A DNA stretch of 64,000 nt. Source: Pyrinomonadaceae bacterium (lineage in GTDB: Bacteria > Acidobacteriota > Blastocatellia > Pyrinomonadales > Pyrinomonadaceae). The notes under the pieces were generated by a model, which worked only from the letters and a program-made list of their open reading frames with translations, was not told the origin of the DNA and did not search any database. The DNA is taken from contig JAIBCA010000143.1 in the NCBI GenBank assembly GCA_019694345.1, positions 1 to 64,000 of the forward strand. The letters run 5' to 3'. Positions 1 to 64,000 of this stretch are shown piece after piece. Both the position numbers and the translations under genes were made by a program. Position 1 is the stretch's first letter. Every line of letters starts with the position of its first letter.

Positions 1-112
1 TCTTGCTGGTCACCCGCGTCCAGACGTCCTTGCCGGCGGCATGGCCCGCGGCGAAAAGCATCACGAATAGAATAACGAAGGTGCGGACGATGGCGTTGCG
101 GGAAACTTTCAT
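1..112 (-). CDS. N-terminus of a secreted protein, cut by the window edge
   Basis: An ATG on the minus strand at 112 opens a frame that runs off the left edge. The 37 visible residues form a classic Sec signal peptide: MKVSRNAIVR, then a hydrophobic core TFVILFVMLFAAG and an AHAAG-like cleavage region, followed by KDVWTRVTSK. The mature start (WTRV.SK) resembles the beginning of TPR-containing secreted proteins that I recall from Acidobacteriota, but too little is present to assign a family. It is divergent from the restriction gene at 290. The signal peptide is seen directly; the family is a guess. Confidence 0.6.
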   Translation of the reverse strand, partial: MKVSRNAIVRTFVILFVMLFAAGHAAGKDVWTRVTSK

Positions 113-247
113 ATTCGCGTGGGCCTCGAAGATTGCCTCAATAATCAAAAACTACCACATCACGCGCGTTTTGATAAGAGATTTCTGTCCGCCCACTGCC
201 GACGCCGATCGGGCCCTGCCCGCGACCGCCCCGGCGATGCCAATTTC

Positions 248-277
248 TTGCCTTTACCCGGCCGTTAATGCTACATT
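248..277 (+). promoter_or_regulatory. Possible sigma-70 promoter for the restriction-modification gene
   Basis: TTGCCT (248-253), an 18-nt spacer and TACATT (272-277) lie just before the ATG at 290. A start of transcription near 284 would give an almost leaderless mRNA, consistent with the lack of a good Shine-Dalgarno site. The match is modest and may be chance. Confidence 0.3.
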
Positions 278-289
278 TCCCAAGCAAAT

Positions 290-3200
290 ATGCCTATCAA
301 CTCCTATATCGAAAACATCGCACGAGATTACGCTCGTGGAATAGCAACCGAACATACATTTCGCCCGGCACTGAAAGCACTAATCGAGGAACTTGTCCCC
401 GAGGTTGCCGCGACCAACGAGCCAAAACGCATCGAGTGCGGCGCGCCTGATTACGTAATTACGCGCAAAGACATTCCCGTTGGCTACATCGAGGCAAAAG
501 ACGTCGGTGTTGACCTCGAAGGCAAAAATCTCAAGGAACAGTTCGACCGATACCGCGATGCTCTGGACAATCTCGTCTTTACCGATTACCTCGACTTCAG
601 GTTTTTCATCAATGGCGATGCAACCGCGTCGATCCGAATTGGTGAGGTTCGCAACGGCAAGGTCGTCGCGTTTCCCGAAAAGTTCAACGAGTTCACGAGC
701 CTAATAAAAGAGTTCTGCTCTCGCACTCCGCAGACCATTAAGAGTTCTAAGAAGCTCGCGGAAATGATGGCTGAAAAGGCAAAGATACTCGCCTTTATCA
801 TCAAGAACGCCCTCGAAGAAGATATTGCCGCCGGAGCCCAAAGTGATCTGACCAATCAGATGAAGGCGTTCAAGGATATTCTCATCCATGATATCGATGC
901 CAAGGCGTTCGCAGATATCTACGCGCAGACCATCGCTTACGGTATGTTTGCGGCTCGGCTTCATGACGATACGCTCGATACGTTCTCACGCCAAGAGGCT
1001 GCGGCCAAGATACCGAAGACAAATCCTTTCCTTCGCAAGTTGTTTCAGTTCATTGCTGCCTTTGACCTCGACACCCGCATTGATTGGATAGTCGATGCTC
1101 TGGCTGATCTGTTCCGTGCAACCGATATTGCGGCGATCCTCAAGAATTTTGGTAAGAGCACGCAGACGCATGACCCGATCATGCATTTTTATGAGACGTT
1201 CCTTGCCGAATACGACCCGAAACTTCGTAAATCGCGGGGCGTTTTCTACACTCCCGAACCGGTCGTTGATTTCATTGTTCGGGCGGTCGATGACATCTTA
1301 AAGACGGAGTTCAACTTACCGAACGGCATCGCCGATACATCAAAGGTAAAGGTCAAAGTAAAAACGCCCGTTGTCAAAAAAGGACAGGGAACCGTTTACG
1401 AAGAGATCGATAACGAATATCACAAGGTACAGATACTCGATCCTGCGACCGGAACCGGAACTTTCCTTGCCACGGTCATTAAGCAAATATACAAGGGCTT
1501 CGAGAACCAACAGGGCGTTTGGAGCCAGTATGTCGATGAGCATCTTATACCTCGATTGAATGGCTTTGAGCTATTGATGGCGTCGTATGCAATGGCGCAT
1601 CTTAAACTAGATCTATTGCTTGCAGAGACTGGCTACAAGCCCGCGACCAGTAACGCTAACGACCAGCGGCGTTTCCAGGTCTATCTGACCAACGCTCTCG
1701 AAGAATACCACCCCGACACAGGCACGCTCTTTGCCAGTTGGCTCAGCACCGAAGCAAACGAAGCCAACCATATCAAACGCGACACCCCCGTAATGGTCGT
1801 CATCGGCAATCCGCCTTATTCCGTAAGCAGTTCGAATCGCTCCGTGGACGAAGATGGAAAGAAGACTTGGATCGGTGGTTTAATCGACGATTACAAGAAG
1901 GACTTGAATGAGCGGAAAATAAATCTCGATGATGACTATATAAAATTCATTCGGTTTGGCCAGCACTTCGTTGAAAAGAACGGTGACGGCATTTTGGCGT
2001 TTATAACGAATAACAGCTTTTTGGATGGCGTCACACATCGGCAAATGCGCAAATCGTTAATGGAGGCTTTCGACGCGATTTATGTATTGAATCTTCACGG
2101 GAGTTCGACACTCGTTGAAACAGCGCCCGGCGGTGGAAAGGACGTGAACGTTTTTGATATTAAACAGGGCGTAACCATAAGTCTCTGCTTTCGGAATAGA
2201 AAGACTGGAAAGCATCCACTTGCGAAAGTTCGGCATGGCGATATATTCGGTACGCGGGAATTCAAATACGATTTCCTTTCCAGGCACTCAATTTCAACGA
2301 CAGCTTGGACCCAAATTGACAATAAAGAACCCTACTGGTTTTTCGTACCAAAGGATTTCGCTCATTCCCTGGCCTACAATTTCGGCTTTGGGGTGTCGGA
2401 GCTATTCAACGAATTCAATACTGGGATTCAGACGAAACGTGACAAGGTCACTATCAGTTTTACCTTGGACGAGGCAGCGACGAAGGTCAACTACTTTCGC
2501 GAAAATGACTCAGTGGCAATTCGCGGCTATTTCGATTTACCTGCGGATGGGCGAGACTGGACGATTGCTGACGCAAAAAAGGATCTTATGACTTCCCGCG
2601 TCTCCATCGAGGACGTATTCTATCGCCCATTCGACATTCGGAAAATCATTTACACTGGCAAGACGAAAGGAATTGTTGCCTATCCCCGTAACGCGACCTC
2701 TAAACATCTCTTGCGAGGCAATAACTGTAGCCTTATAACGTTACGCATTAACGGTTCGAACAACGAGTTCGTTTCGGTTGTCACAGATAAGCTGATTGAG
2801 AAAGGCTCGTTGCCTAGAGGTAATTATTCGTTTTTCCCGCTCTATCTTTATGCTGACGAGATCCAACCGAGTCTCGACGAAAGAACCGACCGCGTTCCGA
2901 ATCTCAACTCCGAGATCGTCGATAAGATCGCCGCTGCTATCGGCCTGAACTTCACTAATGAGAAGGAGGAGACTGACGGGACGTTTGCCCCGATAGATAT
3001 TCTCGATTACATCTATGCCGTACTGCATAGCCCGAGCTACCGCGAGAAGTATAAGGAGTTTCTAAAGATCGACTTTCCGCGTGTGCCGTACCCAAAGGAC
3101 GCCGCGACGTTTTGGGAACTCGTTGCCCTCGGCGGCGAACTCCGACAGATACATCTACTCGAATCGCCTGTTGTCAGCCGATTCATTACAAGCTTTAATG

Positions 3201-3463
3201 TTGATGGTGATGGCATTGTCGAGAAACCCGAATACAAAAACGGCAACGTGTATTTCAACCCGACACAGTGCTTTGAGAATGTCCCCGAGATCGCATGGAA
3301 TTTCTACATCGGCGGCTACCAACCCGCCCAAAAATGGCTAAAAGACCGCAAGGGCCGCAAACTTTCATACGACGACATAAACCACTACCAAAAAATAATC
3401 GTTGCATTGACCGAAACCGACCGGATCATGCACGAGATCGATAAGATTGGATTCGTTGAATAG
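290..3463 (+). CDS. Type ISP/IIG-like restriction-modification enzyme (nuclease + N6-adenine methyltransferase + specificity domain)
   Basis: A 1057-residue single-chain enzyme expected to methylate adenine in its own recognition site and cut unmodified DNA. The N-terminus has a PD-(D/E)xK nuclease signature (PD at 53-54, EAK at 68-70). A helical connector follows (about 150-310). The methyltransferase has GVFYTPEPVVDFI (317-329), SAM-binding motif I DPATGTGTF (384-392) and catalytic NPPY (507-510). The remaining ~450 residues fit a type ISP C-terminal target-recognition domain. No SF2 helicase block lies between nuclease and methyltransferase, so it is shorter than LlaGI-type ISP enzymes (~1,570 residues) and architecturally nearer to type IIG. 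A HEPN-like gene follows after 9 nt. Family call is firm; recognition site unknown. Confidence 0.9.
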   Translation: MPINSYIENIARDYARGIATEHTFRPALKALIEELVPEVAATNEPKRIECGAPDYVITRKDIPVGYIEAKDVGVDLEGKNLKEQFDRYRDALDNLVFTDYLDFRFFINGDATASIRIGEVRNGKVVAFPEKFNEFTSLIKEFCSRTPQTIKSSKKLAEMMAEKAKILAFIIKNALEEDIAAGAQSDLTNQMKAFKDILIHDIDAKAFADIYAQTIAYGMFAARLHDDTLDTFSRQEAAAKIPKTNPFLRKLFQFIAAFDLDTRIDWIVDALADLFRATDIAAILKNFGKSTQTHDPIMHFYETFLAEYDPKLRKSRGVFYTPEPVVDFIVRAVDDILKTEFNLPNGIADTSKVKVKVKTPVVKKGQGTVYEEIDNEYHKVQILDPATGTGTFLATVIKQIYKGFENQQGVWSQYVDEHLIPRLNGFELLMASYAMAHLKLDLLLAETGYKPATSNANDQRRFQVYLTNALEEYHPDTGTLFASWLSTEANEANHIKRDTPVMVVIGNPPYSVSSSNRSVDEDGKKTWIGGLIDDYKKDLNERKINLDDDYIKFIRFGQHFVEKNGDGILAFITNNSFLDGVTHRQMRKSLMEAFDAIYVLNLHGSSTLVETAPGGGKDVNVFDIKQGVTISLCFRNRKTGKHPLAKVRHGDIFGTREFKYDFLSRHSISTTAWTQIDNKEPYWFFVPKDFAHSLAYNFGFGVSELFNEFNTGIQTKRDKVTISFTLDEAATKVNYFRENDSVAIRGYFDLPADGRDWTIADAKKDLMTSRVSIEDVFYRPFDIRKIIYTGKTKGIVAYPRNATSKHLLRGNNCSLITLRINGSNNEFVSVVTDKLIEKGSLPRGNYSFFPLYLYADEIQPSLDERTDRVPNLNSEIVDKIAAAIGLNFTNEKEETDGTFAPIDILDYIYAVLHSPSYREKYKEFLKIDFPRVPYPKDAATFWELVALGGELRQIHLLESPVVSRFITSFNVDGDGIVEKPEYKNGNVYFNPTQCFENVPEIAWNFYIGGYQPAQKWLKDRKGRKLSYDDINHYQKIIVALTETDRIMHEIDKIGFVE

Positions 3464-3472
3464 ATTGCTCGT

Positions 3473-3991
3473 ATGAAAAAACTCACGACGGCAAATTGGC
3501 AGGAAATGGATCCCACCTGTCGGGGCTTTGAATATTTAAATCACCAAACCGGCGAATCCGGGGCATTATTCCCGGATCGTTGGGCGCAGATGCTGCTCGC
3601 TCTGGAAGTTCACGATAATGTGCCCGAAAATATTCGTGGGCTCTTCGACGTTGCGCGTGGTGCGATGTTGTACGGCTATTATTATTACCCACTCTTTAAA
3701 CTCGGCGTGGATCAAATGCATCGTGTCGCTGAAGCGGCTCTGTCCGAAAAATATCGACAGTGTGGTGGGCCGCAATCCGAAAAGAAAGGCGGTTTCGTAA
3801 GTCTTTGGTCCAAGCTTCAGTGGCTATCAAATAATCAGCACATCGACGTTGAACAGAAAGATGAATGGGAGTGGGTTAGGGAAATGCGAAATGATGGTTC
3901 TCATCCAAGGGACGTCGCTTTGTATCCGCCGATACCGTCTCTGTCACATGTCGAGGAAACAATTCAACGGATAAATCGTCTTTTTTTATAA
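3473..3991 (+). CDS. HEPN/DUF4145-like helical protein next to the restriction enzyme
   Basis: A 172-residue, probably all-helical cytoplasmic protein starting 9 nt after the restriction gene, so very likely co-transcribed. Residues 62-95 (RGAMLYGYYYYPLFKLG and on) form a tyrosine-rich helix. Near the C-terminus REMRNDGSHP (137-146) contains R139-x4-H144, the R-x4-6-H pattern of HEPN ribonucleases. HEPN proteins are frequent toxins or abortive-infection effectors linked to restriction loci, but DUF4145-type proteins with this motif also occur alone and many are uncharacterised. The motif and position are seen; RNase activity and a role as a restriction back-up are inference. No obvious Shine-Dalgarno site precedes the ATG. 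Confidence 0.7.
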   Translation: MKKLTTANWQEMDPTCRGFEYLNHQTGESGALFPDRWAQMLLALEVHDNVPENIRGLFDVARGAMLYGYYYYPLFKLGVDQMHRVAEAALSEKYRQCGGPQSEKKGGFVSLWSKLQWLSNNQHIDVEQKDEWEWVREMRNDGSHPRDVALYPPIPSLSHVEETIQRINRLFL

Positions 3992-4041
3992 AGAGTCCTC
4001 AAGACTCCCGCGAACATTGGTCTTCACGCACAGTTTGCCCT

Positions 4042-4440
4042 CGGAAAATAAAACTTTCCTAACGACAAACAAAACTTTTCTGATAGAAAACAAAAGTTTT
4101 CTACCGGTTGCGGGTACGTTCCTATGAGTTGCGGACACGTTCCTGATAGAAAACAAAACTTTTCTACCAGTTGCGAACACGTTCCTACCAGTTGCGGACA
4201 CGTTCCTGATAGAAAACAAAACTTTTCTATGAGTTGCGGATACGTTCCTACCAGTTGCGGACACGTTCCTGAGAGAAAACAAAAGTTTTCTACCGGTTGC
4301 GGGTTCGTTCCTGTGAGTTGCGGACACGTTCCTGCCAGTTGCGGACACGTTCCCGGCGAAAAAGTTTACGTTCCTGACGGAAAAGTTTTGTTTCCCGCCG
4401 ACAAATAAAAGTTTTCTCATCGAAAATAAAAATTATCTGA
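4042..4440. repeat. Minisatellite of 19 in-register 21-nt units of two types
   Basis: Nineteen consecutive 21-nt units run without any insertion or deletion; a decayed twentieth begins at 4441. Nine G-type units (4105, 4126, 4168, 4189, 4231, 4252, 4294, 4315, 4336) read roughly GTTGCGGACACGTTCCT plus 4 nt. The other ten are A-rich (AGAAAACAAAACTTTTCT plus 3 nt), several of them perfect short hairpins of the form AGAAAAC-4A-GTTTTCT. Types alternate irregularly. Because 21 is a multiple of 3, several frames stay open: 4124-4408 (+) and 3986-4420 (-) both read as heptapeptide repeats. Neither has a ribosome site, so I treat the array as non-coding. It fills the gap from 3992 to 4545. Confidence 0.9.
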
Positions 4441-4545
4441 CAGAAAACTTTATGTAATGGAAATGCCGTTTTGCGACATATACGGTTAGAAGCGCATTTT
4501 TTTACGGCGGTTCTTGATCAAATATCAAAACGGGAGACAAATATC

Positions 4546-5238
4546 ATGGCAGATAAACCATTTCCGACGAACGAGGCCGAGCTCAACCTGCTTTTGCAGA
4601 CGCTGAAGGCCAAGTTGCCCCTTCACCAGGCCGCACTCGGGCTGACACCGGCCGAGGTCACCTCAGAGAGCGAGGACGCCGAGAATTTTAACTACCTCAT
4701 CACGATGGCCCCGCAGGTGATGGACGCAAAGGACGCGTACTTTGCCTTTAAGGACCTGTTGATCGACGGCGAGATCAGCAACGTCCAGCCGCCGATGCCG
4801 ACATTCCCCTCGGTCAGCACTCCGCAGCATCCGCTGCCGGGTATCAAAAAGCGGACGCGTCTTCTCATAAAACGCATCAAGGCCTCGCCCGGCTATACGA
4901 CGCAGATCGGCGAAGACCTCGGGCTGATCGAGAACGACCAGCAGGGCTTTAACCCGAACGAACTGTTCGCCGAACTCAAATTACGTGCCCTCTCGGACAG
5001 CCGCGTCGAGATCACGTTCTCGAAACAGGGACAGGACGCGATGCAGGTGACGTTTCGCCGCAAAGGGGACACGGGCTGGACAGCGGCCGGTACGTTCACG
5101 TCGTCGCCGGCGATACACACGGCATCGCCGACCGTGCCCGGCGACCCCGAGACGCGCGAATATCGCGGCATCTTGATCAAAAAGAACGATCCGATAGGGA
5201 ACATGTCACCGAGCTACAGCATCGTCACAACGCCGTAA
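4546..5238 (+). CDS. Conserved-looking protein of unknown function downstream of the 21-nt array
   Basis: A 230-residue soluble protein with no signal peptide or membrane segment. I chose the ATG at 4546 over one at 4471 because GGGAGA lies 8-9 nt upstream and the extra 25 residues look non-coding. Residues 1-90 look helical and acidic. A proline-rich linker (about 95-115, PPMPTFPSVSTPQ) leads to a basic stretch KKRTRLLIKRIKASPGY (about 118-135). The C-terminal half is probably beta-rich, with a fibronectin-like closing pattern (TREYRGILIKKNDPIG). I cannot name the family. Its only notable neighbour is the minisatellite immediately upstream. Confidence 0.75.
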   Translation: MADKPFPTNEAELNLLLQTLKAKLPLHQAALGLTPAEVTSESEDAENFNYLITMAPQVMDAKDAYFAFKDLLIDGEISNVQPPMPTFPSVSTPQHPLPGIKKRTRLLIKRIKASPGYTTQIGEDLGLIENDQQGFNPNELFAELKLRALSDSRVEITFSKQGQDAMQVTFRRKGDTGWTAAGTFTSSPAIHTASPTVPGDPETREYRGILIKKNDPIGNMSPSYSIVTTP

Positions 5239-5263
5239 GCGTTGGCGATCACACAACCGCAAA

Positions 5264-5351
5264 AAGGCGGAAACCCGAGCGGTAGCGAGGGTGTTTCTTT
5301 ATTCACGAGAATTCAGAGATACACACTTCCTACCGGTCGTGTTTCCGCCTT
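5264..5351. repeat. REP-like imperfect inverted repeat in a convergent spacer
   Basis: AAGGCGGAAAC (5264-5274) is perfectly inverted as GTTTCCGCCTT (5341-5351). The pairing extends imperfectly inward: CGAGCGGTAG on the left matches CTACCGGTCG on the right with one mismatch. The arms are about 28 nt with a central 30-nt region. It lies between convergent genes ending at 5238 and 5373 and could be a bidirectional terminator without T-tracts or a dispersed REP/MITE-like element. Copy number elsewhere is unknown. Confidence 0.6.
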
Positions 5352-5372
5352 CGGGCGCCGCTTGCGGGCCGC

Positions 5373-6614
5373 TTACCGTTTGGTGGTGCTGCGGAGCTGG
5401 CCGTTGATGATCGTGCCGACGCAGTGCGTCGTCCATTCGAGCGGGTCGCCGTCGTAGAGTGCGATGTCGGCGTCCTTGCCCGCGGCGAGCGAACCGATGC
5501 GTTTGTCGAGCCCGAGCAGCTTGGCGGCGTCGATCGTGATCAGTGCAAGTGCGTCGCTCGGCGAGAGGCCGTTCTGAGCCGCCATACCGGCTTCGTAAAG
5601 CACGACGCGCGTCTTTGGCACATAGCCCTCGTAACCGCTCTGCAACGCGACGGGCACGCCCGCGGCCTTGAGCTTGGCGGCCGTCTCCATCGACATTCCC
5701 TCAGTATCGCCTCCGGCACGGCCCATCGTCGGGTGAATTATCACCGAAACGCCCGCCGCCTTGATATCGCTCAGCACGAGCTGGGCGTCGGCCGCACCGT
5801 CGAGGATGACGCGGACGCCAAACTCCTTGGCGATGCGAAGGGCACTGATGATGTCCTGAGCCTTGTTGGCGTTGATCAGCAGCGGCACCTCGCCCTTGAT
5901 GACGGAGGCCATCGCGACCGAACGCACGTCGCGGCCGGCTTCAGGCTTCTTTGCCGCTTCCTGTGCCTTGATCAGCTCCGCCCGCAGCATCGCGATCGCC
6001 TTGGCCCGCGTACCGGGCGATTTGCCCGCACCGGCGAGGCCGCTGTTGCCGAGCGTGACGACGACCGCCGAGGTCGGTACGATCACGGCTTCGTCAACCG
6101 TGTTGCCCCACGTTTTGGCGACCATCATCTGGCCGGGCACGAGCGCCGACGGCTGATGGCCGGTGTTGATGGTCGTCACGCCGAACTCGCGTACCCATTG
6201 GATGAGCCGCTCGTTCGGGTCGTAGGCGTCGGTGGCACGCAGTTCCGGCTGAAACGGGCCGCTGCCGTCAAGCGCCATCTGGTCGTGCGGCTGATTCAAA
6301 TAGCCGTTGAGCCCGATGACCGTGCGGGCATCGATCAGGCCGGGCGTGACGACCTTGGCGGTTATGACGCGGTAATCGGCGGGAATGGTGACCTTATCCG
6401 CCGTACCGACAGCCTCGATCTTGCCGTCCTTGACGAGCACGACGCCGTTGGTGATGGGTTCGCCGGCCATCGTCCAGACCGTTTCGCCCTTGACGGCGAT
6501 CTGCGCATGAACAGTGACGAGTGATAAGTGACAAGTGACGAGAAGACTGAAGGCAAAGGCCAACATCGTGAACAAGCTTTTTATGTTCATTATTCGAAAT
6601 TCTATATTCTGCAT
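5373..6614 (-). CDS. Secreted amidohydrolase-family protein with an erased metal site
   Basis: A 413-residue exported protein of the amidohydrolase (imidazolonepropionase-like) superfamily. A hydrophobic export signal spans about residues 12-37, then the typical entry strand (VKDGKIEAVG) and a C-terminal GSLAAGKDADIALYDGDPLE. The strand-1 HxH that binds zinc is replaced by R97-T-V99 (PGLIDARTVIG), and the later His and Asp ligands seen in its upstream partner are not apparent. It is therefore unlikely to be a standard hydrolase and may be a pseudoenzyme or partner subunit. The start at 6614 follows the TAA of the upstream gene directly, with GGAGGTGA inside that gene's last codons, so translation is coupled. 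Heptanucleotide repeats lie in the signal-peptide coding region. Confidence 0.85.
   Translation of the reverse strand: MQNIEFRIMNIKSLFTMLAFAFSLLVTCHLSLVTVHAQIAVKGETVWTMAGEPITNGVVLVKDGKIEAVGTADKVTIPADYRVITAKVVTPGLIDARTVIGLNGYLNQPHDQMALDGSGPFQPELRATDAYDPNERLIQWVREFGVTTINTGHQPSALVPGQMMVAKTWGNTVDEAVIVPTSAVVVTLGNSGLAGAGKSPGTRAKAIAMLRAELIKAQEAAKKPEAGRDVRSVAMASVIKGEVPLLINANKAQDIISALRIAKEFGVRVILDGAADAQLVLSDIKAAGVSVIIHPTMGRAGGDTEGMSMETAAKLKAAGVPVALQSGYEGYVPKTRVVLYEAGMAAQNGLSPSDALALITIDAAKLLGLDKRIGSLAAGKDADIALYDGDPLEWTTHCVGTIINGQLRSTTKR
6511..6538. repeat. Heptanucleotide tandem repeat (AGTGA core)
   Basis: Four 7-nt units with an invariant AGTGA core and two variable bases: ACAGTGA, CGAGTGA, TAAGTGA, CAAGTGA. 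The repeat lies inside the amidohydrolase gene and on the coding strand encodes the hydrophobic part of its export signal (LLVTCHLSLVTVHA). It resembles the short tandemly repeated repetitive (STRR) heptamers known from cyanobacteria. Confidence 0.75.
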
Positions 6615-6616
6615 TT
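6582..6616. repeat. Heptanucleotide repeat (TTC-ended units)
   Basis: Five 7-nt units, TATGTTC, ATTATTC, GAAATTC, TATATTC, TGCATTT, share a TTC end in four cases. They span the stop codon of the upstream amidohydrolase and the first codons of the downstream one, encoding its unusual MQNIEFRIMNI start. The units are more diverged than those at 6511. Confidence 0.55.
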
Positions 6617-7937
6617 AGTTGTCACCTCCGAGGTCGCCGTCGAAGCAGTCGATGTGCATCGTGCGGTCGGTCGTGGCTCCGTTGCCGCCGACCTGCACCA
6701 GATAATCGGCCGGATTCGAGCGGTCAAAGACCTTTTTGCCTTCGACCCACGTTTCGAGGACGTGCGTGTAAATGCTCAGCGGATCGCCGGACAGGACGAT
6801 AAAGTCGGCGTCCTTGCCCACCTCGAGCGAGCCGACGCGTTTGTCCAGGTCGAGCATCTTGGCGTTTGCCATGGTCAGGGCATAGAGTGCGCCTTCACGC
6901 GTCATACCTGCACGGACGGCCATTCCGCCGCTGCGAAGGAACCAACGCGAATCCGTGATGCCGTCATCGGTGTGAAAGCCGGTCAGCGCACCCGCCTTTT
7001 CAAGCGCCGGGGCGTTGATGGCGTAAACATCCATCGTCTCGAGCTTGCCGCCGGGCGAGTCGATAAAGATGATCGACGCGGGCACCTTGGCCTTGGCGAT
7101 CTCGTCGGCGACCTTCCATGCCTCAGACACGTGCTGAAGCACGAGGCGGAACCCGAACTCTTTCTGCAGCCGCAGAACGGTCATAATGTCGTCCGCCCGG
7201 TGCGTGTGAAAGTGGACCATGCGTTTGCCGTCGAGAGCCTCGACAAGCGCCTCCATGGCGAGGTCGCGGGCGGGCATCTTCGTCGCGTCGCCGGCGGCCT
7301 TTTTGATCTTGTCGCGGTAGTCCTGTGCCTTGATGAACTGGTCGCGAACTAGTGCGGCGGATTTTGCACGCGTACCGGGGAAGTTGCCGCCGCCTGGACG
7401 GATCGGGTTGGTGCCGTTGGCGAACTTGATGCCGCCCATGTACTTGCCGGTAGCGTCGTAGATCAGCAGATCGTCAACCTTGACGGCGTCGTCGCGGAGC
7501 TTGATGTAGAGCGTCTGTCCGCTGTCCAGATGACCGGAACCGGGCATCACATTGACGGTCGTGATGCCGCCGCTCTGCGCCCGCTGAATGCTAGACGAGC
7601 GTACATTCAACCCGTCGAGCAGTCGGACGTCCGGCTGGATCGGGCTGGAACCGTCGGCGCCCGAGCCTTCGCCGATGTGGCTGTGCGTATCGACCAGGCC
7701 GGGCATGATCGTTTTGCCTTTGGCGTCGATGATATTTGTCGTCATGACGACCGGAGTGGTCTTTGCGTCACCGACCGCGATGATCTTACCGTTTTGAAAG
7801 ACGATCACGCCGTCCTCGATGACAGGGCCCGTTATGGGGATGATCCGTGCGTGTATGAACGCGACGGGCTGGGCCTGTGCGGCTGCCGTTGCGGCAAACA
7901 TACCGGCGGCCACGATCGCGAGAAAGAGTTTCTTCAT
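6615..7937 (-). CDS. Secreted amidohydrolase with intact metal-binding residues
   Basis: A 440-residue exported amidohydrolase. A signal peptide (residues 1-22, AAQAQ cleavage region) precedes the superfamily core: KIIAVGD, PGLVDTHSH (H85, H87), a further histidine pair in MVHFHTH, LQHVSEAW, and HTDDGI with the Asp expected to activate the water, then GSLEVGKDADFIVLSGDPL. Substrate cannot be read from sequence; relatives include imidazolonepropionase-like and prolidase-like enzymes. A GAGGA Shine-Dalgarno site precedes the ATG. It is first in a coupled pair with the metal-site-less paralogue, which begins right after its stop codon. Confidence 0.9.
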   Translation of the reverse strand: MKKLFLAIVAAGMFAATAAAQAQPVAFIHARIIPITGPVIEDGVIVFQNGKIIAVGDAKTTPVVMTTNIIDAKGKTIMPGLVDTHSHIGEGSGADGSSPIQPDVRLLDGLNVRSSSIQRAQSGGITTVNVMPGSGHLDSGQTLYIKLRDDAVKVDDLLIYDATGKYMGGIKFANGTNPIRPGGGNFPGTRAKSAALVRDQFIKAQDYRDKIKKAAGDATKMPARDLAMEALVEALDGKRMVHFHTHRADDIMTVLRLQKEFGFRLVLQHVSEAWKVADEIAKAKVPASIIFIDSPGGKLETMDVYAINAPALEKAGALTGFHTDDGITDSRWFLRSGGMAVRAGMTREGALYALTMANAKMLDLDKRVGSLEVGKDADFIVLSGDPLSIYTHVLETWVEGKKVFDRSNPADYLVQVGGNGATTDRTMHIDCFDGDLGGDN

Positions 7938-8030
7938 TCAGGTGTCCTCAGTTTTGTTGAAATTAGAGCGGTTTGTATTGATAAGTTGCTATCTTTTGAG
8001 CCGCGTGTCAAAGGGCGTTTTGATATTTGG

Positions 8031-9788
8031 CTAGTTTTCGGCGTTGACGGGCAGCGTGACCGTGAAAATGGTGCCCGTCGGCTGATTTTCCATGACCTCG
8101 ATCCGTCCGCCATGGGCCGTAACTATTCCATAACACACCGCAAGGCCGAGGCCCGTGCCCGTTCCCGCCGGCTTGGTGGTGTAAAACGGGTCGAATATCT
8201 GCTCGGCCGTCCCGGCCTCGATGCCTTTGCCGGTGTCAGCTATCTTGACGACAATGTCGCCGCCGTCCGCGGACACGCGGACCACGAGCGTGCCTCCGTC
8301 GGGCATTGCATCGCGTGCGTTGAGCAGCAGATTGAGAGCGACCTGCTGGATCTGGTCGGCGTCGGCGTGGATCGCCGGCAGATCGTCGTCAAGATCGGTC
8401 TCGACGGTGAGCTTTTTGAACGATTCGTCAAAACTCGCGAGCCTCAATGCCGACGAAACGACCTTTGACACATCAACCGCCGAACGCGCCGCCGGCCTCG
8501 CCCGCGCAAAATTGGTCATATCGGCGGTGACCTGGGTAATGCGTTTGATCTGAGCGGCGATCAGCAGGAGCTTTTCGCGGGCGTCGTCGGGCAGATCATC
8601 CTTTGCCTGCATCATCTGGATGAGCGAAGAGATCGAGGCGAGCGGATTGTTGACCTCGTGGGCGACACCGGCCGAGAGGGTGCCCATTGCGGCGAGCTTT
8701 TCGGTGCGGATGAGCTGTGCGTTGAGGTGGCGTAATTGCTCGATGTCGGCCGCCATCTTACGGCTCATCTCGTTGAATGAGTCGGCTAGCAGCCCGATCT
8801 CGTCATTGGTCCTCCGCATATCGACCTCGGTGCCGTAACTGCCCTTGGTCACCTCGACGGCCGCGAGAGTGATCCGCTGGAGCGGACGCGAGATAGTTCG
8901 CAATATCAGCAGCACGAGCAAGAGGTTCGGGATCAGGGCCGAAATGACGCTGAAGACCAGATAACGCCGCCACGCCTCGGCGTCCATTCCGTTGCGAAAC
9001 GCCCACCACGCGATCGGTATCTGAAACAACACAAAACTGATGATCGCCACCGACGCGATACTGAGTGCGACCTTGTAGGTTATCGGGAACAACCGGAATT
9101 GCGTAAGAGCCGATTGCAGCGAAAAAAGCCGGAAATTGAGCATCGCGTAGGCGAATATCAATACTCCCGGCAGCACGAAGAGAGCGCTCAGCGGCAAGAG
9201 GCCGTAATAGCCGAAGTAGGGAAGCACGATGTTCGCCAGGGTCTTCAGCACGCCGGTGATCGCCAGCCCCCAAATGATCGCACCAACCTGTTGCCCGGAC
9301 TGTGTCCCGCGGTACATTCGATACTTGCCGAAAAGCACCGCCGCCCCGTAAAAATAAACAAAGTAGACGTATATGACGAAAGCGTATGCGAGCGGCGAAA
9401 GATCGATGACGAACCTGCCGTCATCGAACCCTGCTCGGTGCCACAGCAGGCCGAACGCCGCCGCAGGTACGAGAAATATTGCGGGAGCGAACAAAATTGC
9501 GGCCCGCTGGCGAGGCGTACGGGCGTTCTCGGGGAAGACCCACGCGAACACGACCATCGCAAACTGCATCAATAGCGCGATCACAAAACTCGCGGCGACC
9601 CACCAGCCCGAGGCGCGGTCAACGGGGTAGAAATTCCAAAAGATCAGGTCCTTAGTGATCCAGATGGCGAGAAATGCGATGAAGGCGGCAAATGTCTGGT
9701 GCGCGCGGTTGCGCGGGTTCGCAACAAAAACGTAAAACCCGAGCGTGACGAGCAGAAAAAGTGCAAAAAGGTGGAGCAGCACCAGCAT
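8031..9788 (-). CDS. Membrane sensor histidine kinase, orphan
   Basis: A 585-residue sensor kinase. Residues 1-225 form seven or so membrane helices, then another helix pair (about 238-262 and 276-298), a HAMP domain (about 298-350), a HisKA dimerisation helix with the phospho-acceptor in AHEVNNPL (H377), and a HATPase_c domain with N-box LLLNARDAMPDGG, G1 box DTGKGIE and G2 box GTGLGLAV. The multi-helix N-terminus without a large periplasmic loop suggests sensing within the membrane. No response regulator gene is adjacent, so its partner is elsewhere. It follows two unknown membrane-protein genes on the same strand at 50 nt and may be co-transcribed with them. Confidence 0.93.
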   Translation of the reverse strand: MLVLLHLFALFLLVTLGFYVFVANPRNRAHQTFAAFIAFLAIWITKDLIFWNFYPVDRASGWWVAASFVIALLMQFAMVVFAWVFPENARTPRQRAAILFAPAIFLVPAAAFGLLWHRAGFDDGRFVIDLSPLAYAFVIYVYFVYFYGAAVLFGKYRMYRGTQSGQQVGAIIWGLAITGVLKTLANIVLPYFGYYGLLPLSALFVLPGVLIFAYAMLNFRLFSLQSALTQFRLFPITYKVALSIASVAIISFVLFQIPIAWWAFRNGMDAEAWRRYLVFSVISALIPNLLLVLLILRTISRPLQRITLAAVEVTKGSYGTEVDMRRTNDEIGLLADSFNEMSRKMAADIEQLRHLNAQLIRTEKLAAMGTLSAGVAHEVNNPLASISSLIQMMQAKDDLPDDAREKLLLIAAQIKRITQVTADMTNFARARPAARSAVDVSKVVSSALRLASFDESFKKLTVETDLDDDLPAIHADADQIQQVALNLLLNARDAMPDGGTLVVRVSADGGDIVVKIADTGKGIEAGTAEQIFDPFYTTKPAGTGTGLGLAVCYGIVTAHGGRIEVMENQPTGTIFTVTLPVNAEN

Positions 9789-9838
9789 TGGCTAGATAGT
9801 AAATCGTCCGCGAACGATTACAAAACCGAGCCTGTCGC

Positions 9839-10492
9839 CTAGCGGTAAACGGTACCGAAAACAAAAGAACAGATCACTAGCGTGAAACCGAGTGCAAGCG
9901 GGAGGAAATGGCGAAGGTCGATGAGCCGGGCCCGCCGGATCGCACAGTAAGGCAATGCAAACGCCGGCAGTGCTATCATGCCGACCGCTCCGCCGAGCAC
10001 GGCACCGAAAAACGCTCCGAAGACAAATATGAATATTCCGCCGGAGCCGCCGGCGACAATGCCCCACAGAGACCCGATGATTGCCAACAAAGGCAGCCGG
10101 AGATGCAGCGGCTTTGGTTCGACATTTTCGACGAACTTGGCGATGACCTTGCCAAAGGAGTATCCGGCGGCGGCCGAAACGATCGTGGTCATCAACATCA
10201 TCAAATAGAGCATCGACGCCATGCGTCCCGCCGAGGACAGGCTGAAAGCAGTAAATATCGATGCCGGGACGAGTGACCCGATCATCAGGCCATAATACGC
10301 AAATGCCGTTTCGGGCTTGAGCGGCCGCTGCATCGCCGCCACCTCGGCCTCAGTCGCAAGGGTCGGATAGAGCTTGTTTCGGCGATCGGTGTCCGCGTTT
10401 GCCAGGATCAGCGTCGCCAGCCGGCGATCGAGCGACTCGGATTCTTCAGGGGTTAGTTCGCTATCGAATGGTGTTGTGACCCGGTACTCCAT
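9839..10492 (-). CDS. Multi-pass membrane protein of unknown function
   Basis: A 217-residue integral membrane protein. A charged cytosolic N-terminus (about 1-62, ELTPEESESLDRRL) precedes roughly five hydrophobic segments, two of them glycine-rich (GIVAGGSGGIFIFVFGAFFGAVLGGAVG), reminiscent of glycine-zipper packing. I recognise no family. Its start overlaps the end of the upstream gene by 40 nt and the histidine kinase follows 50 nt downstream, which suggests an operon of membrane components, perhaps a signalling unit. Confidence 0.75.
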   Translation of the reverse strand: MEYRVTTPFDSELTPEESESLDRRLATLILANADTDRRNKLYPTLATEAEVAAMQRPLKPETAFAYYGLMIGSLVPASIFTAFSLSSAGRMASMLYLMMLMTTIVSAAAGYSFGKVIAKFVENVEPKPLHLRLPLLAIIGSLWGIVAGGSGGIFIFVFGAFFGAVLGGAVGMIALPAFALPYCAIRRARLIDLRHFLPLALGFTLVICSFVFGTVYR

Positions 10493-11139
10493 AATTCACC
10501 TTTGGATCTGTCATCCGCCGCGAGCCAAGGCATTGCCGCTTGGCCGTAAGTACCGGCCAGTTTGGCGGCGAGTTGTTTGTCAGAAACAGCGTCGGCAGTT
10601 TCGAACGCGAGCCGAACGACCTCGTCCGGCATTTCATCCGGAGAGGCAATGCTCGAAATAATGTTGGCAAATTCGTCACGAGCCCGGTCTCGGTGGCGAC
10701 CAAGCTTGCGTGCATTCTTACGGTTGAGGCACGTCGTCGCGAGCGATACATCGCCGTGTCGGGTGACCTCGAATATCTCTGCCACACCTCTGCCCGGTTC
10801 GGCCGACCCGGAGCGCGCGAGACCGGTGTAACGCAAAAAAGTGTCCCGAAACTCAAATACCCGCGGCGGACCATGTTCGGCGTGAATTATCGCCTCAAGT
10901 TTCGAACGGATCGCCGCAAGCCGCTGATCTGTCGTTTCGGACGGATCGAGAAGCAATTCGGACGATCGTGCAAGCAGCCGGAAGAGCATCCGTCCGGCCG
11001 AGATCGGCCATAATAAGAACCGGATAACAACCCCGAACGCCGTTGCAAAAACCGAGCGGTCAGTTCGCCGCTGGAGATACTCGACGCCAAAAGGTGCGCC
11101 GCATGCCAGATAAATGATCAATGATTCAGAGAAATTCAT
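10453..11139 (-). CDS. Protein of unknown function with N-terminal membrane segments
   Basis: A 228-residue protein starting at the ATG at 11139; a GTG 30 nt upstream is less likely because it would place a repeated operator-like sequence inside the gene. Residues 1-60 hold two hydrophobic stretches (SLIIYLACGAPFGVEY and FGVVIRFLLWPIS). The rest is charged, soluble and probably helical, with several Arg-rich segments. No catalytic motif is visible. It is the first gene of a minus-strand group of three with a membrane protein and a histidine kinase. Confidence 0.7.
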   Translation of the reverse strand: MNFSESLIIYLACGAPFGVEYLQRRTDRSVFATAFGVVIRFLLWPISAGRMLFRLLARSSELLLDPSETTDQRLAAIRSKLEAIIHAEHGPPRVFEFRDTFLRYTGLARSGSAEPGRGVAEIFEVTRHGDVSLATTCLNRKNARKLGRHRDRARDEFANIISSIASPDEMPDEVVRLAFETADAVSDKQLAAKLAGTYGQAAMPWLAADDRSKGELWSTGSQHHSIAN

Positions 11140-11151
11140 TCGCCTGACCAA

Positions 11152-11290
11152 TGGCAAATCGCGTTCCACAGGCCATTACTGTTACTGTTTTTGTTACAAA
11201 AGCCTTAAATTTCAACAAAATCAAACGTTTACGATCTTTTCTGGAACAACCAATTGCACAATGACGTACTCTAATCGTTGGCAAATCGCG
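11152..11290. repeat. Direct repeat TGGCAAATCGCG flanking the divergent intergenic region
   Basis: The 12-mer TGGCAAATCGCG occurs at 11152-11163 and again at 11279-11290, both in the 347-nt gap between divergent genes starting at 11139 (-) and 11487 (+). A 12-nt repeat this close is unlikely by chance, so the copies may be regulator-binding sites or vestiges of a duplication. The gap also holds a sigma-54-like site and otherwise nothing I can name. Confidence 0.5.
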
Positions 11291-11391
11291 AAAATCAGTC
11301 GAAACTTTTGGCATTTTGCAAAAATGCTCGACTCCCGTAACAGCCGATCGGCCGTTATGCAAAACAAGAGGTCACGAGACGTCAACGGTTG

Positions 11392-11407
11392 TGGCATTAG
11401 AATTGCC
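11392..11407 (+). promoter_or_regulatory. Sigma-54-like promoter upstream of a small gene
   Basis: TGGCAT-N5-TTGCC places GG and GC with the exact 10-nt spacing of RpoN-dependent promoters (consensus TGGCAC-N5-TTGCW). Transcription would start near 11418, giving a ~69-nt leader to the gene at 11487. The element is also a GGCA-N7-TGCC partial palindrome, so an operator is an alternative reading. Confidence 0.45.
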
Positions 11408-11486
11408 ATGAAAATGTCAGCGGATCGATAGTTGAACGAAAGAGTTCCGAAAGATCGGGTAACACCATACAAGGAGGAATCTAGTA

Positions 11487-11702
11487 ATGAACGGCAAATC
11501 AAAGGTTAAGATCATTAAAAAAGCGTCAATAGCGGCAGCTGAGCCGAAGATGACAGGAGCCAAGTCCGCCCGTGCGTCTGCACGCGAAATGGTGTCAAAT
11601 GTCACGGATTGGGTTACCGAATTCAAATCGCGGAAGAGCGAAGAGACCAAGGCCGCCCTCGAACTGCTTTTTACAACAAAGACGCAACCAAACGAATCAT
11701 AG
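11487..11702 (+). CDS. Small basic protein of unknown function
   Basis: A 71-residue protein preceded by a near-perfect Shine-Dalgarno site, AAGGAGGA, 8 nt before the ATG, which strongly supports translation. The N-terminus is lysine-rich (KSKVKIIKKAS). Residues 28-60 (ARASAREMVSNVTDWVTEF and on) can form an amphipathic helix, followed by a Thr/Asn-rich tail. No known domain. It is monocistronic, bracketed by a sigma-54-like site and an intrinsic terminator, which suggests conditional expression of an abundant small protein. Confidence 0.75.
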   Translation: MNGKSKVKIIKKASIAAAEPKMTGAKSARASAREMVSNVTDWVTEFKSRKSEETKAALELLFTTKTQPNES

Positions 11703-11771
11703 AGCAACAAAACACGTCCGAAACGGCGTGTCAGCAGCTATCATTTCCATATTTAATAAAGGTTTTAATTG

Positions 11772-11796
11772 ACAGCCGGCCATGTCGGCTGTTTTT
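11772..11796 (+). terminator. Intrinsic terminator after the small gene
   Basis: ACAGCCG (11772-11778) pairs with CGGCTGT (11786-11792) around a 7-nt loop, followed directly by T residues. It lies 70 nt after the stop of the 71-residue protein gene. Confidence 0.8.
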
Positions 11797-11901
11797 GTGT
11801 GTCCGCCGAATAAGCGTCCGGCCGTGAGAGCTCAATTTGCGGCACCACGAGTTTCGCTGTTATCCTACGAGTAAAGTTCACGCAAAACGGGAAATATCTA
11901 T

Positions 11902-12663
11902 ATGCAGGGAAAGGTTGCGATCGTAACAGGCGCAAGCAGCGGCATCGGTAAGGCAACGGCGGCTTTATTGGCAAAGAATGGGGCGACGGTCGTGGCGGTA
12001 GGCCGTAACGAAAAAGATCTCTTGGCTCTTCGCGAAGGGCTGAAGACAAAAAAGGGCAGTATTCGGATCCATCTTGCTGACGTGACGGAGTTTTCGCAGA
12101 TTGATCGAATGGTGTCGGAAACGGTGCAGAGTTTCGGTCAGATTGACATTCTCGTCAACTCGGCCGGGATCATCAAAAACGGAAATATCGAGAACACGAC
12201 CCTGGATGACTGGGACAAAATGATGAATCTCAACGTCCGCTCGGTTTTTAACCTGATCCAAAAATGCCTGCCCCATCTCGAAGCGGTAAAGGGAAATATC
12301 GTGAACGTATCGAGCGTCGCCGGAACGCGTTCGTTTCCCGGTGTGCTCGCCTACTGCGTGTCAAAGGCCGCCATCGACCAGCTGACACGGTGTACGGCGC
12401 TCGAACTCGGGCCCAAGGGTGTTCGTGTGAATGCGGTGAATCCGGGTGTGGTCGTGACCAACCTGCATCTTCGCGGCGGTATGGACGAGGAAAGCTACAA
12501 AGCGTTTCTTGCCCATGCCAAGGATACTCATCCGATCGGTCGCGCAGGCAAACCGGAAGAGGTTGCGGAGCTGATCGCATTTTTGGCGTCGGACAAGGCA
12601 GGTTGGATAACCGGTGCGACGTATGAGATCGACGGCGGACGCGGGCAAACCTGTGCCCGCTGA
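11902..12663 (+). CDS. SDR-family NAD(P)-dependent oxidoreductase
   Basis: A 253-residue classical short-chain dehydrogenase/reductase. It shows the cofactor motif TGASSGIG (9-16), an NSAG variant of NNAG (86-89), catalytic S138 in NVSSVAG and Y151-x3-K155 (YCVSK), plus the C-terminal TGATYEIDGG signature. Length is typical. The sequence is close to the FabG/glucose-1-dehydrogenase type, but neighbours give no substrate. An MBL-fold hydrolase gene follows after 29 nt and may be co-transcribed. Confidence 0.93.
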   Translation: MQGKVAIVTGASSGIGKATAALLAKNGATVVAVGRNEKDLLALREGLKTKKGSIRIHLADVTEFSQIDRMVSETVQSFGQIDILVNSAGIIKNGNIENTTLDDWDKMMNLNVRSVFNLIQKCLPHLEAVKGNIVNVSSVAGTRSFPGVLAYCVSKAAIDQLTRCTALELGPKGVRVNAVNPGVVVTNLHLRGGMDEESYKAFLAHAKDTHPIGRAGKPEEVAELIAFLASDKAGWITGATYEIDGGRGQTCAR

Positions 12664-12692
12664 GCTTGGATGCTAATAGTCGGGTTTGATCA

Positions 12693-13469
12693 ATGAAGGT
12701 TCAATTGCTGCCAAGTACGATCGAGACGGACGGCACCGCCGCCAAGCGGCAGCATTTTTCCTGTATCGTCGTCGATGACCGCGTGGCGATCGATGCCGGA
12801 AGCCTGGCCTTTTCCTGCAGTGACCTCCAACGTTCGCAGATCCGCGACATCGTCATTTCGCACGTCCATCTTGACCACATTGCCGGGCTTCCGCCATTCG
12901 TCGACGACCTATATTCGACGCTTACCGCTCCGGTCCGCATTCACGGTACGGTGGGAATGATCAACGATCTCGAAACCCACATTTTCAACTGGACGATATA
13001 TCCACGTTTTTCTGAACTAACGAACTCTCACGGCAAGGTCGTGGAGTACGTGCCGTTCACCGGCGGAACGGAATTCGGATGTGCTCACTTATCGATAATG
13101 CCCATCGCGGTCAATCATGTGCCCGTGAGCATGGGCTTTATCGTTTCTGACGGAAATGTTTCGGTCGGCATCACGGGCGATACTGCACACACCGTCGATG
13201 TCTGGGAGCAACTCTCGGATCGCGGTGATCTTGCGGCGGTCTTTGTCGAATGTGCTTTTCCGGACGACCTGGCCGACCTCGCGGCGGCATCACACCATTT
13301 GACGCCTTCGGGCCTTGCCGAAGAGCTGAAAAAGTTCAAACGCAGTGACGTCCCTGTTTATGCAGTGAATATCAAGCCAATGTTTCGGACGCGTGTGATC
13401 GACGAATTGTCACGGCTTGCGATCGGTGATCTGTCGGTACCTGAGCCTGGACAGGTCTTTCAATTTTGA
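12693..13469 (+). CDS. MBL-fold hydrolase resembling class II cyclic-nucleotide phosphodiesterase
   Basis: A 258-residue metallo-beta-lactamase-fold protein. The dinuclear metal motif H57-V-H59-L-D61-H62 (SHVHLDHIAGLP) is intact, as are a central histidine in NHVPVSMGF, the GITGDTAHT aspartate and the SHHLTPSG segment. The layout matches class II 3',5'-cyclic-nucleotide phosphodiesterases (PDEase_II), which hydrolyse cAMP; other cyclic nucleotides or phosphodiesters are possible. The stop codon overlaps the convergent gene at 13460 by 10 nt. Confidence 0.85.
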   Translation: MKVQLLPSTIETDGTAAKRQHFSCIVVDDRVAIDAGSLAFSCSDLQRSQIRDIVISHVHLDHIAGLPPFVDDLYSTLTAPVRIHGTVGMINDLETHIFNWTIYPRFSELTNSHGKVVEYVPFTGGTEFGCAHLSIMPIAVNHVPVSMGFIVSDGNVSVGITGDTAHTVDVWEQLSDRGDLAAVFVECAFPDDLADLAAASHHLTPSGLAEELKKFKRSDVPVYAVNIKPMFRTRVIDELSRLAIGDLSVPEPGQVFQF

Positions 13470-13708
13470 GGCTCGGCTGCCTTATCCCGCATAAAATTTA
13501 TCGGCTCGAAAGCTCCTTCGCGGTGCTCGCCCAAAAAGTTCTCGAGGACGACACGGCCGTTCGGCATCACGTGTTCGATGCGAAAGGTCCGCTCCTCGCG
13601 CATTTTGCCGGGCATGATCTCGGCACGAAACGTGACGAGCATGCCCTGTCGGGCCCACACGTTGCCGTTCGTCGTTTCGGCACGACGTCTTTTTCTAAAA
13701 AAACTCAT
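13460..13708 (-). CDS. Small protein of unknown function
   Basis: An 82-residue protein with a basic N-terminus (MSFFRKRRRAE) and a probable small beta-barrel body (GMLVTFRAEI, FRIEHVMPNGRVVLENFLGEH). The alternating strands and basic surface could suit nucleic-acid binding, but I do not recognise a family. It follows the 55-residue gene at 13716 by 7 nt on the same strand and converges on the phosphodiesterase-like gene with a 10-nt overlap. Confidence 0.65.
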   Translation of the reverse strand: MSFFRKRRRAETTNGNVWARQGMLVTFRAEIMPGKMREERTFRIEHVMPNGRVVLENFLGEHREGAFEPINFMRDKAAEPQN

Positions 13709-13715
13709 TTTGCGT

Positions 13716-13883
13716 TCATTCCTCGGTTTCGACGGGTCGCTTGTGTTTCACCTTTCGTTCGGCGGGGTGGATCCTGACCTCAGGCTTTTCCTTTCCGAGC
13801 TTATGCGACGGCGGTGCGACCGGTTTTCTGATCGAGTCAAACAGTGCCGTCTCACTTTTTTTCTTTTTGGGCCGTTTAGGCAT
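13716..13883 (-). CDS. Very basic small protein of unknown function
   Basis: A 55-residue, strongly lysine/arginine-rich protein (MPKRPKKKKSETALFDSIRK at the start, then HKLGKEKPEVRIHPAERKVKHK). I prefer the ATG at 13883 over one at 13949 because the basic pattern begins there. Likely disordered and RNA- or DNA-binding by charge alone. It is probably in an operon with the 82-residue gene 7 nt downstream. Coding status rests on composition and context. Confidence 0.5.
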   Translation of the reverse strand: MPKRPKKKKSETALFDSIRKPVAPPSHKLGKEKPEVRIHPAERKVKHKRPVETEE

Positions 13884-13942
13884 TTGACGATTATAGCAAA
13901 ATCCTGCGGACCGGTGTTTGGAAGCATCCGGAGAGGCCAGAA

Positions 13943-13974
13943 TTGACAATAATTAACAAAAAATTCACTATAAA
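13943..13974 (+). promoter_or_regulatory. Possible promoter with long spacer
   Basis: TTGACA (13943-13948) and TATAAA (13969-13974) are both near consensus but 20 nt apart, longer than the usual 17. If used, transcription would start near 13981 and translation of the next gene would begin at the ATG at 14068. Confidence 0.3.
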
Positions 13975-14067
13975 GAGTCGTTGATCGAACGTCCGGAAAG
14001 TCGTAATAGTCTGATTTTGCAGGGGAAAAGGCCTATCTCGAAATTTCGACAAAGCGGTTTGGCAGAA

Positions 14068-14964
14068 ATGACGCCGACGCGCCGCCCGATGTGGCTGCCG
14101 GCCTCAAATTATTACGCGCTGACGATGGCGGTGGTCATTGCGTTCTTCTTTCTGGTCTGGGGAATACTCCACGACGGCGGCGACGAAACGCCCTGGATAT
14201 CTGCCGGGATCGGTGCCAGCGTAATACTATTCGGGGCGGTCGTGCTGAGGGAATTGATCATGCGGCGGGCCCGTAATCGGTATGTGAGGGCGCAGCGAAG
14301 TTTTGACCGTGAATTGCGTGAGGTCTATTCGAAGCTCGGCAACGAACGCGACGCTGAAAAGCTAACGCTCGGCCAGAACGAGGCGATCCTCAGTGACATC
14401 GCTAAGAAATCGAGTGCGGCCCGGACGCTTGGGAAGTTTTCGGCAGCTCATCGAGAGGTGTTTGAGCTGTGCGATGATTATCTGGCACGCAACAAGCGCG
14501 AACTGGCGGTGATCGGCACAGGGTCACCTCGGCTCGTGCCGCTGCGAAAGAGCCGTGAGCGGGTCGCGGAATTTCACCGCTATCACATGCTGCAATGGGC
14601 CGAGATCGAGGCGAAGGAATTGACGCAGGAGGCCAAGAGCCGGGCCAAACTTTCGGAAAAGGTCGAGTCGGCGCAAGCGGCGATGAATGTCATAGATTCG
14701 GCGCTCGGATTTTATCCGACCGAGCGGTCACTGCTTGAGTCGCGTGAGGTGGTCGTCGAACTGATCGCCTCGATAAAGGTCGCCCACTGGGTCGAACGGG
14801 CGGAGCGGGCCGCATTCAAGGGCGACTATAAAGAAGCCCGCAGCCATTATCGAGACGCATTGTTTTACCTCGGCCGCGACAATATAAGCAGCGAGGATCG
14901 AGAGATCGCGGCGAACCGCATTAACGCGGAGATCGAAAGACTTCGCCAGCTGGAACAGGATTGA
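14068..14964 (+). CDS. Membrane-anchored helical protein of unknown function
   Basis: A 298-residue protein. Two transmembrane helices near the N-terminus (YALTMAVVIAFFFLVWGIL and ISAGIGASVILFGAVVL) are followed by about 240 residues of charged, probably coiled-coil/TPR-like helices (RAAFKGDYKEARSHYRDALFYLG near the end resembles a TPR unit). The topology suggests a cytoplasmic helical domain tethered to the inner membrane. A TTG at 13981 would add 29 residues; I chose the ATG because a candidate promoter overlaps the longer start. Function unknown. Confidence 0.7.
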   Translation: MTPTRRPMWLPASNYYALTMAVVIAFFFLVWGILHDGGDETPWISAGIGASVILFGAVVLRELIMRRARNRYVRAQRSFDRELREVYSKLGNERDAEKLTLGQNEAILSDIAKKSSAARTLGKFSAAHREVFELCDDYLARNKRELAVIGTGSPRLVPLRKSRERVAEFHRYHMLQWAEIEAKELTQEAKSRAKLSEKVESAQAAMNVIDSALGFYPTERSLLESREVVVELIASIKVAHWVERAERAAFKGDYKEARSHYRDALFYLGRDNISSEDREIAANRINAEIERLRQLEQD

Positions 14965-15010
14965 GACCGTCGTCAAATGCCGAAATGATGGTCGTGTTAA
15001 TATATAAGAA

Positions 15011-15220
15011 ATGATTTCCCAACGATGCCCAAAATGTCACAGTGATCGGATCAGACGCGGATACCGCCCCACGCCGTTTCTCTCAAAGCTCATATTTCGA
15101 TACAACCTGTTGTGCGACAGTTGCAATTGGGAGTTTTTTGGTTTTGCCGTGCCCGGCACTGTTGAATCGCGGCCAACGCGAAAGAATAAGAATAAGCGTA
15201 GCGGCACTCAACGCAGCTGA
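15011..15220 (+). CDS. Small zinc-ribbon protein
   Basis: A 69-residue protein with two CxxC knuckles, CPKC (6-9) and CDSC (35-38), spaced as in a zinc ribbon, followed by an aromatic segment (NWEFFGFAVPG) and a lysine/arginine-rich tail. It probably binds one zinc ion and perhaps nucleic acid. It sits 34 nt upstream of the exporter gene, likely in the same transcript, but no functional link is known. Confidence 0.65.
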   Translation: MISQRCPKCHSDRIRRGYRPTPFLSKLIFRYNLLCDSCNWEFFGFAVPGTVESRPTRKNKNKRSGTQRS

Positions 15221-15254
15221 ACATCGATACCACTCAAAAAACGATCAGACGATA

Positions 15255-16235
15255 ATGTCCCGAGCCAATCCGTACCACATCAGGCGCTTTATCAACGTGG
15301 TCTGTATTGGCCTGGTCATCGCGTGCTTTGCAGCCGGAGCGTCAGGACAAGGTCAAACTGCGGCGGTTCCCACGCCGACGCCGGAATTGGTTCATTACGG
15401 CGATCTGATAGACCTCGACGTCGAGGGCGGATTCGAGTTCGACTGGCGGGGCAGACTTAGTCCGGAGGGCTTTCTGGACGGTTTGAACACCTACGGCGAC
15501 CCGGTTTATGGCCTCTGCCGAAGTGAGGCGGACATCGCCGCCGATGTGGTCAAGGCGTACAAGCGACTGCTTCGCGAACCGGTCGTGACAGTTCGGGTGA
15601 TCGACCGGTCGAACCGCGCCGTTGCGACACTCGACGGAGCCGTCAAATTGCCGCAGCGGTTCCAACTTCGCCGTTCGGCAAGACTGCTCGAACTGATAGT
15701 ACTTGCCGGCGGCATAACCGACGATGCCGGCGGTGAGATACAACTGTTTCGCCCGCCGAATCTGAGCTGCGACAGGGCACAATCCCCGGCGGGCAACGTC
15801 TCAGCGGTCGAGGTCATCACAATCGCAGATCTTTTGAGTGGAAAGGCGGCGGCAAACCCGGTCGTCCACAGTGGCGACCTGATCACTGTTCGCGGGACAA
15901 TGCCGATCTATGTGATCGGCGGCGTCAACAACCCCCGAAACATCGGAGCCCGAACGGTAATGACCGTAACCCGGGCGATAACCGCGGCGGGCGGACTGGC
16001 GAAAGAGGCGGACACGGGCAATGTGGTCATCTTCAGACGTGACGGCGGCGAAACCCGAACGATCGAGGTCGAACTCGATAAGATAAACGCCGGAAACGCG
16101 ACGGATATTGAATTACGCCCGTTCGACATCGTCGAGATCGGCCAAAAGGGACGCGGGAAGCGAACCTATCCGCCGGTCTTGACCGGTTCGACGAACAAGG
16201 CCCCGATCACTCTGCCGCTAAGGGTGGTCGAGTGA
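15255..16235 (+). CDS. Polysaccharide export protein, Wza-like (SLBB domains)
   Basis: A 326-residue exported protein. A signal peptide (about 10-32, ending ASGQ) precedes an export-type start domain (YGDLIDLDVEGGFEFDWRGRLSPEGFL) and two SLBB-like units. The second reads PIYVIGGVNNPRNIG...TVTRAITAAGGL, then DIELRPFDIVEIG. Such proteins form the outer-membrane or periplasmic channel for capsule or exopolysaccharide. The ATG at 15255 was chosen because the signal peptide starts there; an upstream in-frame start overlaps the zinc-ribbon gene and looks non-coding. No polysaccharide polymerase or kinase genes are nearby, so the substrate is unknown. Confidence 0.85.
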   Translation: MSRANPYHIRRFINVVCIGLVIACFAAGASGQGQTAAVPTPTPELVHYGDLIDLDVEGGFEFDWRGRLSPEGFLDGLNTYGDPVYGLCRSEADIAADVVKAYKRLLREPVVTVRVIDRSNRAVATLDGAVKLPQRFQLRRSARLLELIVLAGGITDDAGGEIQLFRPPNLSCDRAQSPAGNVSAVEVITIADLLSGKAAANPVVHSGDLITVRGTMPIYVIGGVNNPRNIGARTVMTVTRAITAAGGLAKEADTGNVVIFRRDGGETRTIEVELDKINAGNATDIELRPFDIVEIGQKGRGKRTYPPVLTGSTNKAPITLPLRVVE

Positions 16236-16273
16236 TCCAAGGCCGGCAAGCCGGACAATACCGACGATTTTGG

Positions 16274-16302
16274 TTGCCAACGGCGTATGACAACCATATA
16301 CT
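16274..16302 (+). promoter_or_regulatory. Good sigma-70 promoter, possibly for a leaderless mRNA
   Basis: TTGCCA (16274-16279), 17-nt spacer, TATACT (16297-16302). The predicted start of transcription (about 16309) is only a few nucleotides before the ATG at 16312, so the mRNA may be leaderless. Confidence 0.5.
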
Positions 16303-16311
16303 TAAAAGGTT

Positions 16312-16512
16312 ATGGCAAACAAAGTTCGAAAATTCAGCCGGCGAACGCTGGCACTTCTGTGGACCGTTCTTGTCGCTGTTGTGATCGGCGTACTCATTTA
16401 CTTTGAGCAAATATCGGTGCTCTACGTGCTTGCGACTCTCTCGCTTGTCGCACTTCTGCTATTCGTAGCATTCGCCGACCTCGAAAAAATAGGTTTCGAC
16501 TCCGGCGAGTAG
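16312..16512 (+). CDS. Small two-helix membrane protein
   Basis: A 66-residue protein with a basic N-terminus (ANKVRKFSRR) and two transmembrane helices (about 12-31 and 34-54) separated by a very short turn, ending in an acidic tail. No family recognised. It has its own promoter-like sequence and precedes the matrixin gene by 22 nt, so the two may be co-transcribed. Confidence 0.65.
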   Translation: MANKVRKFSRRTLALLWTVLVAVVIGVLIYFEQISVLYVLATLSLVALLLFVAFADLEKIGFDSGE

Positions 16513-16534
16513 TTTACACGGCCACGATTCCTTA

Positions 16535-17800
16535 ATGGCTAACTTTCGCAAAATTCTGATCGCCGGACTGGCCGCTCTCATCGCGGTACAGACGGCCTTT
16601 GCCGAACCACCGGGTCCGGTCGCGCAGAAGAAATTGCGATGGAATACCGACACGATACGCATCGCGATTTCTCGGTCGATTCTATCCGCTGCAAACATTA
16701 GCGGTGCAAATGCTATCGATGCCGTCAAGCGTGGTGTACGGGCATGGGAGGCGTCGGCCGGGGTCGAGTTCGAGATCGTGCTGACCGACCGTGAAAGCTC
16801 GAGCGGTCCCGGGGCCGCCGGCGACGGCATCAGCCTCATCACCATCGCGCCGAACGCTGAGAATATGCTCATTTTTGGGCGTGATGACCTCGACGCCGCT
16901 GCCAAGACGCGGATCTTCTATAATCGTAAAGGCTCGATCACCGAGGCCGACATCGTACTCAATCCGACACAACAGTTCTCGACCGACGGTGCGTACGGGG
17001 CTTTTGACCTCGAATCAACGATCACGCATGAGGTCGGCCATTTGCTCGGGCTTCGGCATTCGAACGTCGTCGGTTCGGTCATGTATCCGACGACGGCGAG
17101 GAACGGTTCGCTAGGAATCCCCGGTGTTCTCGCCCGTGAGATCGCCGAAGTGGACATGGCGGGCCTTCGTGAACTGTATTCGCAGTCGGGCGGCGATGCC
17201 TGTTGCGGCGTTGTGAGCGGGAAGTTGACGTCGAACCCGAGAGGCGTAAGGGCGACGGATATCTGGGCGGAGGATGCGTTTGGTCGCGTCGTTGCCGAGA
17301 CAACTGCAGCAACGGATGGCTCTTTCAGATTTGGCGGGATAAATGCTAACTCGGTGTCTGTGTATGCCCGACCATGGGCAAGAGTTGCCGAATATTCGGT
17401 CTTCCCGGTGGGTGACGTCACCTTTTCGGAGGGCGGATCGGCGATCAATCGGCGTGTGCAGCGTCAAGTGCGCGGATTTTCGATCGCGGCGATCGGGCTG
17501 AACGGCCTGCTTAGCGACGCCGCTTTGCGCATGCTGCCGGGACAGACATACAACGTGATATTGGGCGGCGAGCGATTATCGGCCGACGGAATGAACATAT
17601 TTACGACGTCACCGTATTTCGCGATTGACCGCTCGAGCATTCGCGATCTCGATTACGGTGAAGGTGTAACTGCGATCACCTTTGTCATTACGGTCGATGA
17701 CGCGGCACCAGCCGGTAATTATTCGATCTATGCCGCTGACCGTTCAGGTGCGACCGACGCACTCCCGGGGGCGATCATCGTTCCGGCATCGCAGAGGTGA
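16535..17800 (+). CDS. Secreted matrixin-like zinc metalloprotease
   Basis: A 421-residue exported protease. The signal peptide covers residues 1-23 (AVQTAFA). The catalytic domain (about 30-215) carries HEVGHLLGLRH, giving zinc ligands H165, H169 and H175 with E166 as catalytic base, and a Met-turn at M183 (SVMYP), the metzincin/matrixin hallmark. After the catalytic domain come beta-rich modules: a carboxypeptidase-regulatory-like segment (about 222-300) and a C-terminal domain. There is no cysteine-switch prodomain. The likely role is extracellular protein degradation; the substrate is unknown. Confidence 0.92.
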   Translation: MANFRKILIAGLAALIAVQTAFAEPPGPVAQKKLRWNTDTIRIAISRSILSAANISGANAIDAVKRGVRAWEASAGVEFEIVLTDRESSSGPGAAGDGISLITIAPNAENMLIFGRDDLDAAAKTRIFYNRKGSITEADIVLNPTQQFSTDGAYGAFDLESTITHEVGHLLGLRHSNVVGSVMYPTTARNGSLGIPGVLAREIAEVDMAGLRELYSQSGGDACCGVVSGKLTSNPRGVRATDIWAEDAFGRVVAETTAATDGSFRFGGINANSVSVYARPWARVAEYSVFPVGDVTFSEGGSAINRRVQRQVRGFSIAAIGLNGLLSDAALRMLPGQTYNVILGGERLSADGMNIFTTSPYFAIDRSSIRDLDYGEGVTAITFVITVDDAAPAGNYSIYAADRSGATDALPGAIIVPASQR

Positions 17801-17845
17801 TGGCAGACGCCGAGAATCAGTTCCGGACGGACGGAAGCGATTTAG

Positions 17846-17873
17846 TTGCAATTTGATATTGATTGTGCATAAT
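17846..17873 (+). promoter_or_regulatory. Sigma-70 promoter for the candidate small RNA
   Basis: TTGCAA (17846-17851), 16-nt spacer, CATAAT (17868-17873). Initiation is expected near 17880, exactly where a three-hairpin element begins. Confidence 0.5.
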
Positions 17874-17879
17874 CAGAAA

Positions 17880-17969
17880 TGTTCACCCCCCAAAAGGTGG
17901 ACATGTTACACGCTGTGAGGACGTGTAACGCAGGGGCGACGGTGTGGGAGACGTCGCCCTTTTCTTTTT
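17880..17969 (+). ncRNA. Candidate small RNA of about 90 nt (three hairpins and terminator)
   Basis: Three stem-loops follow a promoter-like sequence within 90 nt. Hairpin 1: GTTCACC/GGTGGAC (17881-17887 with 17896-17902), loop CCCCAAAA. Hairpin 2: GTTACACG/CGTGTAAC (17905-17912 with 17922-17929). Hairpin 3: GGGCGACG/CGTCGCCC (17934-17941 with 17952-17959), followed by a T-rich run, an excellent intrinsic terminator. No open frame with a ribosome site fits. The C-rich loop of hairpin 1 could pair with Shine-Dalgarno sequences. I recognise no known riboswitch or sRNA family. It occupies the 304-nt gap between the matrixin and transporter genes. Confidence 0.55.
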
Positions 17970-18032
17970 AAATGACGTCTAACGAGCTTTGAATTGATGG
18001 TTCGGACGCGTTTTTTTCAAATTCGGAAATTC

Positions 18033-18041
18033 TGATATCAT
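18033..18041 (+). promoter_or_regulatory. Extended -10 promoter for the transporter gene
   Basis: TG-A-TATCAT (18033-18041) is an extended -10 element; no convincing -35 box is needed or seen. Initiation near 18048 gives a 57-nt leader that contains the hairpin at 18059. Confidence 0.4.
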
Positions 18042-18058
18042 ACTGCTCATACTCGGTT

Positions 18059-18092
18059 GCACCGCAGGCTGGTTAGGTTATGCGGTGCTTTT
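18059..18092 (+). terminator. Terminator-like hairpin in the transporter leader
   Basis: GCACCGCA (18059-18066) pairs with TGCGGTGC (18081-18088) around a 14-nt loop and is followed by TTTT, ending 12 nt before the ATG at 18105. As it lies downstream of the likely promoter, it could attenuate transcription or mask the ribosome site. Confidence 0.45.
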
Positions 18093-18104
18093 GTATCTCG
18101 ATTT

Positions 18105-20111
18105 ATGAAAAAGGCGTCGTCCGGCTGGTTGAAGAAATGGCTATATCGCGGTGTCCCGGAGATCGAGGGGCCGCATGAGCCTGAAGGCCGACATCACCAG
18201 CATTCCTGGTGGAAGGTGATGTGTTTGACCGGTGTCGATTATTTTTCGACTCTCGGTTATCAGCCCGGCATCGCTTTTCTGGCCGCGGGTGTACTTTCAC
18301 CGTTTGCCACGTTCGTCCTCGTCCTACTTACGCTTTTCGGGGCTCTGCCAATGTACAAGCGGGTGGCCGAGGAGAGCCCGCACGGTGATGGTTCGATATC
18401 GATGCTCGAAAGGCTCCTTTCCCGCTGGAAGGGCAAGATGTTCGTGCTGATCCTGCTCGGGTTTGTCGCGACCAGCTTTATCATAACCATCACGCTTTCG
18501 GCAGCCGACGCCACCGCTCACATTGTCGAAAATCCTTTTGTCCACGAACATCTTAAATTCCTAAATCACGAGATAATCGTGACGCTGGTGTTGATCATAT
18601 TGCTCGGGGCCGTATTCTTGAAGGGCTTTAATGAGGCGATCGGCATCGCGGTGGCGATAGTGGCGGCTTATCTTGTTCTCAACGTGATCGTCATTTCGTT
18701 TGGGCTTTACGAGATATTCTGGGTGCGGCCCGAGGTTTTCGTGAATTGGCAGCAGCTGGTCTGGTCAGATAAGAATGTGGGCGGAAGCGTGTTTTGGCTT
18801 GTAATTGGCTCTCTTTGGTTCTTTCCCAAATTGGCCCTCGGCCTTTCCGGTTTTGAGACGGGGGTTGTCGTAATGCCGCTCGTTAGGAGCGATGTTAAGG
18901 GCTCTGACGGAACGAAAGCCGAAGTGCATCGGACCGAATACTCGGACGAAGACCTGTCGGAAGAGGAACGAAATATTCTCAATGGCCGCATTCGAAACGG
19001 CAAAAAGCTGTTGAGCGGTGCGGCGATCATAATGAGCTTTTTGCTCATCGGCAGCAGCATCATAACGTCGATGCTCATTCCGGCGGATAAATTCCAGCCG
19101 GGCGGCGAGGCGGCAGGAAGAGCGATCTCATTCCTCGCCCACGAGATGCTTGGAGACGTCTTCGGGACGTTCTACGATATCTCGACGATAATGATCCTTT
19201 GGTTCGCGGGGGCATCGGCGATGGCGGGCCTGCTGAACATAGTCCCGAGATATTTGCCGCGTTACGGCATGGCACCGGACTGGGCGCGAGCCACACGGCC
19301 ATTGGTCCTGGTATTTACGGTCATCTGCGGTGTTGTTACCGTATTGTTCGAAGCCGACGTGACGGCTCAGGGCGGAGCTTACGCCACGGGCGTTCTGGTG
19401 CTGATGACATCGGCAGCGGTTGCGGTCTCGATCTCGGAGTGGCGGCGATCCAACAAGGTCTGGATGGCGTTCGCTGTCATCACGCTTGTTTTCATTTATA
19501 CGGTGATCGTGGGCATCATCGAGCAACCAAGCGGTATCAAGATCGCGTCGTTCTTTATCTTCGCGATCATCGCGACGTCGTTCATTTCGCGGGCAATGCG
19601 ATCGACTGAGATACGTATCGACAAGATCGAACTCGACGATGCCGCCCGGGCTTTTCTGGACGAACTGGACGAGGAAGGCGAGTTTCGCATTGTGACCAAT
19701 CGACGCGAGACCGGTGACGTAACTGAATACCGATTCAAGGAACACGAAAAGCGGGTCGATAATCATATACCGTCGTCCGATCCGGTGCTCTTTTACGAGA
19801 TCGAACCGGGCGATTCCTCGGAGTTCAAGGGTAAGCTCTTTATCCGAGGGGTCGATATTGAGGGTTATAAGGTACTTCGCACCCAAGCTCCCGCCGTGCC
19901 GAACGCTATCGCGGCATTCTTGCTTTACATCCGGGACACAAAGGGTAAAATACCGCACGTCTATTTCGGTTGGAGCGAAGGAAATCCGATAATGTACCTG
20001 GCGAGGTACATCCTCTTCGGTGAGGGGGACACCGCACCGGTAACCCGTGAGATATTAAGGCAGGCTGAGGCCGATCCGGAAATGCGGCCGAGCGTTCATG
20101 TTGGAGGCTAG
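18105..20111 (+). CDS. APC/KUP-superfamily transporter with cytosolic C-terminal domain
   Basis: A 668-residue inner-membrane transporter. About 12 transmembrane helices lie between residues 40 and 505; the first begins [20 protein letters not shown], with the glycine/proline breaks typical of APC-fold carriers. A long charged loop (about 265-300) interrupts the bundle. The C-terminal ~150 residues are soluble ([16 protein letters not shown] onward). Size and a large cytosolic tail recall KimA/KUP potassium importers, but amino-acid permeases also fit; the substrate is unresolved. I chose the ATG at 18105 because the longer frame would translate the leader hairpin. Confidence 0.8.
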
Positions 20112-20117
20112 GTCGCT

Positions 20118-20480
20118 CTAAGCCGCGGCGTTGTGAGCACTATCGGTCTGTTTGATATAGCACGATCGGCAATAGACCGGACGGCCCTGCGACGGAAAAA
20201 ACGGCACTGTCGTGACCGCTGAACAACTGGCACACTCGGCCGAAACCTCGATATGCCGCCTTTGGCCCGTGGCCTGGGCGTTCTCGATCGCCGCCAGTCG
20301 TGCATTCTTCAGCTTTTTGCACGGTTTGCAGCGTTTCGGCGGATTTTGAAGACTCTTGTCGCGGTAGAATTGCTGTTCGCCGGCGGTCCACACAAACTCA
20401 CCGTGACAGTCGACGCAACGGATCGGCTGGTCGGTGAACTCAGATACTTCGCCTACTGATTCCGGATCGGCTGCGGCCAT
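20118..20480 (-). CDS. Double zinc-ribbon protein
   Basis: A 120-residue cytoplasmic protein with two metal-binding modules. The first matches the zf_Tbcl-type ribbon: CVDCHGEFVWTAGEQQFY, then PPKRCKPC. The second has CASC, then VPFFPSQGRPVYCRSCY. The ATG at 20480 begins right before the first module; an upstream in-frame start adds 50 residues without domain features. Such proteins are common in bacterial genomes with no established role. It converges on the transporter gene, 6 nt apart. Confidence 0.8.
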   Translation of the reverse strand: MAAADPESVGEVSEFTDQPIRCVDCHGEFVWTAGEQQFYRDKSLQNPPKRCKPCKKLKNARLAAIENAQATGQRRHIEVSAECASCSAVTTVPFFPSQGRPVYCRSCYIKQTDSAHNAAA

Positions 20481-20666
20481 AAGAGCTGATGATCGGTCTC
20501 CTGGCCAAAGGCTTGAACCCGAGTGGCCGGAGCGAAAGGACCGGCAAATCAAACTGCCATCTGACGCGGCCCTGGTGTTTCTAAATCGATGAAAATGACC
20601 ATACATCCAACAGATTTTTGTGTCAAGCAAAATGGTATTACCAGATCGGCTAAATAGTATCCAATT

Positions 20667-21938
20667 ATGAAAGTATTAGTCATCGGCTCGGGCGGACGGG
20701 AACACGCGATATGCGTGGCATTCAGCAAGAGTTCGCGTATCAGCAAGTTGTATTGTGCGAACGGCAACGCCGGGATCGCAAGGGTGGCCGAGTGCGTTAG
20801 CTTGAAACCGGATGATATCGGCGGTCTTAGGGCGTTTGCCGCCGAGCACTCGATCGATCTGACCTTTGTCGGCGGCGAAACGCCGCTCGCACTTGGGATC
20901 GTTGACGAATTCGAAAAACAGGGCCTGCGGATCATCGGGCCAACGGCCGCCGCCGCCCGGCTCGAAGCCAGCAAGGCCTTCGCCAAGGACTTTATGGCGA
21001 GACATGGAGTTCCAACAGCGAACTATGTGACGGCATTTTCGCCCGCGGCCGCGGTTGCCGAGTTGGAAACAGGGGCTTTCGGTGACGATTCGATGCCCGT
21101 AGTTGTGAAAGCTGACGGGTTAGCGGCCGGAAAGGGCGTGGTAGTCGCGCTAAACCGGGCTGAGGCGATCGCAGCCATTAATGAGATGGCGGACCTTGTC
21201 GGGGCAGATGCCGCCGAAAAGATCGTACTCGAAGAGTGTATGTTCGGCCGCGAGGTTTCGCTGCTTCTGTTTGCCGACGGCGAGGGGTACTCGCTTATGC
21301 CGCCGACACGCGACCACAAACGGATCGGCGAGAGCGACACCGGCCCGAATACCGGCGGGATGGGCACTTTCACCGATAGGGCACTGCTAACGGACGATCA
21401 ACTGGCCGTGATCGAAGAAACGGTGATCAAGCCGACTCTGCGGGGCTGTCAGAGCGAAGGCTTTGGTTTCCGAGGGATACTGTTTCTCGGTCTGATGATG
21501 ACCGACGGCGGGCCGAAACTGCTCGAATACAATGTCCGCTTTGGCGACCCGGAAACGCAGTCGATCCTCATCAGGCTTGAGACCGATCTGGTCGACATAT
21601 GCGAAGCGATGCTCGACGGAACGCTTGGCAACCTCTCGATCAAATGGCGAGAGGGCAATTCGGCCTGCATTATTCTGGCCGCGAAGAATTACCCTGCAAA
21701 GCCGCGGATCGGTGACATGATCTATGGTATCGAGGACGCCGAGGCATTGGAGAATGTTGAGGTTTTTCACGCCGGCACATCAGCTCTGACAGACGACGAA
21801 TTTTACACTGCCGGAGGGCGCGTACTCGGTGTCACGGCCTCCGGCGAAGATCTTCAGACTGCGCTTTCGACGGCCTATAAGGCGGCCGGTATGATCAGAT
21901 TCGATGGGATGCAGTTTCGGCGGGACATCGGAAAATAA
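20667..21938 (+). CDS. purD: Phosphoribosylamine-glycine ligase
   Basis: A 423-residue enzyme joining 5-phosphoribosylamine and glycine with ATP to form GAR, the second step of purine synthesis. The N-terminus MKVLVIGSGGREHAI is diagnostic. The ATP-grasp core shows VVKADGLAAGKGVVVA, RDHKRIGESDTGPNTGGMG and LEYNVRFGDPETQ. Length is normal. It stands alone, divergent from the zinc-ribbon gene, whereas purD is often clustered with purH or purN; purA lies 30 kb away in this window. Confidence 0.97.
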   Translation: MKVLVIGSGGREHAICVAFSKSSRISKLYCANGNAGIARVAECVSLKPDDIGGLRAFAAEHSIDLTFVGGETPLALGIVDEFEKQGLRIIGPTAAAARLEASKAFAKDFMARHGVPTANYVTAFSPAAAVAELETGAFGDDSMPVVVKADGLAAGKGVVVALNRAEAIAAINEMADLVGADAAEKIVLEECMFGREVSLLLFADGEGYSLMPPTRDHKRIGESDTGPNTGGMGTFTDRALLTDDQLAVIEETVIKPTLRGCQSEGFGFRGILFLGLMMTDGGPKLLEYNVRFGDPETQSILIRLETDLVDICEAMLDGTLGNLSIKWREGNSACIILAAKNYPAKPRIGDMIYGIEDAEALENVEVFHAGTSALTDDEFYTAGGRVLGVTASGEDLQTALSTAYKAAGMIRFDGMQFRRDIGK

Positions 21939-21959
21939 TTGCCATAAGCTTGAAATGGT

Positions 21960-22946
21960 TCAGCTATTTGAGATCGCAACCGACTTTCGATCGAATTCGT
22001 CAGCTTCCTTGACCAGTCCATTTTTTCTGCAGAACATTGCCAGCGTTTTGTACCTTGAGGCTTGATCAGCGTTAGAGATCCAGCAGATCTTTGCCGTGCA
22101 CTCGGGGCATGCATCGATCGGACGCCGGTCAGTCTCGCCGAGGTGATTGGTGCCGCTCATCAGGCACTCGTACTTGGTGCAGTGACGCATCGAGAACATG
22201 TGGCCGGTCTCGTGGGCACCGATCTTGATGGTCCGCCGAAGAAACGTATCAAAGTCGGCGTTGTCGTCGAGCCGGGCGAGCGACCAGACACCGACGCGGT
22301 TCTCGAGGCTCGCCTGGCCGAATACATAGGCCATCGACGGATCGGGGAATAGGTCCTCCGGCGTGAAGGCGATCAAAGCTGCGGCATCGGCCGGCAGCAA
22401 CGGTTTCAAAAGCTCGTCGAGAATGTAGCCGGTTCTGACCTGTTCGACCTTGGTGTACGTATTTCGCCTGGAATCCTTGATCCTCAATGGCCTCTTGATC
22501 GGCCGAGCCGGAAGCATCTTGATCGCCAAGCCGTAAAATGCCTCAATGTAACCTGACGCGATCGCGACGATCTTCGTCTGCTGCGGAGTGAACGTGCCGA
22601 GCGGCAGGATGTATATCGCGTCTCGTTCCCTGGTGGGCTTCACCGGGTCGGCGTCAAGATATTCGTCGAACGTCTGGCCGGGCTCATTGTGCGAGGCGAG
22701 CCAGTCATAGGCGGCCGGCTTTGCCATCGGCTTAAAGAATGGCTCGATCTTTTTGATATTGTCACGAAGCTCTTTCCGTTCCTTCTTGGCCTCGCGGGCC
22801 GCCGACATATTAGATGCAGGTGTATCGCCGGACCGTGAACAACCTGCCGGCAGCAAGGCCGACAACGCCAAAAGCGCAATGAATGCCGCCGTTCGCCGCA
22901 CATGTGGAACTAAATGTCTTGGTTTGGTCACAATGACGAAGGCCAT
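21960..22946 (-). CDS. Archaemetzincin-like metalloprotease, predicted lipoprotein
   Basis: A 328-residue metalloprotease of the archaemetzincin (M54) type. The signature HETGHMFSMRHC, then ECLM, DRRP and CPECTAKIC, matches HExxHxxGxxHC-x4-C-x-M plus a distal CxxC, with Ser in place of the usual Gly. The three histidines would bind the catalytic zinc and the cysteines a structural zinc. Unlike typical cytosolic members it starts with a lipoprotein signal ending LLPAGCSRSG, so it should be membrane-anchored outside the cytoplasm. An ATG at 22982 is an alternative start. Next to a TPR-protein gene on the same strand. Confidence 0.85.
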   Translation of the reverse strand: MAFVIVTKPRHLVPHVRRTAAFIALLALSALLPAGCSRSGDTPASNMSAAREAKKERKELRDNIKKIEPFFKPMAKPAAYDWLASHNEPGQTFDEYLDADPVKPTRERDAIYILPLGTFTPQQTKIVAIASGYIEAFYGLAIKMLPARPIKRPLRIKDSRRNTYTKVEQVRTGYILDELLKPLLPADAAALIAFTPEDLFPDPSMAYVFGQASLENRVGVWSLARLDDNADFDTFLRRTIKIGAHETGHMFSMRHCTKYECLMSGTNHLGETDRRPIDACPECTAKICWISNADQASRYKTLAMFCRKNGLVKEADEFDRKSVAISNS

Positions 22947-23004
22947 ACTTTTTTCGTAAAGTCCCACACCCGAAGTCCACATTCAACGTCGAACCGCTGT
23001 GAGT

Positions 23005-24093
23005 CTATTTGGCTGCCTGAAACGCCTTGGACCACGCCAAAAATGATCCGAACTTTTCGTTGTTGGCCTCGAGCCAGGTCATCGCGTCCTTTTTGCCGCT
23101 GATATAAAGGACCATGTATCCGAACGGTTCGAGATGGCCTTTCTTTTTCAACTCGACCAAAAAGGGAATGTAATTTTTTCCGACAAATGACGAACCGAGT
23201 TTCTTGTCTTCGGCCAATAGTCCGATGACGGTGCCGAGGGCCTCGACGAACACCTCGTTTTCCGACTTATTTTTGTCTTTATCGCTTTTGACGGTGGTGA
23301 GCGTTCCCAACATCAAGTCGTACATTCCGAAGTCGCCCTCGTCTTTTGGAGCATTCATATCCATAAAGATATTGATGCTGCCCGTTTTAGGGTCCTTTTC
23401 GGCCGGCTTTAGCACTTCGGTGATTATGTTTGCCGCGGTCGCTGAACGCTTTGAGTTGTATTCGAGTGTAAGAAACCTCGCTGCGGCGGCAAATGCCGGT
23501 ATCCTATATTTTGTTCCCTGATAGACGACCGACAAGAGGTAATGCGGACTCGCATAGGCAAAATTGGTCTCAACTGCCTTTTTAAGTTCGGCACGTGCCT
23601 CGACATATTTCTTTTGGCGAACGTACGTCACGCCGATGTTGTAATAGACGCTCGAGAGGTGTCTCGCCATCCCAACATCGCTTTTGAGTATACTTTCAGC
23701 TTCGCGGTAGATCTTCAGGGCGTCATCACCTTTGCCAACATCATCGAGGCAATTTGCCATGATCGAATAGAACATAGCGAGCTCGTCCGACTTATATTTG
23801 GCTCCCAGGTAGGCAGTTTCCATCGCTTTGTCGCGGTCCCCCTTTGCATAAAGGCTGAGGGCCTTTTCGTAAATGGCGATGGTCGCGTCAGCGTTGCCGG
23901 CGAGTATCTTGTCGTATTGTGCGATGGCTTCGTCGTAGCGCTTGGCGTCGTGATGTACGATGCCGGCATTTAACGTCTTATTTTCCTCGGCCGAAAGCGT
24001 CGATGGCAGTTGGGTTGGTTTGGGGAGCTTTTGGGCAGTGACGGCGATAGCCAAAAGACATATTGTGAGAATCGGGAAAAGCAGCTTTTTCAT
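23005..24093 (-). CDS. Secreted TPR-repeat protein
   Basis: A 362-residue exported protein. A signal peptide (MKKLLFPILTICLLAIAVTA) is followed by about six TPR-like helix pairs, for example NAGIVHHDAKRYDEAIAQYDKIL, YNIGVTYVRQKKYVEARAELKKAV. The C-terminal ~100 residues lack clear repeats. AGGAG 7 nt before the ATG at 24093 fixes the start; an in-frame ATG 36 nt upstream is less likely. TPR proteins in the periplasm usually scaffold other proteins; no partner is evident except the protease gene 58 nt downstream. Confidence 0.85.
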   Translation of the reverse strand: MKKLLFPILTICLLAIAVTAQKLPKPTQLPSTLSAEENKTLNAGIVHHDAKRYDEAIAQYDKILAGNADATIAIYEKALSLYAKGDRDKAMETAYLGAKYKSDELAMFYSIMANCLDDVGKGDDALKIYREAESILKSDVGMARHLSSVYYNIGVTYVRQKKYVEARAELKKAVETNFAYASPHYLLSVVYQGTKYRIPAFAAAARFLTLEYNSKRSATAANIITEVLKPAEKDPKTGSINIFMDMNAPKDEGDFGMYDLMLGTLTTVKSDKDKNKSENEVFVEALGTVIGLLAEDKKLGSSFVGKNYIPFLVELKKKGHLEPFGYMVLYISGKKDAMTWLEANNEKFGSFLAWSKAFQAAK

Positions 24094-24178
24094 TTTCGGA
24101 CTCCTATCGGAACTTGTTTGGGTGAACAATTAATATGATGCCGGAGATCCGAAAAGGTTCCCGCATCCGAATAAAAAA

Positions 24179-25345
24179 TCAATAATCGGCGACGGACGCC
24201 GTGTAGCCTTCGAAATTCCGCCGCATTTCGGCCAGTGAATCGCCGCCAAATTTCTCCCGCATCGCATTGGCGAGCACAATGGCAAGCATGGCCTCACATA
24301 TAACGCCGGCCGCCGGAACGGCGGTTATGTCGGAGCGTTCGAACGCAGCATCGCTCGGCTCCTTGGAGTCGATATCGACCGATCTCAGGGCCTTTCTAAG
24401 CGTCGAGATCGGCTTCATGTAGCCGCGAACGCGAAGCTCCTCGCCATTGGTGATGCCGCCCTCGAGCCCGCCGGCCCGATTGGTTTGACGCTTAAAAGAG
24501 CCGCTCTCGTGAAATATCTCGTCGTGGACCTCGGATCCGCGCTTTCCCGCGTTTGCGACACCGGTGCCGAGCTCAACGGCCTTGATAGCGTGAACGGACA
24601 TCAGCGCCTGAGCAATACGGCCGTCGAGCTTCTCATTCCACGCGGTATGTGAACCGAGCCCGACCGGCAGACCCTTTGCCACCACCTCGACAATGCCGCC
24701 GAGAGTATCGCCCTCAAGTTTTGCTTCGTCGACGAGTTTCATCATCTCTTTTTGACTCAGCTCATCAACGCAGTTCAGAGGCGAATCGATCGGAATCGCC
24801 GCGATCTCGTCCCATTCCCGCCAAAGGGGAACAACCTGAATATGCCCAAGCTTGATAACGTGGCTACGGATCTCGGTGCCGAACGCCGCAAGCAATTGAC
24901 GGGCGATCGCTCCGCACGCCACCCGGGCCGCAGTTTCTCGGGCCGAGGCCCGTTCGAGTATGTCACGAAGGTCGCGGGTCTGATATTTCTGTCCGCCGGC
25001 GAGATCGGCATGGCCGGGACGCGGGCGCGTGACGGCACGCGGGTTTTTGGGCTCGGCGTCGAGCGGTTCGGTGGACATCACGTCTTCCCAATGCACGAAA
25101 TCGTCATTTCTGACCATCATCGCGATCGGTGAACCGAGTGCCTCGCCGTGCCTTACGCCCGACAGTATCTCGACCTTATCCGTCTCGATCTTCATTCTGC
25201 CGCCGCGGCCGTAGCCCTGTTGACGCCGCCACAGTTGATGGTTGATCGCATCGATGTCGATCGAGAGGCCCGAAGGGACACCTTCGACTATGACTACAAG
25301 TGCCTTGCCGTGTGATTCGCCTGCGGTGGTGAATTTGAAATACAT
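24179..25345 (-). CDS. aroC: Chorismate synthase
   Basis: A 388-residue enzyme converting EPSP to chorismate with reduced FMN, the last shikimate-pathway step. Signatures: [20 protein letters not shown] at the start, [35 protein letters not shown] and the C-terminal [17 protein letters not shown]. Full length. PabB, which consumes chorismate for folate, is encoded 6 kb away on the same strand. Confidence 0.98.
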
Positions 25346-25397
25346 ATAGAAATTTAATCACAGTTCAGAGCCGGTGAGCACAAATAAATTTGAATTC

Positions 25398-26330
25398 TCA
25401 TTCGGATCTGTCCGCGATCAGTGATGTCGAACCATTGTTTGCGTCCGCTGTTGGCGAGACCGAACGCTTCCGAAAGATGATCAGTCCGATGCTGCCAATG
25501 ATCAAAATTCCGCCGAGACCGGTCTGCGGCGGCAGCTTTTCGCCAAGAACGATCCACCCGATGACGACGGCGAGCAGCGGAGTGACGAGCGATATCATCA
25601 TCGCCTTGGTCGATTCGACCCGTCCGAGCAGCCAGTAATACAACCAAAATGCCGCGATCGTGCCCATGAGCGAAAGATAGAGCACGCAGGCGACGGCCCG
25701 CCAGCTCCAATTGTAGGTTGTCGGGTTACCCTCGGATACCAGACTGTAAACAATGATCGCAGGGAGGCCGCAGAGCATCTGGCACAAAAGCAATGCCGCG
25801 GGATGAAAGGCACCGCCTTTCGCCTTGACCAAAATAGACGCCTGTGCCGCTGCGTACGACCCCACGACGACACCTACGCAACCGAGGAATGCCATCAGAC
25901 TCTGGACCCGAAGTTGGTCGTAAAAGATGACTCCGACACCGACGATACCGACGATGACCGCTATTACCTTGATCCGTGTTATTCGTTCGTTCGGCAGAAA
26001 GATCCACGCCAGTATCAGGCCAAAAACTGTGATCATCGCCTGCAGCACGGCTGCCAGGCCCGAAGTGATGTGCTGTTCGGCCCAAAACACCATGCTGTAA
26101 TTGACCGAGAACTGCAGGATGCCGGTGATGCCGATGATCCGCCATTCGAGCCATGTTCGCGGCAGGCTGATACGCTGGTACGCGACAACGCCGGTCAAAA
26201 TGATGACAGATAGCAGAAAACGCGCAACCGCAAAGGCGATCGGCGGAAGGTCCTCAAGCCCCACCTTGATGAATATCCAGGTCGTTCCCCATATCAGACA
26301 TAATGTCAGCCAAACGATGACGGTTCTCAT
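25398..26330 (-). CDS. DMT-superfamily transporter (EamA)
   Basis: A 310-residue inner-membrane protein with ten predicted helices arranged as two EamA repeats (WGTTWIFIKVGLEDLPPIAFAV opens the first; LSLMGTIAAFWLYYWLL lies in the second). Such carriers export amino acids or metabolites; the substrate is unknown. The C-terminus has a short polar tail. Its ATG overlaps the stop of rsmD by one nucleotide (TAATG), so translation is coupled. Confidence 0.88.
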   Translation of the reverse strand: MRTVIVWLTLCLIWGTTWIFIKVGLEDLPPIAFAVARFLLSVIILTGVVAYQRISLPRTWLEWRIIGITGILQFSVNYSMVFWAEQHITSGLAAVLQAMITVFGLILAWIFLPNERITRIKVIAVIVGIVGVGVIFYDQLRVQSLMAFLGCVGVVVGSYAAAQASILVKAKGGAFHPAALLLCQMLCGLPAIIVYSLVSEGNPTTYNWSWRAVACVLYLSLMGTIAAFWLYYWLLGRVESTKAMMISLVTPLLAVVIGWIVLGEKLPPQTGLGGILIIGSIGLIIFRKRSVSPTADANNGSTSLIADRSE

Positions 26331-26881
26331 TAGTCTCGGGTGTAGAAGCTGAGTGTCGTTTCGCCCTGCTTGAGCATACGCCAGCGGCGAAGCGAGCCGA
26401 CCTCGTCGGGCAAGTGCCTTTTCGAATGATGTTCGGCAACCAGAATGCCGCCCTCGTTGAGCAGTGTCGAATTGTTGCCGAATTCATGTAGTACGATCCC
26501 GTACTCGGCATCATATGGAGGGTCGAAAAAGGCGATGTCCCAACCCACGGTGTGGTCTCGGCCGGCAAAATTCTCAGCGTCGAGGCCGAGAATCTCGGTC
26601 TGACTCTCGGGCACGCCAAGTTTGTCGAGATTCTCTTCGATCAGTGCACAGGCTCTCTTTGACTTGTCAACGAATGTTACAAATTCGACGCCGCGAGAGA
26701 GGGCCTCAATGCCGATCGCCCCTGTTCCGGCGCAAATGTCTAAGAAGCGTGTCTCCTCGTCGATCCGCGGTGCGAGCACATTGAAAAGCGTTTCACGCAA
26801 GCGGTCCGACGTCGGACGTGTTTTGTTATCGGCCGGGCTTTTCAGAACGCGTCCGCCATAAATGCCTGAGATCACTCGCAT
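26330..26881 (-). CDS. rsmD: 16S rRNA (guanine966-N2)-methyltransferase
   Basis: A 183-residue SAM-dependent enzyme methylating G966 in 16S rRNA. It shows the RsmD start MRVISGIYGGR, TRPTSDRLRETLFN, the SAM motif FLDICAGTGAIGIEAL and catalytic FFDPPYDAEY (a DPPY motif for an exocyclic amine). Length is typical. coaD, its frequent neighbour, is absent; the EamA transporter gene is coupled downstream. Confidence 0.95.
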   Translation of the reverse strand: MRVISGIYGGRVLKSPADNKTRPTSDRLRETLFNVLAPRIDEETRFLDICAGTGAIGIEALSRGVEFVTFVDKSKRACALIEENLDKLGVPESQTEILGLDAENFAGRDHTVGWDIAFFDPPYDAEYGIVLHEFGNNSTLLNEGGILVAEHHSKRHLPDEVGSLRRWRMLKQGETTLSFYTRD

Positions 26882-26935
26882 AAATTAAAGTGTAGGGAAA
26901 TCGCTTTGCTTGGGCAATGATGTCGGCAAAAGAGA

Positions 26936-29239
26936 TCAGCCTATTCCGCCGAGTCTTACATATTTGTCGGAAAGCGCGAACTTGGTCATCGCTTTGGTGA
27001 GTTCGGGATCGGGATCGTCGTTCAGAATCCTTTCTGCCTCGGACCGAGCGGCCATCAGGATGTCCAGGTCACGAGCGATATTGCCGATCTTAAAACTCTG
27101 AAGCCCGGATTGGCGTGTGCCGAGGATCTCGCCCTGACCGCGTAACTCAAGGTCTTTTTCGGCTATCTTGAAACCGTCAGATGTTGCCTCCATGATGCCG
27201 AGGCGTTCTTTTGCCACAGCGGTCTTTTTGAAATCTGTGAGCAGCACGCAGAAGCTCTGGTCAACTCCGCGGCCGACACGTCCGCGGAGCTGATGAAGTT
27301 GGGAAAGGCCGAACCGCTCGGCGTGTTCGATGACCATCAATGAAGCATTCGGAACGTCGACCCCGACCTCGATGACCGTCGTCGAAACCAGTATGTCGAG
27401 CCTGCCGGACACGAAGTCACGCATTATCTCGTCCTTTTCGGCGGGCTTCATCCTTCCGTGAAGGAGGCCGACCGTGTACTGCGGAAATTGCTCCAGGCGC
27501 AGTTTGTCATACATTTTCGTGGCCGCCTTCAGGTCGGACTTTTCGGACTCCTCGATAAGCGGATAAACGATGTAAACCTGACGACCGAGCTTTATCTCGC
27601 GTTCGATACCGTGATACACACCGAGCCGCTTGTCCTCACCGACGACGACCGTCTTGACCGGTGTCCGGCCCGGCGGCAGTTCGTCAATGACAGACACATC
27701 CAGATCGCCATAAACGGTCATTGCCAGCGACCTCGGTATCGGCGTCGCTGTCATGACGAGAATGTCAGGATTGAGACCGCTTGCCTTAAGCTGTGCCCGC
27801 TGGAGCACGCCAAAGCGGTGCTGCTCGTCGATCACCGCCAGCCCAAGCCTGTCAAATCTGACCGCGTCCTGAATGATGGCATGCGTGCCGATAACAAGAT
27901 CGATGTCGCCGGCGGCGAGATCGGAGTGGATCTTACGCTTTTGTGCCGCACGAGTGCTGCCGATCAATAATTCGATGCGGTATCCGGTATCTGCGAACAG
28001 CCGTTCCGCATTGCGAAAATGCTGTTCGGCCAATATCTCGGTCGGAGCCATCAGGGCGCTCTGGTAACCGTTTTCCATCACGGCGAAGATAGCCAACAGC
28101 GCTACGATCGTTTTACCGCTGCCGACGTCTCCCTGGATCAGGCGATTCATCGGAATGTCTGATTTGAGGTCGGCGAAGATCTCGCCCACGACGCGTTTCT
28201 GTGCGCCCGTAAGAGCGAAAGGCAGGATATTCTTTAGCCTTTCACGAGTGCCCTCGCCGATCTCGATGACCGGGCCTTTCGGTTCATGCCGGCGTTTGCC
28301 TCGAAGCAGTTGCATCGAGAACGAAAGCCAGAAAAACTCTTCGAAGATCAATCGACGGTGTGCTGCACTTCGAAACATCTCGTAATCTGCGATGGATGAG
28401 TTCTCGGGTGGAAAGTGTATCTCGGCCAGGGCATCGGCCCGCCTGATCAGCCGGTGCCGTTCGCAAAGGCTTGCCGGCAATGGGTCAGCGACCGAGTCAC
28501 GGTCAAGTCTGTCGAGCGTACTGTGTATTATCTCCCGCAGCCGTTTGGTATGAAACGGCCCGAGCTTTCGATATACCGGAACACGGCGGGCGGTGTGGAC
28601 GGTCTCAAATTCCGGGCTGGCGATGTCCTCTTCGAGCTCGTCGTTCTCGTTCGGCGTCCGTTTTACGGCCTTGGCCTTCGGAACGGTGCCGGCAAAGAGG
28701 CCGGTGTCGGCAGCGGGAAGTATTTCGAGCTCGTCGGGCTTTGCAAGCTTTAACGCGAATGTGCCCTTACGGTCGTCAAACTCCCAGAGCCCGTAAGCGA
28801 CGAACCGTGTCCCGCGGGCAAATCGCTCGGTGTAATATTCAAGTATCGACCTGGCATTGCGGCCGGAAATGAACCACTTGACGACTACCGGCTTAAACCG
28901 CCGCTCGGCATCGCCGCCCGTGATCTCAAAGATAAAAAGCGGCGGCTTTCGCGGGTCGCGATCGCGACCGACCTGCTTGCCGCCCGATCCGCGAACATAT
29001 ATTTCAACCGCCGCCTCCATTCCTTCTTTGAGCTTATCGATCGCGATAAAATTCGAACGGTCCTCGTAGCGGGCCGGAAAATAATTAAGGAGGTCTTCAA
29101 CGGTTGCCGAATTGACGTCAGGCCTGGAAGCGATGCCGGCAACGGCGACGGCGAGTTTGCGGGCCATCGGTCCCGATAATCTGGCGACGCCGTATTGATC
29201 GAGTTCGATCAGCTGAGTTGTGATTGCCAGCGATCTCAT
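26936..29239 (-). CDS. recG: ATP-dependent DNA helicase RecG
   Basis: A 767-residue helicase that remodels stalled replication forks and Holliday junctions. An OB-type wedge domain occupies about 60-230. The motor has Walker A GDVGSGKTIVALLA, the RecG-type DEQH box (VIDEQHRFG), TATPIPRSL, and C-terminal TTVIEVGVDVPNA and QLRGRVGRG. Slightly longer than E. coli RecG (693) owing to an N-terminal extension and an acidic insert around 195-215. It precedes the queuosine transporter gene's 3' end by 13 nt. Confidence 0.97.
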   Translation of the reverse strand: MRSLAITTQLIELDQYGVARLSGPMARKLAVAVAGIASRPDVNSATVEDLLNYFPARYEDRSNFIAIDKLKEGMEAAVEIYVRGSGGKQVGRDRDPRKPPLFIFEITGGDAERRFKPVVVKWFISGRNARSILEYYTERFARGTRFVAYGLWEFDDRKGTFALKLAKPDELEILPAADTGLFAGTVPKAKAVKRTPNENDELEEDIASPEFETVHTARRVPVYRKLGPFHTKRLREIIHSTLDRLDRDSVADPLPASLCERHRLIRRADALAEIHFPPENSSIADYEMFRSAAHRRLIFEEFFWLSFSMQLLRGKRRHEPKGPVIEIGEGTRERLKNILPFALTGAQKRVVGEIFADLKSDIPMNRLIQGDVGSGKTIVALLAIFAVMENGYQSALMAPTEILAEQHFRNAERLFADTGYRIELLIGSTRAAQKRKIHSDLAAGDIDLVIGTHAIIQDAVRFDRLGLAVIDEQHRFGVLQRAQLKASGLNPDILVMTATPIPRSLAMTVYGDLDVSVIDELPPGRTPVKTVVVGEDKRLGVYHGIEREIKLGRQVYIVYPLIEESEKSDLKAATKMYDKLRLEQFPQYTVGLLHGRMKPAEKDEIMRDFVSGRLDILVSTTVIEVGVDVPNASLMVIEHAERFGLSQLHQLRGRVGRGVDQSFCVLLTDFKKTAVAKERLGIMEATSDGFKIAEKDLELRGQGEILGTRQSGLQSFKIGNIARDLDILMAARSEAERILNDDPDPELTKAMTKFALSDKYVRLGGIG

Positions 29240-29252
29240 TTGACGTCTTTTT

Positions 29253-29957
29253 CTACGTTCTCAGGGAGAACGGGTTAAAGTCCGTATCGCGGTCGAAATG
29301 ATCTTCGTGTTCGGATCGCTTCAAAAAGCTTACGATCTTGTATGTGACCGGTGTCGCGATCACCTCCCAAAATACCTTCAGGAAATAATTGCCGATCATT
29401 ACCGACACTACTTGTTCATTTGACCACGTGCCCAAAAAGGCGATCGGATAAAATATCAGACTATCGACCGCCTCGCCGGCGAATGTCGAACCGATCGTCC
29501 GCATCCATAGGTACTTTCCCGCCGTTGCGAGCTTCATTTTGGCAAGAACGTACGAATTTACGAACTCACCCGCCCAGAATGCAAATAAAGAGGCTGCGAC
29601 GATCCGCCAGGTCTGGCCGAAGATCAGTTCCACCGCCAGCTGAGACTCCGGCGACATCGTTCTGGCCGCCGGCAGGGAAGTCACAACATACGACATCAGC
29701 GACGCGAAGATAAGGGCCCCGAAACCGGCCCAGATGACCTTTCGCGAACGGGCATAGCCGTACACCTCGGTCAGAATATCGCCGAAAAGGTAACTTAGAG
29801 GAAAAAAGAGAACGCCGGTGCCGTAGATATATTCACCGTAAACCGGCAGGTTGACCGAAGAGACCTTATGGACCCCGATCAAATTAGAGCACAGCAACAC
29901 CGCGACGAATGCGGCCATGATCAGATCAAAGTACTTGAATTGGCGGGCCTGTGTCAT
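29253..29957 (-). CDS. Queuosine precursor transporter (YhhQ/VUT family)
   Basis: A 234-residue inner-membrane protein with six helices, matching the ECF-like VUT1/YhhQ family that imports preQ0/preQ1. Family features include FFPLSYLFGDILTEVYGYARSRKVIW, FAFWAGEFVNSY and RTIGSTFAGEAVDSLIFYP. E. coli YhhQ has this role by experiment; here it is inferred. It lies directly after the rpsT terminator and 13 nt before recG. Confidence 0.92.
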   Translation of the reverse strand: MTQARQFKYFDLIMAAFVAVLLCSNLIGVHKVSSVNLPVYGEYIYGTGVLFFPLSYLFGDILTEVYGYARSRKVIWAGFGALIFASLMSYVVTSLPAARTMSPESQLAVELIFGQTWRIVAASLFAFWAGEFVNSYVLAKMKLATAGKYLWMRTIGSTFAGEAVDSLIFYPIAFLGTWSNEQVVSVMIGNYFLKVFWEVIATPVTYKIVSFLKRSEHEDHFDRDTDFNPFSLRT

Positions 29958-29972
29958 TCGACAAATTGTAAC

Positions 29973-30009
29973 AAAAAAAGGAAGCAGGCCCGACTCTAGG
30001 CCCGCTTCC
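29973..30009 (-). terminator. Intrinsic terminator after rpsT
   Basis: On the minus strand an 11-bp stem (30009-29999 with 29990-29980, one G-U pair) and an 8-nt loop are followed by seven T residues. It ends the rpsT transcript just upstream of the transporter gene. Confidence 0.9.
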
Positions 30010-30048
30010 TAATGCAAAAGACGCAAATTACGCGTTTTCAGTAATAAC

Positions 30049-30312
30049 TTACGCCAATTTGTTGACGTGCTTGGTCAGCCGCGATTTGTAACGGGCTGCC
30101 GTATTTTTGTGAATGATGCCTTTGTTCACCGCTTTGTCGATGAGCGAAACCGTCGGGAAAAGAAGCTCGGTACTTGCCGCCTTATCGTGTGCGGCAACGG
30201 CTCCGCGAAGCTTTTTGATCGACGTGCGCAACTTGCTGCGATTGCTGCGGTTGATCTCGTTACGTTTTGCATTCTGTCGAACGCGTTTCTCTGCAGATTT
30301 ATGATTAGCCAT
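30049..30312 (-). CDS. rpsT: 30S ribosomal protein S20
   Basis: An 87-residue, very basic, helical ribosomal protein binding 16S rRNA. The start MANHKSAEKRVRQNAKR and the ending HKNTAARYKSRLTKHVNKL are diagnostic. It has a near-perfect promoter (30345-30373) and a strong terminator, so it is a single-gene unit. A modest GGAAA site precedes the ATG. Confidence 0.97.
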   Translation of the reverse strand: MANHKSAEKRVRQNAKRNEINRSNRSKLRTSIKKLRGAVAAHDKAASTELLFPTVSLIDKAVNKGIIHKNTAARYKSRLTKHVNKLA

Positions 30313-30344
30313 CGTTATTTCCAGTCAGTTAAGACAAACTCCAA

Positions 30345-30373
30345 ATTGTAATGGGCGGACAGGGATTTGTCAA
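30345..30373 (-). promoter_or_regulatory. Strong sigma-70 promoter of rpsT
   Basis: On the minus strand TTGACA (30373-30368), exactly 17 nt, TACAAT (30350-30345). Initiation near 30338 gives a ~26-nt leader. This is the best promoter match in the window. Confidence 0.8.
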
Positions 30374-30395
30374 CTGTGGACATACAAGCTGCAGC

Positions 30396-31205
30396 CTACT
30401 TCTCGAACCTCAGGGCAAGGCTGTGCATGATATCGACAAACAGGGCAACGATCGGTGGGTACATAAAGAACTCGGGCTCAAATTCGGTTGAAAACATTTC
30501 CGGATATACCCTGGCCATGAATGTCGTTTGTGTCCCGATCACGTAACCGATGCCGAGGCACACGAGAAATCCGGCAATTAGGACGCCAACCGCCGCTATT
30601 CGCGAAAACGGTTTGGCCTGTTTTTCAGCCCCGTCGAGGATCGAGTCGTGAATATTGTCTTCGGCGTCGGTGTACCGGACGAAGCCGTCTCGAGCCCGGC
30701 CCCCAAGATGGATCAGCCCAATAACGAAGAGCGAGACCATTATTATCTTGCCGATGACGCCCGTCGAGATGAATATCATCGGCCTGAGGGCCGTAGACAT
30801 CGCGGCCGCGATGTACAGGCCGACTATCGGATAAACCACTCGCTGAAACGCAAGTGCTTCGAGCCTCTCTTCAGCTAGCATTCGGTCGATGATGTCGTTA
30901 TACCGCTTTTCGTACACCATCTGACGCCAACGCCGGGCGTGGCGATTCTCGGAGGTAAAAAGGCTGTCGTCACCGCTCGTGCCGCTGTATTGAATATCGA
31001 GCAGCCGACGATCATAGAGAGCACGATCCTTCGGGTTACCGAGAACCTCGTATGCCTCGGCTATGGCGGCGAATTTAAGTGCCGTTTCTTCCGACCCCGC
31101 ATTTTTATCAGGATGAAGCTGCCGAGCCAAACGCCGATACGCCGACTTGATTTCGGCCTTGGACGCCTTGGGCGAGACTTTCAGAATGTCGTAATAATTG
31201 ACCAT
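30396..31205 (-). CDS. Membrane-bound J-domain protein
   Basis: A 269-residue protein with an N-terminal J domain ([20 protein letters not shown], then the essential HPD in RQLHPDKN) at residues 1-70, which would stimulate a DnaK-type ATPase. No Gly/Phe or zinc domain follows. Four hydrophobic segments occur at about 125-145, 147-170, 205-230 and near 250, so it is a membrane-anchored specialised co-chaperone. The ATG at 31205 starts right before the J domain; an upstream in-frame start adds a stretch that looks like spacer. Confidence 0.85.
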
Positions 31206-31300
31206 CAGACCGAGCGGGACCGCAGATAACAATTTTGCCGCAAGAGCGACCGAAACTGTCGCGAAAAGCAAATTGTATCACGACCAAACAAGAGAATTGG

Positions 31301-31771
31301 TCACCGCGTGTCTAAATCGTCGATCTGGAGGGCGATCGGGAACGCTCCGGACGCTTTTACCAGATCGACCACGCGTGCTACCTTGCCATACTCCAGTGAC
31401 TTCGGAGCCTTGATGAAGACAGTCCGCTCAATACGGTCAGAATACGGGCGGTCTGCATCGTCAGCATGGCTCTCGGACAGCGAACCGTTAGCGATCCGGG
31501 CGTCAAATATCTCTCGCAAACGGCCTGCCAGCAGAGAAGGCTCGTCAATAGTGCCGAGCCCCGACTCTTTGTTGAGCACGAGGCTGCCATTGCGGTCAAC
31601 GATCACCACAAGTGTGTCGGGATGCGGCAAAACCTCACCTCGATCGCGGCGTTCGGCCGGCACCTTTGCCTTGAAGCCGCTCGGCCGAATGGGTGTAACT
31701 ACCATGAAAATGATCAGAAGCACGAGCAGGACATCGATCAGCGGCGTGACGTTGATGGTTGGACGAGCCAT
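31301..31771 (-). CDS. ExbD/TolR-family protein, orphan
   Basis: A 156-residue inner-membrane protein with the ExbD start INVTPLIDVLLVLLIIFMV, whose Asp in the single helix is the proton-conducting residue, and a periplasmic C-terminal domain ending FIKAPKSLEYGKVARVVDLVKASG. A GGAGG site precedes the ATG. No ExbB/TolQ or TonB gene is adjacent, so it must pair with a distant motor. The periplasmic domain carries an extra Ser/Asp-rich loop (about 95-115). It follows pabB by 70 nt. Confidence 0.88.
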   Translation of the reverse strand: MARPTINVTPLIDVLLVLLIIFMVVTPIRPSGFKAKVPAERRDRGEVLPHPDTLVVIVDRNGSLVLNKESGLGTIDEPSLLAGRLREIFDARIANGSLSESHADDADRPYSDRIERTVFIKAPKSLEYGKVARVVDLVKASGAFPIALQIDDLDTR

Positions 31772-31841
31772 TGGATTCCTCCTTCAAGAAGCGTTGATGA
31801 AGGGATAGACACCAAACTGTTGGGAATTGTTCCCGAAATTC

Positions 31842-33143
31842 TCAATTGGCGACAAACTCTGCGCCGAGAGCGTCGAGTAAGGCGGCGGCCTTGGTCAATG
31901 TTTCCAGGTACTCGCTTTCGGGGTCACTGTCGATGACGATACCGCCGCCAACATTGAATGTGGCAATGTGGTGTCGAATGACCATCGTGCGGATGGCAAC
32001 ACTCAGATCCATGCCGGCCGGCAATCCGAACGAATCGTCGGGTACGCTGTAGCCGATCGCACCCATCGAGAGGCCGCGTGGGTCGGGTTCGATGTTGTCG
32101 ATTATTTTCATCGTGCTAATCTTCGGAGCTCCGGTGATCGATCCACAGGGAAACAAAGCCCTAAGAATATCGGACGGAAGGATGCCGCGGCGGAGCTTTC
32201 CGGAGACGGTAGAAACCAGATGAAACAACGACGGATGTTCCTCAAGGTCGCATATCTTTTCGGCGGTCACGCTGCCGAACTCGCAGATCCGGCCGATGTC
32301 GTTTCGCATCAGGTCAACGATCATCGTGTTTTCAGCCCGATCCTTAGAGCTTTCGAGCAAGTCGCGTCTCATCTCGGCATCTTCTGCCGGGTTGGCTCCG
32401 CGCGGCCGGGTGCCTTTGATGGGCGAGGTCGTGATCTTTCGGTCGAGGCTCGTCATTCGAAAAAATCGTTCGGGTGAGCCCGAGACCACCGCCGAGTCAC
32501 CCCGGGTAAAAAGCGCCGCGAACGGTGCCGGATGTCGGCTTCGGAGCCTGCTGAAGATCATCTGAGGCGAAGTGGTCTCGGGCAACCGGCACCGCAGGCG
32601 ATGCGTAAGATTTGCCTGATATGTGTCGCCATCGCGAATGTTCTCGCGTACGGATTCGACGGCCCTGAGGTATTCGGCCCTTGTCATATTCGACCGGGCG
32701 GTACAACTCTCGGCGGCAGCGATTCCGGCGTCAAGGCAAACGGAAGTCAAAAGTTCGGCCCGCTTCTCATTGCCGGCGAGCGTCGTCCGTCCGGTGTCGT
32801 AATCGTGGATGACCAACGCATCGAAACGAGCAATAAAGATATCCGGTTCATTCACCTCGGGCTGTTCGGACGCAAGGCCCTGAAGTTTGAGGCCGAGGCC
32901 GTATGAGATGGTAAAAAACGAAATAAGGCCCGGTTCAGCGAGCGAGCGATCAAGGCGATCCAGAGTTTCGTCAACCGACGGCCAGGTCATCGGTAACGCG
33001 TCATGCAAGCCGATACCCGCGATAAGCAAATGCGAGCCGAGATGGCCGACGCCGCAACTGTCGAGGATACAAACCACATCGGATCTGGACAGCGACAGCA
33101 ACGCCGCTATGAGTTCGTCGGCGGTTATATCCAGATCGAGCAT
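31842..33143 (-). CDS. pabB: Aminodeoxychorismate synthase component I
   Basis: A 433-residue enzyme aminating chorismate to 4-amino-4-deoxychorismate for folate synthesis. The chorismate-binding domain shows PIKGTRPRGA (with the nucleophilic-type Lys of PabB), ENTMIVDLMRNDIGRI and CGSITGAPK. The N-terminal half (about 1-140) is the more variable TrpE/PabB N-lobe. I chose the ATG at 33143 rather than a TTG 24 nt upstream. No pabA or pabC gene is adjacent. Confidence 0.93.
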   Translation of the reverse strand: MLDLDITADELIAALLSLSRSDVVCILDSCGVGHLGSHLLIAGIGLHDALPMTWPSVDETLDRLDRSLAEPGLISFFTISYGLGLKLQGLASEQPEVNEPDIFIARFDALVIHDYDTGRTTLAGNEKRAELLTSVCLDAGIAAAESCTARSNMTRAEYLRAVESVRENIRDGDTYQANLTHRLRCRLPETTSPQMIFSRLRSRHPAPFAALFTRGDSAVVSGSPERFFRMTSLDRKITTSPIKGTRPRGANPAEDAEMRRDLLESSKDRAENTMIVDLMRNDIGRICEFGSVTAEKICDLEEHPSLFHLVSTVSGKLRRGILPSDILRALFPCGSITGAPKISTMKIIDNIEPDPRGLSMGAIGYSVPDDSFGLPAGMDLSVAIRTMVIRHHIATFNVGGGIVIDSDPESEYLETLTKAAALLDALGAEFVAN

Positions 33144-33197
33144 ACGGCTGATTTTATCACGTAACAAAATTTCACTCTGCGCCTATTTTCGCGTAAG

Positions 33198-34697
33198 ATG
33201 ATGCCAGTCCAAAAGTCAAAAGATATGAACTCTGAGATCAACGAACGGCATACTCTTATCCGCGGCCTTGGCCTGATCGCCGCAATTTCGGTCATTATCG
33301 GCAATGTGATCGGCACAGGCGTTTTTCTAAAGGCACGCGTTATGACCTGTAACGTGGGCAGCCCAACCTGGGTTTTGATCGCCTGGATCGCGGCGGGACT
33401 GCTGTCGCTCGCCGGGGCGTTGACCTACGCGGAACTGACGGCGATGAAGCCGCACGCCGCCGGGCCGTACGTCTTTCTTCGCGATTCGTACGGCCGGCTC
33501 TCGAGTTTTCTTTTCGGCTGGATGCAGATGTTCATTGCCCGCACAGGTGCGCAAGCCTCGGTCGCGGTGGTGTTTGCGATCGCACTTAACGATTATCTGG
33601 ACGGCGGCCTCAAACAGACGCTTTTCAAGACGACCATCATCGGGTATGACTACGAAGTCACGTCGCTGCAGATCATTGCCGTCGTAATTATCGCCATATT
33701 TACGACGCTTAACTGCCTGTCAGTTAGCCTCAGCGGCCAGATCGCGACCGCGTTGACCGCAATTAAGATCGGTCTTGTAATATTTGTCGGTCTCGGCGCT
33801 TTTGTTTTTGTGACGGGCGGGAGTTTTGCCAATTTCTCTCTGGCAAGTACATCCGGCACATGCGAGGGTGTTGCCGACGCCGTCCGTTATGGTTCCGGCG
33901 AATATACATTTCTCGCGGGGTTCGCAGCGGCTATGCTCGCGGCACTTTGGGGCTATGATGGTTGGGACAACCTCTCTTTCGTCGCCGGCGAGGTCAAGAA
34001 CCCGAACCGTAACATTCCGATCGCCATCATTGGCAGCGTTTTACTGGTGATCTTCCTCTATGTGGCGGTGCACGTCGCGTATTTTTATATCCTCGATCCG
34101 ACATCGATCGCCTCGGTCTCAAAGAGTTCGAGCGTCGCGAAGGTCGTGGTAAGTAAATTTTTCGGCGGCGATGCAGCGAGTCTCGGGACGGGCATTGCGG
34201 TCGCGGTCTTTACGGTCGGCCTGATGTTGTCGTCACTTGGCACGCTTCACACGTCGATCTTGAGTGCGTCACGAATACCTTACGCAATGGCTGAGGACGG
34301 CCTGATGTTCAAGGGTTTCTCGAAGGTCTCGGTAAATGCGGTGCCTATCAACGGCGTCCTGTTTCAAGGCGTTTGGGCCAGCATTCTTGCTCTTTCCGGA
34401 TCGTTCGACACCCTTACCGATTACGTAATTTTTGGTTCGTGGCTGTTTTACGCGCTCATCACGTCCTCGATATTCATATTTCGTAAGAGGCATCCCGAGA
34501 TCGAGCGTCCGTACAGGGCGTTTGGATATCCGGTCGTTCCGGTCGTGTTTTTGCTGGTTGCAGGCTGGCTGCTCGTGACCACGGTGATCAGTACGCCGAC
34601 CCAGTCTCTGGCCGGGATCGTACTCATCATTCTGGGAATGCCGGTCTATTACTACTTAGTAAATAAAGGGAGACAGGCGGCAGATAATGCCGAATAG
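33198..34697 (+). CDS. APC-family amino acid permease
   Basis: A 499-residue inner-membrane carrier with about 12 helices. Residues from 20 on show IGNVIGTGVFLKAR, the glycine-rich unwound helix 1 that binds substrate in APC carriers, and LTYAELTAMKPHAAGPYVFLRDSYG in helix 2-3. The sequence resembles LAT-like or basic amino-acid/polyamine carriers. A C-terminal RKRHPEIERPYRAFGYP loop is typical. It is divergent from pabB and followed after 11 nt by a PilZ gene. Substrate not determinable. Confidence 0.9.
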   Translation: MMPVQKSKDMNSEINERHTLIRGLGLIAAISVIIGNVIGTGVFLKARVMTCNVGSPTWVLIAWIAAGLLSLAGALTYAELTAMKPHAAGPYVFLRDSYGRLSSFLFGWMQMFIARTGAQASVAVVFAIALNDYLDGGLKQTLFKTTIIGYDYEVTSLQIIAVVIIAIFTTLNCLSVSLSGQIATALTAIKIGLVIFVGLGAFVFVTGGSFANFSLASTSGTCEGVADAVRYGSGEYTFLAGFAAAMLAALWGYDGWDNLSFVAGEVKNPNRNIPIAIIGSVLLVIFLYVAVHVAYFYILDPTSIASVSKSSSVAKVVVSKFFGGDAASLGTGIAVAVFTVGLMLSSLGTLHTSILSASRIPYAMAEDGLMFKGFSKVSVNAVPINGVLFQGVWASILALSGSFDTLTDYVIFGSWLFYALITSSIFIFRKRHPEIERPYRAFGYPVVPVVFLLVAGWLLVTTVISTPTQSLAGIVLIILGMPVYYYLVNKGRQAADNAE

Positions 34698-34708
34698 AAA
34701 AGGAACCG

Positions 34709-35044
34709 ATGTCTAATTACGACCGACGAAGCGGCTCAGAGCGTCGCGCGACAAACAGATATCCAGTTGAGGTCGAAATCGAGTGGCAAACCACCGGCGA
34801 GCGGCAGACGGGGACCTTGAGTGACGTCAGTTTTGATGGATGCTTCATTCTCGGGTCTGGCGAGGTCGAGGACGGCGATCACGTACTTATATTCATACCG
34901 CTTGCCGACGGGATGAAGGTGCAGTTTACGGGAGCTGTGGCAAATCACGTTTTCGAGATCGGATTCGGCGTGAAGTTCGACCGGCTCTCCGCGGCCCAAC
35001 GCGAGGTTCTCGTTGGGCTTGTCCGCCCAAAAGACGAGGCCTAG
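34709..35044 (+). CDS. PilZ-domain protein
   Basis: A 111-residue stand-alone PilZ domain, a likely cyclic-di-GMP receptor. Both ligand motifs are present: R13-x3-R17 (RATNR) and D39-x-S41-x2-G44 (DVSFDG). The remaining residues fit the six-stranded barrel. It starts 11 nt after the permease gene and so is likely co-transcribed. Its TAG stop is embedded in a CTAG shared with the convergent murE stop. Confidence 0.85.
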   Translation: MSNYDRRSGSERRATNRYPVEVEIEWQTTGERQTGTLSDVSFDGCFILGSGEVEDGDHVLIFIPLADGMKVQFTGAVANHVFEIGFGVKFDRLSAAQREVLVGLVRPKDEA

Positions 35045-36552
35045 CGTTCAGATTCGAGCCGGGCGAGAGCCTCCGCGGCGACCTCGCGGTCGTCAAAATG
35101 AAACTTGTCAGCCCCGACGATCTGATAGTCTTCATGTCCTTTTCCGGCGATAATGACCACATCATTAGTTCGGGCCTCGGAGATCGCTTGAAAGATCGCA
35201 CGGCGTCTGTCGTCGATCACCTGGTAGGGCGTTCGGGTCGGTTCAACTCCAACTTCGATCTCGGCGATGATACTAAGCGGGTCCTCGGTGCGGGGATTGT
35301 CGGATGTGATAATAACGAGGTCGCTGTTTTCGCCCGCGGCAATTCCCATCGGTTTGCGTTTCGAACGGTCCCGATCGCCGCCGCAGCCAAATACCGTGAT
35401 TATCTTGCCGTCCGTCAGTTCGCGGGCGGTTTTCAGTGTATTTAGGAGGGCATCGTCGGTGTGAGCGTAATCCACCACGACGGCAAAATCACCGCCGTGC
35501 GGCACGCGTTCGAAGCGTCCGGGAGCTCCAACACAGGAGGAAAGCCCGCGGATCATGTCTTCGATGCTGAATCCGAGCTCGAGGCCCGCGGCGGTCGCGG
35601 TCAACATATTGTAAACATGAGGTTTGCCGACGAGGGGCGAGGTTACGCGGTATTTGCCTGACGGGGCACGGAGCGTAAATTCGGTACCGCGAATAAGAGA
35701 AACCGAGATTTCAGACGCTTGAAGGTCCGCGCTCTCGTCATTCTGCGAGATGGTAACAATACGTCTGCCCTCAGCGGCAAGTTCCTGAGCGAGGCGTTTG
35801 CCGTATTCATCGTCGATATTGATCACGGAAGATCCCGGAAATTCACCTAAACGGCCGTCAAACAACTTCTTTTTCGCGTCAAAGTAGTTTTCCATCGTCA
35901 GATGGTAATCGAGGTGATCCTGCGTCAGGTTGGTAAACACCGCAACCTTGAATCGGAGCCCGTCGCACCGATGAAGGTCGATCGCCTGCGAGGACGCCTC
36001 CATGACCGCCATCGTGCAGCCGCTATCGAGGGCTTCGCGAAGAAAACGGTTCGTGTCGGATGCCTCTGGCGTCGTGCGGACGGCAGGTTCGCTGCGTTCA
36101 CCTATACGGTACTCGACGGTCGTCAGCATCGCCGGCTTTTTGCCTGCAGCCTCAGCTAAGGCAAAGCAGAGATACGTCGTCGTAGTCTTGCCGTTGGTGC
36201 CTGTTATGCCCACCAGATCAAGGTGTTTCGACGGCTCCCCATTGATCACGGCCGCCGCTTTGGCGAGAGCTTGGCGGGCGTTAGCGACCTTTAGCCAGGT
36301 GCCAGCAAAATCGGCCGGAGGATCAGATTCAGAAACGATGCCCGCCGCGCCGCGGCGGAGCACGTCATCAACGAATCTATGCCCGTCAACGGTCGCGCCC
36401 TTTATCGCAACAAAAAGTGTGCCCTCGCGGGCCTGCCGCGAATCGTGTGTAATATCGGTCGCCACGGCGTTCAGACCGCCGGTGGGCACCGCATTCAGTG
36501 CTGTTGAAATATCGCTGATCGTTTTGCTTATGGTGCTCAAAGTTGGGTTCAA
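35041..36552 (-). CDS. murE: UDP-MurNAc-tripeptide synthetase
   Basis: A 503-residue Mur ligase adding the third residue of the peptidoglycan stem peptide. It shows the ATP loop GITGTNGKTTTTYL, the carbamylated-lysine region, FTNLTQDHLDYHLTMENYF, and the C-terminal DNPRTEDP signature in which R binds meso-diaminopimelate, so DAP is the likely substrate rather than lysine. Length normal. It is not within a dcw cluster here. Start and length fit the family. Confidence 0.95.
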   Translation of the reverse strand: MNPTLSTISKTISDISTALNAVPTGGLNAVATDITHDSRQAREGTLFVAIKGATVDGHRFVDDVLRRGAAGIVSESDPPADFAGTWLKVANARQALAKAAAVINGEPSKHLDLVGITGTNGKTTTTYLCFALAEAAGKKPAMLTTVEYRIGERSEPAVRTTPEASDTNRFLREALDSGCTMAVMEASSQAIDLHRCDGLRFKVAVFTNLTQDHLDYHLTMENYFDAKKKLFDGRLGEFPGSSVINIDDEYGKRLAQELAAEGRRIVTISQNDESADLQASEISVSLIRGTEFTLRAPSGKYRVTSPLVGKPHVYNMLTATAAGLELGFSIEDMIRGLSSCVGAPGRFERVPHGGDFAVVVDYAHTDDALLNTLKTARELTDGKIITVFGCGGDRDRSKRKPMGIAAGENSDLVIITSDNPRTEDPLSIIAEIEVGVEPTRTPYQVIDDRRRAIFQAISEARTNDVVIIAGKGHEDYQIVGADKFHFDDREVAAEALARLESER

Positions 36553-36651
36553 TGCCTCGTCGCTAAGCGTGAATTATACGACACGCAGTCATTTTGTACG
36601 AACATTGGCGTTGTGATTTCGTACTAAGTTTCGGATGCGGAGGTTGACGAA

Positions 36652-36912
36652 ATGAATATTATCAAAATTATCCTTGCGGCGATCGGTCTTGTGTTTGTCG
36701 GGATGGCATTTTTGTGGGTTCTCGGATTTCTATCTTCGATACTCTGGTGGGTGTTTTGGATCGGTCTGCTCGGAGCATTGGGCTATGGCGGCTACAAATT
36801 ATTCCTGAAGGCTGAGGCCAAGGCGCTTTCGAGCGATCCGCACGCCGGATTGGGAAGTGCCGATATCAATATGTCCTGGGACGAATACGACCGCAAATAT
36901 CTACGTAAATAG
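36652..36912 (+). CDS. Small membrane protein of unknown function
   Basis: An 86-residue protein with GGAGG placed well before the ATG. Two hydrophobic helices (about 4-25 and 27-45, FLSSILWWVFWIGLLGALGYGGY) precede a charged cytosolic tail with SWDEYDRKYLRK at the end. The aromatic-rich helix pair and acidic tail are conserved-looking but match nothing I can name. It precedes tRNA-Leu. Confidence 0.7.
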   Translation: MNIIKIILAAIGLVFVGMAFLWVLGFLSSILWWVFWIGLLGALGYGGYKLFLKAEAKALSSDPHAGLGSADINMSWDEYDRKYLRK

Positions 36913-36990
36913 GCGGCTAGACAATCTTCGCGCGATTCGGTAGATTCTACATTGCGATCCGGGGCTGCAGGGTTCCCGGCCGTACGCGAC

Positions 36991-37075
36991 GCCGAGGTGG
37001 CGAAATTGGCAGACGCACTAGACTTAGGATCTAGCGCCGCGAGGCGTGCAGGTTCGATTCCTGTCCTCGGCACCA
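36991..37075 (+). tRNA. tRNA-Leu (anticodon UAG)
   Basis: A class II tRNA: acceptor GCCGAGG (36991-36997) pairs with CCTCGGC (37065-37071). The anticodon arm CTAGA/TCTAG encloses loop CTTAGGA with anticodon TAG at 37025-37027. A long variable arm and GGTTCGATTCC T-arm follow. CCA is encoded (37073-37075). Confidence 0.97.
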
Positions 37076-37183
37076 ACTTCTAACTTGATCGGTCGGCTGC
37101 AAACTGTCGGAGAACGGCAATTGCATCCGGCCAATTTTGTATTTGCGGATCACGCGTCTCAAATCTGAACGACCGCGTGTGAA

Positions 37184-37218
37184 AACCGGCACTGGGCAAC
37201 TGACAACCGGCAAATGAC
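37184..37218. repeat. Heptanucleotide tandem repeat upstream of tig
   Basis: Five 7-nt units: AACCGGC, ACTGGGC, AACTGAC, AACCGGC, AAATGAC. They lie in the 164-nt gap between tRNA-Leu and tig, 22 nt before the tig start codon, and so are probably in its leader or promoter. They belong to the same heptamer class as those near 6.5 kb and 50.8 kb. Confidence 0.6.
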
Positions 37219-37239
37219 GCGCTATCCTTTTTTCTGTAC

Positions 37240-38649
37240 ATGAAAAGCGAATTAAAAGAAATTTCACCTACCCAACGAGAGATTCACCTGGAGATCGATG
37301 CCGATGTGGTCAAGGCCGCATATGGCAAGGTCAGCCAGAAGTACGTAAAACGGGCCAATGTTCCCGGTTTTCGCAAGGGCTTTGCACCCCTGGACGTTGT
37401 CCGGATGCGGTTTAGTGAAGAGATCAAAAGCGAGGTCTTACAAGAGGTGATCCCCGGGCAGGTCACGGCCGCGATCCAGGAACACGACCTGCATCCGCTC
37501 GCGGAACCGCACCTCCATCTTGAGGACCAGGAAAATGTAAAGGTGAACGGCTCGCAGTCGATAAAGCTGCATGTTCACGTCGAAGTAATGCCCGAGATAC
37601 CGACTCCCAAGTACAAGGGGATCGAGGTCACCCGACGCGTAAAACCAGTAGCCGACGGCGAGGTCGAGGACCTCATAGCCGAGCGAATACAAAAAGAAGC
37701 GGCATTGATCCCGGTGGAGGGGAGAAAGTCGAAGATCGGCGATACGGTCATCGCGGACCTTGAGGGCGTTTTTGCCGATGAACCCGATGCCGATCCGATC
37801 AAGGCGGACGACCTCGAAGTGGAACTTGGCGGTGAGCACATCGAGGTTTCATTCACCGAAAATCTCGTTGGCGTTGAGGCGGACGAAGAAAAAGAATTTA
37901 CCGTCGCCTACCCGGAGACATTTTCTTCAGAGGCTCTGGCGGGAAAGACCGTCCACTATAAAGCGAAGATCAAGTCTGTCGGGCGATCTGAGGTTCCTGA
38001 ACTGAACGACGCATGGGCCAAGAGTCTAGACGAGGGGTACAAGTCACTAGCCGACCTTCGGAAAAAACTAAAGGCCGATCTCATTAAATATGCCGAGTCG
38101 GACGCCGACGCGAGACTCCGCAACAACGCTATCGCCAAATTGATCGAAGATAATTCGTTCGAGATACCGGGCGTCCTGATCGAAAATCAGGCCCGGAACC
38201 TTTTGAACAATTTCGCACAGGACCTGCAGCAACGTGGTGTTGACCTCAACAAGGTCGAGAGCCAGTTCATCGAGATGGCTTACAGCAATATGCGGACGCA
38301 GGCGGAGAGGGATGTTCGCGGGGCTCTGCTCCTTGACAAGGTCGCCGAACTTGAAAAGGTCGAAGTCTCTGAGGATGAGGTCAACGAAGAGATCCAAAAA
38401 TTGGCTGACTATTATCGAGCGTCTGCTGAAGAGATCCGTAATTCGCTCGAAAAGCAGGGCGGAGGCGTCGAGAACATTCGCAATAATCTGAAAACGAGGA
38501 AATCGATCGAGGCCATAATTGCGAAGGCAAAGGTTACGGAGGGCGAATGGATTGACGAGTCTGTCGGACAACCATCGTCTGAAGAAAAGCCGAAAAAGGT
38601 CGCTAAGAAGAAGGCTCCGGCAAAAAAGGCGGCAAAGAAAGCCGAGTAG
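37240..38649 (+). CDS. tig: Trigger factor (ribosome-associated chaperone and PPIase)
   Basis: A 469-residue chaperone. The N-terminal ribosome-binding domain (about 1-115) contains NVPGFRKGFAPLDVVRMRF, a variant of the GFRxGKxP ribosome-docking loop. An FKBP-type PPIase domain follows (about 150-235, KIGDTVIADLEGVF), then the helical C-terminal cradle. The end is a Lys/Ala-rich extension (about 445-469, KKVAKKKAPAKKAAKK) absent from E. coli trigger factor and perhaps RNA-binding. First of the tig-clpP-clpX group. Confidence 0.96.
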   Translation: MKSELKEISPTQREIHLEIDADVVKAAYGKVSQKYVKRANVPGFRKGFAPLDVVRMRFSEEIKSEVLQEVIPGQVTAAIQEHDLHPLAEPHLHLEDQENVKVNGSQSIKLHVHVEVMPEIPTPKYKGIEVTRRVKPVADGEVEDLIAERIQKEAALIPVEGRKSKIGDTVIADLEGVFADEPDADPIKADDLEVELGGEHIEVSFTENLVGVEADEEKEFTVAYPETFSSEALAGKTVHYKAKIKSVGRSEVPELNDAWAKSLDEGYKSLADLRKKLKADLIKYAESDADARLRNNAIAKLIEDNSFEIPGVLIENQARNLLNNFAQDLQQRGVDLNKVESQFIEMAYSNMRTQAERDVRGALLLDKVAELEKVEVSEDEVNEEIQKLADYYRASAEEIRNSLEKQGGGVENIRNNLKTRKSIEAIIAKAKVTEGEWIDESVGQPSSEEKPKKVAKKKAPAKKAAKKAE

Positions 38650-38661
38650 CCGGCAAGATGT

Positions 38662-38687
38662 CGGACCGGTCGGGCATGGCCGGTCCG
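38662..38687 (+). other. Hairpin between tig and clpP without a T-tract
   Basis: CGGACCGG (38662-38669) pairs with CCGGTCCG (38680-38687) around a 10-nt loop, 12 nt after the tig stop. No T-run follows, so it is more likely an mRNA stabiliser or processing site than an intrinsic terminator; Rho-dependent ending is possible. Confidence 0.4.
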
Positions 38688-38828
38688 GCTGATAAATTTA
38701 CTTGATTTTTGTGCCGAAAGTTGTAAAATCTGTAGGTCGAGGGCGACAATCATATTATTTACAATAGTTTATCCGGCACAACTTCAAGAATAATCTAAGG
38801 TAATTCCCAAAACGGAAATAGGAGATAT

Positions 38829-39416
38829 ATGGCATTAGTACCGATGGTTGTCGAACAAACGTCGCGGGGCGAGCGGGCATTCGACATTTACTCTCGCCTT
38901 TTGAAGGACAGCATCATATTTATCGGGACCCCGATCGATGACCAGATCGCGAATTTGATCGTGGCACAACTCCTGTTCTTGGAGGCTGAGGACCCGGAAC
39001 GCGACATCAACCTGTACATTAACAGCCCGGGCGGTTCGATTACGGCGGGAATGGCGATCTACGACACGATGCAGTTCATCAAGAACGACGTGACGACGAT
39101 CTGTGTGGGCCAGTGTGCTTCGATGGGAGCATTACTGCTATGCGCTGGAGCAGCGGGCAAGCGATTTTCGTTGCCGAATGCCCGGGTGCTTATCCATCAA
39201 CCGTCAGGCGGTGCCTCAGGACAGGCGACCGACGTTCGGCTCATGGCCGAGGAGATCATCCGAATGCGTACCTTGACCTCGTCGATCATTTCGAAGCACA
39301 CGGGGCAATCATTCGAGCAGGTCGAGAAAGACGTCGAACGTGATCGCATACTGACGCCGCTACAAGCGAAGGAATACGGTTTGATCGATGAAGTGATCGA
39401 ACACAGGGAAAAATAG
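38829..39416 (+). CDS. clpP: ATP-dependent Clp protease proteolytic subunit
   Basis: A 195-residue serine peptidase forming the 14-mer chamber of ClpXP. The triad is complete: S98 in GQCASMGA, H123 in VLIHQPSGG and D172. An AGGAG site 8 nt before the ATG fixes the start. Length and the N-terminal [23 protein letters not shown] fit the family. clpX follows after 73 nt that contain a perfect palindrome. Confidence 0.98.
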
Positions 39417-39435
39417 GCGTTCAGAACCCGGCGTA

Positions 39436-39457
39436 CGGATGCCCGATCGGGCATCCG
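39436..39457. repeat. Perfect 22-nt palindrome between clpP and clpX
   Basis: The half-site CGGATGCCCGA is followed immediately by its exact reverse complement. As RNA it forms a 9-bp stem with a 4-nt loop, without a T-run. It could be a processing or stability hairpin separating clpP and clpX messages, or a dimeric regulator's operator. Confidence 0.7.
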
Positions 39458-39489
39458 ACCTATGACTTCTGTCATCCGATAACTACGAT

Positions 39490-40734
39490 ATGAGCCAATT
39501 CAGACGACCCGAAGAATTATTGACGTGTTCGTTTTGCGGCAAATCGCAAAATGACGTCCGCAAACTTATCGCCGGTCCCGGGGTTTATATCTGCAACGAA
39601 TGCATCGGCATTTGTAACGAGATAATCAACGACGACGAACAGTCGGCCTCAACCGTATCGCGGACGGCGCTACCCAAGCCCCACGAGATCAAAGGGTATC
39701 TTGATGAGTACGTTATCGGGCAGGATGAATCGAAAAAGCGTCTGTCGGTCGCGGTGTATCAACATTACAAGCGGTTGGAACTGGCGAAACGTCGCAGCGA
39801 TATCGAGCTTCAGAAATCCAATATTCTGTTGATCGGCCCGACCGGAACCGGAAAGACGCTTCTGGCCCAGACGCTCGCTCGTGTCCTGAGTGTTCCGTTC
39901 TGCATCGTGGACGCTACGAGCCTGACCGAGGCGGGCTATGTCGGCGAAGATGTCGAGAATATTCTTCTGCGTTTGCTGCAATCGGCTGGCGGCGACATTG
40001 AAAAGGCCCAACAGGGCATAATTTACATCGACGAGATCGACAAGATATGCCGCAAAGACGACAATCCGTCGATCACTCGTGACGTGTCGGGCGAAGGCGT
40101 TCAGCAGGCGTTGCTCAAGATCCTCGAGGGAACCGTGGCGAACATTCCTTCCGGCGGCGGACGAAAGCATCCTCAGCAGGATTTTCAACAATTGGACACG
40201 ACCAATATCCTGTTTATCTGCGGTGGTGCCTTCATCGGGCTTGAAAAAGTCGTCGAAAAGCGGTTTCGCAACAAATCGCTCGGTTTCCAAGCCGACGTTA
40301 AGACGAACAAGCAGCGTCATGACGAATCAATTAGCAAACTCGAGCCTGAAGATCTCATCCACTATGGCCTGATCCCGGAATTTGTCGGCCGTCTGCCCGT
40401 CATAGGGACACTGCGTGAATTGGATGAAGCGGCTCTCATCAAGATACTGACAGAGCCGAAGAACGCGCTTATCAAGCAGTATCAGCGAAAGTTCGAGTTT
40501 GACAATATCGGGCTCAAATTTACGGACGGTGCGCTGTCGGCGATCGCTCAGGAAGCACACAAACGAAAGGTCGGTGCCCGCGGGCTGATGATGATCCTTG
40601 AGGAGATCCTGCTCGAGTCGATGTATCACCTTCCGACGGAAAAATCGGTGACCGAACTGGTCATCACACGTGAAATGATCGAAAGAAAGGTGCCGGTCTT
40701 CGAGGTTGTTTCCCGATCGGAAGAGGCAGCGTAA
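39490..40734 (+). CDS. clpX: ATP-dependent Clp protease ATP-binding subunit
   Basis: A 414-residue AAA+ unfoldase feeding ClpP. The zinc-binding domain has C13, C16, C35 and C38. The motor has Walker A GPTGTGKT (116-123), the GYVGEDVE pore loop, Walker [11 protein letters not shown], sensor regions and the ClpP-binding IGF-type loop region. Length typical. A strong terminator follows, closing the tig-clpP-clpX unit. Confidence 0.98.
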
Positions 40735-40764
40735 AGCGACACCGAGTGTCACGAAAGACTAAGG

Positions 40765-40796
40765 CGAGTCTGGGGTTTACCCAGGCTCGTTTTTTT
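40765..40796 (+). terminator. Intrinsic terminator after clpX
   Basis: A 10-bp stem CGAGTCTGGG/CCCAGGCTCG (one G-U pair) with loop GTTTA is followed by seven T residues. Confidence 0.95.
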
Positions 40797-40902
40797 GCGG
40801 GCAACAGTCTTGCGGCCATTTCATCTTGACTTGGCGGTACTGCGCTAATATTCTTAGGCCTCAAATCCTATTTTCGCCGTCAGTGCTCATCGGAGGTAGA
40901 TC

Positions 40903-42282
40903 ATGAAGGCCTTTAGCCGGTTTATTCTTGTTGCGGTTTCGTTATCAGTTATCTTGTCAGTCATGGCGGACGGTTTGGTAACCAAGGGGGCATCGGCCGT
41001 CGACAGACGGCTTGGTGGATCAAAGATGGCCACGGTGCCGCCTCAGTATCAGATCTTCGATCTGGGCGTAGTGCTCGCGGGCGATACTGCCTCTCAGGGG
41101 TTCGGTGTTTCGCCCGGTGGCGTCGCGGTGGGACGATCGTTTCGATCAGGCGCGACACAGGCATTTTCGTGGACCTTCGGAACCGGGATGGTTGGACTGC
41201 CCAACCTTGCCGGTCGCAGTTTTTTTTCGGCCAATGGAGCGAATGATGCAGGGATGGTCGTGGGCACGGGTGCCACCACCACTTTTGGTACCAGTCGGTT
41301 GCCGGTCGTATGGCAGAACGGTGTCGTTTCACAATTGCCTTTGCCTGCCGGTGAGACGCTCGGCGACGCCAATGACGTTAACACCTCGGGAGTAGCGGTC
41401 GGATCGATCAATGCAGGCACGTTACAGCGCGGTGTGGTATACAGCGGCATCAGTGCGACCGTCATTACCCAGACAACTTCGGGAGGCAGCTTTTTCACCA
41501 CCGCATTTGGCATCAATGATTCGGGAAGGGTAGCCGGGATCGGCATCGATCCTCAGAATGCGGCCCGCAATGTAGGGATGGTTTTCGACATTGGCAGCGG
41601 TGCTGCCATCGACATCGGGGCTCTTCCGGGCCTGAACGGCGCTATCGCGTTCGGAATTAGCAATGGCGGCCATGTCGTCGGGTCAAGTATGTTTAACCAG
41701 GGTTCCGGGTTGCCGTTCATTTGGACCCAGGCCGGGGGAATGACGGCGATCCCTCTACCGGTCGGAACAACGCAAGGGGCGGCAAGGGCCGTGAATTCGT
41801 CCGGTTGGGCGGTCGGGACGGCCTCCTCCGCATTCGCGATCCCATTCCTATTTGACGGAAGCAGTACGTATAGGATCGCCGATCTGATCCCAGCGGGCAC
41901 AGGCTGGGACTTATCGACAAATACCTCATCGTCGGCACTTGGCATCAGCGATAACGGCATCATCGTCGGAACGGGCATCATCAACGGCCAAACACACGCC
42001 TACGCAATGATCCCTGTGACAGATGTCGTCATAAGCGGTCGAGTTCTTACCTCCGCGGGGCAAGGGATCAGAAATTCACTGGTTACGATATCGGGCGGAG
42101 ACCTTAGTTCGCCGGTCACTGCACAGACGGGCAACTTTGGCTATTTTCGATTTTCGGGGCTTCACTCCGCACAGACGTACACGATCACCGTCAACAGCAA
42201 GCGATTCACGTTTTCGCAGTCGTCGAGGCAAGTCTCGCCGTTGGGCAACGTAAACGATGTAGACTTTACCGCATTGCCTTGA
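40903..42282 (+). CDS. Secreted HAF-repeat protein with carboxypeptidase-regulatory-like tail
   Basis: A 459-residue exported protein with GGAGG ahead of its ATG and an N-terminal signal (about 5-25). Residues 45-375 consist of beta repeats of the extracellular HAF type, each with a phrase like AFGISNGGHVVGSS or ANDAGMVVGTG. The last ~85 residues form a carboxypeptidase-regulatory-like/CnaB beta-sandwich (VVISGRVLTSAGQGIRNSLV, then FGYFRFSGLHSAQTYTITV). Probably surface-associated; function unknown. It sits alone between strong terminators, between clpX and a convergent gene. Confidence 0.85.
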   Translation: MKAFSRFILVAVSLSVILSVMADGLVTKGASAVDRRLGGSKMATVPPQYQIFDLGVVLAGDTASQGFGVSPGGVAVGRSFRSGATQAFSWTFGTGMVGLPNLAGRSFFSANGANDAGMVVGTGATTTFGTSRLPVVWQNGVVSQLPLPAGETLGDANDVNTSGVAVGSINAGTLQRGVVYSGISATVITQTTSGGSFFTTAFGINDSGRVAGIGIDPQNAARNVGMVFDIGSGAAIDIGALPGLNGAIAFGISNGGHVVGSSMFNQGSGLPFIWTQAGGMTAIPLPVGTTQGAARAVNSSGWAVGTASSAFAIPFLFDGSSTYRIADLIPAGTGWDLSTNTSSSALGISDNGIIVGTGIINGQTHAYAMIPVTDVVISGRVLTSAGQGIRNSLVTISGGDLSSPVTAQTGNFGYFRFSGLHSAQTYTITVNSKRFTFSQSSRQVSPLGNVNDVDFTALP

Positions 42283-42301
42283 AAATCCAATCAGGGATTG
42301 A

Positions 42302-42346
42302 AATGCCGCAGTCCGGATCGAACTGTCCGGGCGGCGGCATTTTATT
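42302..42346 (+). terminator. Bidirectional terminator between convergent genes
   Basis: AATGCCGC (42302-42309) pairs with GCGGCATT (42334-42341), enclosing a second short stem GTCCGG/CCGGAC-like, followed by a T-rich run on the plus strand and preceded by A residues that serve the minus strand. Confidence 0.8.
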
Positions 42347-42357
42347 TATATTTCGGA

Positions 42358-42966
42358 TCACGCCGGTGGAAGAAGATTGAACTCCCAAGACTTGGGCTCG
42401 AATTTGTCGAGCCCGCCATCGGTATTTCGTTTGAAAAACTGAATGTTGACAGAAGTCCCCGCGTCGGTCGGTGAACGAAGGACGACCTGATCTTCAAACG
42501 ACGCCCGCGACAACTTTATCGGTGGGTCCCACTCAATATCGAGATCGAGAGCGTAGATCAGCCCGGAACAGACCCTCTTTACTACCTCAAGCACTTCCTG
42601 CGGTTTTGAGTGTTTATTGTCGATAACGAGCGAATTCCGAAGGAATCTATATTTTCCGTCACCATCGGCCTCGAAATATGCCGTAACGCTGAGAAGGTCC
42701 TTCTTTGCCGCCGAAGCAAATATCGACGTTTTTGCCGTGTCGGCGATCTCACGGAGCACGGCAAGGTCGTTTTGCCCGGCCGAATCACGGCCAACAGCCG
42801 CACCCGATCGCTTAATTATGTCGAGAAGTGCCGCAGCGATCTTTCCGGCGATGCGGGTATGCTCGGAACGGTCGGGCCTGACAGCCACCTGTTCGGTCAA
42901 AAGAAAGTTCAGCGTGTCCCATTTGTCCAGAACATCAATCTTCAATTGGGCTGATATTTCGTTCAT
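42358..42966 (-). CDS. Soluble protein of unknown function
   Basis: A 202-residue cytoplasmic protein starting at the ATG at 42966; a start 18 nt upstream is possible. The first ~70 residues look helical (EISAQLKIDVLDKWDTLNFLLTEQ), followed by a mixed alpha/beta segment and a C-terminal beta-rich part ending EPKSWEFNLLPPA. No motif I can identify. It lies between the HAF and FG-GAP genes within the segment that separates clpX from lon. Confidence 0.65.
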   Translation of the reverse strand: MNEISAQLKIDVLDKWDTLNFLLTEQVAVRPDRSEHTRIAGKIAAALLDIIKRSGAAVGRDSAGQNDLAVLREIADTAKTSIFASAAKKDLLSVTAYFEADGDGKYRFLRNSLVIDNKHSKPQEVLEVVKRVCSGLIYALDLDIEWDPPIKLSRASFEDQVVLRSPTDAGTSVNIQFFKRNTDGGLDKFEPKSWEFNLLPPA

Positions 42967-43040
42967 CGACGCAAATGCTAGCACAATTGCGGTACGAGTT
43001 CACTTGTTAAGGGGACTATGCGAGACACGTCGTCAAAGCG

Positions 43041-43076
43041 AAAAATATGCCGGCGGCCCCGATGAGAGCCGCCGGC
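43041..43076 (-). terminator. Intrinsic terminator after the FG-GAP gene
   Basis: A perfect 9-bp GC-rich stem (43049-43057 with 43068-43076, 10-nt loop) is followed on the minus strand by ATATTTTT. Confidence 0.88.
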
Positions 43077-43098
43077 AATATCACCGCATGTTTTTCAC

Positions 43099-45276
43099 CT
43101 ATTGCGGAGCATAGGCTGTCTGGATCGGACGATCCGTCGAGATGCCGAATTGGAAGACATCCATACCATTGTCCGAACTGCGCCGGATATACCATTGACC
43201 GGTCGACGGGCGGAAGACGGCAATGTCCGTCATTCCGTCGCCGTCGAATTCGCAGGCAACAGGAATATCGGCCCCGGTTCCCCAACGATAAGCCGAGAAC
43301 TGGTTGTCCGAACTGCGATAGATGTACCAGGTGCCCGAACTCGGACGATACACGGCAACATCGCTGGTGCCGTCACCGTCGAAGTCACCCGCAACCGCGC
43401 GGTCGCCCGCCAGTCCCCAGTGCATGGCGATCATTCCATTGTCAGAGCTACGGCGGATGTACCAATCGCCGACGCTCGGCCGGAAAATGGCCATATCATT
43501 GATGCCGTCGCCGTCGAAATCACCAGCCACAGGCCTGTCCCCGGTCATTCCCCAACGAGTGACCACATAGCCGTCGTCGGAACTCCGGAGCACGTACCAG
43601 TTGCCGTCCGAAGGCCTGAAGACGGCGAGATCGTTGACCCCGTCACCGTCGTAGTCGCCGACAACGGGAATATCGCCGGTCGTACCGAAACGGGAATAGG
43701 TGATCTCACCAGTTCCGCTGCGTCGGATCTGCCACATTCCGGTCGAAGGAGTGAACATCGCGATGTCCGCCAGACCGTCGCCGTCGTAGTCACCCTGAAC
43801 GTTTACATCGCCCGGTTGACCGATCGACTGCATCGAATACGTGTTGTCACCGCTATTAAGCGTGTACCAGTCATTTCCGGCATTGTCCGGAGCAAGACCG
43901 GTTCGTGGCCGGACGACGCTGATGTCTGAGAGTCCGTCGCCATTGAAATCGTCCCGGCGGTTTACGGGCCGAAGTTGTCCTCGGATCTCACCATCCGGAT
44001 AACCGACGGCCGTGTTGGTGTCGCCGGTCGCAATTTGAATGTACCAGGCTCCGTTACGAAGCTGTGCAACCTGCTGTGGTGTTACTTCGAACGATTGCGG
44101 GGCCGTCATTCCCGAGGTGCCGCCGTTATTTGCGATCGTGAAAATAACAGGCCCGGTCGCATTCGGCCCGGCAGGCCCGTTGATCGTTATCGCCGTCGCC
44201 GGAGCGGTTAGACGAGTGTAGGCGACTCGGACATTGATCGAAGTCGCGGCCGGGTTGAGGGTCACAAAACCGAATCCGCGTCCGGGAGTCGTGACAGGCG
44301 GAACCATCGCGTGCCCATTCATTTTCGCAGCAAAAGCACGAGCCGGAAGCGGTGCGGGCGGTGGAGTCGGGCTGCCCGTCGGGGTCGGCGACGGTGAAGG
44401 CGGCGGAGGCGGTGCTCCAAATGTGCCGCCAAGCACGATCGTGCCGGCATTTCGGATCGTCATCGGCGTTCCCGCGGTGATGACCGGGAAAGCTGTGTTG
44501 CTGTTGGACCAGAGCCGCAGCGAACCATTGTGATTGAAAAGCGTTATCGCTCCCACCGGATTGCCGGCGACCACGACGTTCAAAACAGTGCCGTTCGGCA
44601 AATTAATGTTCGACACGAATACTTCGAACAATCGCGGGCCGGTGCCGAACTCGGTGTATTCGGCCAGGCCCCGTGGAACAAGAGTCGTCGAAACCGCCGG
44701 TGAAGTGAGTTGCGCGATCAACCGCAATGACGGTGTCGGCATTGGCGATGGCGGCGGAACAGTTGGCGAAACCGACGGCGAAACCGTGGGTAGCGGCGTT
44801 GGTGGAGGCCCGAACGCACCGCTCACGATCGCCGCATCCCCGTTCTTGACCGTCAAAACGTCGCCGCCGACCACGGTCGGCACGGTGTCTCCAATCGCCG
44901 TCGTCAAATGCAGAACGCCGCGACGGGTCGGGTCGAGGGTCATCGAGCCGACGGCTGCGTTATTCAAGGTAACGCTCAACTGCGTTCCGGCCGGTAAATT
45001 AACGCCGTTGACCTCGACATGCAAAACGCGTTGCGGCGAGCCGGAAGAAACAAACGTATTGTAGCTTGCCGAGCCGATCGGCAAGGCATTGGTCGTAGGG
45101 CTGCCGCTCGGCGCCGCCAATAATCGTGCAAATAGTCCTGCTGTTGCGGTCGTGGTTTGAGCTTGCGAAGCCGGACTACCGAATTGAAATGCAAATGGCA
45201 ATATCAGCCAGAGGGCGATCGCTGAAACCGTCAGCGTAAGCACTCGCGGCCGTCGAAGAAGTGCAGAATTTAACAT
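43099..45276 (-). CDS. Secreted FG-GAP/VCBS repeat protein with CHRD domain
   Basis: A 725-residue exported protein; GAGGAG before the ATG at 45276 sets the start. After a signal segment (about 12-40) come two similar beta domains separated by Pro/Thr/Ser linkers of the PTPLPTVSPSVSP type. A CHRD domain follows (about 315-440, NGHAMVPPVTTPGRG and on). The C-terminal ~280 residues hold six FG-GAP/VCBS units with calcium-binding loops (DFNGDGLSDISVVRP, DYDGDGLADIA, DYDGDGVNDLA, DFDGDGINDMA, DFDGDGTSDVA, EFDGDGMTDIA) that should fold into a beta-propeller. No PEP-CTERM or LPXTG anchor is seen. Likely adhesive or matrix-associated. Confidence 0.9.
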   Translation of the reverse strand: MLNSALLRRPRVLTLTVSAIALWLILPFAFQFGSPASQAQTTTATAGLFARLLAAPSGSPTTNALPIGSASYNTFVSSGSPQRVLHVEVNGVNLPAGTQLSVTLNNAAVGSMTLDPTRRGVLHLTTAIGDTVPTVVGGDVLTVKNGDAAIVSGAFGPPPTPLPTVSPSVSPTVPPPSPMPTPSLRLIAQLTSPAVSTTLVPRGLAEYTEFGTGPRLFEVFVSNINLPNGTVLNVVVAGNPVGAITLFNHNGSLRLWSNSNTAFPVITAGTPMTIRNAGTIVLGGTFGAPPPPPSPSPTPTGSPTPPPAPLPARAFAAKMNGHAMVPPVTTPGRGFGFVTLNPAATSINVRVAYTRLTAPATAITINGPAGPNATGPVIFTIANNGGTSGMTAPQSFEVTPQQVAQLRNGAWYIQIATGDTNTAVGYPDGEIRGQLRPVNRRDDFNGDGLSDISVVRPRTGLAPDNAGNDWYTLNSGDNTYSMQSIGQPGDVNVQGDYDGDGLADIAMFTPSTGMWQIRRSGTGEITYSRFGTTGDIPVVGDYDGDGVNDLAVFRPSDGNWYVLRSSDDGYVVTRWGMTGDRPVAGDFDGDGINDMAIFRPSVGDWYIRRSSDNGMIAMHWGLAGDRAVAGDFDGDGTSDVAVYRPSSGTWYIYRSSDNQFSAYRWGTGADIPVACEFDGDGMTDIAVFRPSTGQWYIRRSSDNGMDVFQFGISTDRPIQTAYAPQ

Positions 45277-45712
45277 CGCTCGAATCTCCTCAATTAAGAA
45301 AGTTCTTAAATGCCTTATGCTCCGAGTGCCCGCCACAATTTGGCAAAGACATCAGGAGTAATTCCGGAAAATGCGCCGTTTATTGGGATCAAAATCGATA
45401 CTACACCCATTAGACGTTCAAGCGGGGGCCAAGGTCGCAAAAAAATCACCTTTTTTCGCGATCTTTTGTACATAAAAAATTGATGGAGATCGATCATTTG
45501 GCATTGAATCGAGATAATTGGCCGAGGTTGCCCAAAGAACTGCCGGATTTGTAGAATTTGACGCCTAATCAGTCTTTACAACGTTCATAATCCATGTAAC
45601 GAGCCACCCGAGTTTTGGGTAGATCTGTTGTTGCTTTTGCCCGTTGATTTTGCGTAAATAGTAACAACCTAAAAAGTTACGTGTAAATCGAAGTGAACTT
45701 TTTCCATTGAGT
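45277..45712. other. 436-nt divergent intergenic region before lon
   Basis: This AT-richer gap separates the FG-GAP gene and lon, which are transcribed away from each other, so it must hold two promoters. I see -10-like hexamers (CATAAT near 45588, TAAATA near 45653) but no convincing paired -35, no CIRCE operator and no open frame with a ribosome site. Confidence 0.5.
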
Positions 45713-48139
45713 ATGCAAGAATTTACAGATCAAATGCCGTCGGATATCGAACGCTTTCCGATGGTGCCCATCCGCGACGTCGTCATTTTTCCTTACACCA
45801 AGGTTGCTTTCAAGATCGGCAGGCCAAGTTCCGTAATGGCGTTAGAACAGGCGATGACCGGCGAGAGGCAGATCTTTTTGGCGACGCAGCATGACGCATC
45901 TGTTGACGAACCGAACGCCGATCAGATATTCGAGGTCGGCACACTAGGGCGTATCCTGCAGGCCCAGCGTCAGGAGAACGGCCAGATCAAGGTGGTCGTT
46001 GAGGGAAGGGAACGCGGCCGAATGGTGAGGGTCGAACAGGACGACGAGGGAATGTTCTATGCCCACGTCCGCCGAGTCCCTTCGACGGACGAATCGGGTT
46101 ACCGCACTGATGGTCTGTTGCAGCGCCTGCATGCTCTGGTCGAGCAGTTACTTAGGGTATCGCCAGATGCATATACTGACGCGCTTCACGCGGCTCTCCG
46201 CGGAGTATCTGCGGCTCAGATCGCCGATTCGATGTCATCACATCTTCGGATCGACGTCGCCGAAAAGCAGGAATTGCTCGAAACAGTGTCGGTTCAGGAA
46301 CGCCTGCAGCGGCTAATTGATGTGCTCGAAGCCGAGATCGACAAACGGCAGCTTGACCGCAATATCCACTCGCGGACCAAGAAGCAAATGGATAAGCACC
46401 AACGCGAGTATTATCTGAACGAACAGATCAAGGCGATCCACAAGGAACTTGGCCGAAAGGACGAAAAGGCAGAACTTGACGAACTTAAGGCGAAGATCGA
46501 AGCCGCCGGAATGTCCGAAGAAGCGAAAGACAAGGCGATGCAGGAGTTTGCAAGGCTCGAGTCGATGCCGCCGATGTCGGCTGAGAGTACGGTGTCGCGG
46601 AACTACCTGGATTGGCTGATCAACGTGCCATGGCGGGAACGATCCGAGGAGATCGAGGACCTGAACGCCGCTGAAGAAACTCTCAACGAGGATCATTACG
46701 GGCTTGAAAAGATAAAGGAACGCATCCTCGAATTTCTGGCGGTTCGCCAACTGGTCAAAAATCCCAAAGGCACGATCCTTTGTTTTGTTGGTGCCCCCGG
46801 CGTCGGTAAGACAAGCCTTGGCAAGTCGATCGCCAACGCGACGGGCCGAAAGTTTGTCAGGCTTGCTCTCGGCGGTGTTCACGACGAAGCTGAGATCCGC
46901 GGCCACCGCCGCACTTATATCGGTTCGATGCCGGGACAGATCATCCAACTGATGAAGCGAGCAGGGACGACCAATCCCGTGATATTGCTTGACGAGGTCG
47001 ACAAACTTGGGCGTGACTATCGCGGTGACCCGAGCGCGGCCTTACTCGAGGTGCTCGATCCCGAGCAGAACAGTACGTTCAGGGACCATTATTTGGATGT
47101 GGATTATGACCTTTCGCACGTTTTCTTTATTGCGACGGCCAATGTTCTGCACACGATACCGCCCGCACTGCAGGACCGGTTGGAGATACTCAGCCTTTCC
47201 GGCTATACCGAGCGGGAAAAGGCTGAGATAGCAAAGCGTCACCTGATCCCAAAACAGTGCGAGAATAGCGGCATCGACAGCGAAAAGGTCGTTTTTACAA
47301 ATGACGGCATACTTGAGGCGATACGACATTACACACGCGAGGCTGGCGTTCGAAATCTCGAGCGTGAGATCGGGTCGTGTCTTCGTAAAGTGGCTCGGCA
47401 GTACGTGGCTGCCGAGGATAAAGAATCATTTCGTGTTGTGATCGACGCGGAAAAGGTCCAGGAACTGCTCGGTACGATCCGTTTCCGCAAACAGGACATT
47501 GCCCGCAAGAGCGAGGTGGGGTTGGTGAATGGCTTGGCCTGGACCGAGGTCGGCGGCGACGTTTTGCAGGTTGAGGCTACGTTAGTAAAGGGAAAAGGCG
47601 ACGTGACGCTGACCGGAAAGCTCGGAGAGGTCATGCAGGAATCGGCTAAGGCCGCGCTGACATGTGTTCGAACGCGTGCCGAGGACCTAGGCATCGATCC
47701 GGTGGATTTCCGAGAAAAGGACCTGCACATACACGTTCCGGAAGGTGCGATACCAAAGGACGGCCCGAGCGCCGGTATAACTCTCGCAACCGCCATGGTT
47801 TCGGCACTTACAAAGCGGCCGGCGAGACACGATGTTGCGATGACCGGTGAGATCACGCTCCGCGGCAAGGTTTTGCCGATCGGAGGAGTCAAGGAAAAAC
47901 TGCTTGCGGCTCACCGATTCGGCCTGAGGACGATCATTTTATCCAAAGAGAACGAAAAGGATCTGGCTGAAATACCGGACGAGGTTCGCGATGAGTTGAC
48001 CATTCATTCCGTCGATATGATCGATGAGGTACTGAGAATCGCTCTCGAACCGAAACCCGCAGCCGAAACTGCGATGCATTCGCCTCAAGTCTGGAGCAGC
48101 GACCAAGCCGGATCGGAGATCAATGCGTCGGTAGAATAA
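45713..48139 (+). CDS. lon: ATP-dependent protease Lon
   Basis: An 808-residue LonA protease. The N-terminal LAN domain (about 10-205) begins with the family phrase [14 protein letters not shown]. The AAA+ motor has Walker [14 protein letters not shown], and [12 protein letters not shown] as Walker B. The C-terminal peptidase domain has the Ser in [14 protein letters not shown] and the Lys in [12 protein letters not shown] of the Ser-Lys dyad. I prefer the ATG at 45713 to a TTG two codons upstream. It heads a lon-unknown-engB group. Confidence 0.97.
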
Positions 48140-48156
48140 AGCGATTTTCCAACAAT

Positions 48157-48615
48157 ATGAGCAAAGAATTTCGCTCGGCCGAACTTATCCTTAAGCTTTA
48201 CGACCTCCGACGCGAAGACAAAATGCGCGACGCTCGGGCGTGGTTTATTGGATTTTTTCCCGATTCCGTTGAAGACATTATTAAAACGATGATCGACCCC
48301 TCGACCAGTGCGAGTTTCCGCATGGTAACGAGTTATTGGGATATGGCGGCGAGTTTCGTCAATCGAGGAGCGATCGATGAGGCGATGTTCATGGATTCGG
48401 CAGGCGAGATCTGGGTTGTCTTCTGCAAAGTCCAACCGTACGTCGCCGAGCTTCGCGAACGGATCGGTAGCCCTAACACGATGAAGCACATGGAAGAACT
48501 CCTCATGCGTCAGCCGAACGCAATTGAGACGCTGGCGGGTCGACGTGAAGCAATGAAACGCTGGATGCAGGCTCGCGCGGAGATGGCAAAAGCAGGCGAT
48601 GTTGCCGATCAATGA
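48157..48615 (+). CDS. Helical protein of unknown function between lon and engB
   Basis: A 152-residue soluble, mostly helical protein. Visible features are an N-terminal LILKLYDLRREDKMRDARAW segment, SYWDMAASFVNRGAIDEAMF with the look of a helical hairpin, and a charged C-terminus. No membrane helix or catalytic motif. It begins 17 nt after lon and overlaps engB by 4 nt (ATGA), so it is translated with both. Function unknown; location suggests a link to protein quality control or ribosome assembly, which is inference only. Confidence 0.8.
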   Translation: MSKEFRSAELILKLYDLRREDKMRDARAWFIGFFPDSVEDIIKTMIDPSTSASFRMVTSYWDMAASFVNRGAIDEAMFMDSAGEIWVVFCKVQPYVAELRERIGSPNTMKHMEELLMRQPNAIETLAGRREAMKRWMQARAEMAKAGDVADQ

Positions 48616-49196
48616 AGATCACGTCAGCCGAGTTCACGAAAAGTGCCTTTGAACGAGCCCATTGGGTTGGCGACGGTCTTCCGGAGATTTCGTTCCTTGG
48701 CCGCTCAAATGTAGGCAAATCCTCGCTTCTTAACGCGCTTCTTAATCGAAAGGGACTTGCCCGCACCTCGAATACACCGGGTCGCACCCAAAGCATCAAT
48801 TTTTTTCTGGTCAATGACCGATTCTACTTTGCGGACCTGCCTGGTTATGGTTATGCCAAAGTCTCGAAGACGATGCGGGCCGATTGGGGCAAGATGGCCG
48901 AGGAGTATCTTGCGGACAGGCAAGAACTTGTGCTATCGATCCAACTGGTTGATTCAAGACATTCGCCGACAGGCTTGGACCGGCAACTCCATGAATGGAT
49001 GACGGTCAATGAAAAGCCAAGGATCATTGTCGCAACGAAGGCGGATAAACTGTCAAACAACGAACTTGCAAAGAATTTGAGGGTGATCGAAAAGGAATTG
49101 CCAGGTGCAAGAGTGATCGCATTTTCCTCTCAGACGGGACGGGGCCGCGATGCGGTGTGGGGCGAGATCGAGGCGGCGGTGAATAAAAGTAAATAA
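48612..49196 (+). CDS. engB: Ribosome biogenesis GTPase EngB (YsxC/YihA)
   Basis: A 194-residue TRAFAC GTPase needed for late 50S assembly. It has G1 GRSNVGKSS, G2 region TPGRTQSINFF, G3 DLPGYGYAKV and G4 ATKADKL. Length normal. The start codon overlaps the upstream gene's stop (ATGA). Together with lon it mirrors the lon-engB adjacency seen in many bacteria. Confidence 0.97.
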   Translation: MKITSAEFTKSAFERAHWVGDGLPEISFLGRSNVGKSSLLNALLNRKGLARTSNTPGRTQSINFFLVNDRFYFADLPGYGYAKVSKTMRADWGKMAEEYLADRQELVLSIQLVDSRHSPTGLDRQLHEWMTVNEKPRIIVATKADKLSNNELAKNLRVIEKELPGARVIAFSSQTGRGRDAVWGEIEAAVNKSK

Positions 49197-49419
49197 ATTA
49201 GTTGATTTATCGGTTCGAATGTTGTAATTATTAAATATCGCCTTAACTCAAGGTTTCTTTCCAGGTCAGAAAGACTGGAATCTTTGTTATTAATACTCAC
49301 AATCCATTTGTTTCGCCTGCGGCCTGAAAGCACTTCCGATCATTTGATCCGGCCTGCAACGCGACACAATTTGAATAGCCTCTACATAATTCATTTTATC
49401 CACTTTCACACCGACTGAC

Positions 49420-50799
49420 ATGGCAACCAAAACTACTTCAACCCGCAGACCGAAACGTGTCGCAGAAGAACCATCGAGCGCCGAGGCGATCGAGGTATCG
49501 AACGAACCCGTTGAGAAGAAGAGCGACGGTAATAACGATTCGATGCTGAATCTTGCCGGGCTCAAAGATATGTCCATAAGTGAACTCACCCATATCGCAA
49601 AGGAAATGGGGATCGAGGGAGCTAGCGGACTCAGAAAGCAGGAACTGATCTTTAAGGTCCTCGCGACACAAACCGAAAAGAGCGGTCTTATTTTTTCGGA
49701 GGGCGTGCTCGAGACGCTTCCTGACGGATTCGGCTTTTTGCGTGCCCCAGAGTACAACTATCTTCCGGGCCCTGATGATATTTATGTCAGCCCGTCACAG
49801 ATCCGCAAATTTGATCTTCGGACCGGAGACACCGTCTCGGGCCAGATCCGTCCGCCGAAAGAGGGTGAACGGTATTTTGCACTCATCAAGGTCGAGGCCA
49901 TCAATTTTGAGGCTCCGGAGCAGTCACGAGAGAAGGTATTTTTTGACAATCTGACCCCGCTTTACCCCGATGAAAAGTTGAGTATGGAGATCGAGGGTGA
50001 TCCGGAAAAGGTTGCCGCACGTGTTATCGATCTGGTTACGCCGATCGGTAAGGGGCAGCGTGCCCTGATCGTGGCACCGCCGCGAACCGGTAAGACCATG
50101 CTTTTGCAAACGATAGCCAACTCGGTGACCGAAAATCACCCTGAAGTGACGCTGATCGTACTTCTCATCGACGAGCGTCCCGAAGAGGTCACGGATATGC
50201 AGCGTTCGGTAAAGGGAGAGGTCATTTCATCAACCTTTGACGAGCCGCCGACCCGTCACGTGCAGGTCGCCGATATGGTCATCGAAAAGGCAAAAAGGCT
50301 GGTTGAACACAAACGAGACGTTGTCATCTTGCTGGATTCGATCACGCGACTGGCGCGGGCCCACAACTCCGTAGTTCCGCCATCCGGCAAGATACTTTCG
50401 GGCGGTATCGATTCGAATGCACTGCAGCGTCCAAAACGGTTTTTCGGGGCCGCTCGTAATATCGAGGAAGGCGGTAGTTTGACGATCATCGCTACTGCGC
50501 TGATTGATACGGGGTCGAGAATGGACGACGTCATTTTCGAGGAATTCAAGGGAACCGGTAACTCTGAGATCCATCTTGATCGCCGACTCTCAGACAAACG
50601 CTTGTTCCCGGCGATCGACCTCCAGAGATCGGGTACCCGCAAAGAAGAATTGCTTATCGGAAAAGAGGATCTCAATCGGATCTGGGTAATGCGCCGTGTG
50701 CTCAATCCGCTTTCGCCGGTCGAACAGATGGAGGTCGTTCTCGAACGACTCTCCAAAACAAAGACAAATGCCGAATTTTTGGCCTCGATGCAGTCATAG
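49420..50799 (+). CDS. rho: Transcription termination factor Rho
   Basis: A 459-residue RNA-dependent ATPase. A low-complexity, Lys/Glu/Ser-rich extension (about 1-45) precedes the Rho N-terminal helical domain ([21 protein letters not shown]), the cold-shock-like RNA-binding domain ([30 protein letters not shown]) and the motor with Walker [27 protein letters not shown] and the Q/R loops. The 223-nt region before the gene holds small stem-loops and could carry autoregulation, as in other bacteria. Confidence 0.97.
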
Positions 50800-50820
50800 C
50801 ATCGAAGCTGGTCAATGGAC

Positions 50821-50878
50821 GATCGTGAATAGCGGGATAACACTTTTATGTTCTCTCCTATTCACGATCTACTATTTA
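50821..50878. repeat. Inverted heptamer repeat before glgA
   Basis: GATCGTGAATAG (50821-50832) is perfectly inverted as CTATTCACGATC (50858-50869). The right arm continues as 7-nt units CTATTCA, CGATCTA, CTATTTA (50858-50878), and the left arm reads as heptamers on the other strand. The element lies between rho and glgA, 13 nt before the glgA start, and can form a stem with a 25-nt loop. Confidence 0.65.
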
Positions 50879-50891
50879 CGGTGCATTTTTT

Positions 50892-52313
50892 ATGAGAGTA
50901 GCCGTAATTTCTGCTGAGGCAGTTCCGTACTCAAAGACAGGCGGGCTCGGCGATGTTGCCGGTGCATTGCCCAAGGCCTTGAAGCAGGTCGGCGTTGACG
51001 CATTTCTGATCACGCCATGCTACTGGCAGACCAAGGGTGAGTATCTTTGGCATACTGCGGTCGATGACCTTTGGGTGACGTGGAAGGGAAGTGCGCTCCG
51101 GATCAAAGCTTTTTACAGTGAAGCCAATGGATCGCCGGCATTCCTGCTGGACCATCCGGCTCTTTTTCATCGAGATTCGATATATGGCTATCGAGAGGAT
51201 CACGAGAGATTCGCTTTTTTCAACCATGCTGCACTTGAGCTTGTAAAACGTCTCGGTGGTGCGCCGGATATCGTTCACCTGAACGATTGGCATTGCGGTT
51301 TTGCGGCCGTCGAACTTGCTTCAAGAAGGCGCTCGGATCCATATTGGAGAAATACGAGAACCGTGTTTTCAATACACAATATGGCTTATCAGGGCGGCTT
51401 CGGAATGGGCGACCTGAGTTCGCTAGGCTTTACAAGTGAGTTTGCTCGAAACGCCTTCAGTTTCAACGGCTATGCCTCGGCAATGAAAGCGGGACTCGAG
51501 GTGTCGGATACCCTTTCGACCGTCTCGAAACGGTACTCGTATGAAATCCAGACGTCTGAGAATGGATATGGCCTCGACTGGCTGACCCGACGGCGAGCCA
51601 GCCGTCTGATCGGTATCACCAACGGTGTCGATTACGAGGTTTGGGATCCGGAGACCGACCCGGAATTGCCCGCACATTTTTCGATCGATGACCTTTCCGG
51701 CAAGACGGAATGTAAGCGTGCATTACTCGAACGATTTCATCTACCGATCGAACTCGGGCGGCCGATCTTTGCGAGTGTTACCAGATTGACGTCGCAAAAG
51801 GGAGTTGAGCTTATTCGTCAGGGAGCCGGTGATATTCTGGCTGCCGGCGGCTTCTTTATCGCTCTAGGTTCCGGCGAAAAGGACTCGGAGAATTTCCTCC
51901 AAGCACTTCGCGATCATGCTCCATCGCGGGTGGGGGTTTATATCGGTTATAATGAGAGCTTGGCACATTTGATCGAGGCCGGGGCCGATGTGTTCCTAAT
52001 GCCGTCGAAGTTCGAGCCGTGTGGTCTGAACCAAATGTATTCATTGAGGTACGGCACCGTGCCAATTGTCAGGGCGGTCGGCGGCCTGGATGATACGGTC
52101 GAGAACTGGAACATCCTGACCGGTCGAGGAAACGGCTTCAAATTTGGCCCTTATCAGGCGGATAAGCTGCTCGAGAAGATCTACGAAGCCAGATTTGCCT
52201 TCGAAGACAAGGAATCGTGGTCGAAGATCCAGCGGAACGGAATGGCGGTTGACAATTCGTGGGAAAACGCAGCGAGGAACTATATCGAGCTGTACGAATG
52301 GACTTTGCGGTAG
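50892..52313 (+). CDS. glgA: Glycogen synthase (ADP-glucose type)
   Basis: A 473-residue GT5 glucosyltransferase extending glycogen from ADP-glucose. The ADP-glucose loop KTGGLGDVAGALPKAL is near the N-terminus; HLNDWHCG and FSIHNMAYQG follow. In the C-terminal Rossmann lobe SRLTSQKG-like TRLTSQKGVELI and MPSKFEPCGLNQMYSLRYG (with the catalytic-type Glu) are present. No other glycogen genes are adjacent; it lies between rho and purA. Confidence 0.95.
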   Translation: MRVAVISAEAVPYSKTGGLGDVAGALPKALKQVGVDAFLITPCYWQTKGEYLWHTAVDDLWVTWKGSALRIKAFYSEANGSPAFLLDHPALFHRDSIYGYREDHERFAFFNHAALELVKRLGGAPDIVHLNDWHCGFAAVELASRRRSDPYWRNTRTVFSIHNMAYQGGFGMGDLSSLGFTSEFARNAFSFNGYASAMKAGLEVSDTLSTVSKRYSYEIQTSENGYGLDWLTRRRASRLIGITNGVDYEVWDPETDPELPAHFSIDDLSGKTECKRALLERFHLPIELGRPIFASVTRLTSQKGVELIRQGAGDILAAGGFFIALGSGEKDSENFLQALRDHAPSRVGVYIGYNESLAHLIEAGADVFLMPSKFEPCGLNQMYSLRYGTVPIVRAVGGLDDTVENWNILTGRGNGFKFGPYQADKLLEKIYEARFAFEDKESWSKIQRNGMAVDNSWENAARNYIELYEWTLR

Positions 52314-52376
52314 GGTTTCGCTTTCAGGCGGGATCTTATTCGCGGTTTTCACGCCTAAAGGCGTAACTCATACTGT

Positions 52377-53687
52377 ATGATCATTGTCATTATTGGTGCC
52401 CAGTGGGGCGATGAAGGTAAGGGAAAAGTCGTCGATCTGCTTGCGGATCGGTTTGACGTTGTGTCGCGCTATCAGGGCGGGCACAATGCCGGGCACAGTG
52501 TATATGTCGGCGATAAAGCCTTCGTTTTGAGGCTTTTACCATCAGGTATCATTCATGAGGACAAAACATGTGTGCTCGGCAACGGCATGGTCATCGACCC
52601 GAAAGCGTTCTTCGAAGAGGTCGATCAGATCGCTGAAAAGGGAATCACAGTCACGCCCGATCGATTGAAAGTTTCGTCGCGTGCCCATCTGATCATGCCG
52701 TATCACCGTGCACTCGATCACACGTCCGAAGAGCGTTTGGGCAATGAGAAGATCGGGACGACACTTCGCGGCATCGGGCCGGCGTACGAGGACAAGGCAG
52801 GCCGTCGCGGCATCCGTGTCGCTGATGCAATGAACGCGGATCTGCTCAAACTACGCATCGAGCGCAACCTCGAAGAGGCGAACCGAATTATTGTCCTTTT
52901 TGGCCAGCAGCCGCTCCGGGCTGACGAGATCCTCGAAGAGATCACTCCGCTGGTTGAGCGTCTTCGGCCGTTTGTATGCGAAACGTCGCATTATCTGGCC
53001 GAAGCTCGTAAGGCGAACAAAAAAATATTGCTTGAGGGGGCTCAGGCGACCTTACTTGACGTTGATCATGGAACTTACCCGTACGTTACGTCTTCGAACC
53101 CGACTGCTGGTGGAGCCTCGGTCGGAGCCGGTATCCCGCCGCACCATATAACCGGCGTTCTGGGTATCGTCCGAACGTATGCGACTCGTGTCGGTGAGGG
53201 GCCGTTCCCAACGGAAATGGTCGATTCCGAAGAGGATATGGCGAATCTTATCCGTCAGAGGGGAAATGAGTACGGGTCAGTCACCAAACGACCGCGTCGC
53301 TGCGGATGGTTTGACGCGGTGGCGACAAGGTATGCGGCTGAACTAAATGGTTTTGATTCGGTGGCCCTGACCAAACTCGACGTGCTTGATGCACTGGAGG
53401 AGATCAAGGTATGTGTCGGATATGAGATCGACGGAGTGCGAGTAGATACGTTCCCGGCCGTTGCTAGCGAACTTCTCAAGATCAAACCGATATACGAGAC
53501 CCTTCCCGGATGGAAGGCCGATACTGTCGGCACTACCCGTTTTGAGGATCTGCCTGAAAGGGCGCAGGCCTATGTCCGCTTTCTTTCGAAACAGATCGGT
53601 ACCGAGATCGGACTGATCTCGACCGGTCCGGAACGTGATCAGACGATCATCCTGGAAGAGTCGGTGATGGAGAGCTGGTTTAATTGA
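52377..53687 (+). CDS. purA: Adenylosuccinate synthetase
   Basis: A 436-residue GTP-dependent enzyme converting IMP and aspartate to adenylosuccinate, the first committed AMP step. Diagnostic pieces: GAQWGDEGKGKVVD, GGHNAGHSV, IGTTLRGIGPAYEDKAGRRGIR, LLEGAQATLLDVDHGTYPYVTSSN and RCGWFDAVATRYA. Length normal. A tiny hairpin ACGCC/GGCGT lies just before the start. A GNAT gene begins 6 nt downstream. Confidence 0.98.
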   Translation: MIIVIIGAQWGDEGKGKVVDLLADRFDVVSRYQGGHNAGHSVYVGDKAFVLRLLPSGIIHEDKTCVLGNGMVIDPKAFFEEVDQIAEKGITVTPDRLKVSSRAHLIMPYHRALDHTSEERLGNEKIGTTLRGIGPAYEDKAGRRGIRVADAMNADLLKLRIERNLEEANRIIVLFGQQPLRADEILEEITPLVERLRPFVCETSHYLAEARKANKKILLEGAQATLLDVDHGTYPYVTSSNPTAGGASVGAGIPPHHITGVLGIVRTYATRVGEGPFPTEMVDSEEDMANLIRQRGNEYGSVTKRPRRCGWFDAVATRYAAELNGFDSVALTKLDVLDALEEIKVCVGYEIDGVRVDTFPAVASELLKIKPIYETLPGWKADTVGTTRFEDLPERAQAYVRFLSKQIGTEIGLISTGPERDQTIILEESVMESWFN

Positions 53688-53693
53688 TCCGCG

Positions 53694-54158
53694 ATGCCGA
53701 AATTTGAGATCGTTCCGTATTCTGACGATTGGGCAGGCGATTTTGCATCGCTCAATTACGAGTGGATCGGGCGGTATTTTTCGGTTGAACGACATGACAG
53801 CGAGATCCTCGATGATCCGCGGAGATTTGTGATCGAACCGGGCGGAGAGATATTTATCGCGGTCGTTTCCGGATTGGCAGCGGGAGCGGTCGCGTTGATA
53901 CCGTCTGCCGACGGAAGCCTTGAATTAACAAAAATGGCAGTTTCTCCGGAGTTTCAGGGAATGGGCATCGGCGATGGCCTAATGGCCCGATGCATCGAAT
54001 ACGCCAATGAGAAGGGTACCAAGTCTATCTGGCTTGAATCTCACACCAAACTCGCCCCTGCGCTCAGCCTCTACCGGAAGCACGGATTCGTTGAGACGCC
54101 GAAAGATCCAAATTCGCTATACTCAAGAGCAGATATACGAATGCAACTTGCCATCTAA
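53694..54158 (+). CDS. GNAT-family N-acetyltransferase
   Basis: A 154-residue acetyl-CoA-dependent acyltransferase. The fold's motif A reads LTKMAVSPEFQGMGIGDGLMARCIEYA, containing the Q-x2-G-x-G acetyl-CoA loop, followed by SIWLESHTKLAPALSLYRKHGF (motif B). The acceptor substrate cannot be inferred. It starts 6 nt after purA, so it is very probably co-transcribed with it, though no functional link is known. Confidence 0.9.
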   Translation: MPKFEIVPYSDDWAGDFASLNYEWIGRYFSVERHDSEILDDPRRFVIEPGGEIFIAVVSGLAAGAVALIPSADGSLELTKMAVSPEFQGMGIGDGLMARCIEYANEKGTKSIWLESHTKLAPALSLYRKHGFVETPKDPNSLYSRADIRMQLAI

Positions 54159-54206
54159 TCCGCCAATATGTAAAATCTTCAATTCGGCTGTATTAGCAGC
54201 TAAAGT

Positions 54207-54282
54207 GGTCCGATAGCTCAGTCGGTAGAGCAAGTGGCTTTTAACCACTGGGTCGCAGGTTCGAGTCCTGCTCGGATCACCA
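54207..54282 (+). tRNA. tRNA-Lys (anticodon UUU)
   Basis: A 76-nt cloverleaf including encoded CCA. Acceptor GGTCCGA pairs with TCGGATC; the anticodon stem AGTGG/CCACT holds loop CTTTTAA with anticodon TTT at 54240-54242; T-arm CAGGTTCGAGTCCTG. It is followed 8 nt later by an intrinsic terminator. Confidence 0.98.
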
Positions 54283-54290
54283 TTTTCAAG

Positions 54291-54318
54291 AAAAGCACTC
54301 ATATTCGAGTGCTTTTTT
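54291..54318 (+). terminator. Intrinsic terminator after tRNA-Lys
   Basis: AAAAGCACTC (54291-54300) pairs with GAGTGCTTTT (54307-54316) around loop ATATTC and runs into further T residues. The symmetric A/T arms could also serve the convergent kinase gene. Confidence 0.9.
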
Positions 54319-54336
54319 GCTTTTTGGTGCTGAACC

Positions 54337-56940
54337 TCATTTAATGCTGGCCAGCAATTGTCCCATCTCATTGAATATTTTTTCATCCCATTTGCCGAGG
54401 GCGTTCTGTTGTTTCAGTCGATCGACGATCTGAACAGCCAATGAAAGGCTGGCTTTTGCCTCGTCTTTTTGGCCGAGTTTCAGTTCGGTGACGCCCACAC
54501 TTTTCAATGCCTGAGCCCAATCGCGCTGTGCGACAGTATTCCTTTCGTCGAAGGCTGCAAGGGCCTTGAAAACCTCGGCCGATCGCCTATATTCGACCAA
54601 CGCCCCGGGAAGATTTGAAACGAACTTTTCGGCGTCGCCGAGGCGAGTGAACAACGTGCCCAGATCGTCCTGATATACACGGTTGCGCGGCTCGCGTTCG
54701 ATCAACTCCTTGATGGTCCTTTCCGATTTCCTCAGGGCGGCGAAACCTTCAGAATATCGCTTGATCAGCACCAAAATGTTTCCATTCCGTGAAAGTGCTC
54801 GGGCGAGATCCTGGCGGGCCTGAGTGTCGGCCGGGTCGGACTCAGAGCTTCGGCGGGCGACTTCTAATGCTTGCAAGCCGTAGGCTAGCGAAAGATCATT
54901 CTTTATCCCCTCGAGTGTGCTACTTGCCTGTGTGTAAACGATGTAAACAGTGCGTTGGATGTTCGAATCATTTGGGTATCTCGCCCGCAGGTCGTTGGCC
55001 ATCATTACTGCTTTCTGGTTTTCGATCTCGGCCTCCGCTTGCTTGTCGTCCCAGGAGAGTGAATTACCGAGATAAGCGGTCGCCAAAGCCATCATACGAG
55101 CCACTTCAGGATCTGTGCGATCCATTTTTTCGAGGTCCGCGATCACCTGCCTGAATATTGGCACCGCGATCGAATACTGATTATTTATTGCGTTAATGTG
55201 CCCAAAGTCGATCGCCGCGTCGGCGCTTGCCTTTTCAACATCGGGAGCGTTGGGATATTCGTCGATCAGTGTCTTGAAAAGAGAAAGGGAATGTTCCGAA
55301 TCCGCGATCGATTGTTTGGTCTCACCCTGAGCAAATCTGATCGCAGCCAGTTCGCGATAGCTCGATGCGGTCTCGATCCGTAGCTCCTTCGTCAGAGGCA
55401 GTCGCTCGAAGATCGAGATCGCTTTTGAGTAGGTTTCGATCGCCCCGGCAAAGTCACTCAGATTAGGCTTTGATGGGTTCCCCTGCAGATCGCCGACTTT
55501 TCGGTAGGCTCTGGCTAGTTCTGTCTGGAGTGGGGTGTCAGCGATCTCGGTGGCGAGACTGTCAAGATAGCCAAGGGCATTGAGCACGAGGAGTTCCCGA
55601 GCCTCTGTCGATCCCGGCAGCCGTTCGATCTTGGGTGCGATCTCAAAAAGAAGTGAATTTGAAAGACTCCGTACGTCCTGAAAACGCTTTTCAGCTCGGT
55701 CTCTCTCCTGTCGTGCCAAATTAGCCTGCCATAATGCGAAGGCGAGACCTGTGATCAATGAGATGAGTATCAAGGAGCCTGCAACAACAGAAAGCGTATT
55801 GCGTTTGAGGAATTTACCGGCACGGTAAGCGAGTGTGTTAGGCCGAGCGGAAACCGGTAGTCCATTCAAGTGGCGTTCGATATCGTCTGCAAGATCTTCG
55901 ACCGATTGGTAACGGCGTTCAGGTTCTTTTCGAAGGGCCATCAAAACCACATTGTCGATATCGCCCTTCAGGTACTTGATCGAGCTTCCGCCGGAACTGT
56001 CCCGCCGTTCGCCAGCCAAGACACTCGGAGGAGGCGGTTCGAGGGTGTTGATGGTCGCATAGATCTCATCGAGTTTCTTATTTTCGAGATCCAGCGGCTT
56101 CGATCCGGTAAGAAGTTCATACAGAACGACGCCGAGCGAGTAAATGTCACTGGCCGTCGTGATCGGTTTTCCCGTAATCTGCTCGGGCGAGGCGTAGGCC
56201 GGCGTGAAGGCAAATAGAGCGGTCTGGGTGTCGCCACCCTCGTTTTCGAATGCCTTGGCAAGACCAAAATCAAGGAGCTTCGGCTCGCCCTCGGCATTGA
56301 TCAGAATGTTTGACGGTTTGATGTCGCGATGAACAACGAGATTTCGGTGAGCGAAAGAAACGGCGCTACAGACCTTGAGAAAAAGTCGCAGCCGATCCTT
56401 TAGCGACAGATTCAAGGATTCGGCGTAGCCGGTAAGTGGCAAACCTTCGATGTACTCCATTGCAATGAAGGGCTCACCGCGTTTGCTTATTCCGCCGTCG
56501 TGCAGAGCCGCGATATTTGGATGGTTCAGGCTTGCAAGGATCTGGCGTTCCCTCCGAAACCGCTCGATGATAGCGGAATCGGCGATCGATTGACGGACCA
56601 GCTTGAGTGCCACCGTCTGTTCGAATTCGCCGTCGGCACGCTCCGCCAAAAATACAGTTCCCATTCCGCCGTGTCCGATCTCGCGGATAATTCGATAGTT
56701 TCCAAATCGAGAGCCGACGATATCAACTGCAGGCGCCGTGAGCCTTTCAAGGATATCGATCCGGTGTTCCTCTATCAGATCGAGTTCTGAGTCAGCGGCA
56801 TCGAGCAATGAGAGCACTTCGTCGGCAAGAGCCGTGTTCCCATCACTGTTCGCGTCAACGAAAGCCCGGCGCTCGTCAGGCGGAAGTTCGAGTGCCTCCG
56901 CAAAAAGAGATTTGACTATTTCTCGATCGATCTCATTCAT
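54337..56940 (-). CDS. Ser/Thr protein kinase with transmembrane helix and TPR-like region
   Basis: An 867-residue PknB-type kinase. The N-terminal ~75 residues are helical. The kinase domain (about 82-360) has glycine loop GHGGMGTV (89-96), ATP lysine K113, E131, HRDIKPSN with catalytic D206 and N211, metal-binding D224 in DFG, and an SPE-type activation segment. One membrane helix (about 392-412, LSVVAGSLILISLITGLAFALW) separates it from ~450 residues of helical repeats, outside the cytoplasm, with TPR-like units (GAIETYSKAISIFERLPL). This architecture is common in Acidobacteriota. It is divergent from the giant surface-protein gene and might regulate it, which is inference. Confidence 0.93.
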   Translation of the reverse strand: MNEIDREIVKSLFAEALELPPDERRAFVDANSDGNTALADEVLSLLDAADSELDLIEEHRIDILERLTAPAVDIVGSRFGNYRIIREIGHGGMGTVFLAERADGEFEQTVALKLVRQSIADSAIIERFRRERQILASLNHPNIAALHDGGISKRGEPFIAMEYIEGLPLTGYAESLNLSLKDRLRLFLKVCSAVSFAHRNLVVHRDIKPSNILINAEGEPKLLDFGLAKAFENEGGDTQTALFAFTPAYASPEQITGKPITTASDIYSLGVVLYELLTGSKPLDLENKKLDEIYATINTLEPPPPSVLAGERRDSSGGSSIKYLKGDIDNVVLMALRKEPERRYQSVEDLADDIERHLNGLPVSARPNTLAYRAGKFLKRNTLSVVAGSLILISLITGLAFALWQANLARQERDRAEKRFQDVRSLSNSLLFEIAPKIERLPGSTEARELLVLNALGYLDSLATEIADTPLQTELARAYRKVGDLQGNPSKPNLSDFAGAIETYSKAISIFERLPLTKELRIETASSYRELAAIRFAQGETKQSIADSEHSLSLFKTLIDEYPNAPDVEKASADAAIDFGHINAINNQYSIAVPIFRQVIADLEKMDRTDPEVARMMALATAYLGNSLSWDDKQAEAEIENQKAVMMANDLRARYPNDSNIQRTVYIVYTQASSTLEGIKNDLSLAYGLQALEVARRSSESDPADTQARQDLARALSRNGNILVLIKRYSEGFAALRKSERTIKELIEREPRNRVYQDDLGTLFTRLGDAEKFVSNLPGALVEYRRSAEVFKALAAFDERNTVAQRDWAQALKSVGVTELKLGQKDEAKASLSLAVQIVDRLKQQNALGKWDEKIFNEMGQLLASIK

Positions 56941-57081
56941 TGGTGATCAGCAAATTCAGGAAATTATACATCGACATGGTGATCGAAAGAAAAAAATCTG
57001 ACAATGGGCGCTTTTGATCAGCTATTACGCCCTATTAGGTAGAAATCGGTCTATTTGTGTTTTTGATTGGGAGAATTTGTC

Positions 57082-60000
57082 ATGGAACAGATACAGAATA
57101 AAAGTGTCTTCAAGAACTTGTTGGTAATGGCCGCGGCTGCGATCTTCTCTGTCGCCGGATTTGCGCTGCCGCGAATCGTTTCTACCACCTCCGTTTCCTA
57201 CGTAGACACAACTTCTGCTGCAAAAACTCCCGCGGGGCCGCGTCCGCAAGCGGCCGACAAAGTACTCGCGTTCGATAACACCGTTAACGGCTCGGCATTT
57301 CCAGGGACGTTGTTATTTACGCGCGGCAGTTATTTTCAGCCAAATATCGACCGCGTTACAAATATCGGCACAAACAACGACGTCAGCACGATAGCCTATC
57401 TGGGTGACGATGGTCCGGTCTTTTCCCGGGACGGCAACAAGGTGCTTTTTCGAAGCCGGAGAGACGGCGACTATTTTGCACCCGTACTTTATCTCTACTC
57501 GATGAATGCCGACGGCTCCGATCAAAGGCGTCTGACGGAGAGCCCGGGATACTCCGAAAGTTATTCATTTTCGCCTGACGCGGCCAAGATCGTGTACACG
57601 AAGAATGGCAATGTTTGGCAGGTGAATGCGGACGGCACCGGGAATGTTGAGTTGCTAGATCTGGCTGAAAACATTACCTTACCGCGTTACACGCCTGACG
57701 GCACCAAGATCAGTTTTCTTTATGAATCGAGGATCTGGACGATGGATCCCGACGGCTCGGGCTCGGCCGAGATCGGGATGACCGGCTACGCAGACCAATA
57801 TGATCTGTCGCCTGATGGGTCGAAATTTGTGTTTAGCTCGAACAGTGAGATCTATACGATAAACTTTGACGGATCAAACGAAAACAAGGTGATCGACGAC
57901 GATGTTGTCGGGTACTATCTTTCGGATCCTAAATTCTCGCCGGACGGTACAAGGTTGTTGATGTCCTGCCAGGGTATCAACCAATTTCAATGGAATAACA
58001 TCTGTACTTCGAATGCAAATGGCAGTTCATTTGAACCGCTGCAGGGAAGTTCGACTGAGCGGACATCGGGGACTTGGTCACCGGATGGTTTTGCCGTGGC
58101 ATTCGCTTCTTACGATTCTCAAACCAACGTTTACAGCGTCGAGGCGGCCGTGGTCGGCCAGATGCCGGTGGCGGTCAGAAACTCCGAGAATGGTGATATC
58201 ATCCAGTCGCTGGCGTGGCAGCCCGATTGCACACTGATCGGCGGACCCACGCCGACGCCGACACCCACCGCAACTCCGACCCAATTGCCGGGATTGATCT
58301 CTGAATGGAATGCGAACCAGGCCAACGCCGACGATTCGATCGGAACGAACCACGGCCAATTTCTCGATGGTGCCGCCCTCATGACACCCGGAAAAATAGG
58401 GTATGGATTTAGCTTTGCGGGTGACGGGGGCTATGTTTGGATCCCGGATGATAATTCGCTTGACGTTCAGGCTGGTGACTACACGCTTTCGACTTGGTTT
58501 TACTCGTACGGCTCGGCCACGCACTATGTTGCAGGCAAGGGTGCCTGCGGCGGCACGTCCTCCAATTTCTATATCGGTGTAGATCAAAACTCTGTGCCGT
58601 TCATCGATATCAGTCACGAAGGCGGAGGCTCCCGGATCTCCGATGGTGGCTTCGTTTTGAGCACAAACTCGTGGCATCACCTCCTACTCAGAAAGGAAGG
58701 CCCAAACCACATATTTTATGTTGATGGTCAATTGGCGTTCAGTCACGATGAATACAACACGATCCTGGCAAACACTGCGCCTTTTACGATCGGAAAGGGC
58801 GACGAATGCACCGCACCCGAACTTACGACCAACGGAGCCGTCGATGAAGTGCGGCTGTATGGCCGCGCACTGACGCCGACCGAGATCGGTGCTATTTATG
58901 GGGGTTCGTCGCTATCTCGCCGGTCGTTTGGGTCAAGCTGTGTGCCTCACACCGATCCCGCTATCAGAATGTGGGTCAACTATCCGCATCCGATCGCTGC
59001 CGGCCGAAATGGGACGGTCGACATAAGGTCAAATGCCATTGCGCCTGCCGGCGGCATGGTCATCAACCTGTCATACCCAAATTCATCTACGGTCAGCGGG
59101 CCCGCGACCGTGACCATTCCTGAATTTCAAGACCGGGCTCAGTTCACCGTAACGACAGCCCTCGGATCAACATTCTCTAGCGGCGATGTGGTCGCGACGC
59201 TTGGCGCCGATTCATCGCGCGTCACGGTGACGGTTGCCCCCGCGGCCCCTGAGATCACGGTGTCGGACCTCACCGCACCGTCAACCGTGAGCATACTCCA
59301 GAACTTTGCCGCGTCCTGGCGGATCACCAACAGCGGTCAGGCTCCGACGAACGATTATCGTCAGGACACGTTGTACATTTCCACCGACGATGTCCTATTT
59401 AACAGTCCTAATGATGTGATCGTTGGCCGAAAGTACGAAAATGGTGCATCAATCGCACCCGGAACATTTCGTGACGTGTCGTTTGATCAAGTCAATATTC
59501 CGGCCGCGGCAATTCCGACCGACGGAACCTATTACCTATTCGTCTATGTTGGGGATGCGGGTACCGTAAACGAACGCAACGGTAACTGGGGTGATAATTC
59601 GATCGGCATTCCAATAACCGTGAATCGTAACCTGCCGGATCTGGTCATCCAGAACCTGGCTGCCCCGGCTGAGGTCGAGCCTCGAACGATGTTCACGATC
59701 AATTGGGAAGCTAAAAATCAAGGCAGTGCCGCAACCATTGGCGGTTTCCGACAGGACGTTTTTTATTCGTTCGACCAGATCGTCGGCAACGGTGACGACA
59801 TTTTGATCACACAGCGTTTTGATCCCATCATGGCGATCGGCGAAGTGCGTTCGTACAGCCAGCAATACTTCTTCACCACGCTGCCGGTGCGGCCCTCCGG
59901 CGACGGGATGTTCTACGTAAAAGCAGACGCGGCAAATCAAGTTTACGAGGACGCCCCCGGCGGGGCTGCCGAATCAAACAACGTTTCTACGTTTGCGTCG

Positions 60001-63000
60001 AGATTTGAATACCGTGTGCCCGACCTACAGGTTGCGACAGTGGCTCCGCCCGCCGAGGTAGAGAGCGACACCGAATTTGCCTTGAGTTGGACAACTCAGA
60101 ATGCGGGCAACAAGGCAGCACCGGGCATCACAGATCTGGTGTATTTTTCGACGGATAACGCTGTGAGCGGCAACGACACGCTTCTCGGGGCATTTTCACT
60201 TTCTCAGACGTTAGATCCCGGACAGTCGGTCGCTCGAACGCAGAACGTCACGATACCGACAAATGCAATACCCGCAACCGGAAATTACTTCATCTATGTC
60301 ATCACCGATGCCTATTCACAGGTCGACGAAGGAGCAAACGAAAACAACAACACGACGTTCAGTCCGCTGCGGGTTCGCCGCTTGCTGCGACCTGATCTGC
60401 AGGTAACCAATATTACAGCGCCTTCGACGGTTTTCTTTGATCAGCAGATCCAGGTACAGTGGACGGTCAGCAATAATGGAGCGGGGCCGACAAATGCTGC
60501 TAACTGGCAAGACGACCTTTATCTTGGGGTCAACCAAACGCTTGGCGGAGCAGTGCGTCTAGCCACGTTGTCAAATATCAGCTTTTTGAACAACGGCGAA
60601 AGTTATATTGCCACTGCCACTGTTCGAGTACCGCGGGGAGCGACCGGGTCATATTATCTAATCGTCAAGACCGACAAAGACGGATTGGTAAACGAGGAGA
60701 ATGAGAACAACAATGTTACGACCCGGCCAATCACGGTAAATATCCCGCCTCTGCCCGATGTGCGGACAAGCAACGTGCAGGCGCCGGAAACCGGCGTTGG
60801 TGGTCAGCCCATCAGCGTGTCATGGACCGTTACAAATCATGGCGACGGAGCCACGCCACTGAACGAATCAACGTGGAGTGATGCGATTTACATCTCGCGA
60901 GACGCTGTGTTTAGCGTGGATGATAGGTTTATTGGTGCAAAACAGCGCAGCGGAGTACTTGAGCCGAATGGCACCTACACGGTCTCAAACCATAGCGTGG
61001 ATCTTCCGGGTGATGCGTTTGGCGACTACTACGTTTTCGTGGTCGCAGACGCGTACGATCAGCTATACGAATTTACGGCAAACGGCAACAACGCGAACTA
61101 CGACGCTATGGCTCCGGGATCACCGATGCATGTGCTGGGAACACCACCGGATCTTACGGTTCTCAGCCCTATCACGGCTCCGTCAAGCGAACTCGCCGGA
61201 CGGCAGATCAATGTACAGTTTACTGTCCGCAATCAAGGGGCGTTTGACGCAAACGGCGGCTGGTACGAGACGGTCTTTCTCTCGACGGATCCCAATTTTG
61301 ACCCGCTCTCCGATACGCCGATCGGTTCTGTTGTCCGTAACGGCCTGATCGCCGGCGGCCAGTACGTGGTAAATCTGCCGGTCACGCTCCCTAACTGCCT
61401 CGACGGAACCTACTATTTGTTTGCCGTCACCGACGCCAACGGCCAGATATTCGAATATGATGCCGGCGGCAACGCTGAGTCCAACAATATCAGCCAGCCC
61501 AAATCGATCCAGATCTCGAGTTTTGCTCCGGACCTGAGGGTGACGAACATTACGATCCCGCCGGTGGTGGTGAACGGCGCGATGCCGATCTCGTGGACCG
61601 TGAAGAATTTTGGAACGGCTGACACCCTTCAGACCATTTGGACCGACCGCATTTACCTTATCTACAACGGCACCGTTACCAACCTGGGCAATTTTGACCG
61701 CTTGGGCGGCCTGATCATCGGAGCGGAATATACGCAGAACCGGATCGTCTATATTCCGCTGTTTCTCGAAGGCGACATGCAGATCGTCGTTCAGGCTGAT
61801 GCCTACAACAGCGTCCCAGAGTGTTCGTATGAGACGAATAATGACATAAGTGCCGCGACGAACGTCCAGCAGGACCTGCCGGACCTGCGGGCCACGGCCG
61901 TCAGCGCACCGGGGACCGGATCGTTAGGACAAACGTTCAGCGTCGCCTGGACCGGCGGAAATTACTCGGCGGCGATGACCGGGGGCACATCGTGGGCAGA
62001 TACCGTATACCTTTCGGCTGACAACGTTTTGACCTACGGCGACATTCCTATCGGTGGATCTGTAAAAACGGCACAACTTGTTTCCGGTCAAACCTACGGA
62101 GGTACTGCCGACGTGATGATCCCGGGAGTGGCTCCCGGCAACTACTTCATATTCGTTAATGCGGACAACGGTAATCATGTCGTCGAGGGCGTGAATGAGA
62201 CGAATAACGCTTCGGCTCCCGTCCCTATAACGATAACTGCTCCGCAGGTCGACCTGCAGGTTACTAATGTCACGGCCGATCCGTTGATCTATTCAGGCCA
62301 ACTAACAAATATCTCGTGGACCGTCACGAATTTAGGGTCGACACCGACCATTACCGGCAATTGGACGGATTATCTCGTACTTTCACGGGACAACATCTAT
62401 GATGCGAGCGACCGTGTGATCGATTTTGCAAATCAAAATACGGCTCTAGCGGGTGGGGCGAGTTACACGGTGAACCGTTCGGTACCGATGCCGGCGGGGT
62501 TGACCGGCGAATACAAGATATTTGTGATAACTGACCGCGGCAATGCCGTCGTGGAATCGATCGAGAACAACAATGTCAGTTCGCCGTTGACCGTCGAATT
62601 GCAGTTGCCGCCGCCGGCCGAGTTGAATATTACAAATATATCGGCGCCGCCCACGATCATGCTTGGTGACAACGCGTCCATCCAGTGGACCGTCCAGAAC
62701 TCCTCGGCGAACACGGTAAATGCGATCTGGCAGGATTCGGTCTACTTGTCATCGGATCAATTGTGGGACAGCGGTGATGCTCTGATAGGCCAGGTACAGC
62801 GGAGTGGTTCATTAGGTGCCTACGCGACCTATACCGGAACGCTTGACGGGCCGATCCCGCCGATCGAGACGGGCTCGTACTACGTGATCGTCCGCACAGA
62901 TGCGCGAAACACGGTCCGCGAATCGAATGAGGGAAACAACGTCTCAACATCGGTATCCACGACGTCAATTCAAATCGCGAATTTGACGCTCGGCGTCGCT

Positions 63001-64000
63001 TTGAATACTTCTCTCGTGACGGCTCAGGAGCGATATTACAGCATCCTTAACGCACCCGCCGATGAAACAATGCTGATCACGCTCGACGGCGAGGAAGGGG
63101 CAAGAAATGAGCTCTACTCGAAATATGGAACGATGGTCTCTCGTGCCAATTTCGAATTTCAGGATGACAGGCGCGCTCGGGCAGACCAGGAGAACGTTGT
63201 CCGAAACACAAGTGCGGGAGACTATTATACGATGGCCCGAGGTGATTATGTGCCGGGATCGTTCGCCGGGGAGTTAAAGAAGGCTGATGAGATCAAGAAA
63301 AAGGAGTTGTTGAACCCGCAGAATGTCACGATCAAGGCAGAAATACTGCCCTTTTCGATACGCAGTATTTCGCCGGCAGTTGCCGGTAACTCAGGTCTGT
63401 CTACAGTCGTTGTTGAGGGTGCGAAATTCAAAGCCGGAGCGACGATCAAACTGGTTGGGCAGAACAACCTCGAACTAACACCGATCGATGGCGACAATTC
63501 GTCGACTCGCTTTGCCGCCATGTTCGACCTTAAGGGCAAGCCTGCCGGGGAATATTCCGTGGTTGTTCGAAACCCTGATAGCCAGACTGCCACCTTAGCA
63601 AATGGTTTCAGGATCGTGAGTGGTGGTGGATACTCACTCCGAAGCGGCTTGGTTGGCGAATCTGAGGTTCGGCCCGGCACAACGCGATATATATTCTCCG
63701 CGAGCAACGATGGTTTGAACGATGCCCTCAACGTGCCGATCCTGATCTCGTTTCCTGCGAGCTACAATTTCCGGATCGATCCCCGCAATCTTGGCCAGTT
63801 TCCTCAATCTGAACTCCCCCCGGGAACGCCCGCAAATGGCGTCCCGCTCTACCTTGATGTGAATGGGATAAGGACCTTGATGTTATATGCTCCGATCCTC
63901 AGATCGGGGGCGACGATCGAGGTGGGCGTTGATTTGGATATTCCTGTTGGATTCGGCGGATTCAAGGTTGCTGTTCAGGTCATGCCGCCTTTGGCGGAAT
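57082..64000 (+). CDS. Giant secreted protein: beta-propeller, LamG and ten CARDB-like repeats (runs off the edge)
   Basis: An uninterrupted frame of at least 2306 codons begins at the ATG at 57082 (GGGAGA upstream) and leaves the window. After a signal segment (about 12-35) come WD40/TolB-like propeller repeats (about 70-395; LYSMNADGSDQRRLT, FSPDGTRLLMS). A PTPTPTPTATPTQ linker leads to a LamG/concanavalin-type domain (about 410-612). Ten CARDB-like Ig repeats follow at ~125-residue spacing (starts near 59248, 59632, 60014, 60388, 60748, 61144, 61525, 61876, 62245 and 62611; typical opening PDLQVTNITAP). The rest (about 1965 on) includes an IPT-like fold. Likely a surface or matrix protein. 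Confidence 0.92.
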   Translation, partial: MEQIQNKSVFKNLLVMAAAAIFSVAGFALPRIVSTTSVSYVDTTSAAKTPAGPRPQAADKVLAFDNTVNGSAFPGTLLFTRGSYFQPNIDRVTNIGTNNDVSTIAYLGDDGPVFSRDGNKVLFRSRRDGDYFAPVLYLYSMNADGSDQRRLTESPGYSESYSFSPDAAKIVYTKNGNVWQVNADGTGNVELLDLAENITLPRYTPDGTKISFLYESRIWTMDPDGSGSAEIGMTGYADQYDLSPDGSKFVFSSNSEIYTINFDGSNENKVIDDDVVGYYLSDPKFSPDGTRLLMSCQGINQFQWNNICTSNANGSSFEPLQGSSTERTSGTWSPDGFAVAFASYDSQTNVYSVEAAVVGQMPVAVRNSENGDIIQSLAWQPDCTLIGGPTPTPTPTATPTQLPGLISEWNANQANADDSIGTNHGQFLDGAALMTPGKIGYGFSFAGDGGYVWIPDDNSLDVQAGDYTLSTWFYSYGSATHYVAGKGACGGTSSNFYIGVDQNSVPFIDISHEGGGSRISDGGFVLSTNSWHHLLLRKEGPNHIFYVDGQLAFSHDEYNTILANTAPFTIGKGDECTAPELTTNGAVDEVRLYGRALTPTEIGAIYGGSSLSRRSFGSSCVPHTDPAIRMWVNYPHPIAAGRNGTVDIRSNAIAPAGGMVINLSYPNSSTVSGPATVTIPEFQDRAQFTVTTALGSTFSSGDVVATLGADSSRVTVTVAPAAPEITVSDLTAPSTVSILQNFAASWRITNSGQAPTNDYRQDTLYISTDDVLFNSPNDVIVGRKYENGASIAPGTFRDVSFDQVNIPAAAIPTDGTYYLFVYVGDAGTVNERNGNWGDNSIGIPITVNRNLPDLVIQNLAAPAEVEPRTMFTINWEAKNQGSAATIGGFRQDVFYSFDQIVGNGDDILITQRFDPIMAIGEVRSYSQQYFFTTLPVRPSGDGMFYVKADAANQVYEDAPGGAAESNNVSTFASRFEYRVPDLQVATVAPPAEVESDTEFALSWTTQNAGNKAAPGITDLVYFSTDNAVSGNDTLLGAFSLSQTLDPGQSVARTQNVTIPTNAIPATGNYFIYVITDAYSQVDEGANENNNTTFSPLRVRRLLRPDLQVTNITAPSTVFFDQQIQVQWTVSNNGAGPTNAANWQDDLYLGVNQTLGGAVRLATLSNISFLNNGESYIATATVRVPRGATGSYYLIVKTDKDGLVNEENENNNVTTRPITVNIPPLPDVRTSNVQAPETGVGGQPISVSWTVTNHGDGATPLNESTWSDAIYISRDAVFSVDDRFIGAKQRSGVLEPNGTYTVSNHSVDLPGDAFGDYYVFVVADAYDQLYEFTANGNNANYDAMAPGSPMHVLGTPPDLTVLSPITAPSSELAGRQINVQFTVRNQGAFDANGGWYETVFLSTDPNFDPLSDTPIGSVVRNGLIAGGQYVVNLPVTLPNCLDGTYYLFAVTDANGQIFEYDAGGNAESNNISQPKSIQISSFAPDLRVTNITIPPVVVNGAMPISWTVKNFGTADTLQTIWTDRIYLIYNGTVTNLGNFDRLGGLIIGAEYTQNRIVYIPLFLEGDMQIVVQADAYNSVPECSYETNNDISAATNVQQDLPDLRATAVSAPGTGSLGQTFSVAWTGGNYSAAMTGGTSWADTVYLSADNVLTYGDIPIGGSVKTAQLVSGQTYGGTADVMIPGVAPGNYFIFVNADNGNHVVEGVNETNNASAPVPITITAPQVDLQVTNVTADPLIYSGQLTNISWTVTNLGSTPTITGNWTDYLVLSRDNIYDASDRVIDFANQNTALAGGASYTVNRSVPMPAGLTGEYKIFVITDRGNAVVESIENNNVSSPLTVELQLPPPAELNITNISAPPTIMLGDNASIQWTVQNSSANTVNAIWQDSVYLSSDQLWDSGDALIGQVQRSGSLGAYATYTGTLDGPIPPIETGSYYVIVRTDARNTVRESNEGNNVSTSVSTTSIQIANLTLGVALNTSLVTAQERYYSILNAPADETMLITLDGEEGARNELYSKYGTMVSRANFEFQDDRRARADQENVVRNTSAGDYYTMARGDYVPGSFAGELKKADEIKKKELLNPQNVTIKAEILPFSIRSISPAVAGNSGLSTVVVEGAKFKAGATIKLVGQNNLELTPIDGDNSSTRFAAMFDLKGKPAGEYSVVVRNPDSQTATLANGFRIVSGGGYSLRSGLVGESEVRPGTTRYIFSASNDGLNDALNVPILISFPASYNFRIDPRNLGQFPQSELPPGTPANGVPLYLDVNGIRTLMLYAPILRSGATIEVGVDLDIPVGFGGFKVAVQVMPPLAE

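Follow-up and report, generated by a model that had tools for sequence, protein, structure and literature searches.

The short interval between a gene for a matrixin-like metalloprotease and a gene for a transporter in a Pyrinomonadaceae bacterium raises the question of whether this DNA carries the regulatory ends of its two neighbors or specifies an RNA of its own and, if so, what such an RNA would do. The original prediction placed a promoter, three stem-loops, and a terminator here, and all of these parts are present in the window, by which we mean the whole 64,000-nucleotide stretch analyzed (Table 1). The putative promoter matches 9 of 12 consensus positions and carries TGTG directly before the −10 element. 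The three hairpins are perfect and are exactly those into which the predicted transcript folds (−40.3 kcal/mol, against an average of −27.75 for dinucleotide shuffles, all 200 of which were less stable), and the larger region around it gives a fold z of −3.9. Scans of the window sequence alone for promoters and terminators return counts at chance level, so the case for an sRNA rests on comparison, i.e., on a promoter found at 53 of 60 homologous loci and on covariation in 22 of 25 base pairs.

Table 1. Features of the sRNA locus in the window, with the related type B loci.
Feature	Position	Strand	Remarks
Metalloprotease gene, matrixin-like	16535-17800	+	Pfam Peptidase_M10, E 1.8e-11
Sigma70-type promoter (putative)	17846-17873	+	−35 TTGCAA 17846-17851; spacer 16 nt; −10 CATAAT 17868-17873
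sRNA, predicted, ~90 nt	17880-17969	+	Inferred from promoter position and terminator; predicted 5′ end 17880 ± 1, 3′ end within the U-tract
Hairpin H1, 8 bp	17880-17903	+	Stem TGTTCACC/GGTGGACA; C-rich loop CCCCAAAA at 17888-17895
Hairpin H2	17905-17929	+	Loop region CUGUGAGGA
Hairpin H3	17934-17959	+	Stem GGGCGACG/CGTCGCCC; loop GUGUGGGAGA at 17942-17951
U-tract	17960-17969	+	TTTTCTTTTT; with H3 forms the intrinsic terminator, 17934-17969
Transporter gene, 668 aa	18105-20111	+	Start 135 nt past the U-tract
Type B RNA loci	L063-L082, L125-L129		Convergent with a FAD-flavoprotein-like gene

The original prediction had staked itself beforehand on covariation in related genomes, and covariation is abundant. 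Within the genus, 10 of the 25 base pairs change on both sides and yet stay paired, and among 42 divergent copies from the family, in an alignment made without reference to structure, 22 of 25 pairs show such double-sided changes (6 of 8 in H1, 9 of 9 in H2, and 7 of 8 in H3); neither result was reached in any of 500 shuffles. In the 42-copy set, 98.1% of cells are paired versus 37 to 46% when the partners are slid. The shuffle control ignores the relatedness of the copies, but given how many pair types occur and how few cells pair when partners are slid, an artefact of relatedness is unlikely. G–U cells outnumber A–C cells by 86 to 3 in the homologous copies, which indicates that the plus strand is the one present as RNA. 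A small protein read from the frame beginning ATG TTC ACC was considered and rejected; this frame is open in the window copy and broken or shifted in most relatives. The transcribed strand conserves a secondary structure, and no reading frame is conserved with it.

The surroundings of the RNA bear on two readings that would make it part of a neighboring gene. NATAAT lies 3 to 12 nt 5′ of H1 in 55 of the 60 homologous loci and TTG is appropriately spaced for a −35 element in 53, with nearly random spacer columns between them. That the RNA is the 3′ UTR and terminator of the protease gene is favored by a protease relative immediately upstream at each of the 30 genus loci; but the conserved promoter separates the two, the upstream gene is not the protease in several other genera (g20 and g23 among them, as judged from neighboring ORFs), and sibling RNAs, described below, lie elsewhere in the genomes. 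This reading is largely refuted by such decoupling, and we hold it to be extremely improbable. A cis-acting leader or attenuator of the transporter, with H3 as the regulated terminator, is scarcely more credible and is likewise largely refuted by decoupling: the transporter does follow 90 to 450 nt downstream in most loci, several distant genera included, but in 9 of 30 genus loci the sRNA occurs without an adjoining transporter (a relative of which is then found elsewhere in the genome), and in other families of the class the transporter occurs without the sRNA. In addition, siblings adjoin other genes, promoter-like sequences fall between the sRNA and the transporter, joined in four loci by a c-di-AMP riboswitch, so that the fixed position upstream of one regulated gene in one transcript that characterizes a cis leader is not found here. 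Because the RNA is kept without transporter or protease, and because the riboswitch intervenes in those four loci, we conclude that it is neither leader nor 3′ UTR but has its own promoter and intrinsic terminator apart from its neighbors. Its separateness from the transporter, as first proposed, is thereby borne out, and the same holds for its description as a stand-alone sRNA, for which covariation, a conserved promoter of its own, the G–U strand signal, the lack of a conserved ORF, and persistence without neighbors all speak. The window almost certainly encodes a real, independent sRNA.

The c-di-AMP riboswitch (ydaO/yuaA; RF00379) adjoins the same transporter in some relatives and is a separate element lying between the sRNA and that gene; the four examples (L005:1700-1836, L012:1259-1387, L017:1290-1426, and L113:2914-3049) are directly 5′ of orthologues of the window transporter. 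The transporter itself returned no sequence match in Pfam, NCBIfam, or PDB, and it may be a c-di-AMP-controlled KimA-like importer. A perfect 8-bp hairpin followed by UUUU (GCACCGCA..TGCGGTGCTTTTG) is found at 18059-18092, ~15 nt 5′ of the transporter ATG, and many relatives harbor a comparable hairpin and U-run (often GACCGC..GCGGUCUUUU) in the equivalent place; it is possibly an attenuator or an insulating terminator.

To place this RNA in a wider context, we turn to its distribution. Of 60 genomes searched with blastn, 35 contain the element, and these all belong to the same genus. A covariance model based on 30 copies matches 40 of 41 genomes of the host genus; in the family Pyrinomonadaceae it matches 92 of 119 genomes, which represent 17 of 29 genera. 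Among 297 genomes sampled from the phylum, the same model has no match outside Pyrinomonadaceae. When 84,980 named genomes were scanned separately with a DNA pattern, 63 contigs matched, and the covariance model accepts 42 of these; the titles of nearly all 42 refer to Acidobacteria/Acidobacteriota, Pyrinomonadaceae, Blastocatellia, or related MAGs, and they include “Acidobacteria bacterium OLB17” and an Aridibacter famidurans MAG. Pattern-scan matches in Streptomyces and others are regarded as chance, as none fits the model, and a plasmid collection yielded no match to the element. Rfam searches at the gathering score of the window and 26 other loci identified no sRNA family at this RNA; with the E-value relaxed to 10, the best match to the sRNA region itself was DapZ (E 0.23), far under its cut-off. 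No sRNA family described from Pyrinomonadaceae emerged from a search of the open-access literature.

The most constant parts of the RNA are its loops: UCCCC (or CCCCAAAA) in H1, GUGAGGA in H2, and GUGGGAG in H3. The C-rich loop of the original prediction reappears across the family, with CCCC kept in two forms, UCCCC in most relatives and CCCCAAAA in the window copy, in divergent copies as well as in siblings with unrelated stems. The GUGAGGA loop of H2 is kept in most genera; in some members of the genus H2 consists of a short stem capped by UUCG or a similar loop, which indicates that GUGAGGA is dispensable. Judged from the sequences, constant loops on drifting stems form the pattern expected of contact sites.

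Comparison adds to the original prediction a set of siblings, several per genome; their stems are unrelated, their first loop is C-rich (UCCCC, CCCCAAAA, or UCCAC), and their terminator hairpin carries the constant loop GUGUGGGAGA. In 40 genomes of the genus there are 101 sites with the terminator-loop 12-mer GTGTGGGAGACG versus six with a reversed control, and other copies of the 12-mer are likewise preceded by a hairpin with a C-rich loop and sit in a long terminator hairpin, with stems unlike those of the window sRNA. A C-rich apical loop (CCC or UCCA in the preceding 55 nt) is present at 19 of 32 motif sites located on a stem, where 3.5 are expected from dinucleotide shuffles, and at 1 of 11 sites without a stem, where 0.9 is expected; these sites were unselected, and some are orthologous, which makes the effective sample smaller. 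In some siblings the minimum-energy fold does not form a C-rich loop, in part because tandem copies misfold. Strong promoters accompany many siblings, e.g., TTGACA-16-TATAAT in L250 and L252. The genome of the window harbors at least two further loci, one on contig C10 (L137) with a CCCCAAAA loop and a tandem pair on contig C120 (L138). At this last locus (G000:C120:44964-45029), as at L242 and L243, the tandem hairpins are 54 nt apart and carry the loop GTGTGGGAGA; an open frame that spans them (...VWET...) might be annotated wrongly as a protein repeat.

A weaker covariance-model match defines a paralogue, type B, of ~70 nt, which consists of an H1 with a 5-nt C-rich loop, an A-rich linker, and the same terminator loop. 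Its 3′ end lies 1 to 4 nt from the stop codon of the convergent FAD-flavoprotein-like gene in most cases, and its terminator stem contains 20 G–U and no A–C cells, which indicates that type B, too, is read on the plus strand. Type B may act as a bidirectional terminator for both convergent genes. Type-B-like hairpin units also occur two or three in tandem, with a spacing of 74 to 85 nt, in L232, L226, and L080.

How might such an RNA act? On sequence grounds, we consider it fairly probable that positions 17846-17969 are the gene of a trans-acting sRNA with a C-rich loop that base-pairs to G-rich ribosome-binding sites, the pairing of H1 being inferred from the constant loops on drifting stems and from analogy to LhrC and α-r14. 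In Listeria, the UCCC motifs of the LhrC sRNAs bind GGGAG in the ribosome site of lapB by base pairing (PMC4132741), and the α-r14/NfeR1 (Cuckoo-type) sRNAs of Rhizobiales, represented by the SmelA075 and SmelA099 models, present CCUCCUCCC in three hairpins, the stems of which diverge (PMC10746234, PMC3927594). The window sRNA resembles the latter in having three hairpins, a constant C-rich, anti-Shine–Dalgarno-like loop motif, divergent stems, and a 3′ terminator, but its C-rich motif is shorter and confined to H1, whereas α-r14 RNAs repeat CCUCCUCCC in each of three loops; its terminator loop is the constant, G-rich GUGUGGGAGA, and its hosts belong to a different phylum. Membership in the α-r14/Cuckoo family was therefore rejected, as CCUCCUCCC is not found in all three hairpins and Rfam gives no match at the gathering score. 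With LhrC1-5 and UCCC-motif sRNAs such as RsaE (PMC4132741) it shares a multicopy stem-loop organization and UCCC in an apical loop, here as UCCCC in H1 of most relatives and as CCCCAAAA in the window copy, but the LhrC terminator loop is also C-rich whereas that of the window sRNA is G-rich, and Rfam searches at the gathering score of the window and its relatives revealed no homology to LhrC or RsaE. By architecture, the window sRNA would be a trans-encoded sRNA that, at most, works in the manner of α-r14 and LhrC. What is new is that a single C-rich loop occurs together with a constant G-rich loop that sits on the terminator.

In this proposal, the four to five exposed C residues of H1 would make the first contact with G-rich translation-initiation regions; in most relatives they are flanked by the anti-Shine–Dalgarno-like UCACCUCCCC, and pairing would block translation. 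Siblings would act redundantly or additively, and the constant G-rich terminator loop would serve to contact a further partner, either a protein or a C-rich RNA. We regard mRNA pairing by the C-rich loop, argued by analogy, as roughly evenly balanced. Hfq would be a probable helper of such pairing: an hfq gene is present, the terminator is U-tailed, and Hfq is encoded in 110 of 119 genomes of the family, which means that the chaperone is available; actual dependence of the sRNA on Hfq is a tentative proposal, somewhat less probable than the pairing itself.

A seed-pairing test at the scale of the window, covering the start regions of its 43 ORFs, found no target. There, the consensus seed scores −5.28 versus −4.41 ± 0.63 for shuffled seeds (~1.4 standard deviations better), and the loop of this genome scores −3.96, which is not better than the shuffled value. 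The H1 loop exposes only 5 to 8 nt. Shine–Dalgarno-like motifs are not common upstream of the predicted starts (17 of 43 ORFs versus 21 of 43 decoy codons), although a few genes do have strong GGAGG or GGGAGA sites.

The constancy of both loops also invites explanations in which the mRNA is not the partner. The C-rich H1 and G-rich terminator loops might kiss (CUCCC with GGGAG), within one RNA or between siblings, so that the seed is masked or siblings are titrated; UCCC is indeed complementary to GGGA, and both loops are kept together on unrelated stems. The H1 loop nevertheless varies, as ACCCC, CCCCAAAA, and the GCCCU and UCCAC of siblings, all with an unchanged terminator loop and no compensating change, and at minimum only a CCC–GGG contact is generally possible, which makes kissing unlikely. 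No likelier is an RNA that serves as sponge or scaffold for some RNA-binding protein recognizing GUGUGGGAGA (and the H2 loop GUGAGGA). An invariant terminator loop on a stem free to change and GGA-type purine motifs in the loops of both H2 and H3 fit this explanation, and GGA-containing loops in short hairpins recall CsrB/RsmZ-type sponges of CsrA; but the H2 motif is lost in part of the genus, the conserved C-rich loop, which in contrast to CsrB/RsmZ is the key loop here, is left unexplained, and the obvious candidate protein is missing. CsrA is absent from the host's own genome (95% complete) and from nearly all family members, being encoded in 12 of 118 genomes versus 92 of 119 for the sRNA, and we rejected it as a general partner and the RNA as a CsrA sponge.

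Beyond the pairing of the C-rich loop with mRNA that we favor, a broader and more speculative proposal, which we think rather doubtful though less so than kissing or protein binding, is that these RNAs form a multicopy sRNA class defined by a loop pair (C-rich plus the Shine–Dalgarno-like, G-rich GUGUGGGAGA on the terminator) rather than by stem homology, with members that would bind mRNA and a second partner and so make up a network of mutually complementary sRNAs. If true, the second partner would be a sibling sRNA, a C-rich RNA, or a new RNA-binding protein. Strong covariation, near-universal presence in the genus, multiple copies, and the lack of an Rfam match make this RNA a candidate new Rfam family. 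Its C-rich, anti-Shine–Dalgarno-like loop, known from Firmicutes and Rhizobiales, recurs here in a third phylum on unrelated stems, and the sRNA offers a first opening for the study of post-transcriptional regulation in this group of soil bacteria.
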